A stretch of DNA of 64,000 bases from Clavulina sp. PMI_390 (lineage: Eukaryota; Basidiomycota; Agaricomycetes; Cantharellales; Hydnaceae): contig WIDE01000020.1 of NCBI GenBank assembly GCA_015039315.1, positions 196,168 through 260,167 of the forward strand, in the 5' to 3' direction. Below, piece by piece: positions 1 to 64,000 of the stretch (positions are counted from its first letter, which is position 1; each line of letters begins with the position of its first letter). The position numbers and the translations under genes were made by a program. The notes under the pieces were generated by a model that saw only the letters and a list, made by a program, of their open reading frames with translations, was not told the DNA's origin and made no database searches.

Positions 1-1285
1 GATGAACTTGAGCTAGTAGAACCTCCGGCACTTTTTCGGCCGGCATTGTTTGGGCGCAATTTGTTCTGGCGTTTGGTACAAAGGTTGCACCATGGGATTG
101 TGTGGGAATAAATGCTAGCCTCTATAGCTGACCCTGGTACGCGGTTACGGCAAACAATGCAGGATGCTGTGGCGAACGATCCATGGCACTGGAATATCTT
201 CTTCAAGCCCACACGGGACTCGATATTGTCTATATTCTGGGTATAGTTGCGGAGCAACTACGGTAGGGATATTTCAGAGTAATAAGCAGAGAGTGGAATA
301 TATACACTCACCTGCCCTCGGCTTTCGAGGAGCTTGACGAACCTGTGACACGGAGACGGGATGAAGTTGCTCGGATAGATTTGGCTGTGGAGCAAATATA
401 GAGCCATGAATGAGAGAGTTTTCACACACATCAACCATGTTACCTAGCGAACGAGCTTTGGAAAGAATCAGAATAAGGTCTAGAAAGAACAAGGGCTCAT
501 ACGCACTAGAAAACTTCAGGATATGTCTTGAAGTAATCAATATCAAACCTGAAGTTACGAGTTCCATATTTGAGTTGCACGCAACCTAGTGAGGTAGAAG
601 AAACTCAAACATTTGTTGTGGGTCATCTAGTTCATACTTCCCTTCCCGCTGGAGCTTTGCGTACAGCCCAGAGGAAGATCGAAAATCGGCTGGCAAACTT
701 GGGCTCAGATGACAGTCCTGTTGAACGAAAGAAAATCGCTTACGGATACCACACGACACAGAGATACCCGCGCCAGTGAGCACCATAATTCTGCGTGACT
801 TTTTGAGTAGATGAACGACGTCTTCCACGGTATTGTACTGTGGAAGCCTGTCCCGCGACTGCCGGCTGTGACCAAGACATGAATGGTCAAAAATCTTAGA
901 ACTTGATTCAGGATTCTTACAGACGATGCATCGTCTTCCGTAAAAGCTTAAGTGCGTGATCTTCGGGTATTTCCGTAGGGACAGTAACCCCAAGCAATTT
1001 CAGCAATACTCGAGCACTCTCGTTTTTGGTGGGATCGTATCGCTCAAGCCAGGCCTCCGCACCTATCCAGTCAGAGTTCATCACATGTTTCCGACAGATC
1101 AAGATGAAACATGACATACCTGTGTCTTTCAGATATTTTACGGCTGCTACATCTGGCTCAGAAGCAAATGGCCCATCAAAGTAACGGGTAGGATGAGCGG
1201 TCGTTGAAGGGCCAGCCACGGGAACGCGGTGGCCCTCAGCCGACGCGTCACTGGACAAGCTTGTGAGGGATGAGCCGTCAAACAT
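1..1285 (-). CDS. Sir2-family NAD-dependent protein deacetylase, SIRT1-like (3' end outside window)
   Basis: Class I sirtuin, which removes acyl groups from lysines of histones and other proteins using NAD. Spliced exons at about 1120-1285, 921-1062, 744-865 and below give, in order, the NAD-binding motif [15 protein letters not shown], then [28 protein letters not shown], the NAD-pocket motif YTQNID, the catalytic-histidine motif [11 protein letters not shown] and the first zinc-binding pair C-x2-C. The GIPDFR motif is restored only by removing an intron at 690-743. The TQNID motif is followed by NIE where most family members have TLE. The second zinc pair and the C-terminus lie beyond base 1. 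The first ATG used is at 1285; the N-terminal about 55 residues are not conserved. It is divergent from the next gene and shares a short intergenic promoter with it. Family assignment is firm; the exact cellular target is unknown. Confidence 0.92.
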
Positions 1286-1428
1286 GCAACAGAATTGTGC
1301 GGTTCGTGGTCGACGACGCGTCTGAGGGGAGAGCTGGCTGTCACTGCTCGGTCACGACATCAATAACACACAACAATCGCACGTCTTGCTCCGGCAGCCA
1401 GTCGTCTACGGCCTCAGCAGTGACGGTC

Positions 1429-3579
1429 ATGGCGATCGACGCTCCCTCATCGACCCCCGTAGCTGAAAGATTCGCATTTAAACCGAGAAAACGCGTCTAC
1501 AACAATATAGGCGACCCTGCATCCACAGCCAAACGTGTCAAAGTCTTCCAAGACGAAGACGTCTCCCGTCGCAAAAGCTCTGCTATTACTACTCACTCAA
1601 ATACCAGCCCCCCACAAATACAACGCCCGAATAACCCGCTTTTTTCATCTTCCCCGCAACGCTCTTCTCCTGGGCCTCGGCCCAACCCATTAGCACCCAA
1701 ACGCACGCCAGCAGTCTCTTCGCCTGTCCCGGCCAAAAATACACCATCCCTGCCCGTCGGCCGCTTACGTGACACAAAAAATGCCACTAAATTTACGTTT
1801 CCTCCTCCCTTAGCTTCTCCTGCATTACCTACTGCTCCACCCAAACGTTTAGCTTCACCATTCAGATCAGAAAATCATACAACAAGCTCGCACAAGACTA
1901 AAACGCCCCGGGCACCATCGAACCCTCATAGCCAAATTCATTCCTCCAAAATCTCCAACGCACCCGCACTTAAATCGAAGGCCACCGTGGCTCGCGCTCG
2001 AATCAAGTCGATTCAGGATCCCTCGGTTGCAAATGATACTACCAAACCTACCAAACGCACTGCTTCCAGTAATGAAAAAAGCGCTCGAGACCGCGGAAGA
2101 AATGCGTCCTGGTTGATTCCCGCTGCCCAAATTGACCTTTCTCGGCCTCGCACACCGAAGAAGACGATGACAGGGGGACGGATGCGCAGCGAACCTGAGG
2201 CTATGGAGTTAGACGAGGATGAGCCTATTCCTGCGCCATCATTTGTCCCAAAGCAATCTTCTCCCACCGCGATGGCCGGGTTCTCCAGTTTCTTTGCCAA
2301 TGTTCCTAACGCGTTTTCCACACCGGTGCGAAGTCATGGGAGGTCAAGTAAATGGACCGGCGATCCCGGAGAAAGGAGTATCTCTGCTGACCGGACCTTA
2401 AAAGCCCCTGGGTCAGCGAGCATGATGTCTAGTTCCCCTGGTCTAGTCCTTCAGGGACTGGATTTTGGAGGGAGCGATCCATTCAAGCTTCCATCCGCAC
2501 CTAACACTCAACGACCCTCCACTAATGGCAAGAATCCACCCTTTGTACTCCCTTCCAGTTCTCATACAGCTGAATTACAATCTCAACACGCTCCCGAATC
2601 ATTCCCAGCAAACTATTCTCCTATTATGAAGTCTCCAAGCTTCCTAGCCAACCCTCGTCCAGTGCGAGCTATGAAAACACAACCTCTCTCTCTTGCTGAC
2701 TCGTCTCTCGCCGAGAGCCCATCTAACCTTAAAATTGCTACCTCGTCCAGTGCATTTTCCCGGCTCGGCCCCTTTACCCCAACGCAGTCGCCATCTCCCC
2801 AGCACTCTCGGCGCGCTATCGATAATCCTTCTCACACTCTCACGAAGAAAACTGCTCGCTCAGCCCCTAGGATCGAAGGCCAAAACGCGGATCGTACAGT
2901 GCGACCTCGATCCCCTCTCATCGAGAACGGTCTGGAGGCACTGTCGCTTGCTGATGAAATGAACACCAAACCAGCTAAGCGTTTTGCTGACAAGCGCCGA
3001 GTTCGATCTGAGCAGGATGCGGAGAGCTTCCGACGGGATAAGAAAATGGTAGATGGTGCAGAAAAAGGTCATGTGGGGAGTAATCTTGCTGCGAAGAAAA
3101 AGACCGCTCGTCGAATCATCCAGAGCGACGACGAGCATGAGGACGAGGATGATGCTGACGCGAAGGTAGCTGACTCTGAGGTCGAGGTTTCTGAGGTGTC
3201 GGAAGCCGAAGAAAGGTTGGGAAATACGAAATCCGCGAAAGGTCGTCATCCTGTGGCCTTGAAGCAGAACCCTGAGCTGTATACCGTGCGGAAGACCAAA
3301 AGATATACTGGTAATCGTTCAAAAGCCCTTAATAACCGCTCCCCTTCTACCTCCTCGACAGCATCGTCGCCCGCTGTTTCCGATAGAGAAAACAGAAAAC
3401 GCCAGAGGATCCAAATCAAGAATGCCGCCGAGTGGATGGGTGCAATGGACGATGATAGTGATGACGAATTGCTGCTCAAACCTGGTGAATCAAAAATGTT
3501 TGTGGCTTTCGCGAATTCCTTCCAGCTTTGGCAGTCTGCTCATATATGGCTCACGTTCACCAGGCTTTACCGAACCTGA
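1429..3579 (+). CDS. Basic Ser/Pro-rich protein of unknown function
   Basis: I do not recognise this protein. It is a long single open frame of low-complexity sequence, rich in Ser, Pro, Thr, Lys and Arg, with many SP sites and basic clusters such as KPRKRVY near the N-terminus. An acidic stretch (around 3120-3210) precedes a C-terminal segment NAAEWMGAMDDDSDDELLL. This suggests a disordered nuclear protein, by inference only. The frame is open from an ATG at 1270, but that lies inside the divergent sirtuin first exon. I prefer the ATG at 1429, which starts MAIDAPSS and leaves about 140 bases for a shared promoter. The last exon is uncertain: a 41-base intron beginning GTGAATC near 3484 would replace the final 30 or so residues and end the gene at 3602. 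Confidence 0.65.
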   Translation: MAIDAPSSTPVAERFAFKPRKRVYNNIGDPASTAKRVKVFQDEDVSRRKSSAITTHSNTSPPQIQRPNNPLFSSSPQRSSPGPRPNPLAPKRTPAVSSPVPAKNTPSLPVGRLRDTKNATKFTFPPPLASPALPTAPPKRLASPFRSENHTTSSHKTKTPRAPSNPHSQIHSSKISNAPALKSKATVARARIKSIQDPSVANDTTKPTKRTASSNEKSARDRGRNASWLIPAAQIDLSRPRTPKKTMTGGRMRSEPEAMELDEDEPIPAPSFVPKQSSPTAMAGFSSFFANVPNAFSTPVRSHGRSSKWTGDPGERSISADRTLKAPGSASMMSSSPGLVLQGLDFGGSDPFKLPSAPNTQRPSTNGKNPPFVLPSSSHTAELQSQHAPESFPANYSPIMKSPSFLANPRPVRAMKTQPLSLADSSLAESPSNLKIATSSSAFSRLGPFTPTQSPSPQHSRRAIDNPSHTLTKKTARSAPRIEGQNADRTVRPRSPLIENGLEALSLADEMNTKPAKRFADKRRVRSEQDAESFRRDKKMVDGAEKGHVGSNLAAKKKTARRIIQSDDEHEDEDDADAKVADSEVEVSEVSEAEERLGNTKSAKGRHPVALKQNPELYTVRKTKRYTGNRSKALNNRSPSTSSTASSPAVSDRENRKRQRIQIKNAAEWMGAMDDDSDDELLLKPGESKMFVAFANSFQLWQSAHIWLTFTRLYRT

Positions 3580-3602
3580 CTCGTATCACTGACGCCGGCT
3601 AG

Positions 3603-3931
3603 CTCGACGGATCTTGATATTCTTGAAAGTGCTTCTTCGCCTCCTGCGCCATAGCAGATGTCGCTCAAGCCCCGATCCGCTGTGTCAAAGCTCATCTTGT
3701 ACCCCTGTGCTGCAAACCTCTTGTCCCCTCTTGTCCCCTTGCCATCATACTCACTATCGCTGAAGCTTTCATTCCTCTCACATTCTCGTCCAAGATTCGT
3801 ATACATTTTTTCGCGGTATCCGATCCACATTGTACAGTACATTACAGATGGTGCTCCACTCGTCGTGACGCTTCATCCCGAAGTGATTCTACAACACAAC
3901 ACGTTGTCAAGATTTTGATGACACCTCATCA
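3603..3931. other. Convergent intergenic region
   Basis: About 330 bases between the 3' ends of two convergent genes. It is pyrimidine-rich on the + strand at 3640-3790, as expected for 3' untranslated sequence. Short open frames here (for example 3567-3842 on the minus strand) match nothing I know and have no splice support. I see no gene. Confidence 0.5.
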
Positions 3932-6900
3932 TCAGTGCCCAGGCGCGGTGAGCTGACCAAGGGTCCTCGAGAGGTTGAAAGCTGCAGAGATTAGGGTGAC
4001 ATGTGTGAAACCTTGGACGGCATTCCCAAGACCTTCGCCAGCAGCGGAGATTCTGAAGCAAAATAATGAGCATGGAATAGAGAAATAGAGAGGAACCATA
4101 AAGCAATACTCACTCTTCGGAGAACAAGCCAGTATGATTTCCGTATGCTATCGGGAAGGATTTTCAGGAGAGGCCGTTAAGTTACCGAGACGATCGGCAG
4201 ACGTACCCAGGAACTCCTATGGGAGAGGGGAAACTCGCGTTAGACATTGTCGTTGGGTTGGGGTGGCATAACGGACGAACCTCAAAGATCTGAACTGCTT
4301 GATCGACGCGACCGCCACGAGACAGCCTGCGAAGGAATCAAGGTAAGCATGGTTCCTCGAATTATGGGAAAGACCTACGCTTCAACAGCCCAAAGCGTGC
4401 AAAGAGAAAATGCTAACAGAAAATGGATATTAAGGAGATGATACCTGGTGAGGAAAGTGGTTGACTCGTACCTCCTTCCTCGCCACCGACACCATCATCC
4501 ACAAGCTGTGCATTATATCTGAAGACAAGGTTGTTCGCGAGCAAGCCACCTTTTTCGGGGCTGCGCATGATTGCAGTGAGAGTGTTCCGGAATCTGGGCT
4601 CCGAGGCATCGCAGAAGAAGACGAGAGGCATCACCAGCACAGCACTGTCCAAAACCTCCTATATTATCCGTGGTGTCAATGTCTGAAGGTCGCAGAATGA
4701 GAGGCAGGGACTAACCTTATCCTCGTAGGATTGACAGAAGAATTTCTTCTCCTTGTTCCAGGCCTGCTCCATGATCTGTTCGTAGAGGTTGTCGCGCGCT
4801 GTTCTCCATTCGTTATAGTGTGGGCATCTAGAAGTTGCTATGAACTTTCTTGAACCTAAGACCTTGGGAGGCAAGTTATGCTCACGGAAGCGAACGCTTG
4901 TCAGCGAGACGAAGTCCTGGCAATAGGTCAGATAAGCTAGCCGTATGAAGGTAAACCGCGTGATGAGACCCTCACCTCGATCGAGCGCCACCCATAGCAT
5001 CACTTTGGAATACTAGCGGAAAGCTATTAGGGAAACAGTTGAATTTCCCATGTCCTAGCAAACTTGCCGTGAAATGACGCTCCCTGCTCCGAACCTCCCT
5101 ATAAACAGTTGTTAGGATTATGTGATGCATTCCATCAGAGATCTCGGGACGTCGTACCAGATAGACCTATATTCAGAGGGTTTCAGTGCATTATCACTTT
5201 AGGTTGGGAAAATAGCTTACAAGTCCTTGCGGTGGCAGTTCTGAACCACATCTAGCGGTACGGGCGAGCATGGAGTAATCACATGAACAAGAGACATCGG
5301 AGCCAACGGACAGCTGATTTAATTACTTACAGTCAACCCTAACCAGATAAAGGCACGGTGAGCCAGCTACTCTCGCTGTATTTGAGGGGTAAACCAACAT
5401 ACAGGTCTCGTACTTGCAGCCAACGATCATATCCTAGAGGAGCGCCGTATTTCTGGCCGAGGTAGATACAGTCCATCCTTACCAATCTTAGTTTAGCCTT
5501 AAATATAACGACCTTGAGAACTGCCGCTCACAGTTCCCCATAAATATCCTGACATTATAGTGGAGTCAGCAACAAACTATATGGGAAACTCATGTCCAGC
5601 CCTTACAAGTTGTACGTGATCAGCTGCCCCATTCCCAATTCGGACTGGACGAGATTGCTTGTGTCCGTCAAGATGCTCCAGTTCGAGTTCTGGAATCTCT
5701 TTGTCACCTGCGAGCCTCACTGATTAGCACAAGCACATGGTATTATGGTATCAACCCAGCCCAGCGAATGCTCACCATGAATAGTATACCTGTAGCGTCA
5801 TTCAATCAACAGTGTCAGTATATAGGAGATATATCATGCGCTGGAACGATCACCGCACATGATTTGCAGTGACCCATCCGGATTCTGAAACGGAGAGAGT
5901 GAATTCTAATGGAACCTTCAGTAAGAAATATCAAGGAGACTAACTTTGTGCTTGAGGCGACCAAAGATGAATTCCACAAAAGCTAGGGAATATTTTAAGC
6001 TTCTCGGCCTGTACAAAGCCCACGAACATACCAGACGCTTCTTTAGTAAAGCCCAAGCGAATGAGAGCGTAGAGAGTGAAAGAGGAGTCACGAATCCAAG
6101 AGTATCTAGTAACCGGAATTAATGAGAGGATAAGGGTTCGTATTTGGTTTTGGCCTAACTTACCGATAATCCCTGTCGTGATAGAAAGCTTCATTTTGGA
6201 GACAAATTAAGCAGGAATCGGCATAGAGACTCACCAGTTCCTTGGTCCTCCAAGCGCTTCTGGCAAAGAGAATGTAGGACTAGCGACGATCGCACCTATC
6301 AAGGTAGTTCAAGGCTCAAAACATTTTCTCATAGGCAGGAACTGACTATCATACGTACCTGTTGGCTCAAAGATCAAGAGCTTGAGAGCGAGGGCACTGC
6401 GATGGACCGCCTCGCGCCATGACCCTCGGTACGTTGATTTACCAATCCAGTTGCGCCAAAAGCTAACAGTGTCCTGATTGGAACATGAAAGGAGCGAATA
6501 TCAGAGAAACATTCATCATCGAAGGACCACAACTACAAACCTTCAAAAGATAATCAACCAGTTTGGTGTCCAGCATCGGATCGTCCTTTGGCCGCAGCTG
6601 AGAGACACTCTTGACGAGAGCTGTAATGGTAGCATCATGGCTTAAGCTCGGAAAAAGCAGGCGATTCACGAGGAGGTTTCACCTTCAAGTGGAACACCAC
6701 TTTGGACGCTTTGTTGGGGAGTGGGTTTCTTCAGCTGTTCGGCGTGGCCTTTGGGATCTGCCTTTGGAGGTAAACGAAGAATGAACGTGACCGACTGGCC
6801 CTCCTTGAGCGTGAACTCCGAGTACACTCCCAAGCCAAGATGACCTTGCTTCGTGAGATCGAGGAGACCAAGTTGAACGTGCGGAAGCTGAATTCCATCA

Positions 6901-7798
6901 CTCTCACTCGAGTCGTCTACCGTATAGCGAAGGTCGAGGCTAAGATCCTTTGAACTGAACATAGCCTTCATCTGGGTGTGCTCGGGCACTGTGTCATCAT
7001 CAGTAATCGATGTCTCGTGGGGGTCGCGCGCATAGTTGAACGCAGGAGCGCATTCCATACGAAGGGTCATCTGTCCACGCGTCACCTCAACCTTGCGCAC
7101 CAACCAGTGAAGAAGAGGTTTCGTGGTGGATTCCTTAGATTGAAGCGGAATGAAGTCTGTTTCACGATGGGATGAGTTATTTCTTTGCAAAGAACGTCCA
7201 ATCAGATCTTACCGATGACATTGGCTACTCCATTGTCACTCAAGAATCTAATCGCATACAAGTCAGACCACGTGTTGATGGCAACTGTAGTTTCAGTCAT
7301 GGGCATTCTCACTTGGAGCTCAAAACCTGGCGGATAAGATCGGCCGGTAAATATGCAACAGATCGAAGACGCAAATCACGTCAGGACGCGGAAGGCGTAC
7401 GTTTGTGCTTGGGATGTATCCTTGCTTAGGATTGAACGCCTCTAGAGGCCGGATAGAGAAGTGGCCTCCCTTGTTGATGTCAAGGTGTCGGCAGAACACA
7501 CTGGGGGAGTCAAAATGAGGCACGCAATACTGCTCGATGATTCCGTCCGTGCTGATCTATGGCGCGATGTTGGGTGCCAATGGATCGTTAGCGTCACAAT
7601 GCATTCAGCAATATAAGACAAGACCAATAGCTTTGGTGAATATGGAATTGCAAGTGCATAATGGGTTGCATTTACCAAGGCAGCAGTTCGCATGTTACCG
7701 ATGCTGTGAAACATGGGCGCGGACTTGATGTGAATCAAAAGGCTACACCACTGGCATCCATGAGCGAGCTTACATAGAATGATCCTGGATGTCGACAT
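3932..7798 (-). CDS. Glycoside hydrolase family 15 protein (glucoamylase/trehalase-like), highly intron-split
   Basis: GH15 enzymes cleave terminal glucose units from glucans or trehalose. The spliced product has the N-terminal beta-sandwich domain typical of the trehalase-like GH15 branch ([10 protein letters not shown], then [14 protein letters not shown] and KGGHFSIRP). The (alpha/alpha)6 catalytic domain follows, with [65 protein letters not shown] and a C-terminal [16 protein letters not shown]. There is no signal peptide, so it is probably cytosolic. About 20 introns are needed. Five exons are only 8-17 bases (5158-5166, 5331-5338, 5532-5548, 5776-5789, 6164-6172) and each restores a conserved motif. 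The intron below 5068 uses a GC donor. One junction near 6650 needs a 29-base intron or hides a frameshift. The start at 7798 is tentative; the frame is open to 7924. The stop at 3932-3934 is clear. Confidence 0.88.
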
Positions 7799-8979
7799 AA
7801 CTGTCTGGAAGTTTTGATTCGAAAGAAGTGGGTACAGACATCTTGTAGCGTTCTCGCTGTGAGTGTTGGGGCAGAATGGAGCACCCGACGCCGATGACCA
7901 AAGCCCACGCCTCTTCCTATTCATTTGGTGTTGATGGCGTCAACAGTCCCAATTCAATAGGCCGTGGGAAAAAACCATCCACTCGCCTTTCGATTTGGGA
8001 AGTCTGAGCCTGAACATCCGTCCTCCACCACCGGTCCGACCGTCAGCGTCAGTCTTTGCTCTGCCCGTCTCTATCAAGAGGCAAAGATGATGCAACCAGC
8101 AGTCGGCGGCTAGTCCTTCACTACTGCTCATCTGTGTGGATTACTCCCATCACATGATAGCCTCGAGGCTTGCGCCTTGACTGTTGCCAACCACCCATTG
8201 CCACCTTATCTCTAATTCGCCTTCTGATCACATGCGCAGAATTAATTAATCTTGTCATCCACATAGAGTTAGACGAAATACCTCCGAGACAGCCAGCCTC
8301 CAGTTCATGACTGGGTCTGTCAATAAAACACCCTTCTTTGACGCATTTCCCAACATCAAATCGCTGTTTGTTCGACATCCGAGACGTCGTATGTCTAGAT
8401 GGTGGGGGTACCGCCGGGATATCCCACTCTTTTTAACCTCGTGGGGTCCACGAGGCCTGGTGTGATTGCGGGCTATCGGATGATTTGTCGATCATTGCGT
8501 TCACAGCCCTCCAAACCCTGTTGGATTTGACGCTTGGGCTGTCCAGCTTAAGCTTACAGGAAGTCTTATGCTCGTTCATAGTGATGTTTGAGGTGTTAAA
8601 GCTGTGCTCGTACGCCAAACCGATTGGGGGCGTTGCGATTGCTCAGGGCTCAACATGTAGTTGAAATACATTGCTCCTTCCTCGGTCTCGACGCCCTAGA
8701 ACCTTCACCTCGACAATGACTCTTTAAGCACATAGAGTTCAAGCTGCTAGTTTTATCTCGATATCACTCGACCGTTTCCATCCCTGGACGCCTCGGTTGT
8801 TGTGGCGATCATCGTTGACGCGTGGATGCGGGCTGGCAAGTGGGTGGCCAGGTAGGCGGACATCACGCCGCTTTTCTAGGACATCATTTTCCTCAAAAAG
8901 GCCGTAAAATTCTCCCCGCTTTCCTCTGTGCCCACTCACCCTCTCGCCCGATCCGACGCCAACGATCCAAGGCTCGAGA
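7799..8979. other. Divergent intergenic region, no gene seen
   Basis: About 1.2 kb between the GH15 start and the next + gene. Small minus-strand frames at 7940-8131, 8121-8378, 8433-8618 and 8739-8996 are short, low in conserved features and not joined by plausible introns. It probably holds the promoters of both flanking genes; I could not pick out a TATA box with confidence. Confidence 0.45.
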
Positions 8980-11258
8980 ATGGCCAATATCGCCAAACCC
9001 TTGGAGGCTAGCCCTCATGCCCCTATCAGCTCTTCTCTTTCCCGTGTAGCACCCGCGACTGCCGGCCAGCGCGAGGCGAAGCGCCCTCCCCCATTGGCGT
9101 CTGTGCAACGTGCGCCACCAACCCCTGTTCTCTGTCGTATCATAATTGATTTGCCTCTTTCCATCGAGCAGGACCTACTGTGACTGAGCGAGAGAGTTCA
9201 AGACTACGAGCTATACCTTTCACAGCGCAGGCCGCTGAGGCAAGCCTTTTTCACGTACACACTACAGAGGACACGCCTAACTAATTGAGGCTGATGTAGG
9301 AGGTGTCACCTGTCCTGGAGGTGAACAAGAAAGTAGCTTTTGAATCCACGAGGGCTCCTGCACTTGAGACTATCGAGGAGCCGCCTGACAGTGCCAACAC
9401 TATCACGGCACGATTTCCGCCACTTGAGCCCGAATCCGATCAGCTGTCAAGAGAAACGGCTCATTATGGTGCCCCCTCGCGTTCTCCTCGCAACTCTCAG
9501 CCTAGCAGCCCGCCTCGGAGCGCCAAGCCGAGCCAAGCTAGCCTGGCCGTTCCCACCGCCTTCTCCGCCTGTGAGACCATTCATCCCGGGCTTGTAGAAT
9601 GACTCAAAGAAAATAGACTAACGTACCTTTCCTAGCAGTGCCTCCACATATGGCTGCGCAACGTTCTGATCTACGCGTTCGCATGTCCTTCGCGAAGCAC
9701 CAGACGAACGGGGTAAGGTACAAACTAACTGTGACCTTACCACAATGCTGACCTTTGTGCGCTTTAGGACGTGGTTGAAGATGATGAGGAGCAGCAGCTT
9801 ACGGCGCAGCCGCTCTCCGCCGTCTCATATCCTGGCACACCTTGGTTTGGCTTCCATGCAAATGAGAGCCAGGCTACGTTCCAAACCGCCAAAGCGATTC
9901 GGCCTTCTACCAGGTACTTCGCTGATCAAGAAGATGATCTCAGTATTGTGGTTAGTTGAGAGTCAGAATATCCGCATTTTCAATGTTCTGACGGCTCTCT
10001 CCAGCAAGCATTTCTCGAACCCGACGATAACGATACTGTTCCTTTGATCTCTTCTCAACCTCGCGCTGGTCCTCAGTCCCGCCCTATATCCGAGATTTCC
10101 ATTGACCTTCCTGCTCCATCCGTGCACACTGTTGTGCAAAACGGCACCTTGTCTCTGGAGCTCAAAGAGATGTGTGACTTCATCGCCGACCATAAGTCAC
10201 TGCAAAGCGGCACCATCAAGTCGATCGAGACTTATGGTGAGAAGATGGGCGGCTTCACACATCGCTTCGTGATCATGGAGCTCCAGCGCACGAATAAGAA
10301 GGACATATGGTTGCGACTCGAGAGGAAGAGGGAGCTGTATATCTCCACTCTTAATTTCCTTGCCGCGTCTGGAAAGAGCGTGGCCAATGACGTGGTGAGT
10401 GTATTCTAGTATGCGTATCATCAAGGCCCCTGGCTGATGACAATCTCTTTGCGGCTCTCACAGGCACAGCTTGCAGCCCGGAAAGAGAAACTCGTCGGTG
10501 GTCCCAAAATTCTGCGAGAGAACCTTCAGCTCTTCAGAGTTCCGCCCACTCTTCTGCAGCTGGAGAGATTCCTTCGCGTTATCGATGAAGAGATTCCATC
10601 TTATCATGTCTGGCCGGTAGGTGGCTGGTTTCATCGTCTAATGGTGAACTTTGCTGAACCTCAACCTCTGCGTAGGATAATTGCTGGTTCTTCTGGTATG
10701 TGCATTTTATGACGCATAATGAATTGGCAGTTAATTCTGTCTTCTTTCCCCTATAGTTCTTTCCTCCAGCAACACATTGGGATTCTTAACCAAGGTTATT
10801 ACGAGCAAGGCAAAGCCCAACATACTGAGCTGGCTCCTCACATCCGGGAACGAGTAAACACTCGTCTCCGCCCTCTGTACCCTCACCACATTGCCATCCT
10901 TGCTCCTCTTGGTCGCAATAGTCCCACGCCTCGCTCCAAGTCCAGCCATGCTGGTACTAGGGATCGCCCTCCCCGGCCACCCACCCCTCAGCGCCAAGGG
11001 ACCAACGATACGGTCGCATCAGACCCAACGGTTGCGAGCGCCTCAAGCCCTCAGTCCATCCCAGCGACGCTTCCAAAGCTCCCCTCGTCCTCTAAGTCAC
11101 TCCCCCTTTCGTCTGTGAGTGTGCGATCGCGTAGGGCCCGTTCATTGAGCCGAACCCGGTCGAGCACCCGAGGGGATGAGAAAGATGAGAGAGCAATCGA
11201 CGATGCTCCTGAGACACCACAGAGGCGACGCTCTTTCTCGTTGTGGTGCTTCTCTTGA
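8980..11258 (+). CDS. Protein of unknown function with a NCWFFC-type domain
   Basis: Multi-exon gene whose product I cannot assign. The first half is Pro/Ser-rich and likely disordered. The middle (about 10067-10700) is a folded, helical domain beginning SLELKEMCDFIADHKSLQSG, followed by LQRTNKKDIWLRLERKRELY. A segment ending VIDEEIPSYHVWP is spliced to DNCWFFCSFLQQHIG and then GYYEQGKAQHTELAPHIRER. Sequences of the type WP-x-NCWFFCS-x-LQ recur in many uncharacterised Agaricomycete proteins, as far as I recall. The C-terminus is again Ser/Arg-rich, with SRTRSSTR, and ends RRRSFSLWCFS. Exon 1 needs a 35-base intron after VLCR (near 9137), and a GC-AG intron follows at about 9240-9300. The joint near 9598-9640 is unresolved. 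Start at 8980 chosen as the first ATG after a pyrimidine-rich leader. Confidence 0.65.
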
Positions 11259-11620
11259 TGATGTGATACCATTTTCTTTTTTGCATCACTTGATTTTTTT
11301 GGTATTATGCTCGGTTCACAGAGTGGTATCCGCCAAAGGCATAGGTCGGGTGCCTTCTCTGGTGACTCCACTATATATACCGTCTATGGTCGTGGAAGCA
11401 CTTATGTTATTTTTATGGTATGACATTATTGTAACGACTATAATGAATGTAATGATTGCTCGAGCCTGGCTATCTGACTCAGATGACAACAAGCGTCCAC
11501 ACGCGTGCGTCACGAGCAGTGCACTCTGCCCAGATTCAACCACTGTGACAAGCTACAAAATCATTGAACCCTACTTCTTTTGCAGCTGCCCCATTCAGTC
11601 ATCATCGTTGAGGTCACGAA

Positions 11621-14600
11621 ATGAGTTTCACGTACAGCCGTTTGCTTCAGATCCGTTCACTCAAAGACCAACCTCGCTTGGAAGGAGACATTTGGTTTGC
11701 TATCTCCAAGCGCTGGTGGGATCGATGGGAAAGTGCCTGTATTGGAAGAGCTTCAAAAACCCCCTCCACTGGACCCTTGGGCCCAGTCGACAACTCTGAC
11801 ATTTCAGAGGAAGATCCTCAGCCTGGAGTCAAGTATGCTCTCTTGGATATGCCTCCTATGATGGAGGATGAACACATCGAGATGGTACCTCAGGAGGCTC
11901 ATGAGCTTTTGGAGGAGTGGTACGTCCCTCTCGAACCTCGCCTAAAGCGCGAGCAAGTACTTCGCCTGACCCCTTTCCTCGCTTGGCCATAGGTACGGCC
12001 CGACAAAATACCCCTTCCAATATGAAGTCACCCCTGTGGCCCCAGACGACTGGAAAACTCACATTGAACTGTATCCTCGTCGCATTCGTGTTTTTCCCAT
12101 CTCGTCCTCGGGCAAGCCTATACCACCGGTCTATCTGCTTGCTTCACGCAACTCGCCTATCTCAGTGATCATCGACGCGATGAATTCGGCCGCTGTACTA
12201 GAGGATGGCATGGAGCTTGTACGAGTGGATATCAACCGAGCTGACTTGCCCTGGGGCGAAGTTCACCCACTTTCTGCATCTGAATTTATCAATCTGAACA
12301 GCGAGAAAGTCACGCTGCTAAGTCTGAAAGAAGGGGATGCTGCCTATTCATACATCGATGAGATTACCCCTGCTTTGAAGGAGTCATTTGTAGCCGTGGC
12401 ATCTGCCACCGTAAAAGCTGCGCAGGCATCGTATGAACCGCCGCAGCGTCAGCTCATTCCTGTTGGAGCTAAAGGACTTTGGAATCTGTGGGTAGTTGTT
12501 CGCTTGCTTCTCCCTATGATGTCTTATTCAATGAATGCTCATTCGTGGTAGTGGTGAGACCTGCTACATGAACTCTGCCCTACAGTGCATCGGCCACGTT
12601 CCGATATTGACGAACTATCTCCTCAGTAAAGTAATATCTCTGCTGGTCGTTCTACTTCTATTGACATGACTGTAACAGGCGGCCAACATATCAACGAGCT
12701 CAATCTAACAAATCCCCTTGGTACCGGCGGCGTCGTTGCCAAAGCCTATGCTGAGCACCTGAAGGGGTTCTTTGCCTCAAGCCCTACGATTGCACACGCC
12801 GCTCGAGACTTCAAGCATGCTGTTTCTAGTCACGCCTCACAATTTGCCACATACGCCCAGCAGGACTCACATGAGCTGCTTGCATGTCTACTCGATAACC
12901 TCCATGAGGATCTTAATCGAGTGCGAGAGAAGCTCTATATACCAAACCCGGAGTGGACTGGAGGCAGCGAGGGAGGTAATCCACAGAAAGTGCTAGAACT
13001 TGGGGAGGCGTTTTGGAAGGCGTACAAGAAAAGGAATGACAGCGTTGTGGTCGACTTGTTTCAGGGGCAATACAAAAGTTCTATCATCTGCCCGTCGTGC
13101 AACCATGTAAGTTATCGGGTGAGATATAGTATCTTCTTCCTCGCACTGATTCCTTTGGGTTGTGCGTACAGGCCTCCATCACATTTGATCCATTTATGTA
13201 TCTCTCGGTTCCGATTCCCGTGCACCGAGTGTGGGCCCACCAGATTCACATAGTTTCCTGGAAGTCATCTAAACTCTCGTTGGTATGAATAGTTATACAA
13301 GGGACTAGTGGGTATTCATTCTAACTAGTTGTGAACTTGACAGGTAGAGGTGCAGCTTTCGTATGACTCATCTATTGGCAGCCTCAAGAAGTTGGTTGCT
13401 GAACACTTCAGCCTAGATCACTCTCAGGTAAACGTGCAACGGCCAATATCACGCACTGCCGTCAATGACTGGCCAAACTGACACTACGTTGATCTGCTTA
13501 GCTTTTTGCAGCCGAGGTGCTTGATGGACGGTGGTACAAGGTCTTCTCGGATGACGACTTCCTGGCAGAAATCAAGTCTGATGACAAGATTTTCATCTAC
13601 GAGATTCTCGTGCCTCCCTCCTCTGTTGTCGTCCCTGTGTATCATACTTTATCCTCCTCGGACGACTCGACCTCGCCAGTCCCTGTCGGTTTCCCCACCT
13701 TTGTGGCAGTTTCAACAGGGTCCGACGTCAGGAAATCGGCGGTCGTTGACGAGGTTTTCACATCTGCTCAGCAGCAGTCCCTGTCTCAAAGTCTACCAGT
13801 GCTGAAGGACATCTCGCTCTCTCGCGGTGGGAGTAATGAAGGCGTCTCCTTCACATCGCCTACTCCTATCTCAGTGGTCTTTGGGGCGAGTGAACCCGTC
13901 CCTTGGGAGGACCGCGCAGAAAACACTGGTGCCAACGGCGAAGGCGCCGCCGTTCAGATGCTAGATGTACTCATTGCATCATGGGCTGTGCCCTCTGGAA
14001 CCATTGCTTCCTCTGAGGCGGCTGAAACCATATTCTGGGACAACTTCACGCAGCACCCCAACCCACTTTCTTCCTTAACTTCTGAGTTCACGAAGGATAC
14101 CACTATTAGTCTGGAGTCTTGTCTCGCCGCGCTCACTGCGCCCGAAACACTTACGTCCTCCTGGTACTGTTCGTCTTGCAAAACTCACCACGAGCCCCCA
14201 ACCTCTCCCTCCTCTGGTGAAGCAAACCATAAAGCCACAGGGGTGCAGCGCCATTTCTCGCTCTGGCGCGCTCCCGCAGAAGTACTCATCGTCCATTTGA
14301 AGCGATTCAGCAGCTATGGTACAGCACACGAGAAGCTGACAGACTTTGTGGACTTTCCCGTGCGCGGGCTGGATCTGGGGGAGTGGGTGGGGAAGGACAA
14401 GTTGGAGGCCACGCTGAGTCCTCAGAGTGCTGAGAGCAGACGTGGGCTAGTATATGACCTTGCAGCGGTCTCGGAACACGAAGGCACTGTGTTGGGTAGC
14501 GGGCACTATCGTGCATATGCGTATAATGAGTCCGATGACCAATGGTATCATTATGCGGACGCGAGAGTAAAGAAGGCGCGGGCTGAAGATGCGGTAGTAA

Positions 14601-14716
14601 GTTTTTTTTACTGGGATTGGATGGTGTTCATGTCGCTGAATTGATTTCCCCGAACCATTCTTGCGCGACAGAACCAGCATGCTTATATGCTTTTCTATGT
14701 CCGCCGCAAAGAATAA
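11621..14716 (+). CDS. Ubiquitin carboxyl-terminal hydrolase with DUSP domain (Ubp12/USP15 type)
   Basis: Cysteine protease that removes ubiquitin from proteins. The N-terminal DUSP domain reads LLQIRSLKDQPRLEGDIW and on to LLEEWYGP. A ubiquitin-like segment with RRIRVFPISSSGKPI follows. The catalytic domain opens with a Cys box restored by splicing, LWNLGETCYMNSALQCI, then a Gln box YAQQDSHELLACLLD. Zinc-type pairs CPSC (near 13089) and CSSC (near 14168) flank a long acidic/Ser-rich insert. The His box is VLGSGHYRAYAYN, and the C-terminus YMLFYVRRKE comes from a short last exon after an intron at about 14596-14670. The last box reads WYHYADARV: the position usually holding Asn or Asp after the aromatic residue is Ala, though the next Asp remains. 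The ATG at 11621 starts just before the DUSP domain; an extra upstream exon is possible. Confidence 0.9.
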
Positions 14717-14976
14717 TTATGGAGTCTATCTCGAACGCTCGCATCGAGCATGCTATCGAGAAACTGGGTTTCTATACTACAGAAATCTCCCTATGTAGAT
14801 TAGTTAATCGCAAACTTAATCTTCAATTTTTACAGCGGTTCAGGCTCATCACGAATGGCTGACGAAGAGAAGGCACATCAATTACACGTAAAGACCAGAC
14901 AAAAGAACCAAAAGGCAAAAAAAAAGGAAAAAAACAAAAGCCAAAAAAAAAGACTACGTCGATTAAGCAACGCACT

Positions 14977-16137
14977 TTACTCGGCAACGTCAAATACCAA
15001 GAACTCGGCATCCCGATCACTGACATTTTCAATCACGAGGTTCTCGGTAGCGCCTTGGGAGGTAACGAAGACCCCGTCGCCCTCAGAGATCTCGACCTCG
15101 CCATTGATGCGGATCTTCGCGCCGATCGCAGCCTCGGTGTTGTATCCAGATGTCTGGATGAGGTGCACATATGTTTTGCGCTCCGATTCCCCTTCCTTGG
15201 GAGATGGAATCGAGTGCGAAACCGTCACTGATGGGGAGAGGAGGGAGGCGAATACGGAAGTGTTTGCATGGATGGGTGTGGGGCCAGAACCTTCGCGCTC
15301 AGTTAAGACCTCTGGCGAGGAACCGATAGGGCCGACTACTTGGACGAGCACATCACGCTTTTCGGCGTCGGTGAAATGGCGCGTGTAGTACGAAGGCTCA
15401 AGGCGGTACGTGCCGGGATTGACCCAGATTTGCAGGAAGTGAACTGGATGCTTGGAGTTGGCATTGAACTCGGAGTGGGCGATGCCTGTTCCAGCTGAGG
15501 TCATCTGAGATAACGATCAGATATATTAGTGCTTCCTCAAAACATACGCTGAGAACCAAGCATGTCACTTACCTGGACATCCCCTCGCTTCATGATCTCA
15601 CGGTTCCCCATGGAGTCTTTGTGCTCGAGCTCTCCAGAGACGATGTATGAGAAGATCTCCATCTCGCTATGACGATGCTGGCCAAAGCCACGCGAGGGCT
15701 GGACACGATCCTCATTGATGACACGCAGCCCGCCAAAGCCGGCAAATTTAGGGTCCCAGTAGCTTAACAACAAAACAATCGTTAGATAATGGACGGAGGT
15801 ATTTGTAGGAGATCAAGCAAACTCACGAAGAAAAGCTGAAAGTGTGGAATGTCTTGAGCCAAGTAATGTCGGCATGACCACGGTCTTGTGACAGACGAGG
15901 TGTAAGCTTAAGCGTAGTAGCAGACGATTTCTCTGCAGCGTTGGTCGCGGTCGACATTGTTCGAAGGCTTGTAGCAGCAGTAGGAAGGCGAAGTTGAGCA
16001 AGTGTCCGAAGACGAGCGATTTGCTGAATGGTGGAAGACGTGGTGTGCAAGTTTGTGAGGGAGCGAAGGGGAGACTTTGGACGGCCGGGGCGGCTTTTAT
16101 AGACTGACTGGACGGTAGACAGTGACGAGGAGGGCAA
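14977..16137 (-). CDS. Pirin family protein (cupin, iron-binding)
   Basis: Pirins are two-cupin proteins that bind iron and act as a quercetin-2,3-dioxygenase or transcriptional co-regulator; both roles are known for the family, neither shown here. Three exons are joined by introns near 15505-15560 and 15764-15830. The N-terminal cupin carries GFGQHRHSEMEIFSYIVSGE and HKDSMGN, then the metal-site histidine segment TSAGTGIAHSEFN. The second cupin ends GVFVTSQG and DRDAEFLVFDVAE. The first about 60 residues are rich in Ser, Thr and Arg and almost free of acidic residues. They could be a mitochondrial leader, or translation may start at the internal Met of MSTATNAAEKS. The gene is convergent with the ubiquitin protease, only 260 bases away. 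Confidence 0.92.
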
Positions 16138-17000
16138 GCATGACAGCTGCCAAAGCCAATTGAGTCCTTCGCGTCAGCATGATGACGTATTAATAAGCTC
16201 GTTGGTGAGCACGAATCAGAGCCTTGTAGTCACTGCTTGTAGTCAACGTTAACACGCAACACGATGACCAGAAAACTCGAGGTAATGCTGGAACGTACTG
16301 GCACTTGCTGGCTGATGGGAGAAGGGTGTGTCGCTGTTTGGCTGTATTGTGAAGTCATGACATGTGCCCACACTGTCGATCCACATTAACCATGACCCCT
16401 GGCATTAGTCTCAGCTAGGGCTTCTGCGTGTAGTTCACTTGGGCCACGGACTCGTAGCTTCTCGAAATTACGTCAGGTGGCGAGCCTATACCAGCCCCCA
16501 GAGTTGATATGACGGCCTTTGAGTAAGTTGTTTTGGAATGTGAGCTGGAGGCACTGGCGAATACTCGCTCGGATCTGCAATCCCTTCGCTCGTGCTCATG
16601 ATTTGAAGCTTCAGCAACCCCTGGCAGTGTGCTACTCAAACTATCTCAAATTGCGATCGATCACTTGGGAGTGTTCTGTGTCTTCGCCGCCAGCTAATGA
16701 GCATGGTTCGCATTCAAATGTCCGATCCAGTTGCAATACCGTGTCTCTGCCCTAAACAAAAGCCTGCACTTTGGAAATTCGGCGGCCTTGCCTGGCCGGA
16801 GAGCAGCGTGTGAACTCCTTATACCTCAGCAGCGCGTCTGTTGTGACAAGACTGACGATGGCACTGGCTGGCGCTACCATATAAGGATGGTGCAAAAAAA
16901 TCGGCCAAGCCACCCAGAAGTGCTCGGAGGCTATTGTCAGGATCTTGTCCTTTGGAGAAAGTGCTAGTGAATTACAGATCCAGGCTTGGAACGTATACAG
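16138..17000. other. Intergenic region between divergent genes
   Basis: About 0.9 kb between the pirin start and the duplicated Tvp38 unit. Short open frames occur on both strands (for example 16752-17057, minus strand, hydrophobic) but lack family signatures or splice partners. No gene is supported. Confidence 0.45.
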
Positions 17001-17303
17001 TATCACGCACTTATATGGGTGATCGGGCAGCCACGCCCATATCACTAGGCACCCCAACTACAGCGACCATCCTTAAGCGGAGTGAATGCTCGGATACAGA
17101 GTATCATACCGCGGGCCGGAAGACTCATCGTCTCCTGTTCCCTTCAGGGCCAAGACGTCTATTGTGCCCTTCACATGAGCAGCACTCATTTCACCTCCAG
17201 CTAGCTGTTTATTATCCTCCATCTACAGAATTCCTTGATCACGTATTCTCAACAGGAGTAAACGCGTGGAACAGGAGCGTTTGTCAACGATAGTCTCTGC
17301 AGT

Positions 17304-17314
17304 TTTATAAATAG
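17304..17314 (+). promoter_or_regulatory. TATA box of Tvp38-like gene A
   Basis: The sequence TTTATAAATAG lies 97 bases upstream of the ATG (TATAAA at 17306). The same element with the same following bases sits 100 bases upstream of the paralogue, so it has been kept while the surrounding leader has diverged. Confidence 0.65.
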
Positions 17315-17402
17315 CTTCCTCTGATGTTCATAACAGACTGCCCATCTGCCAAGGCCACATCCACCTCGCTTGCCTGCCCATTGCGCATCGTTCCCAGTCT
17401 TG

Positions 17403-18686
17403 ATGTCATACGCACCTCCCTCCTACCCCCCGCCGCCATCGATACGAGCTGGTTATTCTGGCTATTCCTCGTCCTCAACTGCTACCTTTCAAGTGCAGCG
17501 TCCTCGCAGCCCTACTCCTTCCGAGCTGGAGGACGCAGACGAGTCACCTTTTAACTTTAAGAACCTCTTCAACCGAGGACAACAACCTGGTCCTCCCAAT
17601 GGTAAGAACTTCTAACGGGTCCCATCACCCAACCCTCCGAGCGTGATTCTTACTCAAGACGTTGAATACGACAGTATGGGTCATCGTCGGTGGCGTGATC
17701 TTTATCGTCTTCTTCGTCGTCGTCATGGTGCTGCACAATAAAATTGTAGACGCTATCAACCCTGTTGCTGAGAAACTCAGAAAGTACGTTGTAGAATTTT
17801 GTCTCACTCGAATGTCATCACGAGGCGCTATCTAATCTGCATATCGATCCTTCCAAGCCTTCCTGGGGGGTGGGCGATCCCTATAGGCATCCTCATCATA
17901 CTATCCTTCCCTCCCGTATGTCACCATCCCCACAATGCAGCCCGGCGACCTACTCACGGCGACTGTAAACCCAACAGCTGTTCGGTCATGAACTCGTAGA
18001 TATCATGATTGGTGTCGTATGGGGAGTGTGGAAAGGCTTCCTCATCGCAGCCGCTGGCCATCTTCTGGGTGAGATCGCCAACTGGTTTGTCTTCAAATAC
18101 GCGTGCACAAGCCGTTCGCAGAAGTGGGAGCGGCAGAAGCTAGGATATGCGTGCTTAGCCCAAGTTGTCCGTGAAGGTGGATTCTTCGCTGTGATAGTGA
18201 TCCGATTTTCCGCAATTCCTGGACATCGTGAGTCACTCGTGCATCGTCGTGATGAATATCCTGTTGGTTTGTTCTCATAGGTTTTCGCCATATCCTTTGA
18301 TTTATTTCGTAGTCTCCACTGTCATATTCGCGGTCTGTGGCGTTAGCTTCTGGACCTACCTTATCGCGAACATTCTCACTCTTCCCAAGCTGTTCGTTAC
18401 CGTATACGTCGGGGTCGCAGCAGACAGCAAATCGCAGTCAAATACGTCCAAGACCATTTCTACTGTTGTCACCGTTGTAGGCGTGGTGGTCACTATCGTC
18501 GCTTGCCGGTGGACCTTCAGGAAAATGGATACCGTGCGGCCAGCTATTGTTGAGGAGAGAAGGGCAGCAAGGGCGGCAAGGATTGCTGCCAGTCAGAATT
18601 CACGATACAAAGGAGGGCGGGGTACGGACGATGATGGGGACAATGCCTTTTTGCTACACCCCTCAGGCTCTTCGTTTCGTGCTTGA
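17403..18686 (+). CDS. Tvp38/TMEM64 family membrane protein, copy A
   Basis: VTT-domain (SNARE-associated Golgi) membrane protein; relatives sit in Golgi or ER membranes, and some scramble lipids. The N-terminal tail is Pro/Ser/Tyr-rich (MSYAPPSYPPPPS). A first membrane helix follows from VWVIVGGVIFIVFFVVVMVL, restored by splicing at about 17602-17670. Next come LPGGWAIPIGILIILSFPP, LFGHELVDIMIGVVWGVWKG, the family signature GHLLGEIANWFVFKY, FFAVIVIRFSAIPGH, FAVCGVSFWTYL, NILTLPKLFVTVYVGV and a last helix. The tail is basic, ending in a Ser-rich segment. At least five introns occupy the same places as in copy B. Transcribed in the same direction as copy B, 772 bases upstream of it. Confidence 0.9.
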
Positions 18687-19054
18687 TGGTATTTTTGCCG
18701 TTACTTTTATCTGGTTCCTTTGGTTAGTGTTGTATCTAAACTGCCGCTTGTTCCACATGAAGACTGTCAAATTATCCGACTTACGCTATTTCAAATGATT
18801 ATTTCGGTCAAACAAGCGTGTTGGCTTACCCTACCCATACCCTGTTACGAAATCAGTCCTAGGCGATAACCCGAAGCTACGCAAAGAGACAGACACTGGC
18901 AACTATATGAGGCTAGTGTGTTAAGAATAGCATCAGGCGATCGAGCAAGTCATTCAAAAGAGGAAAAATTCCAATGGTATTGCTTTTATTTCATTGTGAA
19001 GCGCCCACGCCCCCGCAGATCTGGAGCCTATCATTTGTGTCGGGTCGGTTGCAT
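18687..19054. other. Spacer between the tandem Tvp38-like genes
   Basis: About 370 bases holding the 3' untranslated region of copy A and unique sequence before the duplicated promoter of copy B begins. No open frame here has support. Confidence 0.5.
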
Positions 19055-19356
19055 TATTACGCACTAATGCAGGTGATCGGGCAGCCACACCCATACCACT
19101 GGACGCCCCAAGCACGACAACCATACCAGTGGATTGAATGCAAATATATCCATGTAAGGGAACAGTCCACGGGCCGAGGTGACTCGTCATCTCCCCTCAC
19201 GGTCCAAGACACCCGCAGTTGACCTCTATCCAAACGACCACCTATCGCACTCAGCTAGCTGTTTATTATCGCCCATTAGCGTAATCTTCTGACCACGTAG
19301 CTTGAACAGGACACAGACTTTGCTCAAGAGTTTTTGCCAAGGTTCGTTACTCTAGG

Positions 19357-19367
19357 TTTATAAATAG
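19357..19367 (+). promoter_or_regulatory. TATA box of Tvp38-like gene B
   Basis: TTTATAAATAG with TATAAA at 19359, 100 bases before the ATG. It is identical to the element of copy A, followed in both by GCTTC and a TCTGA block. Confidence 0.65.
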
Positions 19368-19458
19368 CTTCATCTGACTTTCGCAACAGACTACCTATCC
19401 GCCAAGGCCTCTTCCACCGCCTCAGTTGTTCGTCTAGCGCAAATCATCCCCAGCCTCT

Positions 19459-20737
19459 ATGTCGTACGCGCCTCCCTCCTACCCTCCACCGCCCTCGCTG
19501 GACGCTGGTTACTCCGGCTATTCCGAGTCTTCAGTTGCACCCCACCAAGAACAACGTCCCACTAGCCCCACTCCTTCCGAGCTAGAAGATGCAGATGAGT
19601 CCCCTTTCGGGTTCACGAACCTCTTCAACCGAGGAAAACGAGCTGGCCCTCCCAATGGTAAGAAATTTCTCACGCTTCCCCTAACCTCGCCAGTGTGGTC
19701 CTTACTCGATCTATCGAATTCAACAGTATGGGTCATCGTCGGCGGCGTGGTTTTTCTGGTCTTCTTCGTCGTTGTCATGATATTACACAACAAAATTGTC
19801 GACGCTATCAACCCTGTTGCCGAAAAACTCAGAAAGTACGTCTTCGAAATCTCGTCTCAACCAACAACAATTGTGCATCAGGAATCTTCGTCTAACCTGC
19901 CTATCTCTTTCTCAGCCTTCCTGGCGGATGGGCGATCCCTATTGGAATCCTTGTCATTTTGTCGTTCCCTCCTGTATGTCACCACATCCACAACGCATTA
20001 TATGAATCTGTTCACAATGACTGTGACCCTATAGCTGTTTGGTCATGAACTCGTAGATATCATGATTGGTGTCGTATGGGGTGTATGGAAAGGCTTCCTC
20101 ATCGCAGCTGCTGGCCATCTTCTCGGCGAAATCGCCAACTGGTTTGTCTTCAAGTACTGGTGCACGGGGCGTTCACAAAAGTACGAGCAGCAGAAGTTAG
20201 GGTATGCGTGCTTGGCCCAAGTCGTCCGCGAAGGAGGATTCTTCGCTGTGATAGTGATACGATTCTCTGCTATTCCAGGACATCGTAAGTGACTCGTCTT
20301 AGGCGCCGTTTTGGTTCGTACTCATGAGTTTTCGCGATATTTTGGCATTTATTTTTTTAGTCTCCACCGTCATCTTCGCTGTCTGTGGTGTCAGCTTCTG
20401 GACCTACCTTGTCGCGAACATTCTCACTCTACCCAAGCTATTCGTCACTGTATACGTCGGAGTGGCAGCAGACAGTAATTCCGAGTCAAAGACGTCCAAG
20501 ATCATCTCCTACGTTGTCACTGCTTCGGGGATAATCATCACTATCATTGCATGCCGTTGGACCTTCAGAAAAATGGATGCCGTGCGACCAGAGATCGTGG
20601 AAGAGAGACGGGCAGCTAGGGCAGCGAGGAGGGGGATCGTGGCTGGCCAGACTTCGCGATATAAAGGACTTCGGGGTACTGATATTGATGGAGATAGTGC
20701 TCCTCTGCTAGAGCCTTCTGCATCTCGCCCCGAGTGA
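19459..20737 (+). CDS. Tvp38/TMEM64 family membrane protein, copy B
   Basis: Close paralogue of the gene at 17403-18686 with the same exon plan and the same VTT-domain landmarks: GHLLGEIANWFVFKYW, FFAVIVIRFSAIPGH, FAVCGVSFWTYL and NILTLPKLFVTVYVGV. It differs mainly in the N-terminal Pro/Ser tail and the C-terminal tail (AARRGIVAGQTSRYKG, ending LEPSASRPE). No break is seen in either copy, so both are probably functional. Role and location are inferred from the family only. Confidence 0.9.
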
Positions 20738-21784
20738 CTTAGTGGTTAACCATACTTCCCCTTCGTCGTTGTCAATCAAGCTATACCGATCGCATTACCC
20801 TATGCGCACTATATCGTGGGGTCCGAATCTAGAGCCGTCCTACCTGCTTGATCAATCGGGACGGTTGTCATGCAATCGCATCTTGAAAAATCTACAATCA
20901 ATAAGGTGTATAACCCAGAACATTACCTGATTCTCCATCGCTGAAATAGTATCGGAATGCTGTAGCTCCCCATGATCTGGATGGGGCTTGAGTGTATGCA
21001 AGGCTGTCCCCAGAAGTACTTGGTGCTTGCCTGGAACCTTCTAACGGTCTTGATATGGCTTCAATGCTCACTAGGATTGAAAATGATTTGTGATTTGTTC
21101 TTTGATTGCATTTGGGGAACGTGAGAGTCGTCGACAAGACGAGCAACGAAGAATGTGAGAGCAAGAAAAAGCCTAACGAATGGCAGAGGTGGGGATATCT
21201 GGGACGGGCACAAGATGAGTACATACAGCAGACTAGGCGAGAAACAGTCCATTGCATGCAAGAGAAGAACGAATTGAGATGGATGAGTAGGGGGAAGGGG
21301 GAATCTGAGGGAGAGAGGAAATGCGTGAAGATTGAAGATGACGGCCCGAGTGCAAGATGATAAGAATAGGTTAGACAAAGATATCTAAGCCACGAGTGAT
21401 CCAAAGGTAACAACATGGGCAAAAAGCGCAGAGCAGTCAAGATGTGGGGTTCAGGGAAGGATCGGCGAGGGGGAGGGACAGGGGGTCATGTGATGATGGC
21501 GGTGAAGGTGAGGGAATTGGCGATCTAGACCGCTGCAAGGCAACAATCGTCACTCGCCACATGGAGGGGAGGAAACTTAACAGGTTGATAAGCATCGCCT
21601 TGATGGGCGATCCGTCGACAACTCTGACAGAATGGCGGGCTTGGAGTGAGAGCCCTCGAGGGATGGCCGATATACAGCCCTCGGAGCGGGGTTTGGGAGG
21701 GTTAGACGGGAGCAAGGCACGGCGTACATCAGACGAAAACCGAAAACCCGGCGGATCATTGACAACGAGTCATCTGAGGGAGCA
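20738..21784. other. Convergent intergenic region
   Basis: About 1 kb between Tvp38-like copy B and the Ras-type gene, which end towards each other. The longest frame (20898-21440, minus strand) has the composition of translated 3' untranslated DNA, has no conserved motif, and its complement is purine-rich repeats. No gene is called. Confidence 0.45.
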
Positions 21785-23770
21785 TCACATTATCAAGCAC
21801 TTATCATCCTTGTCCTTTTTCGAATTCTTCTTCCCAAAAAGGCCACCTTTCTTTTTGTCCGGCTGTCTCGACGACGATGGCGGCGGTAAATGATGGGGTG
21901 GCGGTGACGGTCTCGACCCACCTCCCCCATACCCAGGCGGTCCTCTCGACCCAGAGGATGGATCAGACATCTTCCGCCCCGGTCTTGAATCCTCCGCAAT
22001 GTGGTTCGCTCGCGGGTATTGTGGATTCCGCCCTGGAACAGGGGGCATGCCCATACTCCCACCAGTGGAAGCAGAAGACCATGTTCCGTTCATGTTGGGC
22101 ATCTGAGTCATCGAGGCGTTCGTGCCACTTCTTGACCGCGTCCCATTCCGCGGCGTCGTTAGGCCACCGCCACCAGCACCATTACCATTGAGCCCAGAGG
22201 GCTGTGATGAGGAGTTACGCGGGCTAGCGTACATCCCCGCGCCCATACCACCAGAGCCATAGGTTGCTCCTGGCGCATCCGATTCGTAGAGTCCTGGAAG
22301 AATGAGGCCTTGATGGCTGTATCCCGGTGGGTTCTCTGTCTGTCCATCTGGCCACATACGCGCAACCATCTGATTAAGAGGCATTGGCCCCTCCAAGATT
22401 GGGCCTTGTTGGCCCAACTCTCTGTTCTCATCCGATGTTCTTCGGCCACTCGCTGCCCGCCGCGCTTCGCTTGCGGCTACAGCTGCAATGGCGCTTGCCG
22501 GTACCTCAATACTCTGCGCATTCTTAGGGCCTGTGATGAGGCGCCCCTTGAGTTCGTACCGCATCGAGACATGCGCATGGCGATTCCTGAGGCGTGTGAT
22601 CGGCTCGGTGAATACGAGCGGAACGTTATGTGCGGTTTTGGCAGACGTCTCAATGTACGTCGCCTTGATTGAGCGTGCAAACTCAATCCCAGCCTGTGCA
22701 GGCACAACGCGCTTTTGATCCAGTTTGTTCCCAACGACAATGACAATAGGGTCTTTGCGTTGGACCCGGGTGACAATGTTGTAGAAGAGTTTGAGGCGGT
22801 CAAAGCTCTTGTACGAGCCTATTGAGAAGACAAGGACGAAGGCTGCGGTTTCCCTAAGAGGAATGAGAGTCGTTGGCGCCCAATCACAAGAAAAAATTTC
22901 AGATCGACGGATGGTGGCTCACCATGTCCATTGATCTCGTACCGGCGCATATTCCTCTACAGGAAGGGGAAAGAGGTGTATCAGCCACGCCGAAGCTTCT
23001 GACTTCTGGACATTGATTGCGGAAAAAAGACTCTACCTTGCCCAGCGGTGTCGATAATCTCGATGAAACATCGTTGCGGCCCAACTTTGGTGGCTTTTCG
23101 GTATGCATCCTCTATTGTCGGATCATAGGTCTTGCGTCACAAAGGGAGAGCAGAGTGGCAACCGAGTGGGAGGAAAACAAACAATGCGAGTGGGGGTGGA
23201 ATTAGTTAGGAACAAAGGGCTCTTGTTTTAGACGCTCATCCCAAAGGATAGATTACACACCTCTGAGAAGTAGAGTCAATCGCATGACAATGGAGAGTTA
23301 CAATATTAGGCGAGAAGGCACAGGCGGGCAAAAGAGATCCGCGAAGCGATCATTCGAGTCTATGAGCGACTGGCTGGCTCCAAGCGAATGAAGCGCTCAA
23401 CAACTCACCGACAAAGGCATTGAGGCAGAACTGGAAAGATAAGGAGAGAACATCTCAAGTCAATATATCGCATCAACGAAGGCATTGAGAGAGAAAGGGG
23501 TGACTCGCACAAACGACGCGTAGGTACGCGCGGTTTGCGGAAGCGTCAGCGGAGAGGGGAGCAACTTACTTGTACAGCCAGAGCGGTTTTTCCAACACCA
23601 CCATCACCAAGAAGGGCTAATCGCCATGAGTCCATATCCTTGTCATCTGGATGTGAATCGGATTCTGGGTCGGCTTGTGTCGACGGCATATGCGAGGCAG
23701 ATGGTCGGGAGTAGGAGGGTGCATTGGGCACCGATCCCAAGCGCTCCCGAGATGGTCTTGATATCGGCAT
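21785..23770 (-). CDS. Ras-family small GTPase with a long Gly/Ser/Pro-rich tail and CAAX box
   Basis: Signalling GTPase anchored to membranes by a prenylated C-terminus. The P-loop [10 protein letters not shown] follows an N-terminal extension of about 50 residues. Splicing then gives the short exon FCLNAFV, the effector segment [11 protein letters not shown], switch [17 protein letters not shown], the guanine-binding GNKLD and ETSAK. The last exon, 21785-22880 or so, also encodes a tail of roughly 200 residues rich in Gly, Ser, Pro and Asn, a lysine cluster [18 protein letters not shown] and the C-terminal CLIM, a CAAX box whose Met predicts farnesylation. Ordinary Ras proteins have a hypervariable tail of about 20-30 residues, so this one is unusually long. 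It resembles Ras/Rap more than Rho or Rab; the exact subfamily is uncertain. Confidence 0.9.
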
Positions 23771-26700
23771 GGATTCTCAACCAAGGGGAGACGAAGTAGA
23801 GATAGAGCAAGCTCGTGGATGGGGTAAGGATTCTCGGGTAAAGCAAGATAGTGCCGGTGCTACGAGTCACACAACCTTTTTAGAGTAGGATACAGCGTTA
23901 AGCGGGGTCTCTGAGGATAGAAGGGCAGAGGACGTACCTCGGGCAAGCAGAGGCAAATGACTAGAGGGTATAGAGGATGGGACAAGGGCGAGCTCTGTAG
24001 CTGGGCTCGAGGGGGGAAAACTGTATGAGCTGAGACACACAAGTTCCGAGAGCTGGCGGCAATAACTCCCAACGACGGAAGGGGGGAGGCAGATGCAAGG
24101 GTGCAAGGTCCTGCTAAGGGTGTATTGAGGCACAAGGAGCGTCCAATAGGTGGAGTATGGAGCAGATCGTTGAACTGGACAGCGAGCAGGGCCACAGGTG
24201 ATTTGCGTCGATGGCTATTCCACTATCAGATGAACTAGTGGGAGGTAGGAAAGTAATCCAATGGAAGAGAAGATCGAGGGAGGGGGTGAGGTGGGCGAGC
24301 AGCCGGGAAGGGTAATGTGGGCGGGACGACGAGGTAGTTTCTGGAGTAGAAACCGCATTAGCTGCGAAATATTATACAAACTGATCGTGTTCCTGTCTTT
24401 GGCACCAAACACAGGAACTCTCCCTCACTCACCCTCTATGCACAGCCAGCCGTTCGGGGGAGACGTGGAGTGGCAATGAAAGATGACCTCACTTATTAGC
24501 CAAGAGCTATACTCCTCTTTCGTTCTTTCTTTCTTTTTCTGGCTGTCAATGGGCCTGCGGCAATGTAATGAGCGTCGCCTCCTATCTACGATCGCTGGCG
24601 TCTGACGACCTCTCCTGGTAACTTGGGTTCGCGGCTTGGGTACAGATTTCACTTTCCTCCCCCCCAGTTGGCTCACAATTGCCCGCTGTTATGACTGGCC
24701 TGGGTCTGAATTGTTGTATCTTTGAAATGAGTGTCGCAAGCCGACGACTCGGCGAAACGTGTTTCTGCCGTGACTACCTGGTATGGACTATCCGATCAAT
24801 GCCCGAATCTGTTCGGACCGATTAGAATGGAAACGCTACCCTTCCCACCTGTTGGGTGCAATATGTATGCTACTCACTCGTGGAATAAGAGAGATCCACC
24901 AGCGGCAGCTCGGCTCGCCGCCTATTCCCTTTCGATCCACAAAGTGTATCCCCCATTCAGCCATTCATCCACAACTGCATCAAAAAACCCCGGACTTGAG
25001 TCCGGGATCCCGATTTTCCCATCTCTATATCTTGTTCCCCCCTCAGATCATGACATCCTGTCTAAAACAAGATCAGCCTGTTTTTTTTTTTTTTCTCTGT
25101 GCTCCATATCGCCGCACAACGTCAACCCTCAAGACGCTAATGCAAACCCTGTAGGGCGCATTCCACGTCGGGATACAAAAAAGGAATCCGCCCTTCGGCG
25201 CACTTTTTTCCTCATGATTTTGGAAAGTTTGCGAAGTCAAGAAGACGCACTGCCGGCGTCTAGAAAATATTATGGAAAGTCGGCGGATACCGCAGCCCCT
25301 CCGCTTCATGGCCCAGATTTCGGCCAACGGTAAGCTGAATGAATGCTTCCCGCGCCCACCCGCCCGCCGCCCTCTACAAGGAGGTAAGCGATCTCTAATG
25401 CGTCACTGCCACAGGAGCACCCCTAATAAGCGGCCAAGTTTGACAACCTGGACCTCAGCCATCGCCACAGGAGAGAACCCCTGTCAGGACACGTATCACA
25501 ATGTATGAGGTCTAGTTCGTCCTAGACTGCCCATACGTCACTAGAACGGCCACGTCCGGATACAAAGTGTATCATGAGCGCGCGGCCTTTGCCATGGCAT
25601 GGGTGCCGTGTCGTTCCTTCGGATAAGCTTCGCATCAGGAACAATAGAAGGCGAATTCCATTCAGGTCTACTTGGAGCCTTCAAGATGGATCACGCTCGC
25701 ACACCCACAAATCTTCGCCCGCGGTACAAACTTGCCTTCCCAACATCCACGCATACTTGCAACATAGTCCCCTAGCATTTGCCGCAGCTAGGGGTTATAT
25801 ACCCTGCCAGTGGACCCGTAACAGGAGGAAAAAAGAAGAACGAACCTTCCCCCCCTTTACAACATCTCTCCACGCACACATACATTAATATCTTCATTTT
25901 CTGTATGGTGGATGTGCAAGCACCCTAACAGAGCAAGGTGGATCCAAGGAGCTGTGTGTGTCGATCATGAGTAACCATTGTAACGCACACGATCGGGGCC
26001 GGCACATGAATCATGTTCTCGTCCATCAACGCAGAAACACGCCCTGCCTGCCGCGGCTTCTCACTCCATCTTGCATGATGATGCGCTGACTCCGACCGTG
26101 ACCACCTTTACTCCCTCGACCCTGACGGCCGTCCCGACCAAAATCAGCATCCCTTCACCGCCTCGCCATATCATTCTTGCTCAAGTGATCGTTTATCCGG
26201 AGAGCTGTGTGCATAGTCTCTGATTTGGTCGTTTTATTTCTACCATACACCTGAGCGTCGTGCAGGAAACACCCATGCCCTTGCTTCCATTATCTCACCA
26301 ACACATGTACGCCCATTGATGCCTGCCGCCTCGGTCATGACACATGTGCCGCAATGGAGACACACGCACCGCTTCTTTTTTTGATCTTAGGTGTTACAGG
26401 TGCGCGAGATTCCTGCATGTTATGTGGGTGAGAGGTGGAGGGAGAAACGCTTGCGCTTCTAATTTGTCGAAGCTTGCCGATGTCACGGCATTATCGATCA
26501 CCCTCTGTGCCGTTTGTACAGAACGCTTCGGTGTCACGGTCGTCAATGAGATTGCCTGTGCCCAATTGATCTGGCGCACACGAATCTGGGTCATGATCAG
26601 AAAAAAAAAAAACCATCTTCCTGGGCCGCTATCAGGGGACTTGTTCCAGTTCAATTCAGCCCGGAAGCTTTCGACCTAACTGGACTCTCTGAGGTTTCAT

Positions 26701-29076
26701 TGTACCGCACGGGCAGTTGATGAAATGATCCGGTGGAGTTCGCTGTCCTCGGTCGCAGCACGCCACACTCAATCCGTCGGCAGTACTCAGTAACGGGGAG
26801 GCAAAGACCGATCATCAGAAAGAGGAGGTAGAAAGGGGGATAGACTCAGTTCCGCGACTTGGAGAGAGAGGAGAATAACGTCTAACCGACCCTGCCCAGT
26901 CTACACTGTCGACCCTGGGAGCGCACGTTGCGCGTGAGAGAATAGAAAAGCAGTGCGGATGTCGACATCGAATTGTTGACAGCAAGCCGGATGACAAGCA
27001 AGTGACATGAAGCGCGCTCGCCATGATCAACATATTCGTTCGCTTTGCATCTTCAGACTCAGAGCCGTAAAGTCCGCATAATGTCAGCAATTTGGCAATA
27101 GAGGGTCTGGTCACGCAATTCTCTCACTCGTTCTCCGATAAACACGGGCGCGCAAGTACGGGCCAGGTTCCGGGACTCAGCGCCACACATGAGATGTAGA
27201 TTCAGGTAAGAGTTTTCGCATCTCAGTTTGTGTGGACAATGCGTGACGCGCTCCACTGTTCGGCCCCCACCATTTGTGCATAGCTGGACCTATCCAGCCG
27301 CCGCCACTAGATTGAGCTTGGCCCTGCGCCCGGCCCTCGGACCGACGACCAAAGATAGCCCAGCATCACTATCAGCGTATTTGGAAGGAAGGCAGTTAGA
27401 CTGACTTTGGCAAAGTGGGTGATATCGCAAGCTGTGAGAGGGTGTGAACAAAGGAACTATCGGGCGGTCCATCAATGGTGCCGCATAGTGGCTCTAAACG
27501 GCGTGCGACACGTCTATCATATTTCAGGAAATTTACAAGGAATTGGGAACAACCCCACAGTTTCACTCAAGAAACTTGTCGTGGGCCTGGTTTCCACGCC
27601 TGGGAAACCAGCGTAAGTTTGATGGGACACACACGGTGCTGGGAGTGAGAGGCAGAGGTAGATTCATTATGAAGGATAAGGAAACTACTGTCGTGCGCGC
27701 CGGTGGCATGTGGGTGTGCGCCCAGGCGCAGATAGCTTTTGGTACGGGTATTAACACTCATACGAAGGCGCGAATACCCACGGGCATCGGCACCGGCGTC
27801 GGCATCGCACTGACTAGAAAGGCAGATTTCATGATGTGAGATCCTACGATCCCGTTTAACGGGGGAAGGGAAAGGGGCCGCTGGTGGCTGACTCTGTCGC
27901 CCACATGGACATTCAGGCTTGTGTAAAGAACGGACCTTCCCTCCCCGGTACGCCGAGCCCATTCGGCCTATCGTATGATTCACAGAATGGTGATGGGCCG
28001 CAGAATGGTTCGAGCGTATGGTTCTCAGGGGACGGAAAGGTGATCCCACTAATCCAATGTATACTATCGATTTACAACAATTTATCCATTCACGTCACCA
28101 ATTCGTGCACGCATGGCGGCGACCAAACGGTACAAAGCTCACGTTTATTGATACTGCCGGGAGGCTAAAGGTTCTATCCGAACAACCTATATCGAAGGTC
28201 ATAAACTTTTTCTGGACAAATAGAGTGGAGAGGATAGCAAAAGTGTAATCAAAGCGGCAACAAAGTCTCCCCAGGACACCGGGGGAAGAATGTTTCAAGG
28301 AACCAAGGAATCGAAAGATCGACAGTCGGGAAGCGACGAGCGGGTGTCGGTAAGATACCACGCAATAACCACGCGAACGGTAGGCTGATTTTTATAAGAG
28401 TTTCTATAGCTGCACACTAAACAAGATGCTGCCTAATAGAGGGAGCTGCCGCCGATCTTACATGTGATGAAGCTGCGGCGTCAGACCAGCAATCAGTTTG
28501 AATGGAGCAGTTCAACGGGCCAGAGGTTTAGCAAAGTTTGAATAATGCACCCATCATGTGGGCGAATGTCTTTATGGGGATGGCAGAACTTTCAGTCACA
28601 CGCGACACGAACTCAACTCACCAGCGGCTGCCATTGAGAATGACGACTATATTTTGATCTTTATAAAGTTCTATTACACGCTGATGAGACTAGTGACCTC
28701 ATCTGCCCGCGGAGAGGCAAAACCGACCCGGCGGCAAGTGGTCAAGTGAGCCTCAACTATGGGAAGTGTGGGAGGGTAAGCAGCCACGACTGTTCACGAC
28801 TCATTGGTGGGGTTCCTGCACAAAAATGGGCGCCTGGATAATCGAAGAAGTATCTATTGATCCAATAGCGGCCTTCCGGGTGGTGCTGTTGCCGGGCACA
28901 GGGTATTCAGCGCACAAAAACTAACGTAACACTGTTACCGTTACCGTCACGGAAAATCGGTGTTGTGTATCCGAAAGTTCGACGTCACCGTCAAGTTGAC
29001 CCAGTCAAAACCACGCCCTCTTTCAATGCAAACACTAGAATCGATCCATACATAAGATATATTCGATAGAGAGCCA
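23771..29076. other. Gene-poor 5.3-kb stretch
   Basis: I found no convincing gene here although the rest of the window is dense. The longest frames are 24731-25333 (+), 26394-26654 (-) and 27567-28049 (-). They have no conserved motif, and overlapping frames on both strands are of similar length. A run of 15 or so T occurs near 25079 and 12 A near 26602. A perfect hairpin with arms CCCGGAC and GTCCGGG lies near 24988-25007. The segment 28018-28248 (+) has a protein-like composition (contains TFIDTAGRLKV) but no recognised family. It may hold long regulatory DNA, a decayed mobile element or an unrecognised gene. Confidence 0.4.
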
Positions 29077-30795
29077 ATGAAGTTTCTCCTCGTCGTTGAT
29101 CGGGCACTTCCCATCTCGATTGGCTCTTTCCATCTCTGGGGTCTCTATCTCGTCGTTGGTCACATAGGCTGTAGGCTTTCCTCATACGTCTTGGGCTTAA
29201 GGGCATACCACTGAGACTACTTCATCATCTCTTTCTGCGTCTCAAGATGGCTGGCTATATCTGATCAAGAAGCAACCTCTCATTTCTGGTGTGTATATCT
29301 TCCATAGCCTTGACGTATTCCACAAGTTTGAGGGCCCTTTACTCCAGCTTTATACACGATCTCATCCAGTGGTCTCATTCTCACAACGCTACGGACTTTC
29401 TATAAGCTTTGCGCGTTTCCTCGCACGACGGGGGATGTCCCACCAAAGGATCTTGAACCTCCCGCTGAATTTGTTCAGAAGTCGATCGCATTTGAATGCG
29501 CATCAAAAGATGGAGAGCTTCCGAGATGTCATAAAGATCAGTGTGGTGGGCGTTGGAAGGCTCCCAGGACACATCATTGCAGTCAGTGTGGAGTTTGCAA
29601 GTCTGAGTGGGATCATCATGTATGTGCAAGCTGACCGAACTTGTTGTGCATCGATTCTGACAACCGCCGTAACCTAGTGCCCTTGGGTACGGCCGATTTT
29701 CTAGGTAGTCCAGCTGCTACGTACCAACTCATGGAATCTTTCCCATTCATCAGATCGGGAATTGTGTCTCGAAATCACAATCTGCGTCCTTCCTTCACCT
29801 TCTGTTTCTAACTCCCATCACCATCGCGGTATCAACTCTCCCAATCTTGCGGCCCGTAGCGAGGCATCTCGTTGCGGCATTACGTATCGCCTGGGCAGAC
29901 GACCATATCAAGAAGGTATGGTGGGACTGGAAGTGGTCTTGGGTCATCTGGGGTGGTCCTATAGGTCGTTATGTGCGAGGGGTCGTGATGGGTTACGCGG
30001 TTCTTCAGAGGAAAAATGGTGATGATGGGAGTGAGAATCGATGGGGCGACATCATTCGCGAGCCCCGCGCTGCCATCGCTGCCACCCTTCTGATCGCCTT
30101 CCTTTTGGGCATTTTCACCCTGGTTCGTCTCTTGGCCACAAATTTTCGTACTCGTCCTTCTGACCTTTCTGTCTCCACTTTCCATCTATTCTTCTGACTC
30201 CACAGGCTTTGGGGGTCCAGATGATCCGCAACATCTCACGCGGCCAAACCACCCTTGACGTCTTGAAGACTCGGTCCGGCATGCACCCTGCTACTCCCTC
30301 CCCTGCTTCCAAGAGGGCTACTTCCGCAGCTATTGCTAGCACCGCACTCAATAGCGCTCTGCGCCAAGCACTTGATTTACCGACCACGAAGCGCCCACAT
30401 ATCTGGATTCCTCGCAGCGCTTTTGCCAATTCTGACGAGGCCACTAGAGCAATTCCCGAGGGGTTTGAAGGCGCCGCAATTGGTCTACGCCCACAAGATG
30501 CAGTACGGTTATATGATCTGGGAGACCGGAGTAAGAATTGGGCGAGATGGCGAGGATGGGCGCATGAATCTACCTCTACGGACCAGTCTAGTAGTGGAGG
30601 GAGTGTTGATAGGTGAGTTTTTCTAGATGCAAATGAGATACTCGGCCAGCTGATGTCGCATGACTATCAAGGTGGGCCATCAACCCCAAAATTGTGGACG
30701 ATATGAAGCAAGGGATTGTGGATTACTTCCGACATGCTGCTGAGTCCAGCTCCGAAGAAACCGACGATGACGAGAGCAGTGAATCTTCGTCATAG
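29077..30795 (+). CDS. DHHC-type protein S-palmitoyltransferase
   Basis: Membrane enzyme that attaches palmitate to cysteines. Hand splicing gives seven exons (29077-29170, 29247-29288, 29333-29619, 29678-29686, 29754-30122, 30206-30612, 30672-30795). They keep one frame for 443 residues. The N-terminal half has membrane segments (GLYLVVGHIGYGWLYL and LYTISSSGLILTTL). The Cys-rich domain reads RCHKDQCGGRWKAPRTHHCS, QCGVCKSEWDHH, then C142-P-W from a 9-base exon, then IGNCVSKSQSASF. Two more hydrophobic segments follow (LHLLFLTPITIAVSTLPIL, AAIAATLLIAFLLGIFTLV). The TTxE-like motif is GQTTLDVLK, with Asp for Glu. The C-terminus is acidic and Ser-rich. The ATG at 29077 is the first in frame. 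The paralogue group cannot be told. Confidence 0.85.
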
Positions 30796-31555
30796 CAAGC
30801 GATGTTCTCTTTGTGCTTAGAGACTAGATGAGACAAATTTGTGATTTGTATGGACTTCGGTTTGTATGACATTGATCTACACCCGCTGCTTTGCTGTGCA
30901 AGACATGGTTAATTACGAAATTGCCCACGAGAGCAACACCACCACTAACTGCTCAGCACGGCCCATGTTTAACCCCTCCTGCTCGAGGATATTCAATCAC
31001 TTTCTGCGCTATCTTCCTGCTTGGCCACTCTCTCTATCTCACCCTTGATCTGGGCTCGCCGACACAGCATCTAGGAGCTTTCGGACTCTAGCTAATACTC
31101 TTAACTTACTAGTCAACTTTGCCGCTCGATCCATGTCGGCTCGGAGCTCTGGGGGCCTCTTCCGAAAATAATTTCTGGTCAAACTGTTTTCTCTAATGTG
31201 TTTCAGTTGGCAGTCGGATCACCATGCCGCGTCTGCTCATTCATATTCGAGACCTCAACATCGTGGCCCCGACTCCAGTGTATTCCTATTGAAGTAGAAT
31301 TTCATATGGCCATCAACGAAAGATCCCCAGTTGGCAAGACTATATTCTAGGATATGGCTTTCCAACTGAGGAGATCGCACGTGGTGATAAGATTCGCGCG
31401 CGCCTAATCAGCAGAGGTGGAGGTGAATGAAAACCTAATGTTTCTGCACACGCCATTCGGCCAGTCTCCCAAGAAGGATTGCATCCTTACGAGCTTGAAC
31501 TAGAGGAGTTTTGCAGTATCCGGTCATCAGAACGTAGCACCGCTGAACTGCAGCC
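30796..31555. other. Intergenic region
   Basis: About 760 bases between two + genes. It carries the 3' end of the palmitoyltransferase transcript and presumably the promoter of the F-box-like gene. Two overlapping 60-66-residue frames at 30866-31091 are unsupported. Confidence 0.45.
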
Positions 31556-32887
31556 TTGAGCATTGTGATGTTCAGTTATGCAGTGAGCTATGGCGGCTTG
31601 CAGCCCTCTTTCTTGCGACCTTTCCCCTTGAAAATACAGTCAGCAATTTTCAGATACCTTCCCTCTCCTGACTTGGAGAATTGTAGCCTTACTGGGCGCC
31701 AGCTTGGCCGAGAGGCTAGACGTATCCTCTGGGAATCTGTGGTGGTTCCGAGAACATACGGAGCAACAGCCAATAGCCAGCTATTGGAAGTCATCGAAGC
31801 CATACAGAAAAACCCTCTGCGAGCCAGGGCCATTAGACGTCTGACTCTATGCGCTCTGCAGCCTTTCGAGGTTGGAGACAAATTGACGACCCTTTTTGAG
31901 TTGATTCCCCACCTCCGAGCGCTCGAGCTCAGGTGTGCCTACCACGTTCATCCCCGGACAGTTTATACCCTGGAATTCATCGACCGACTCATATCTGCGC
32001 CTTTCGCGACCAAACTAACCGCACTCATCACTGATGCGGGTCCTCAAGAGTCCAAATTCCTCTTCAATCGATTTTCTGCCCTTACCACTCTATCCAAACT
32101 CAATTTCACTCCCAATCCTGCTTCCAAAATCGTGGGAGCACCGCCTCCTAGTCTCCAGCGTGTAGAAGGACGTCTCGATGCTATCATGCCACTTCGGGAA
32201 ACTCACCAACTCACTCGTGTGGTGCATTCGGACTCTGCAATCCATTATGCCCATACGCACTCAAAGCAATGCAAAGAGCTTGGTCATGACCTTCTTGAGT
32301 TCCAACAGCTTGAGCGATTGAGTCTTCTCATCGATATCCAGGAATGGATTGAACCGCAGAATAATTTCCCTGGGACCTACGGACGCCTGGACCCTACAGG
32401 GATTGTAGGACATTTTGTTCATCCCAACGTTACTCACTTGGCTATTCACATCAAGTACTCACGCGGATACCTTGCGAGAGAAGACTTTGAAACTCATCGC
32501 TTGTACCTCGATCCCACTCCGATCCTTTATCCTTTCCGCCCAGGCTCATTTGCCAATTATTTTTCCCTCCAGCACCTGCAAGTAACTCTGTTACTTGATG
32601 ACTTCGCGGAGTTGATTTGGCTGCCTCCAATGTACGATGTTCACGATAAAATGAGCTCTATTGCAGATGATAACTGGGACGACAAAGTCAATTATGTCGC
32701 GAGTGTCTTACGCCAATACATCTCCGAAATGGGCTGCCCCAGGTCCCTTTCTCGAGTCTGGGTAGACTGCAGATGTAGCAAAGACGTTGGCCTTCGTTTT
32801 GACCTTTCACGCCAGTCGCATTTTGCCAAATGGGACATTGACACCTATGAGTGTGATCCAGACGAAAAGCTTGTAACATTGGAGTAG
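31556..32887 (+). CDS. F-box/LRR-like protein
   Basis: Single-exon frame of 443 codons. Near the N-terminus RPFPLKIQSAIFRYLPSPDL followed by ENCSLTGRQLGREARRILW is an F-box-like motif, used to bind Skp1 in SCF ubiquitin ligases. The rest is an irregular leucine-rich-repeat-like body (LTTLFELIPHLRALELRC, HLQVTLLLDDFAELIW, SRVWVDCRCSKDVGLRFDLS). It is a clear paralogue of the minus-strand gene at 50156-51517: both share LLLDDF-x2-(L/M)IW and the VW(V/I)DC segment near the C-terminus. Such F-box families are greatly expanded in Agaricomycetes. The first 20 residues are uncertain, and a later Met may be used. Confidence 0.75.
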   Translation: MSIVMFSYAVSYGGLQPSFLRPFPLKIQSAIFRYLPSPDLENCSLTGRQLGREARRILWESVVVPRTYGATANSQLLEVIEAIQKNPLRARAIRRLTLCALQPFEVGDKLTTLFELIPHLRALELRCAYHVHPRTVYTLEFIDRLISAPFATKLTALITDAGPQESKFLFNRFSALTTLSKLNFTPNPASKIVGAPPPSLQRVEGRLDAIMPLRETHQLTRVVHSDSAIHYAHTHSKQCKELGHDLLEFQQLERLSLLIDIQEWIEPQNNFPGTYGRLDPTGIVGHFVHPNVTHLAIHIKYSRGYLAREDFETHRLYLDPTPILYPFRPGSFANYFSLQHLQVTLLLDDFAELIWLPPMYDVHDKMSSIADDNWDDKVNYVASVLRQYISEMGCPRSLSRVWVDCRCSKDVGLRFDLSRQSHFAKWDIDTYECDPDEKLVTLE

Positions 32888-33125
32888 TGCAACTAGATGT
32901 AGCAGAAGAATTGTATGTAGAAGCTAGAGCGCCACTACATGTATGCCTTCGAGATGGGGCGGCTCTAGTCCAGTCTCGCCGAAAAAACCATCCACAGGAG
33001 CGGATAAGGCTACATGTAGGGACGAGTTGGCATGGTCGTGTGAACTTGAATGAATCCCATGTGATTGGGTGGCTGTGACTCCTTATCCTCTCCGTCAACA
33101 TACACCTTGGACCTACTGAACCAAG

Positions 33126-35206
33126 ATGACGACCGTACTGACGTGGATCAACACGTTATTATTTTCGTCTCTTCTGCATGGGCCGGATTCGCCGAATCTG
33201 CTATCCCCTAACTTTGTTCCCAACTCCCTCCTTATCACATCCCAGGCTCCCAACAAGCAAGCCTCCATCCCTCAGTGTGCAACCAACGCATACTATGGCT
33301 CATATGGGCGTCCCTTACAGCATATATACGGGCTGGATGATGAATGTCTCTTGTTGACGGCTTCCGTGCTTGATTCTGGTTCCATCTCACTCCCACTCGT
33401 CAACGAGCTCCATGTGGACAGCAATGCCAAGAGGTCCCTATTCTGGGTTCAAGACGCAGGGGTTGACGCATCGCTGAGGAAGGAGACCTCTTTCGCGTCC
33501 GATATGGGCCTCCTATCCGCTAACGCACGCGAACATCTTGTGTCGCTGCGTGAATCGGGCAGCATTCACCAGACCCAGCTGGGCGAATCCGGAGTGTTGA
33601 ATGCGGACCCGTATTTCGAGGTGGTTTATCAGTCTTCGCAGGGCTCTGGAGCTATTATTGCTGTAGACGAAAGCGTCATCCCGGCTCTTGATATCCTCCT
33701 TCCACCTTACGTTGCTGCGGTCATGCTACCCAACCAGCCCGCTCCATTCGTACCTGTGTCCGATAAGGCTACTGAGCGTATCAACTCTATCGTATGTCAA
33801 AATTCATACGCACAATGTTTCAAAGTGTGCTTACAGTCATTTCTTCTATTAGCTTGCGAAGCTGCGCTTCAACCCAGATATCGCTTCTGTTCTAAGCACA
33901 CTCTCTGTTGACAGCATGCGCTCGAACATCCGGAGACTCACCGGGGAGAGTCCTGACCCCTATGGCGATTACATTCTTTCGAGGCATTCGTTCAGCAAGG
34001 GTGCGCGAGATGCAGCTAACTGGATCCAGGAGCAGATCGAGTACAGTGGGGCGACATGCAGGCAAGAGCCATTCCTCGAAGGGTATGCTCCCAACGTAAT
34101 CTGGTACGCGAATTTCCCCCTATTCTCCCCATCATCTATTCGTCTGGCTGTTGCGAGGGTCGCCGCCTAACTGACCTCCACTTGCTCTTCTTACAATCCA
34201 TGCAGCCGGTACCCTGGTCCTCTCGGGACTGCGAACGAATCTATGGTCCTGTTCTCTGGGCACTACGACTCCCGCGGCTCTTTTGGCTCTACACGTGCTC
34301 CAGGAGCGAATGATGACGGCTCAGGGACGGTCTCCGTGCTCGCTATCGCCCGCGCCATCCGCGAGAACCGCATCCGCTTTACCAAGTACGCAGTTGAGCT
34401 CGCGACGTTTGCTGGTGAAGAGCAGGGTCTGCGAGGCAGCAATTCATATGCGCGCAAGCTGCGTGAGCAAGGAAGGGATGTGGTGGTGATGGTTCAGGCT
34501 GACATGCTTGCTTATCACTCCCCTGGAGAACCGGCTCAACTTGGGTTGCCTGACTTGTGAGTCGTGGCATTGTGATTCATCCCCAAAATTGGATCTAGTG
34601 TCTCATCATCCTCCATTTACTTTATAGGATTGGTTTGCCTGAAGTTGCCCAACTGATAGCGAACGTTTCAAAGATTTACAGCCCTGAACTTACTCTTGGC
34701 ATCACCCCAGTACGTCTTTATCGCACATCTTGACGCTTACTATGCCCCGCCAACACGCCCATATGGTTGACTTGTTCTTCCACGTTCATTAGGCTTGCTG
34801 CAGTGATCACCAGAGTTTCCATTATCAGGGATACCCATCAACTCAAGGTTAGCTAATTCTCCTGGGCTTCATCTCTTGAATGAAATCTGACTCTCGCTTT
34901 GTAAAATACAGTTTACGAACGCGCTGGCCCCATCATTGACCCCATGTATCACAACACAGGTACGTCTGATAATCAATACCGCCCTCGTGCTTCGGTCTTG
35001 TTTTGCGAGCGTTAGAGCTAACTCTTCTCTGTCTACAAGGTGACCTGAGTGAGCGTAGGGGTTATGATCTCCAGCAAGTCCGCTCAATTGCTAAAGTTAC
35101 AGTAAGTATCCTGCCCCTTGTCACTCAGGATAAGTTGGCTAATCATAACTCCGTTTAGCTTGCAACATTACTCGAGACTGCTGGATTCGCCTTCGAGTCT
35201 GATTGA
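33126..35206 (+). CDS. Secreted M28-family zinc aminopeptidase
   Basis: Predicted extracellular exopeptidase with two zinc ions. The N-terminus MTTVLTWINTLLFSSLLHG looks like a signal peptide. A prodomain of about 200 residues precedes the catalytic domain. Zinc-site motifs after splicing are SGHYDSRGS (His), PGANDDGSG (Asp), FAGEEQGLRGS (the general-base Glu and zinc Glu), MVQADMLAY (Asp) and CSDHQSFHYQGYPS (last His). Introns lie near 33793-33852, 34110-34206 and 34558-34628, and four or more small exons follow to the stop at 35204-35206, ending LLETAGFAFESD. All expected metal ligands are present, so it should be active. It lies 240 bases downstream of the F-box-like gene with no functional link. 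Confidence 0.9.
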
Positions 35207-35731
35207 GTCTCTTTGAGCTCGGCACGTTGAGGTCTAGCACGTCTGGTCTCTCGATGCAGTCAAGGCGGGAAGCAGAAGAATTATGTTGCATTTTGTATAT
35301 ATTGGGGGGAAATAACAAGTGTGATAGAAATTTGCATATCGTGCCGGAAGTTCGTGCTCGGAACGTCCTGCATACATACTACGAGGAGGGAAATAACAAC
35401 AAAACAAAAATGTCGCCATCCCCTAGCATCTCTCATCACCGTCAAGAAGGGATGATAAGCGAGAAATGGCTCTGCAGCAAGGCAAGAGCAAGGGGATGAA
35501 AACGGGACCGAAGCCAACTCGTTCTTGCACTCGTTTTACTTCAGTGATCTGGTGTAGGAAAATGCACCTGATCCTGTACACACGGTGTGCGGGGTTGAGA
35601 AATGATCACGCAAGGAGAGGGGACAGGAGGAGAGAAAGATGGTGGATCCAAGTGGGACGTACATATATGATTATGGTCAGTGTGACAAAAATGTGAATTA
35701 GGTTGAGATACGATGGTGAAGTCGTGCGACT
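35207..35731. other. Convergent intergenic region
   Basis: About 525 bases between the aminopeptidase and the ribosomal-protein gene, which end towards each other. Frames at 35203-35517 on both strands are short and unsupported; no gene is seen. Confidence 0.5.
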
Positions 35732-36637
35732 TTACAAGGAGGCTGCAGTCTGGTCTAATGTCGATGATGGAGGGGGTATTGTGGAGGTCGTAGAGGTGGT
35801 GCTTGTTGTCGGTGTAGCCGGTTTTGGAGGAACAAGTAGCATACCAACTCGTGGTGGTGTTGCACGAGTGATAAAGTCGGTTCGCACAGGTAAAACAGCG
35901 GACACGATTTTCAAAGCTAGATGATTCGACGAGAGGGGTGGATTGGGAAGTGTTTATGCACAAGTAGAAAGGAGGGTAAGGAGGATAGAACGAACCATCA
36001 CGAGCAATCTCTTCTCGCAGTCCTTCTCCTCCAATCTCGAACAGAACACGTCCCGGAGGTGCTCTAAGATATCATTGTTGAGCATACAAAAGTATTCTAG
36101 AGGCATATAACAACTCACCGGCAAGCCCAAAACTCGAAGGATCCCTTTCCTTTGCCCATACGCGTCTCATTTCCCTACCAAACAAAAACTCGCCTGTCAG
36201 CACGACCAGCTTTATTCAAGTGAACAAACTTCGTCTCAGACCTTGACGCAGACTGGGATATCAGGGAACACCCTCATCCAAATCTGGGTACCCTTGATGA
36301 CCTTGAGCTTCTTCCGAAGAGCAGCATCCGCGCTCTTCAGCTGCTTTGCTGAAATGCGTGCCGAGACATCTCCTGCGATGCGTAGGCCAAAGTCTCCAAA
36401 GGCTAGCGACGTCCCTTTCGTCGAGCCGCCAGTGGGTAAAGGCACACGACCCTTGTGGGCCTTTTTATACTTTGTACGACGTGGAGCGAGGTCACCTCGG
36501 GCACGCGAAGCAGATGGGAGAGATGGCTGGATACGGAAGAGAGACTGAGTGCGTGTTAAGGGAGCAGCAGAGAGGGACAAGGGAGATGAAGTCGTTGCTC
36601 TGCGAACGAGCGAAGAGAACGAGGAGAGCAACGACAT
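35732..36637 (-). CDS. MRPL16: Mitochondrial large-subunit ribosomal protein uL16m
   Basis: Ribosomal protein near the peptidyl-transferase centre of the mitoribosome. Splicing joins an N-terminal exon ([44 protein letters not shown]) to [18 protein letters not shown], then [20 protein letters not shown], then [18 protein letters not shown], which is the usual uL16 order. I prefer the Met at 36637, which starts [18 protein letters not shown], a typical mitochondrial leader; the frame is open to 36718. After the conserved domain the protein continues for about 40 residues rich in Thr, Ser and Pro, ending TLDQTAASL, an extension not usual in the family. The gene name is by homology to yeast and human MRPL16. 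Confidence 0.9.
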
Positions 36638-36958
36638 GGCGTGGGTGGAGAGTTGTTTGGCCAAATTCTCACGGGGGCAAATCCCGAGCAAACGTTGTTT
36701 TCTGTGATCAATGAACACAAGGAATTAGCGAAAATTTTGAGAGGGCACAGTGGCATAGATTGAAAGACGGGGTAATTTTACATCGGAATTCGGACATGAG
36801 ACTCAGAACGCTATCGTATGGATCATTGAGGTCGTGTGAAGAGAAAAGAATGAAACGCGAATAGAGGCAGGCAGTCGATACTCATGACTTCAGAAGAGAA
36901 CGGAAAGAAAGAAGAGGGAAGAGGGAAGAATCCAAGCAGATAACATAGCGGCTATCCC

Positions 36959-37212
36959 TCAAACCTGTTCGGTGTGTGTCGGCGTGTTCTTCTCAACATC
37001 TGACCCCTCCGTCGCCGAAGCATCTGGCACCGACTTCTCGCCAGTGTAGGTACGGTGCATATCCTGAATCTCGTTGGCGTTTTGCATGCCAATGTTCTTG
37101 TCGAGCATGAGAGCCCGGTAGCTCTTGCTCTTCCATGGGACGGTGTTCTGATAGAGCAAGTCGATCTGCTCAAGGGAGAGGCCCTTCGCTTCCGGGAACA
37201 ACAAATGTAAAC
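36959..37212 (-). pseudogene. Truncated copy of the hexose-transporter 3' exon
   Basis: This 250-bp piece repeats the last exon of the transporter at 46677-49252, in the same orientation and at roughly 90 percent identity by eye. It covers GLSLEQIDLLYQNTVPWKSK through to the same last residues THTEQV and the stop. Upstream of it none of the other transporter exons is present. The membrane-helix end just before PEAKG is two bases shorter than in the intact gene, so the frame is broken there. It has no promoter or start of its own and is taken as a relic. With the intact exon it forms a direct repeat around the 38-46 kb gene. Confidence 0.85.
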
Positions 37213-38034
37213 AAGGTCACCATTCTCATAGCCTGACTGAGATGTCTCATGTTTGCATGCTCATATGAGAAGGTCATGTCTTTTGGATACGATCGCTGAA
37301 CGTATCATCGTATTTCTGGACTGAGATTCACTGTCGGCTGCCTCCCACCCATCTGTATGCCTCGTCAACAATGCTTCTGCTCGCTTCATGTCAAACTTTG
37401 AACAACTAGTTCGACCATCAAACTACTCGGGAATAAGTGCTACAAATCCATATCAGGCTGCTATGCTAGACGATCCGCGATCTAAGGCCTGTGACGTAGA
37501 ACTCGCGAGAGACGAGCCGCCTTGGCGACTGTGGAGCCGCCAGACCAAATCCGGACTATGGCGAGCCACATAAACAAGTGATTCATGCGGGGCATGCAAC
37601 GTGCCCTCACACTTCTAGTCCCATTGAATCTTTTAATGATTTGCATGAAGAAGGCGCGCTTCCCCGCGGGCCTCGGCCCAACAGGCTGTTCGACTTGGCT
37701 GCCCGTCGCCTCGATTCGTCCCCTCCTCAACAACGTGAGGGGGAGGGAGGGGACGTGGCAAACGACGAATATAACACTGTGATGAGGCGGATCGTCTAGA
37801 AGTCAAAATTCTAAGGGAGAAACAGCCAGCGCAGTCTAATCTAGGTCTGACGAGTTCATGATCTGCCCAGGGTTGAGTGTCAGACCCAATACGTCAGGTC
37901 CACCTGCCCAAGATGGACAGACGAGTGGAAGCCAGAAGAGATCGCGCCTATTTCTCGTGGCTCGTCCCTCAGAGACCTAAAACTTTCCCCCCTCATCCAC
38001 CAGCAAGCACACCTCGTACTCACCTCGCTCGACA
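37213..38034. other. Region upstream of the multidomain gene
   Basis: About 820 bases, presumably promoter and leader of the next gene. Open frames exist at 37578-37799 (contains DLAARRLDSSPPQQREGEGG) and in the 250 bases before 38035 (contains SSLRDLKLSPLIHQQAHLVL), and both look protein-like. I could not join either to the next exon in frame, because the exon-2 reading frame matches only the start at 38035. Confidence 0.4.
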
Positions 38035-41000
38035 ATGACCAAAAAGACGAACGCGAAGCAGAATTCGACATTCAAGAAGGGCTTGGGATCAAATGCCAAT
38101 GGTAAGCGTTCCTGATTCCCCCACGGTCTATAGAGATCTGATGCGGCTGGCCTCATGGCGCTGTCCATCCCTCCTGCGTGCCCCGACTAGCCCCCATCGA
38201 GATCGACGACGATAGCGACGGAGCGACGCCTGTTCGCCGTGCCCCGCTGCGTGTCATCGATCTCGATCCTAGCAGTGAGGACGAGGCCGTCGCCCCCCAA
38301 GCGCCAGTTCACCAGCCTCCTGCGAACGTAAGTTTGGGTCCTACCGCTTCGTCATACATCTATGCAGCATTATGGCTAAATGACGAACTCCTATAGGCCT
38401 CCAATGCGAAGCGCTCTCGTTCTGACACGCTTTGTGAGTCCAACGACGACCGACCCAACTCTAGATACTAACTCGATCGTCGTTTAGCCGATGACCTGCC
38501 GGAAAAGGCAAGCAAACTTCCGCGACTGACTACCCCTCTAGAAGATAGTAAGTCGCTCCTTCATGCTTTTCAATCATCCGAACTCATTCGTGCTCCCCTC
38601 TAGCGCGTCCTCTCGATGTTCGATCGCCCAGTCGATGCACGACGGACGCAAGCCGCTCAAGTTCCCGCCCCAATTCGCCTACGCCCCCGCCCGACCCTCG
38701 CTTCCCTCAAAGTTCTGCTAGCCGAGGGCTGAGAGCTTGTAAGTGTTACTATTCTCGATGCTCGATTGCGCTGTGTCGAACTGGGTTAACTGGTGAACGG
38801 CTTTCCCTCACTCCCCACTTTAGATGGCAAGAAGGGCCACAGCACCGCTGCTCGCGACGTAGGAGGAGTAGGGCCTCTCTCGACTTTTCCTCCTCTGCGC
38901 CACGGCACCCCCATCACTGGCGAGAATAGGGTAGATGAGGTGAGCATTCACTCTTTATCATCAGAGAATGTGCTGCTGAAACGAGTGCTACATAGAACCG
39001 TCGTTCTTCCAGCCCCGACAACCCCGCATCCCATTCCCCGCGTACGTCCTTTCCCACCTTCTCAAAGTATCGTGCTAACCATGCGGCCTCGAACACATAG
39101 TGGCTTCGAAACGTGCACCGGCTAGAGGCACCGATACCAGCTGGCCGAACGCGCACTGGACAAAGAGCCGCCTCGGAGGAAAACCTGCCATCAAGACCGG
39201 TTTGGATACATCGCCCCCAAAGCTCACTACACCCCTCTCGCCCCTCAAGCCTGCCGACGCTCGTCGACACACCCCCGCCCGCCGCAACAACCCTCCCATC
39301 GTTCGCGCGCGCGATGGAAAGTCTTCGTCTGGCCACCCCGTCGCTGGGAAGACCCCGCAGCATAAAGGTAAGAGGTTTCGGATGATGGAGAACCTCTTGA
39401 GTGCATGAATCTCATGAGCTCCTTGCAGGTACCTTACCAACGACACCCCAAGGCCCTCGTCATCGAGGCACTCAATATGGAGGCGGATACATTCGCGGGG
39501 ATAAGGAAAATGACCCCGTATGTGTCCACTTCTCTAAACTTGCCTAGGTTAGAACCAAGGGATTGTTGACGTTGAACCTCGCTATAGTCACTTTTGCAGA
39601 ATAAGAATTTCAAACGGCCACGATCGGCCACCCCTAGTAAGTAGGTTCCCTAATTTTAAACAACAGTCTTCTTGACGATATCTCGATCTCTCTGTAGCGA
39701 CTGTTCAAGCGCATTCCGTGAAACGGAGCCGAGTGGATAACCTCCGCACGCCTACGCAAAAGTCTAACATTCTCGGTAAGCTATAGATACTTCTGTTGGA
39801 AGCCTGAAAACTCGTTGGATGACGATGCTTACCACTTTCCTACCCTACTCCTCTCAGGCGCAGCAAGGCCCTCCCCGTCGACGGGACCAAAAAACGCTAT
39901 CATCTCTCCCAACCACTTTGGGCCTCTGTCCGACGACGAAGATGACGACGAAGAACCCCCTCCTCCAGAGCCTGACTGGAAACAGGCCTCAAAACCTCCC
40001 GCTAAGAAGCTCAAAAAGCATCCGAGAAGAATCATTTCATCGTCGTCACCCCCTCCCAGCTCGCCTCCCAAACCATCGAAACCCTCGAAGCCCTCGAAGC
40101 CCCCCAAACCTTCCAAATCCTCCGACGCGTCGAAGCCCCCCGACTATCAAGCGTCTCGCCCCCTCCAGTCGCACACCGCGCAGTCCTCCATCGCGCCCCC
40201 AGAGGGATCTCGGTCGCAAAGCCCTCCTCCTACGGCGGGGGCAAGCGATCAATTGACCCCCAATCATGCGACTCGTCATCGCAATGCCCAACGGGCCAGG
40301 CGCGCTCGAACGCCTCTCAGCGCCTCCAAGATTCGTGAAGCCGTGGAGAAGGGTACACTCTCCGGCGAGGAGCTGGAAAAGGCGAAAGAACGGGCGGAGC
40401 GAGCCAAGGCTCAGCGCAAAAGACGTCGACGTCGGGCGAGTCGGGATAACGATGAGTGGACGACGAGCTCGGCTTCCGCTTCAGCTTCATCGTCGCCCGA
40501 ACGCCAATCTACGCGTGACGGGGCCAAGACGGCGACAAATGGTAATGGCAAATCCCTGCCTCGCATCCCTCCTCCGCCTCGTAGATTACCTGCACTTCAG
40601 CCAGTGCCCCGTCCTTCAAAGCCAGGACCGTTGCCTCAATCGCCTTCTAGTGATGATGATGATGATGACGATTCCCATCGTCGTCCCTCTCCACCTCCTG
40701 GCCCTCCATCTCCAGCTGGAGGTCCGTCGGCGGATCCTTATAAGTGCTGTCCTTCCCCAGACGAGCTCAGGCGCGTCGTCACCAAGGGAATCCAGAATTT
40801 GGGGAGCACCTGTTATGCGGGATCGAGCCTGCAAGTTCTCCGTACGGCCTGGGGCGAGCTTAGTCGGTATCACGACTGCACAAAGTTTGAAGAGGACTCG
40901 GACCATAAACCTATTCGTGTTGGCTGCGCCCTCAACAGAGTATTCCGTGCAATGACGGATCTCAATCAGTCTGGCCCCGTAGATCCTTCTCCCCTCGTGC

Positions 41001-44000
41001 AGGAGATGCGTCGTCTTCCCGATAAAGATCAGTGGGACTGGAATCAACAACACGACATCCGTGAATTTGTCCACTTCCTCCTGTCGGCGATAGCTCCCCA
41101 GCTCACGAGGCCCGACGCTCCTGTAGTTCTTTCGTCCGCGCCTTGCACAGATTGTGTCCGAGAGCTAAACATTCCCCGGCCTCTATGCGAGCGGTTCATG
41201 CCAACCATCCAGGGTGCGCCATCTTCTGGCTCTATCCAACAACTCGTCGACGATTGGCAAAGGGAGGGCTCGTGGGAGACGACCCCTGCCGTCACTTCGG
41301 ACGCGACCTGCTCCCATGGCCAGCCGAACCTCAACTTTGGCACTTTGAACAATGTCCCGCTTGGGGTCTCTCGGTTTGGGCAATTCTTGCCCATTGCGAT
41401 TAGCAGGAATCTCGGAAATGTGCGCGATTATGGCCAAGTCATTCTCAACCCTACAATTCGCCTCCAAGTGCCCGAGAGGGGCGAGCAGGTAAACCTCAAG
41501 TTCGTTATCAGAATTCGGGTCTCCACTGATTACGGAATATTAGGTATGGGCCCTCCGAGCGGTTAGCGTCAGCCACGCAAACCCCTTCGACCTAACTAGC
41601 ACTCTAGCTGGTCACTGGACGAGTGCAGTGAAGTATCAGAATGGATGGTATCATTACGACGATCGGAGTCGGGAAATGATACCTAACCTAAACGACGCGA
41701 CTGTGTTGCTCCACTCCGTGGTCTCCCAGAATGTCGGCCTGGTGCTATACGAGCTGGTGAACACTCCCAATTGCGCCCTTCACTCCGCAACTTCCTCTCA
41801 TCACGCTCATATTCCCGCTCCCTCATCACTACCCACTCCAGCCGTCTCCTCGTCCTCCTCTCGTCCATATCGTCCTTCTGCTCAAACTCTTCCATCGAGC
41901 ACAGTAGTGCAACCTGTCAGCCAATCACCCCATAACGAGCATGCACATGACGATGATACCGTATCATTTGAAGACAGCGAAAGGTATCTCTCGGACGCTA
42001 TCAAGTCGCAGGGTGGGGGTGATGACGATAGCCAGCTCCAGGATAGTCTCCGGGATGAAGACGACATATTCGGTGATGGGAAGGAAAATAGACTTGCTGC
42101 GGCCTTGAAGACGTGGAAAATCCGATGCTCGACGGAAATCGAATTTGCTCGGATGCGCGATCAGCTCCTCAACGAGGCAAAGACCGCTTCTGAGAGGCTC
42201 GCAGTCCTGAACCGTATCAGAACTAGTGGAATGCGCGACAAGATCGACCCCGCCATCCCAGTCCTCATAGATCAGCTCCCCGGTGGTCCAGAGCTTCTGG
42301 CGGACCTCGAAACCGACCCATTCGGCCTCAAGCCCGAGCGTCATAGCAGGATATTGGAACCTGTCAATGAGACCACCGCATCCCCACTTGCTCAGGACTT
42401 TTATCTTCGAGGCGCGGAGATGACGAGGGCCCAGTTCGAGAAGATTCTTGACGACCATGTCAAGCAACATCCCGTCAACGCGGACCTGGTCTCTGGGACT
42501 CGTGAACTCCTCACGGATAAAGAAATGGGCGACAAAATTATCATCCTCTACGTTGGCATGTCACGGCGAGGGACTTATCAACGTCACAAGGAGGATCGCG
42601 ACCAGGCTGGGCGCCCCACTGGAAGGAGGTATTTTACCTATCTCCTCCCCGACATCGAGGCCATTGCCCATTTTCGCTTATACCGCATCCGAGGCCTGGA
42701 TCGCAACTTTCCCCAAGGCCCCACCTTTACGGGAAACATCGAGGAGTACCTTATTGATGCTGTGGGTCCCGCATCGCTCAACGTCGCCCATGGAGGGCGC
42801 TCTTCTGGAAAGTTTTCTCCCGACCATATGCCGCCCAAGGTGAAGGAGGTGACCGACCAGGTAAGTCCGCTCTTATCGAGGAACGTCCTTTTTTTCTCTT
42901 CTCATGGTAGTCGCAGGTGCAGACCACATACAGGGTGTCGACCCCGAAGCGCAATAGTGACGATGTCCAGCCTCGGGTTCAAAAGTTTAACACGCTTGTT
43001 GACACTCTCGCCGAGCACTACAAAAATCAGCCAGGTTCAAAACCCATTAAGGAGGAGACCTTGGAGAAGATCAAGTCGCTCGGCTCACTCATTGGGACTT
43101 TTTCTGACGAGTGGGGTAGTGGGGTCTGTCTAGGTAAAGATCTCACCGAAGCGGAACTCGATAATAAAAGCCATATCTTTGACGAGAACGCAGGAGACGG
43201 CCCTCAGTACGTGACTTGTCCTCGTCTCCTACCTCCCGTATATTGAGTCAGATGTTCGTTTTTTTTTGGCTCATACAGCATGTTCTTCTCCCTCCTACTC
43301 AAATCCAAGGGTAACGATCGCAAGAATCTCAGTCGAAAAGAAATTGGCGATATAATTGGGGCATTCCTCGACTTTATGGTATTCGGGAGTCACTTCAAGG
43401 ACATGAGCTCCCTGCTCTTATGGTTGGCAGCGGCCTTGACAATCTTTGGCCCAAAATTTATCTACACCTGGGGAAATCTGGTATGCTCGAATAAAGCTGG
43501 CATCAACTTTGTGCTAAATTACATCCTCTAGGTTACTGCCATCCTTCGTCAAGGCCTTGTTAATCTCCCCGATAAGCCCGTGATCAGAAACTTCCTCAAC
43601 AACCCCACATATCCAAATTTCAAACATGCCGATAACTGGTTCAAGGCCTCGCAGTGGTTCCGCTGCTTTGTAGCTTCCAAATCGCTCGAAGAACTCAAGG
43701 CAGAACCGCTCGTACCAGGAGAGATGTTTGTAGCGCGCTTGCCACTGGGGCGAGTCGTCATCGTTTTTGCTTTCCCCCACAACGGGTGCTGGAAGTATAT
43801 TGGACGACTTGTGGTGATGGGCGAATACCTGACGTTCCTGTGCCTGCTCAAGCTACTCATCCTTGAGCATGCATGCACCGACGAGACGCTTGAGAAACGT
43901 CCGGATCCGGATATGTCGGATTACGACTACCTTGGATGGATCGCCGGCACAGTCGAACAGAGGTCTATCGAGAGTGATCTACAGCCTATGATCGATTCGG

Positions 44001-46420
44001 TTGCTTGGGAAGTGAGTTGTTAGAAACCTGGCTCTCGAGTTCAAGACTAATTGCTTGTCCCAAGGTCCGTAAACTACGTCGGGCCATCCAGATTCTCTCT
44101 CGCAATGTCACTCCTCGAGATTCTGAGGTCCCGAAGATTGAGGAGCACTTCTACCCTCGGTCTCTGAGAGGCAATGGGGGTGTTATGGATGACAAGGAGT
44201 TCGAGGAGATTGATGAGTCCATGATCGCAGATGCGCCATTCTACCGGCTCCCACCACTCATCGTTGCCGTGCTGAGAGACGCTCCGGGTGGAAAGGCGAT
44301 GACGCGAGGGGAGATTTTGGAGACGATAAGTCGCTTTTGCCCCCATTATCGCATGGGACCCTGGTCGGGGTGGATGGTGAGTCCTCCAAATACATCGCTC
44401 CTGGGTCATCGTGATCTGACGTTCACACCTTGTAAACCCTTTATCGACAAACTCGACATTTTCACTATCCACTGATCTATTTTGTGTTTAATTCGCTCAG
44501 CTGGGTGTCGATTGTCACCTTCGACTCAACTCGTGCTTCAAATTTCGCCTTCGGCACCTCGATGGCGACCAATCTGACATCTTCTGGACCTACAAACACA
44601 ACCCAAACGGTGATCGTGTCACTAGGCCGCCAAAAGATCTGAAAACGCTTAGGGACCTTCGGAAGGATGCTCGTCCACACAAGTGTCCTCACGAAGGGTG
44701 CCAGAGCGTCTTTCATCAGAAACTTGTCCGCGACAGGCACTACAAACGGGTGCATCTCGGCGTTCAGGGTAAGACTGCTACTCCTCATATGCCGCTAGAA
44801 TGGTGCTAATCACCCGCCAAATCTCAGAATTTCCATGTGATAAATGTGACCAGTCCTTCAAGTCGGCCCAGGCACGCGACCATCACGAGGAAAGGGTCCA
44901 CCTTGGTTTGAGGCGTGAGTCTATACCGCATACATGCTATCTGTTAAGCTGTACTCATGGTTGAACTTTGATTAGCACACAAATGTCTAGAGTGTGGTCA
45001 GGTCGTGGCCACGAGGCAATACCTAAAGAGGCATGTGGATGCAGAGCATCGAGGATTACGACGCAAGTTCTTTCTAGCCCGGTTTCTCACTCCCTTGCTG
45101 ATAATGATCCTTGGTGGAGCAGCCTTCAAATGTCTCGTTGACGGATGTGATACCGCATTTCCTCGATCGTACGAGCTCAAAGCCCACGTTAAGAGGGTGC
45201 ATGATCGCTGGCGACGTGAGTTCCTGTCGTGCATTTGACTATCTTGGAAACTGAACAATTCACTGTTGGTGAGACAGCTCATCAGTGCTTGTGGCCCGGC
45301 TGCCCGTGGTGGTTTGCTGCACCATATAATCTTAAACAGCACGTCGACGAGGTGCATCATGGCAAGAGGCGTAAGTTATCCTATGCATATTCCCTTCGAT
45401 TACAAAAAGCTGACCGTGTACAACGGTGACACAGCGTACCTCTGTCATCATCTCGGCTGCGGAAAGCGATTTGCGCGAAAGCATCACCTCAAAACTCATC
45501 GTCTGACGCATGACCTGCAAAGAGAGGGTGAGCCATTAGGATTACTCGTATTTTTCTGGTCCAAGAGCTCATATTGTTATGGAATAGTGTATATGTGCAC
45601 GGTGGAGGGGTGCGATCGCCAATTTGTGACGAAAGACGGGCTGAAAGCGCACATAGAGAGCCACAATCGAGAAAAGCGTAAGTCTTCATGTCTCTTTATC
45701 CGCTAAAATCGAGGGAGTCAACAATTCTATTGTCGCCCAACAGCGCATGTGTGCACTCAATCTGGATGCGACGAGAGGTTTGCCACGGAGAAGCAATTGA
45801 TCGCACACATGAAGCGGGACCACCACATTGATAAACGTAAGTCTCGGATATCCCTTGTCTCCCGGCCCCCTGAATGTTCTAACGTGCACTATGCGGGAAA
45901 TAGCCTTTACTTGTTCACACCCGGACTGCCCAAAGAGCTTTACACGGAAGGATCACCTAGAGAGGCACAAAAGAGAACACGACGAATCGAAATGTGAGCT
46001 TCTTGAAGGCGCTCGGTGTATCCACAGAGCTAACTATCCAGTGCTCTTTAGGGTTCAAGTGTGAGAAATGCGAGTTTGTGACTCCGCATCCACATTCGAT
46101 CAAGACTCACCTCAAAGACCATGACCGTAAAACCCGTAGGTCCTTCTCCATCTGTATCCCTATCACTAGGGCTCACATTACTTATTGCTGCCTTACCAGC
46201 GTTCGTGTGCAGTTGGTCAGGATGCACAGAAAGCTTTGCCAACAACAAATCGTTGGCCACTCACATGAAAACGCACTCCGACCATCGTGAGTTCTTCTTG
46301 GATATCTTATACTGATTCGCTTCTCACGATTTGGGGAAAACAGCTTACATTTGTCCCCACTGTGACAAGGCGTGGGCAACAATTACCGAGCTCAAGAGAC
46401 ACATCAAGATTCATGAATAG
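38035..46420 (+). CDS. Multidomain protein: USP-type protease + GIY-YIG-like nuclease + forkhead-like domain + 12 C2H2 zinc fingers
   Basis: Hand splicing gives 29 exons whose lengths keep one open frame to the stop at 46418-46420: 2,177 residues. Residues 1 to about 640 are disordered (Ser, Pro, Arg, Lys, acidic runs). A USP (C19) domain has Cys675 in GIQNLGSTCYAGSSLQVL, a Gln-box-like QQHDIREFVHFLL, His921 in AGHWTSAV and Asp936 in WYHYDD. A GIY-YIG-like domain has ILYVGMSRRG (Tyr1233), Arg1244-His1245, Glu1297/1298 in NIEEYLIDAVGPASLN. About 380 residues without known family follow. A forkhead-like winged helix spans about 1717-1805, and twelve C2H2 fingers fill 1826-2176. A nuclear, DNA-binding protein with linked protease and nuclease activities is inferred. 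One gene is favoured because every junction from the first to the last finger stays in frame; two adjacent genes cannot be excluded without cDNA. Confidence 0.8.
42520..42800 (+). other. GIY-YIG-like nuclease domain (within the 38035-46420 gene)
   Basis: The order of residues fits the GIY-YIG fold: a strand ending ILYVG, a basic segment with Arg and His (TYQRHKED), a helix, and later a Glu in NIEEYLIDA closely followed by GPASLN and a Gly-rich end (VAHGGRS). In the family the Arg and Glu are catalytic and the Asn packs the core. The first GIY strand is poorly preserved, so the call is by pattern and moderate. Confidence 0.55.
44233..44620 (+). other. Forkhead-like winged-helix domain (within the 38035-46420 gene)
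   Basis: The order matches forkhead domains: PFYRLPPLIVAVL (helix 1), AMTRGEILETISRFCPHYR (helix 2 and the FPYYR-like turn), W-x2-WM then LGVDCHLRLNSCF (recognition helix), and a wing ending FWTYKHNPNG. The usual Asn-x-x-Arg-His of the recognition helix is replaced (LGVDC), so ordinary forkhead site recognition is unlikely. An intron at 44377-44500 cuts the domain inside that helix. Confidence 0.6.
44678..46417 (+). repeat. Array of twelve C2H2 zinc fingers, one per exon
   Basis: Finger 1 ends the exon 44501-44768. Fingers 2-12 each occupy one exon: 44828-44914, 44976-45062, 45123-45215, 45278-45370, 45435-45527, 45588-45677, 45744-45836, 45904-45993, 46052-46135, 46200-46286 and 46344-46420. 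Every border between them is phase 1 and introns are about 55-70 bases. Most fingers are C-x4-C-x12-H-x3/4-H. Fingers 2, 3, 10 and 12 have C-x2-C. The intron after finger 3 uses a GC donor. Confidence 0.88.
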
Positions 46421-46676
46421 TCGGTAGGAAGGAGGCGAATTATATATTACGTCCTCGGCTGGGGTGACAGCGAATGTCGATATATTTTCGAGTACATGGT
46501 AGCTAGCGTGAATGACATCGCAATGCATAAATGTGAGCATATGAATCATGAAGAACAGACAGAGGAAGATGAGAGACAAACGGAAGCAGAGGTCAGTCAG
46601 AACGCAGGCAGTCAGAAAGAATAGATCGGTAAAGAGGACATAGTAGCGAAAGATGGAATAGAGGAGTGGACGACGC

Positions 46677-49252
46677 TCAGACCTGCTCGGTATGAGTTGG
46701 CGTGTTCTTCTCAACATCTGACCCCTCCGTCGCCGAAGCAGCTGGCACGGATTTCTCGCCGGTATAAGTACGATGCATGTCCTGGATTTCCTCGGCGTTT
46801 TGCATACCGAGATTCTTGTCGAGCATGAGAGCCCGATAGCTCTTGCTCTTCCATGGGACGGTGTTTTGATAGAGCAAGTCGATCTGCTCGAGCGACAGGC
46901 CCTTCGTCTCCGGGATGCAAAAAAATGTAAAAATGCAGCAACAGGCACACGTGCTGCCCCAAATAAAGAAGACCTTGGGGCCAAGGTTTGCTGCTTTCAT
47001 GCCGGTCGGACCTGTTTTCGAAGAGTCAGCAGCTGATACCGCGCTAACACGTGCCTGATATGCTCACCAGTCGTACTAGGGTTCACCAAATAAGGGGTGG
47101 CGTACTAACGTCCCCCATGGAAATATAGAGAGCAGCAAGAAGACAAGAACAGGCCCCGAAAACGGGCGATGACACGCGGGAGGGTTGGAGGCACGATTGG
47201 TCACGGTCACGGTCACGGTTTCCGTGATGGATAGGAATTGAAGAACGGGTGGTAGCGAATATGTGAGTAAGCGGAGCACAATGAATAACATAAGGTATGG
47301 AGCACTCACGCCAATAGCAAAGTTCCAGAGCCAGTTGGAGGCCGTAGACATTGACATGGCCTTGGCACGAATCTCAAGAGGGTAAATTTCTCCCGTTACC
47401 ACCCATGCGATGGGTCCCCAGGTAGAGGCGAAGAAGAAAATGTCTAGAAAGGATAGGGAATGTCAGAGAAATCGGTTACAGGGCTCACTAAGGCGAGGCA
47501 AGGAGCGGACGGACAGATGCAGACGAATGCAATCAAGACCTTCTGTCCCGACTTATTATCCACTGAGATTGTGACGCCAATAATCGCAACAAGGAACTCG
47601 CAGAAGCACATGCCAGCTGCACCCCAGAGAAGCTAGGAGCGGGGAGAGGGGCAGTTAGAACATATTGAACGGACTCATATCAAGAAAGGTACTCACCAGA
47701 TTACGACGTCCAACACGATCGACGGCCAAGATACCAGGGATCGTGGATCCCACGTTCACCACATTCGTGGCAACAGATATAAGGAAGGGGTCGGAGATGC
47801 CAGAGTTCTTGAAGAATGTTGTGCCATAGTAGAAGATGAAGCTGTTGGACGCACAAATCCCCGAGAGAGGGGGCCATTCAGCACACAAGCGAACCAGCAC
47901 AGCCCGAGGCTCAGTTATCACGAAAAAACGCACTTGATTCCCGTAAGCTGCTGCCATGCCTGAAGGAAGATCCCCGTCATAGTCCGGAAGAAGATGTGGT
48001 TCTCCTGTTTAAAGCACGCAGCGTAACCTGCGAAGAAGCTCTTCTTCCCGCCAGTCAGTCTGAGCTCCATCTCGCGCTCCTGTTCCAGATTGATGCGAAT
48101 CTCCTGGAGTTCAGCCTCTACACGCGGGTCCGTGATGTCACAGGTGAGCAGGCGAGCAAGGGATCGCGCAGCACGGTCATCATGGCCCTTTCGAATGAGG
48201 TACCGAGGAGATTCCGGGAGACCGGACATTCCACCGGCAAGAATGAACGCCCAGATGAACTGCAGAGCGATGGTGAGTCGATATGATTTGTGCGAGGCGA
48301 CGTTCTTCATGCTATTGGCAACGATGGAGGCGAGCAACAGGCCAATTGCTAAGAGGACGAAAGCAAAAGGCGTGAGGATATGGTGCAAAAAAAAAAAAAA
48401 AGATTCACTCACTGATCGCCCATTGGTAGCACGACACAACAGCACCGCGGATCCACTTGGGAGCGCTAGTTGATGTTCAAGTTAAAGAGTAAATCCACCA
48501 CTACATAGGAATACCACACCTACCACTCCGATTGATACATAGGTACCATGCATGATACGAGTCCAACACCAAGACCACTGCGGAAGGGTAAGCCATTTGA
48601 GAACAGACACCAAAAGAGACCGACCGAAACTCACGCAATTACACGGCCCACAATAAAGAGCGGCATTGCGGTGGCAGCAGTCTGGAGAGCCACACCAACA
48701 CAGAACACGGCGCAGGAGAAAATAATGCCTAGCTTACGGCCGACACCGTCCGCCATAGGTGCTGCTAAGAGGGCACCAACGAACGTCCCAGCGGAGAGAA
48801 TAGATCTGCAAAGTGCCGATCGAAGATAAAGGGAAACCCGGTTGAATATAGAATTCTCATTGAGTTTTCTCAAAAACTCACACGACCAAGGACTCCTGGT
48901 TAGTGGTGATGTAACAATTGGGACTGTTCGGCTGGTTATCTGGATTGTAACCAAAGGTGCAGAGCCAATCCGGCATGACCTTAACACCCGAGATGGTGCC
49001 AGTATCATATCCGAACAAGATACCACCAAAAGCAGCGAAGGCTGGATATGACGAGTGGGCAAATCAGTCACCTGGAGCGTGGGCTCGTGGAGTGCAAGAT
49101 ACTCACCAGTCATCAAGATACCCGGCCATGGGTTCGCAGGGCGCTCTGGGAGTAATAAACACGTCAACGTCATAGTTGGGATGCGCGATGAAGAAGTAAC
49201 ACTTACCAGAACCACCTAGACCTCCACCAGTGGCTATTGCACCTCCAGGCAT
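46677..49252 (-). CDS. MFS hexose transporter (HXT type), copy 1
   Basis: Twelve-helix sugar/H+ symporter of the plasma membrane. Landmarks after splicing: MPGGAIATGGGLGG, FGGILFGYDTGTISG, SILSAGTFVGALLAAPMADG, VGRKLGIIFSCAVF, the PESPRYL signature, QAWQQLTGI, FFKNSGISDPF, DRVGRR, WVVTGEIYPLEIRAKAM, ASNWLWNFAIG and PETKGLSLEQIDLLY near the C-terminus. About ten introns, one of about 180 bases (47100-47285) holding a GGTCAC triple repeat and another with a 15-base A run near 48387. A short exon encoding VNPSTT precedes the last exon, as in copy 2. The ATG at 49252 is the first in frame. Its last exon is the source of, or sister to, the relic at 36959-37212. The intact motifs indicate a working transporter. 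Confidence 0.9.
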
Positions 49253-50155
49253 GTCGTGCTTGCGTTCGAGGTCGTAGAGGGGAAGAGCGAAGCAACTATG
49301 AGGTTTGATAACAGCTAAAGGTTGGTTGGGGGGAAAGGGAGGAGGGGTAAAGAAGGCAGGTGACGAGAGTAGAAGAGTCGGCTATATACATGGAATCCTG
49401 GGCGATTCAGACTCCACAGTTCAATTCAATCAGTTTGAGTTACTCTTAGTCGGTTTTGGGCCACTTATTTGAAATCGCAGGAGGATATTTCATGTCGCCT
49501 CACACGCGCACTTCTGATGCTTCGCGGCTTCCAGATCATTGAACCAGAAGTGTTGATACCCAGCCTACAAAAGGTTTCCCAAGGATCTCCAGCAGTTGAA
49601 ACGAGTTCAATCCAACATAATACACATTATGAGAAGGAAGCGAACCGAGGTGGTGGTTTCGCTGGTGTGTAAAACTGTCTAAGGTGGGCGTCAGTGAAGG
49701 CTCCTTCGGGCCAAGCCAGTCGTCACGTGCCCATTCAGTTTGTGCAGGCCCCGTCATCAGACCTTCTCGACTCCTCGCTTTTTGGCCCCGCTCCTGTGCG
49801 GATCGCTCGATCGAATGAAAGGTTGCGGTCACGGACCATCATTCTTCCATGACGCACGTCATTACTGTTCTTTGGTGAATCTCCTCCCTCATAACGCGGC
49901 GAGGCACTGGTAACGCTGCGGCTGCCCGCCGGGATGGATTATCGATATAAGCGATGGATCTCGAGAGACATTCGCTATCGCTAAGATTTCACTCCAAGGC
50001 TGTAAAAATACCTCGATAGACAGTAACTATTATCCGGAGTAAGACTGTGTCTCAGCATCGGTGCCTGTGGAGGAACGATCGAGATCACAGGCAGCGGCAT
50101 ATAACAAAGAACTATTGAGGAAAGATCCAGGTCATCAGACCAGAATTTCACGCTA
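49253..50155. other. Intergenic region upstream of hexose transporter 1
   Basis: About 900 bases from the transporter start to the end of the F-box-like gene. It should contain the transporter promoter and the 3' untranslated region of its neighbour. A frame at 49536-49832 (minus) is unsupported. Confidence 0.45.
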
Positions 50156-51517
50156 TCAATATCGAAGCTGAACAAGTGTTTGATAAGGGTCGCAATCTCC
50201 CGTCTGGATTGACCAGCGATCTGCGCTACGGACCCGCGACAATGCAAATCGGAAGCCAACGAGTTTGGAGTGCGATCCAACGCAGTCAATCCATACTTGG
50301 TGGAGCGAGCTGGGACAGCTCTCATTAGAAAAATGCTCCACAAGCGCCTCCCTGGCGGCATCAATAGCATCATCCCACACCTCGAGCTCGTCTGGAGGGA
50401 CGTCGGCAGGCCGCCCATCCCAGCAACCTCTCCAGATCATGCCTTCGAAATCATCCAGTAGCATTGTGATCTGGAGGCGCTCCAGCGAGTGGAACTCGCA
50501 TAGTGAGCGAGGGCGCAAGGCATACAAAACGAGTTCGGGAGAAAGGCATTCTGCCATTCCGATGTCACTAAACGTTATATGAGCGCCCAAGTGAGTAATA
50601 GCAGGGTGTGAGAAGTGGCCAACAGCCCCGATAGTTTCGTTTTCCTGGAGGTCACGATTGTGAAAGGTCTGGAACGTCTCATTAGCCGTGATGGAGACGC
50701 GGAGCCTCTGAAGCGCATTGAACTGATGAAGGTCTTCACCAAGAGGGATTCTTAGCGGTGTAAGGGATAAAGGATTCAATTTGAAGCACCTCTTTGATGG
50801 CGTGCGTGTTGCGGAACTCCGTGACATTGTTGATATTGAATTCGATCACGCAAAGCTTGGGCAAAGACCTGCATCAATAGTCTTTGGTAGAAATCCAGCG
50901 ATAGAGAGTGTACGCAGGCTGGGCATCGCCCGACACAAGTGGATGGCGTGCTCTAGAGGGAGCTCAGGGATGATGAGGGTGGTGAGCTGGTTTGCCATTG
51001 ATGTTCTGGCCAAGATTGCCAAAAATGATATGGGTAATTCAGCAGGTGCGAAGAGATTGAGTATAAACCTTAGCTCCAGCGTTGTGATTCGCGAGAGTTG
51101 ATTCATAGAGTGGTAAAATAGTGCCAAGAACTTGAGAGTTTCTTCATCCTCTGCCTGCTTGTCTGTGATGATCCGTGGAGGGAGAGAGTTTGGAATATCT
51201 TTTAATGACAATTTACGAATAGCCGAAGCCCTCCTGGTGTTCATGATGATGCTGTTGATGAGCCCGACTAGATCTGGGCTATCCACGCGATCTCGTGACA
51301 CTATTACAGCGGTCCACAAGTAACGAGCAGCCCCGTCACCTAGAGCATAATCAATAAGCGAGCAGCTCCTGAGATCGGACGTCCCTAGATGCGAGATAAT
51401 CATGTATTCGATTTCACGAGGGAATCGTCTCGCAAAAGGTACAATCCCGCTCGCAGAAGCCTTGGTTTCGCGAGGCGAGGGTCCTCCGTTACGACGTTTT
51501 GGGTAGTTGCGTGGCAT
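50156..51517 (-). CDS. F-box/LRR-like protein with a frame break
   Basis: Paralogue of the gene at 31556-32887. The N-terminus has a basic tail (MPRNYPKRRNGG) and an F-box-like FPREIEYMIISHLGTSDL, then LRR-like sequence. The C-terminal exon ends FGMLLDDF-type sequence (QITMLLDDFEGMIW), HQVWIDC and GFRFALS like its relative. A 67-base intron at 50723-50789 joins NTHAIKE to FNALQRLRVSI. Just upstream, near 50860-50880, the frame of LCRAMPSLRTLSI must shift by one base to reach SLPKLCVIEFNINNVTEF. No canonical intron does this, so the gene is either broken or carries a sequencing error. The start at 51517 is chosen; the frame is open to 51631. Confidence 0.6.
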
Positions 51518-51631
51518 GAATAGTGGTCGAGAGCGACACAGAAAGGGTGGTCTACTGCTGTTGTCAGCTCTGTGGACGAGGTGATCGGATTTCTTATGAA
51601 TTAGTGGCATGTACTTGGAGACGGAGCTCAC

Positions 51632-54190
51632 ATGTAGTGGATAGACGCAAGAGCCTTGGCGTCGTGGCTATCCAAGGCGTGCAAGTTTCCGTGTCGTGTG
51701 GTTGCCCAAAAACACTGGCGTGGATGATTATCAGGCTCAACAAACCCAATGAACAGCAACAATCGGAACCACACAAACCATTTCACATTTCTTTCTCAGT
51801 CGAGTACCATTCAGCTTTCACTGGGAGCACATTATTCATACTGGTTCGCGTCCAGATTCCGGATGACCGACAGCTGGCTTGGACAAGTGCTCAGAGACAG
51901 ATGTGGCGCCAGAACATACAATGGAAGGTTTTCCGCCAATGCGGAAGTATTGTGTTGCACGAGGTAGCATTTCACAAAGTCTAAGTAAGTAGATTGAGAT
52001 AGAATGAAGCAGAGAGACATGGATTGTTGTCGGTAACGATCAAATGGATAATAGCGGCTTGACAGAACACCCACAGATGCCGATATAAAGGAGACAGAAG
52101 GACGAAAGGAGCACGGCCCCATACCACAGAAACATTGCTCGCCAATCTTGAGACTAGTAGTCCGTGAGGAGGACCGCTCTTCATATCTACCTTCGTCATC
52201 TCCAGCCCTATAGCTTGAAGGCCAAGACAGTAGTCCACAGCGTTTGATCAGGCTCCTAGATCTTTCCCAGGTGCACATGTGATCAGCTTGAGCTCGATCA
52301 ATCTGCTTTGTGTTTTGTGTTTAGTGAGTTACCTCCGTCGAATAGCAAGTCAATAGTGCCAAAGGTCTAGGGAGCTCTTGGTCCCCCCACCTCTTGAGCC
52401 ACGGCACAAATTGTATCCTGGCCCTTTTACAGTGTTGGTTGGCGCATGGTTCCATGCTTGGGATGTCGCCTGAAATGGTTGATGAGGGGGTAAGGAGGCA
52501 CCCATAAGCATATTGGGTCTCTTGATGACTTCCAGCAAACTCATCACACTCCAGGTTACGTATATAGTGGCTGCTATGGGCCAAGCCGCCGATTGCAGTA
52601 TTCCTCCTCTTCTCCCGTGTCTTGCAATTTTCAAGTTTCATGACTGCAACTTTAAAAAACAAGGTCAATCCAGCCTCGAAGGTCTTGAGGTACCTCAATG
52701 TGGAGAACGCGGCTAGGCATAAGACACTTTTCCAATCTGGTGTGCCAGTGATCCGTACGTTTGATGCGCCCCAGCAACTTAGAAACAAAGACGTTTCTTG
52801 CATGAAGGTTCGAGTAGCAGATAACGAGTTTGTTGGATAAAGGTTGACCGCGGACAAGCAAAGGCAAAGACAGTGTTCCGGAATCCAGGTGTGAGACGAA
52901 GGCACCTATTTGCGCTATAGGGGTCCTTCAGTTGGCACAATAGCTGGCAAAGATGCACCCGCCCAAACCTCGTAGATGCCTCCGCTCTTTCTGGACCAAT
53001 TGGGTGAGCGGAGCTAGTCAAGGGTGCCCAGGAGGGTTTCTGTAGCTACCGATCATCTGTAGGCCCTTCGAGTAGTACAGTCTTCAGACACCAGGCAAGC
53101 TGCTTGACGTCGATATCGTCTCGAGTCTACCCGATCGACAGGTCACGGAAGTGGCGTCAGGCGCTTCGGGACGAATTCGAATGTCGACCTTGTAGCTTGG
53201 AGTTACACGATGAAGACGATTCGGTACCTGTCGTAACAGAGACCTTGCGAATAGGGAAATATGACCTGCTCTCGGTGCTAAATGATGGGCAGTTTTCCTG
53301 TTCGTAAGGTCTCCAACATACGAAGTAGATGGCTCTAGGGTCCAGTGATCGGCTACCTCAGGGAGCAGAGAAGAGTGTTTGGCAATCACCAGAGAACAAG
53401 CGGAATCAGTTGGAAGCTTTCGGCCCTGGTGACGAGGGAGTTAGGGATAAATCCTTCCCGACAGAGCTTGGGGTGAAGAGATGCCATCAGAAATCTTGAC
53501 TAAGTGGTCCCAGCTACGAGGTCACATAAGTAGCCGATACTGAAGAACCATTGCGTTCTGCCATCCAGATGGGCCATCGGTGTTGAGTATCGGGGCGTAT
53601 GGACCAGCGAATCGTGTGCGAGTCCCAGAGTTACACTAGATCGCCTAGGTATCGCCAAAAGAAGTCACGATCGGGTTGAGAGAGGCCGTAGGGTGTAGCA
53701 GTATGGCACCTGAACCGTGTTTGAGCGCGGGAACGGAACTGCATAGGGTGATGGAAGCGAAGATGGGAGCAGACGATCGAAGTTTGAAGAGATAAGTGAG
53801 GCAGGAACACCCTGTTGCGCGTGCGATCGGTTCTTTCGAGAGGTGGCATGTTGACAGTGCTGTATGCTGACGTGGCTGTTGAATGGAGATCGGCGCCCAA
53901 GGAGAGGTGCAGTGCGACTGTGTAGGTCTTATCATGGCTTTTGAGCCTATGCACATGCATGGGTCGAATAGGAATCAGAAAGAGAGGTGGGACGTCATGG
54001 TTCGGATTGGGTGACGGAGGCCCTGTCACGTTGGTGGTGACATGAACGCGAGGGAATCTCTTCTCTCTGTTTGTCAGAGACTGGAGTCATCGACTGGACG
54101 TCCTGTCTTCCACATTTATCATTTTCTTCTTACTGAGCATCCCCACTTCAGGCATTTCTTTGGTAACACTTGCCAACAGAGCCGGATCTG
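51632..54190. other. 2.5-kb stretch without a recognised gene
   Basis: Minus-strand frames at 52321-52905 (194 codons), 53084-53389 and 53631-54029 (132 codons) are the longest. None shows a family motif and I could not join them by introns. The frame at 53631-54029 starts 160 bases from the divergent tRNA-His guanylyltransferase start, a spacing that would suit a real divergent gene, so it is the best candidate. Confidence is low. Confidence 0.35.
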
Positions 54191-57100
54191 ATGGCTGGGA
54201 CGCGCTTTGCCTATGTTCGATCTTTCGAGCTGCCTGATCCTCTTTTGCCCAACACATTCATCGTCGTACGAATCGATGGCCATGCCTTCCATAGGTCAGC
54301 TCGGCCACTTCTGGCGTTTCGATTTCGGGCGTAGTAGTCACTTGGGCTGATCACTTGGAGTCGGTGTTGGTTTCTGGCGCTCATCCTTGTCGTCTTCCTA
54401 CTGGCAATAAAGATTCTCGGAAGTCCACCAATACGAAAAGCCTAACGATCCGCGCGGGATAAATTTGATGAACGCGGCTGCACGAAGTTTGATGGAGTCA
54501 TACCCAGACATCGTGCTTGGTTTTGGAGAAAGCGATGAATTCAGGTAACCATCGCGTTCGAACCCATGATATTTATTAATCAATGCGGAATCATTAACGT
54601 TGTATGACTAAAATCCACTGAATTTATCATCTGTTCATAGCTTTTTGCTTCGGAGAGCCTGTGATCTGTTCAACCGCCGACACAGGTCTGCACCCAAGTC
54701 ATTGTTGATGTTGTCATGCCTTCCATGAACTGATGTCCACTTTCTTTTCGCCCAATCGCTTAATTTGTGTTACCGCAATGTACTTGATCCACAAGCAAGA
54801 TCCTCACCTCACTAGTGTCCCACTTCACATCATCCTTCGTCTTCCAATGGAGCCGTCACTTCCCGGAAACGCCACTAGCATATCCGCCTTCATTCGATGG
54901 AAGAATAGTCCTGTATCCGACCGAGAAGGAAGTGCGTGACTACTTCTCATGGCGGCAAGCCGATAGTAAGTTGATCATGTCTCTGCACTATTGTCCTAGA
55001 GTCTCAGAACTGAGCATTATTTGTCGTCTTCCTAGCCCACATCAATAATCTCTACAACACTACCTTTTGGGCCTTGGTACAGCAAGGAGGCCTTAGCACC
55101 ACGGATGCTCATAAACGGCTCAAGGTATGGATTCATTTACTCCGGCTTAGATCCCAAGGATTCATGACCTCTACCTTACGCGTGGGTTGATCATATCAAG
55201 GGAACATTCTCGAAAGACAAGAATGAAATCCTCTTCTCTCAGTTTGGTGTGAACTACAATCATCTTCCAGCGATGTATCGCAAAGGCAGCATCCTCTTGC
55301 GGCAGCGAGTGGAGAATGGTCTTGCCTCCACTACAAATGAGTAAGTAACGACCACCGAATCCAATGCATGATGTCTCTTGACTGTAAGCTTCAGTTTGGT
55401 CTCTACCACGTTTTCAGAAGATACAACTGGGGGACAGCCAGGGGTAATTTCCCAAATAGGAAATATCCCCGATGTTCATGGCGCCCCCATATCTGACATC
55501 ACACCAAGACATATGGAGAGTGCGGGGGCCGCGATAGACAGATCAGAAGGCCAAGCAGATAACCCTCGTGTGGATAGGGTACGTGTTGTTGTGTTATTCC
55601 TCAGGTTGAGCCTCAACCTGGTTAACAGGTCTCGTCTGCTGGTGGTACCTTCGACAAACGGCCTCTGAACATGGAGATGGCAGAAGAAACAGGAGGTAAT
55701 GACGGAGATGAAAGGTAAATGACCATTTTGCACCGCTGGAGCGAGCCTATAGAATGTTCTTGGCGGGAAGGGTGATTCAAGGCTCATGTGGTCGGTCTAC
55801 TCACCGTAGGACACAAAAGCATCCGTCGGAACAAAGATATGGAACCTCCGCGGAGGTCACGAGGCCTCAAATAAGCTTCGGCGAGAGAGACGAGATGAAC
55901 GGTGGCGGGGATAAGGCCAAGACTGGTTTACGAGCCGGTATGTCCGGTACTCCCCTTGTTTTTTGAGCCATTGTCAATATGGCACATATATCTATCCGGC
56001 GATCTACCAATTTTAACTCTCCGTCTTTTAAGCCTCGCCTGAGTACGGCCCTATGACAGCTCGATCAACTTCTCCAGAACCGGACCGCAAAGGCGACGGA
56101 TGCCAAGACTCTCCAAGTGACAGCGCTCCAAACTTGCCCTTATCGTATGTCCATTGTTTATTCAGTCCTTTTGACTCGAATGGGGGGTTCATTTCTGATC
56201 ATGGTATTGTTATTTGGCGCTAATCCCTTGTGACCTGGTTACTTCTCTCAAACGCACCCCCTCGGCCCGGACCTTGCTTCTCATCATTCATCCTAACCTC
56301 CACGCTCGTTTAGGAAAGATAATTTGACGGCGTTGGGAGATGTCGAGAAGCCATCTATAGAAGCCACCCCGACAGTTCAAAGGCGCGACGTCGATAAAAG
56401 CAGAGAAGATGAATCACGCCCGCCGAGAGTGGCCCCTTCTGCTTCCGCTGCCTCGACGCCGGCTTCTCATCAGCCTCCATTGCTGTCGAGCGGCTCTGAA
56501 CCTCCAGAAGGTGCTAACCGTCTCTCCGAACTTGGACCTGAACATTCTGGAGTGTGGGGCCCCGCGATCACGACACAAGCCCCTCGTTTAGACACTGAAC
56601 ACTCGATTTCAGGGCCAGGGCCGTATAGTGGGGTTGAAATATTAGTAGGCACCACCTCTGGTGGAGTCTACAGTGACGACGAGTGTAATAAGCCAACCTT
56701 TGTTGCTTATCCGTCTCTGCTATCGGTCTCCGTCGCTCACTACCAACAAGTCGGTAATACCTCTAATCGGGCCATCAATCCGCTGCCTTCGTCGTCGCTC
56801 AGAGATGGGATTCACGATCAGAACGAGAATGTTGGAGGTCCAAGCGGTGCGGCTCCCCCACTTCATCATGACTCCGTCTCTCCTCTTCCCACCCCTGCGG
56901 TAGCCCGAACAACTGCTCCTGATATCCCTTCTTCTTCTTTGTTTTCTGGGGGAGCTTCTACTCCCACTCCCACCCAACTCCCATGCGACCGAGCAGGTGG
57001 CGATTTGCCATCGGCAATATCCCCGAAGATGAGGGATCACGCGCACTCTCATCTTGATGTTGCACCGTCCGAACATGCCCAGCCTCCTCCTCCTTTTCGA

Positions 57101-57802
57101 AAAGAGGAGGCGCCTCAGGAAATTAATAATGTGAATGATCAGATCGGTGACGGTGACCGACCCGCCACGGCCAACATCGAAACCGAGGCTGAGCAGGAGC
57201 TACGGCAGCCGGCGTTTCTCCCTCAACCTCCGCGAGCTCATTTCGCCAAGGATCCTGTTGCCACTGCCAGCAGTGCTTCATCTCCGCCTCCGCCTTCGCC
57301 ACCCCACACACACGCACACGGGATATTAACACTGACAGCATTTGGCGTACCTGGAGAAATTGAACGAGGCGGGGCGCCACGGGCTTCTTCTGCTCCTTTC
57401 ATGAATGACAACGCCACTACCTCCGCCGCCGCTACCCCTGCGCCTCCTGGTCCTGATTCTGGTCCTGTTGGCTCGCGTATCATTATTCATGCAGCCGACG
57501 CTCCCTCCGACTCTAACGCGTCGTTTCGCGCCCTCGCGACACGCGAGCAGAAGGATGCCGTACGAACTTCTGTTGCCGATGCCGAGACCAGCGGAAGCAA
57601 TCACCAGCCGCCACACCAGAGTCAGAGTCAGAAGCAGGGGAAAACAAAAACAGGTTGGAAAGAGAAGAAGGCTGTAAGAAAGAGTAAAGGTCTGGGCCAA
57701 GGCCAGGCAGATTTCATGAATAGTATGGTGATAGCGGTTCACCATGAGGATCTCATTGGGGACGCGTTCTGGGCGGCACATGGACAGAGTATCCTTGGCT
57801 AG
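54191..57802 (+). CDS. THG1: tRNA-His guanylyltransferase (Thg1) with a very long disordered insertion
   Basis: Thg1 adds the essential G at position -1 of tRNA-His in a 3'-to-5' reaction. Eleven exons keep frame for 913 residues. The conserved core (about 1-226; exons 54191-54294, 54413-54544, 54641-54685, 54796-54965, 55036-55124, 55201-55340) has [13 protein letters not shown], the metal-site [17 protein letters not shown] with the second Asp-Glu pair, [52 protein letters not shown] and [12 protein letters not shown]. The C-terminal motif [15 protein letters not shown], normally about 30-40 residues later, comes only at the very end. Between them lie about 650 Ser/Pro/Thr/Ala-rich residues on exons 55389-57650. 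Usual Thg1 length is 240-300. All expected active-site acids are present, so activity is expected. Confidence 0.88.
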
Positions 57803-59865
57803 TTTGCTCCGTGTCTGTCACCCAATTCATGCATATTACGTGTATGCTCATTGTGTCGTTGGATGCCCAAGCGGGATTTGGATGTTGACTGTACGTGAGC
57901 AGGGTCGAAAAGCTTCAACTTGACAGATAGACAGGCTATCGAGTGAGGTGCTTGGCGGCCGTCCCTATAATCCGGCAAAACGTATCTCCCCGGCTACTCG
58001 ATCATCCTCTTGTGTTTTTCCTCTTGGAACGCGGACGGGCATGTACAATTGCTTGTAGATCGTGAATAAATCACGCTGATTCTTTGCTCAGGGTTGAGGG
58101 ATGATCATTGAACCAACTTCTGAATTATGGAAGATGGATTACTCTGTCCTTTTTCACGCTGATGCATATTATCTTCTCAGCTTTCGATCTATCTCTGTGG
58201 CATGAGCGGATTGAGCTACGTCGGCATCATTAACGATGGTTCAGGGTCAGCATGGCCCCTTCCAACATGCTAACGAAGGAAGGAAAGGTAACCAAAAAAT
58301 CATGGTTTCTCGAATGAATCAAGCATTTCGGCCGTTTCGGAAAGTGAATAACGTGCGCTGGCTGAAGCATGACTCCAAGAATACACGTAGCAGCCTAGAT
58401 AGGGAGCGTCTGCTTGTCTGTTCCAAAGGCAGCTTACCTGCCCGCGGCGACGGTGACAGACAGACCGGTGCCTGACCATAGCGCGCGCAGGCTTATTGTT
58501 CCCGACGTATACAGAGAGGGGAAGATGGTACACACAGGCGGGGTCAGGTGAGGTCCAGGTGGGGTGCGAAGCGGCCCAGGCCGCTACTGATAATAATAGA
58601 CCCGACTGCGGCTGCTACAAAGAAAGAACCGCTGGAGCCTCTCTGTAGATTGTACCAGGTACCGAGGAAGAAGGGGGGACATGGCGCGTGCGCGCCTTGG
58701 AGAGCCAGGCGACCAAATCTGGACAAGGATGCTAGAAAATTGCGGGGGAACCGCCGATGTGGGTTTGTTTTATTGAGTGCATACACAAGAGAAAATGCAA
58801 GTGATGCGCATCGTATAGGTATCGATCGTGGGTCTCAGATTGGGTCTGCAGGTAGGGGGTGGATTCGCCATGCCACGAAAATTATACGCGAGAGTCTGAG
58901 AGATCGATTTCCCGGCAAGTAAGGCTAATATGGAATATGGATGTACACGACGTGTCGCAGTAAATGCCTCATATTCCACTGTATAGATGGCCTGTTGTCG
59001 CCGTTGCGATGGTGATACATGGATGTTTTAGATGCCCGCATAATATGGGAGTAGAAAAAGAGAGACATCAAAAACCGAGGTGGAACGAGGCCAGGGTGTG
59101 TGATCGAGAGGGGAATGAATTGGATACAGGATCGGGAGGTTAAAATGATTAGCAACGGCCGCTCATTCAAGACGACTCGTGACGTGCAAGACTAAACTGT
59201 CTACTGCGGGAAGCAAGGATAGGTACACGATAAGGAGGTAGTACGGACGGGGGAGGTGCCTTCGCCCATCGCCATGGTACGTTGGAGTGGAGCGGGGGCG
59301 CCATCCAGGCACCGTATGTAAGTAACTGATACTCATCATGATCGCTATTAATGGGCTGTAATATGCGGAGGGGCGGAATGAAGAATAAAAAAAAGTAGAG
59401 TGGGTGAGAGCCACCATCCTATGCAGAGAGACATTGAATCCGGTCGGCATTTTAGCCGAGCTGGGTTTCATGTGGTTACTACCCTGAGTGGGGAGGCACC
59501 CAGGAAAAGGAAAAACGAGAACGCTCTAGCAGGCAAACGAATGAGGACTAGTCCAAGGGGACGGAGAGATGTCGGATGGGGGATGGATTGGCGCAGATGC
59601 TGGCGGGAGGGTCTCGTTGGAACAACACAACTCGCTGGTTCTGGCAAATCCGATTCTTGATGCGGGGCCCAAATCCCAATCATTGATTGAATGTGGGGCT
59701 AGCTGACATAAACTCTCATACACTCGGCTAAGGATTCAGTATGGCCGGGGTTTTCGTACAAATACCCACCATTTTTCGTTCAAGCCTCCCCACACTTCGT
59801 GTCCTCTCCCCCGTCCGTTCCCCACTACCACTCCCCCACCTCCACCTTCAAACTCGCTCTCAACG
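57803..59865. other. Intergenic region upstream of hexose transporter 2
   Basis: About 2 kb with short, unsupported frames (58236-58475, 58544-58922, 59163-59471). The last 150 bases before the transporter start are strongly pyrimidine-rich (CCCCACC and TCCCC runs), typical of highly expressed fungal genes. I see no gene. Confidence 0.45.
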
Positions 59866-62123
59866 ATGGCTGGCGGTGGCGCTGTTGGCACCGGCGGAGG
59901 TATCTCCTCCTCTTCCCGCCTATGGGAAATCGTTATGGCTTCCGTGAGCATTGCAGACTACTCTCTTGCCAATCCAGCCCATATTTAATTATTTTGGCCA
60001 CAACAGTTCGCTGCCTTTGGTGGTATCCTTTTCGGTTACGACACTGGAACCATTGGTGGTATCATTGCCATGCACGATTGGCTTAACGTCTTCGGCACTT
60101 ACGATCCCAACTCGGACAATACGACTGGTTGGCCTTACCTTATCACGACCAACAACAAGTCGCTCGTCGTACGTTTGGATACTTGACTTAGGCCCCTACA
60201 AAACTGCTGTACTCATTTTCTACCGTCTCTTCCAGGTTTCTATTCTGTCCGCTGGTACCTTTGTTGGTGCTCTGCTCTCCAACCCCATCGCAGACGGACT
60301 TGGCCGCAAGTGGGGTCTCGTCTTCTCCTGCTTGATTTTCTCCCTCGGTGTTGGTCTGCAATTGGATACCCACTGGGCTGTCTTCGTTCTCGGCCGTGTC
60401 GTTGCTGGTATGGGTGGTAAGTAATTAGTTCTCTTCTTTCTTCCATCTCTTCCCATTTCCCGTTTCGTCGCCGGGTTGATCGCCTTCGGCCATTAATTCA
60501 TTGCGGCGTGCATGTGCACGCGCGGGGTCATTCCACCGCCCCACAAACTCTATCGTTATCTAATTGTTCATGATCGACCCCCGCGTGTTTGACAACGAAT
60601 CTGATCAATGTTCTCCTGTCACTTTTGTATTACAGTCGGTGCCGTCTCCACCATCGTCCCTATGTACCAGTCTGAGTGTGCCCCCAAGTCCATCCGTGGT
60701 GCCATTGTCGGTCTCTACCAGTTCTCCATCACCATTGGTGCCCTCCTCTCGGCCATCGTTCTCAACGCCACCAAGGACAAAGATTCGCACGCCTCATGGC
60801 GTATTCCCATTGCCGTCCAGTTCGCATGGGCTGCTATTCTCGCTGGTGGCATGATCCTGCTTCCCGAGTCCCCTCGCTACCTCCTCCACAAGAACAAGCC
60901 CGAGGCTGCCCGCGCCGCTCTTGGCCGCCTCATGTCTCTCCCCGCGTCTGCCCCCGAGATTGAAGCCGAGGCCATTGAGATCCAGCTTGCCCTCGATGCC
61001 GAGCGTGCCATTGGTAACGCTTCGTACTGGGACTGCTTCAAGCCCGGCTCCATCAACAAGAACGCTCTCCGTACCTGGACCGGTATCTGGATGCAAGGAT
61101 TCCAGCAGCTCACTGGTATCAAGTGAGTGCTCGCCTCCAAACTGCTCGTGCCTTATTTGGAATCTGACATTTTACTTTGCCTCTAGCTTCATCATGTACT
61201 ACGGCACTACCTTCTTCAAGTCGTCCGGCATCAGCAACCCCTTCATCATCACTATCATCACTGATGTTGTTAACACTACGATGACCATCGTTGGTATCAA
61301 CTTGATTGATCGGGTTGGTCGCAGGAGGCTGGTGAGTTTTGATTATTCTTCGTCCCCTACGTTTTCCCGTCTCATATTTGTTGTTCTCTAGCTTCTCATT
61401 GGTGCTGCGGGCATGATGGTCTGCCAGTACATTGTCGCTATTGTCGGTGTTACTGTTGGTCAGACTGGCGTCGGCCAGACTGTCAACCTTCCCGCCCAGC
61501 GTGTGCTTATCGCCTTTGTGTGCTTCTACATCGCCTTCTTTGCCACCTCCTGGGGCCCCGTCATCTGGGTGCTCACTGGCGAGCTGTTCCCTCTTGCCAT
61601 CCGTGCCAAGTCGATGTCCCTCGCCGTCGCCTCTAACTGGCTTTGGAACTTTGGTATCGGCTACGCCACCCCCTACCTTGGTAAGTTATTCCCCACGTTT
61701 CCGAACGATTATTCATTGACTAACTCTCTCTTTCTAATCTCTGTTTCTGTATTATAGTCGACCCCACCACGACTGGTAAGTTTGGAGTTTGTTGACTCTT
61801 ATTTGAGACCCTCCTCGCTGACTCCAACCTCCTCCTCAGGCCCTACTGGTATCAAGACTGCCCATCTCGGCGTAAAAGTGTTCTTTATTTGGGCCTCCAC
61901 CTGTGCTGGTTGTATCATTTTCGCCTACTTCTTCATTCCCGAGACCAAGGGACTCTCGCTCGAGCAGATCGACTTGCTCTACCGCGAATCCAGCGTCATC
62001 AACTCGAACGCGTACCGCGCCCAGATGCTGGCTCAGAACGAGACCTTCGCTCACCACGAGGGTGCCATTGCTGGCCTACCGACCGACAAGCACGACGTCG
62101 AGTACGAGGAGAAGACCGTCTAA
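59866..62123 (+). CDS. MFS hexose transporter (HXT type), copy 2
   Basis: Sugar/H+ symporter related to copy 1 at 46677-49252 but clearly diverged. Landmarks: GGILFGYDTGTIGGI, SILSAGTFVGALLSNPIADG, LGRKWGLVFSC, VPMYQSECAPKSIRGAIVG, LLPESPRYLLHKNKPE, GFQQLTGI, FFKSSGISNPF, DRVGRRR, WVLTGELFPLAIRAKSMSLA, ASNWLWNFGIGYATPYL, a 19-base exon for VDPTTT, then VFFIWASTCAGCIIF and PETKGLSLEQIDLLY. The tail differs from copy 1 (DKHDVEYEEKTV). Codons end mostly in C and the leader and introns are pyrimidine-rich, suggesting strong expression, unlike copy 1. The start ATG at 59866 gives a Gly-rich N-terminus, MAGGGAVGTGGGIS. Confidence 0.93.
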
Positions 62124-63914
62124 AGTTCTCTTCCCTCTCCGTCTTCTTTTTGTGCTCTTTTTTGGTCTTCCCTCGTTGTTGACTCGTGTCTCGCTATGAT
62201 TATACCTCCCCATCTTACCCCTATATGTACGACCTCTTGTCTACGACCTGGATAAGGGTCCGGGCTCTTTTGGATGTGCTATACACCAGGCTAGCTTCCC
62301 CTCCCTTCATTCTACGCATCCCTCGTCATCTTTTACTGTTGTTCTCTTCTCTGTCGTTGCGTTTTAATTCGCTGCTTTCCTTCGGTTTTTGTTGGGAGTG
62401 CTAGTCAAAATATCGATAAAACGACACATTTTGTCTCCAAGCTGTTGTCTTTGTCGTTGTTTGTTCGTGTGGCTCCGACGTGTGAAAATCAGTGAGCGAG
62501 CAAGTCCTCTAATCCATGAGCTACCATCACCGAGCTTTAGCCAACGTGTGCGCGTGCATCGAGCGCACGTTTGCATAGATAGGTCCCCACGTTGCTGATT
62601 AGTGGCGATGAATCTGCAATTAAGACCATTTGTTTTAATCAGAGAGAGGTACATGCCCATATATGAGGTCCGGTAGAGGTGGTATTATTCGTTCATGGAA
62701 TGTAAGAAATGCCACTACCAGCCGGGTAGGATAGTCATTGCGGATCGGTAACTGAAGGACTAGCCATGATCATCATGCGATTACGTTTGCAGTGCATTTA
62801 GGGTCGGGATACATCAGGGGATGGGGCGGATATGGGCTTGAAAGAGGCTCAAACGAGATCACTCTCCCAAGAGCAAGCTGTGCTATGGTTCTTACCTATC
62901 GCCGAGGCCATCCATGTCCGAACAGGACAAAGTCTCCATTTGAATACTTGCTTCTAATCGTGGCTTGAGTGATGTCTCTTGGCGAACAATAGAAACGGAT
63001 TTGCGGGATAAGCACGGATCCACACGGATGTTTATTCGGTAGATTCGGACGGGCGTCGGATACCTTGTAGTGCGGTCTGCAGCCAAGAGCCCGATACATC
63101 TGTCAATGACATGATGTTTTCATCTCGTAAAGATGCATGCATTACGTCTACACACTGGGATATTTGGGTCAGCGCGATGATAGCTACTATATTACGTACT
63201 GGCATTTTGTGTTCTTACGATGGACTGACAGACAAGGACTATATGAGGCACGCGTGCGGAGTTATCAGCGGCCTAGAAATCGTATATAAGAAGTTGCTAA
63301 TTCCAATACGCTCATGGAGTGCCTCGTCTCATACTCTAACAAAAACGTTTGAATCACGCAAAACGCGCCAGCATTATATTGGTCGCTAGAGGGGCACTGA
63401 ATTGATGAGCTGCGCTAATCAAGGCAAGGAGATTACAGACTTCGTAGGCCGGTTCCAAATGGGATCGAGGTGCACAATGAGATGCATGTCTGCCGGTCAA
63501 GGATACCTGCTCTATCCCAAATGCGGGGTTATCACAACAGCAAAAATGGTGCACAAGCTCTATTGCCGAGATTCAGGTGGTGCGCCATCATTAATGGGCA
63601 TATGCGAGAAGTGAGATCTGGTTTTAATGTTTCCTACAGGGAGATATCCTCAGAAATCTATCAGCGACCAAGATCCTTGGCGTGACAATGTGACAGCGCC
63701 ACTGACAAACTTTCACAAACAAACACGTCCAGGCTCGCTTCTCTGGCAGATTCGTCGTCCTTTGAATCACAGTAACCATCACATCTGAGACCACCTTCCC
63801 TTTAGGTCGGCTCTTCGCGTAGTCTCACGCTCCTACCCTAAAGCTATACTTCTACCGCCGCACTAGGCTAGTCGCTTGTGAAAGTTCTTTCTCCACCCGC
63901 AAACGAGTGCCAGA
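62124..63914. other. Intergenic region
   Basis: About 1.8 kb. The first 280 bases are T/C-rich and look like the 3' untranslated region of the transporter. Frames at 62364-62660, 62892-63099 and 63111-63389 are short and unsupported. No gene is recognised. Confidence 0.45.
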
Positions 63915-64000
63915 ATGCAACGGCTTGGGAGTGTGGGCTTCCTCACAGCCAATATCGCGACCCCTCGTTCTTCATTTTCAACCCGGCCCCTTGTTCTCTG
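63915..64000 (+). CDS. Start of a gene with a mitochondrial-type leader (3' part outside window)
   Basis: From the ATG at 63915 the frame reads MQRLGSVGFLTANIATPRSS and stays open to the window edge. The 28 residues contain no acidic residue and several Arg and Ser, as in mitochondrial targeting peptides. The preceding 60 bases are pyrimidine-rich, as before other starts in this window. Too little is present to name a product. Confidence 0.35.
   Translation, partial: MQRLGSVGFLTANIATPRSSFSTRPLVL

Follow-up and report, generated by a model that had tools for sequence, protein, structure and literature searches.

Judged by its sequence, the fusion gene described here belongs to a modular gene family, a result that goes beyond the single-gene view of the initial annotation. 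It was found in a window of 64,000 nucleotides (contig C113:196168-260167) of the assembly of Clavulina sp. PMI_390, a mushroom-forming agaricomycete of the Cantharellales; this assembly (39.4 Mb, 301 contigs) was also the sequence searched for relatives. The encoded protein carries, in this order, a low-complexity N-terminus, a USP domain, a GIY-YIG-like domain, a forkhead-like winged helix and twelve C2H2 zinc fingers. On balance, we favor a predicted molecular mode in which the protein would be a nuclear deubiquitinase that is tethered to DNA and also carries a nuclease-like domain, in a module-swapping, fast-diverging family. The features of the locus, in window positions, are as follows.

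36958..37197, minus strand: sugar-transporter relic (its C-terminal exon, identified by eye) on the left side of the fusion gene, with 88% identity to 46676-46915
38035..46420, plus strand: fusion gene, complete coding region in 29 exons (2,180 aa), free of internal stops
38035..40786, plus strand: N-terminal part, rich in Ser/Pro and with basic stretches resembling an NLS (by eye), exons 1-11 and the first part of exon 12
40787..41762, plus strand: USP deubiquitinase domain, aa 667-973 (Pfam UCH), containing the intron 41489-41543
40811-40813, plus strand: USP catalytic Cys, C675, with N670 as the oxyanion Asn
40952..43246 (about), plus strand: 727-aa public model DL93DRAFT_717974, with no other public model found at the locus
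41613-41615, plus strand: USP catalytic His, H924, in the His box
41658-41663, plus strand: USP D939/D940, the [DN]D box
42081..42398, plus strand: conserved region of unassigned fold, aa 1080-1185, preceding the nuclease-like domain (paralogue alignment)
42420..42830, plus strand: GIY-YIG-like domain, aa 1193-1329, with Y1236, G1238, R1247, D1251, E1300/E1301, N1313 and G1317
42917..44011, plus strand: conserved linker module, aa 1340-1663, exons 14-16
44233..44599, plus strand: forkhead-like winged helix, aa 1720-1800 (Pfam/PDB), with the intron 44377-44500
44678..46417, plus strand: aa 1827-2180, an array of twelve C2H2 zinc fingers in which numbers 2-12 lie one per exon with phase-1 introns
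45063..45122, plus strand: GC-AG intron (GCAAGT...CAG)
46676..46915, minus strand: transporter C-terminal exon, right of the gene, the intact partner in the direct repeat

The exons were taken from an ab initio model and then corrected by hand; the automatic models, which spliced intron 12 and exon 15 wrongly along with several of the finger exons, were replaced. The predicted closure in one frame held, and the length given initially, 2,177 residues, was revised to 2,180. Among the 28 introns, 27 were GT-AG and one was GC-AG; at the place of the latter, the C202 paralogue has a GT-AG intron of the same phase. Retention of an intron would bring in an in-frame stop in 19 of the 28 cases and would leave the frame open in the other 9. 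The least certain part of the gene is its start codon and first ~600 residues, a Ser/Pro-rich and poorly conserved stretch; paralogue matches to the N-terminus were weak and low-complexity, and no Pfam match was obtained within aa 1-666.

A six-frame comparison against the own genome revealed a family of at least 11 loci including the fusion gene (C202, C280, C204, three on C275, C35, C15, C90 and C247), with weaker matches also on C27 and C235. Domain order was collinear within subfamily A, which comprises the window gene, C202, C280 and C204, the last three being 42%, 36% and 34% identical to the window protein, respectively, over 1,401-1,505 aligned residues of a spliced alignment. No stops or frameshifts were observed in the aligned parts of these paralogues (query aa 641 on). 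All four genes share introns at residues 900/901, 1340, 1436, 1504, 1664 and 1768 (phases 0, 0, 2, 0, 0 and 0), as well as introns of phase 1 that separate the first fingers, at 1857, 1886, 1915, 1946 and 1977, with only partial agreement among the later finger introns. Codon positions 1 and 2 differed less than position 3 in all 15 region-by-paralogue comparisons. A nine-sequence core tree, which left out C275a and C90 and in which the C202 row included wrongly spliced pieces of its second USP, separated subfamily A (four sequences) from subfamily B (five) at 100/100 and placed C247 on a long branch. Several family copies, on C204, C15, C90 and C275, were observed within ~25 kb of a contig end, places that could be repeat-rich or subtelomeric.

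Because the three subfamily A paralogues keep both domain order and introns, the fusion locus is almost certainly a real, single gene; the initial claim of one 29-exon gene was thus borne out by one-frame closure together with collinear paralogues sharing introns. The alternative, a gene-model artefact merging two or three neighbors (USP/GIY-YIG and winged helix/zinc fingers), could appeal to the end of the public model within intron 14. Exon 13, however, contains the end of the USP together with the GIY-YIG-like domain, and exon 18 contains the winged-helix end along with finger 1, so that the two halves of the gene are connected through exons 14-17. With order and introns across this join kept in three paralogues, such a merger is extremely improbable, and a two-gene artefact was rejected on the paralogue evidence.

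In public protein databases, exon 13 gave, along its full length, a 100% match to DL93DRAFT_717974, a Clavulina sp. PMI_390 hypothetical protein, and this model of the own locus was the only match at E <= 10 among the matches listed, with 7999 candidates scored. The model starts at Met722, downstream of the catalytic Cys675, agrees with the hand-corrected gene in introns 12 and 13, and has its 3' end inside intron 14. An intron at the site of this end was present in all eight paralogues that reach it (C202, C280, C204, C15, C35, C275b, C275c and C247), and we therefore read the public model as truncated; it could instead reflect a short transcript. None of 4578 candidates matched residues 660-1850 at E <= 0.001, while the matches listed for aa 1436-2180 comprised 14 of 8000 scored, all with C2H2 finger domains. 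These searches relied on exact words of five residues and on length limits; they missed the family paralogues as well and are therefore no proof of absence from other fungi. In the literature, the domain combination was undescribed among the matches listed (the best 15 of 1,033 for one query), a search that covered few subscription papers.

The USP Cys, His and Asp boxes noted initially were intact, and the window domain gave a Pfam UCH match of 53.1 bits (E 4.5e-14), above the cut-off of 23.9. A CxxC is located at aa 786-789. Pfam UCH matches were also obtained on the paralogues C15 and C275c, to which a six-frame scan added C35, C90 and C202. The oxyanion Asn, the Cys, the His and the [DN]D, the motif residues to which the catalytic roles of USPs are assigned, were kept in all 11 USP domain copies, window copy included, and the USP of the fusion protein is predicted with good confidence to be enzymatically active. 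A second USP gene region above the Pfam cut-off was observed in the same window at 12550-14698, ~23 kb away from the fusion gene.

Between the USP and the nuclease-like domain, 23 of the 106 residues of aa 1080-1185 were invariant across four paralogues, and no Pfam match was obtained on aa 974-1185. The eight aligned GIY-YIG-like domains had invariant columns Y44, G46, R55, D59, E108, N121, G125, G126 and K131, and all eight contained the Tyr/Gly of the YIG half-motif, the Arg, the Glu and the C-terminal Asn. A ninth copy, C275b, has YIGE, an Arg 12 residues later and E...N...GG; the motif pattern scan overlooked the first motif in this copy and in C15, where it is readable in the alignments. 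On shuffling of the invariant columns, the ordered Y.G-R-E-N pattern, which was chosen post hoc, arose in 1 of 200,000 trials. The hallmarks of GIY-YIG domains are GIY, YIG, Arg and Glu, with Asn common and not universal (PMC1564403), and the YIG Tyr is replaceable within the superfamily (PMC2630997).

No invariant Tyr corresponding to the first Tyr of the GIY half-motif was present in the eight aligned paralogue domains. Pfam GIY-YIG gave no match on the window domain, on five of eight paralogue domains (the scan left out C202, C280 and C275b) or on two consensus sequences. An hhalign comparison with ten GIY-YIG proteins returned a probability of 0.6%, a level hardly exceeded by true GIY-YIG sets, which scored ~1% against each other with equally small alignments, so that the comparison does not discriminate. 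A PDB hmmsearch with the eight-sequence profile yielded six weak, unrelated matches and no nuclease, a PDB sequence search with the region alone yielded no match, and three pieces compared with PHROGs gave one chance match. The 197 viral and 92 prokaryotic pattern matches contained no confirmed relative. Of the GIY-YIG pattern proposed initially, then, the five invariant catalytic-type residues (Tyr, Gly, Arg, Glu and Asn) stood and the GIY half-motif and Pfam match did not, and we accordingly label the domain GIY-YIG-like and not a member. That the domain is dead or of an unrelated fold, leaving simply a DNA-targeted deubiquitinase, would agree with the missing half-motif, the empty Pfam result and the six PDB matches without a nuclease, and yet Y, R, E and N stay invariant although identity to the window domain is as low as 17-26% in subfamily B; we regard this reading as somewhat unlikely. 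The window domain probably has a GIY-YIG fold, and it is a putative nuclease whose chance of being catalytically active falls slightly short of even.

The linker module gave no PDB match, and Pfam returned weak chance matches in single members only. The forkhead-like assignment fared reasonably well: the window domain scored 26.0 bits (E 1e-5) against a Pfam Forkhead cut-off of 27, that is, 1 bit below, and matched PDB forkheads from E 2.6e-5. The paralogues scored 17.5 bits (C202) and 14.6 bits (C280), and C204 gave no match. The count of twelve zinc fingers was confirmed by the pattern C-x2-5-C-x12-H-x2-6-[HC], which found 12 units in the fusion protein, and zf-C2H2 matched in 10 stretches with 125.6 bits (E 2.5e-37), above the cut-off. 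The Pfam check proposed for the whole translation therefore succeeded for UCH and zf-C2H2, with Forkhead below the cut-off and GIY-YIG without a match. By the same pattern, C202 has 12 fingers and C280 and C204 have nine each, with uncertain ends. Helix contact residues were identical at 15/120 positions compared with 36/180 at other positions (fingers 1-5, six pairs; Fisher P 0.12, pairs non-independent), a lean only toward contact residues that may diverge somewhat more than others between paralogues.

Subfamily B consists of seven loci, four with a USP and a GIY-YIG-like domain and five with a different C-terminal module. C15, C35, C275b and C275c carry the USP, the GIY-YIG-like domain and the linker and keep all four core introns. 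The C247 alignment begins at the GIY-YIG-like part, has three of the four core introns and contains one stop, within its poorly matched front part; C275a and C90 align across the USP alone, C90 with one in-frame stop. Downstream in C15, C275c, C35 and C247, open frames of 440-500 aa were found with shared motifs, including a Cys/His-rich one (by eye), and the C-terminal module of C275b is that of C275c. This module is neither winged helix nor fingers, and no Pfam match was obtained in the copies scanned, four out of five.

C202 carries two USP domains, the second intact-looking (C202:651613-652552), and the introns proposed in this insert are alignment artefacts because the insert is the second USP. 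The first is closest to the window USP (41.6% identity) and the second to the C280 USP (40.9%), with 20.9% between the two, so that either an ancestor with a pair of USPs or their joining at a later time is likely. Identity between C275b and C275c was 93% in the USP and 88% in the C-terminal module (457 residues), and only 23% in the helical part, 37% in the GIY-YIG-like domain and 30% in the linker. These neighboring copies, at ~144.7-159.8 kb of C275, show a cassette-swap pattern. For the USP of subfamily B pairs, not of the window gene, dN was 0.031 and dS 0.175 (C275c with C275b), and dN was 0.126 and dS 0.323 (C275c with C275a).

These data bear on whether the gene encodes an ordinary Cantharellales chromatin or DNA-repair factor, with the GIY-YIG-like domain acting as in Slx1 or ANKLE1 (the human ANKRD41 of COG3680), and with ubiquitinated histones or clamp proteins as the USP substrates. 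The intact catalytic-type residues of both domains, the conserved intron-rich gene structure and dN below dS in the two subfamily B USP pairs are all consistent with such a factor. Eleven loci that swap modules, and a middle only 23-37% identical between two neighboring copies, are nevertheless unlike a housekeeping repair gene, and the genome already holds an Slx1-like gene (named by eye), its one Pfam GIY-YIG match; we consider an ordinary repair factor unlikely.

The flanks of the gene were also compared. The two 240-bp copies of the transporter repeat differ at 28 positions, 24 of them third codon positions, suggesting that coding constraint still acted on the left copy as it diverged, before its remaining part was lost. 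Because the relic and the intact transporter flank the fusion gene, a gene block of ~9.5 kb was probably inserted or rearranged into a transporter pair. A domesticated or selfish mobile element, in which the USP would shield element proteins, the GIY-YIG-like domain would cut the target and the fingers would choose the site, could account for such an arrival or rearrangement and for the multi-copy family, and transposon deubiquitinases (VTD and OTU in Helitrons) are known (PMC9741609). Between 30 and 54 kb, however, the only inverted repeat of at least 25 nt was one 73% pair, with one arm within the gene and the other past the transporter, not at the block ends, and the left flank matched only itself and the neighboring transporter in the genome. 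The nearest full-length copies are intron-rich and their proteins just 34-42% identical, and no transposase, RT or helicase family was found in the scanned pieces (the window protein almost in full and the paralogues in part). A mobile element is therefore quite unlikely, and the selfish nuclease gene suggested initially gained no positive mark, neither terminal-looking inverted repeats of at least 25 nt nor a repeated left flank. A recent transposon was rejected, as genome searches with the protein and the left flank gave no near-identical copies.

Under the favored mode of a DNA-tethered deubiquitinase, the winged helix and the C2H2 array would set the protein on DNA, the intact USP would remove ubiquitin from proteins at the bound position, and the divergent GIY-YIG-like domain would nick DNA or bind a DNA structure. 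The paralogues have the core in common, but it too is exchanged or diverges fast, like the number of USP copies and the C-terminal module, a pattern to be expected if diversifying pressure of a conflict type acts on the family, with invading or selfish DNA as one possible opponent. We infer one transcript, nuclear location, DNA binding and deubiquitinase activity from these features and, more weakly, nuclease activity and a conflict role; such a role of the family is a tentative possibility. A further step, to an undescribed eukaryotic conflict system combining exchangeable DNA targeting, local deubiquitination, cutting by a new GIY-YIG branch and cassette exchange of an allorecognition- or immune-like kind, is improbable. 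The protein may act, as proposed initially, as a sequence-targeted chromatin or repair factor. If the favored mode is true, the protein would be a natural enzyme that, at a single chosen site, edits both DNA and the ubiquitin state of proteins. The paralogues, which differ in having one or the other of two C-terminal modules and in a swapped middle, form a comparative set for the role of each part. The locus also suggests that an intron-rich gene of such a kind can stay hidden behind broken annotation.

Among known systems, the Helitron VTD and OTU deubiquitinases share with the fusion gene the idea of a deubiquitinase tied to DNA mobility or conflict, and VTDs are reported in Agaricomycetes too (PMC9741609); the fusion gene differs in deubiquitinase class, and neither a helicase family nor ends (repeats of at least 25 nt) were found. 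The domain partners described for GIY-YIG nucleases, COG3680 and Penelope among them, in the available text of PMC1564403 differ from those of the fusion protein. In comparison with GIY-YIG proteins (T4 I-TevI, Seg proteins, UvrC, YhbQ and Slx1), the window domain has in common with these nucleases Y.G, an Arg 11-12 residues past the YIG Tyr, the Glu and an Asn 12-13 residues after the Glu pair, with N...GG as in Seg proteins, whereas it lacks the GIY half-motif and a Pfam GIY-YIG match. The winged-helix pattern of the PDB forkheads 1kq8 and 7cby matches the window domain over ~80 residues, in contrast to its position just under the Pfam cut-off and the lower scores of the paralogues. Finally, the USP part matched USP46, USP12 and USP15 (peptidase C19) in the PDB sequence search, with a best E of 0.0011, and shares with them the Cys box with the oxyanion Asn, the His box, the Asp/Asn and one finger-subdomain CxxC; unlike these enzymes, the window USP is very divergent and is joined to DNA-targeting and nuclease-like modules.
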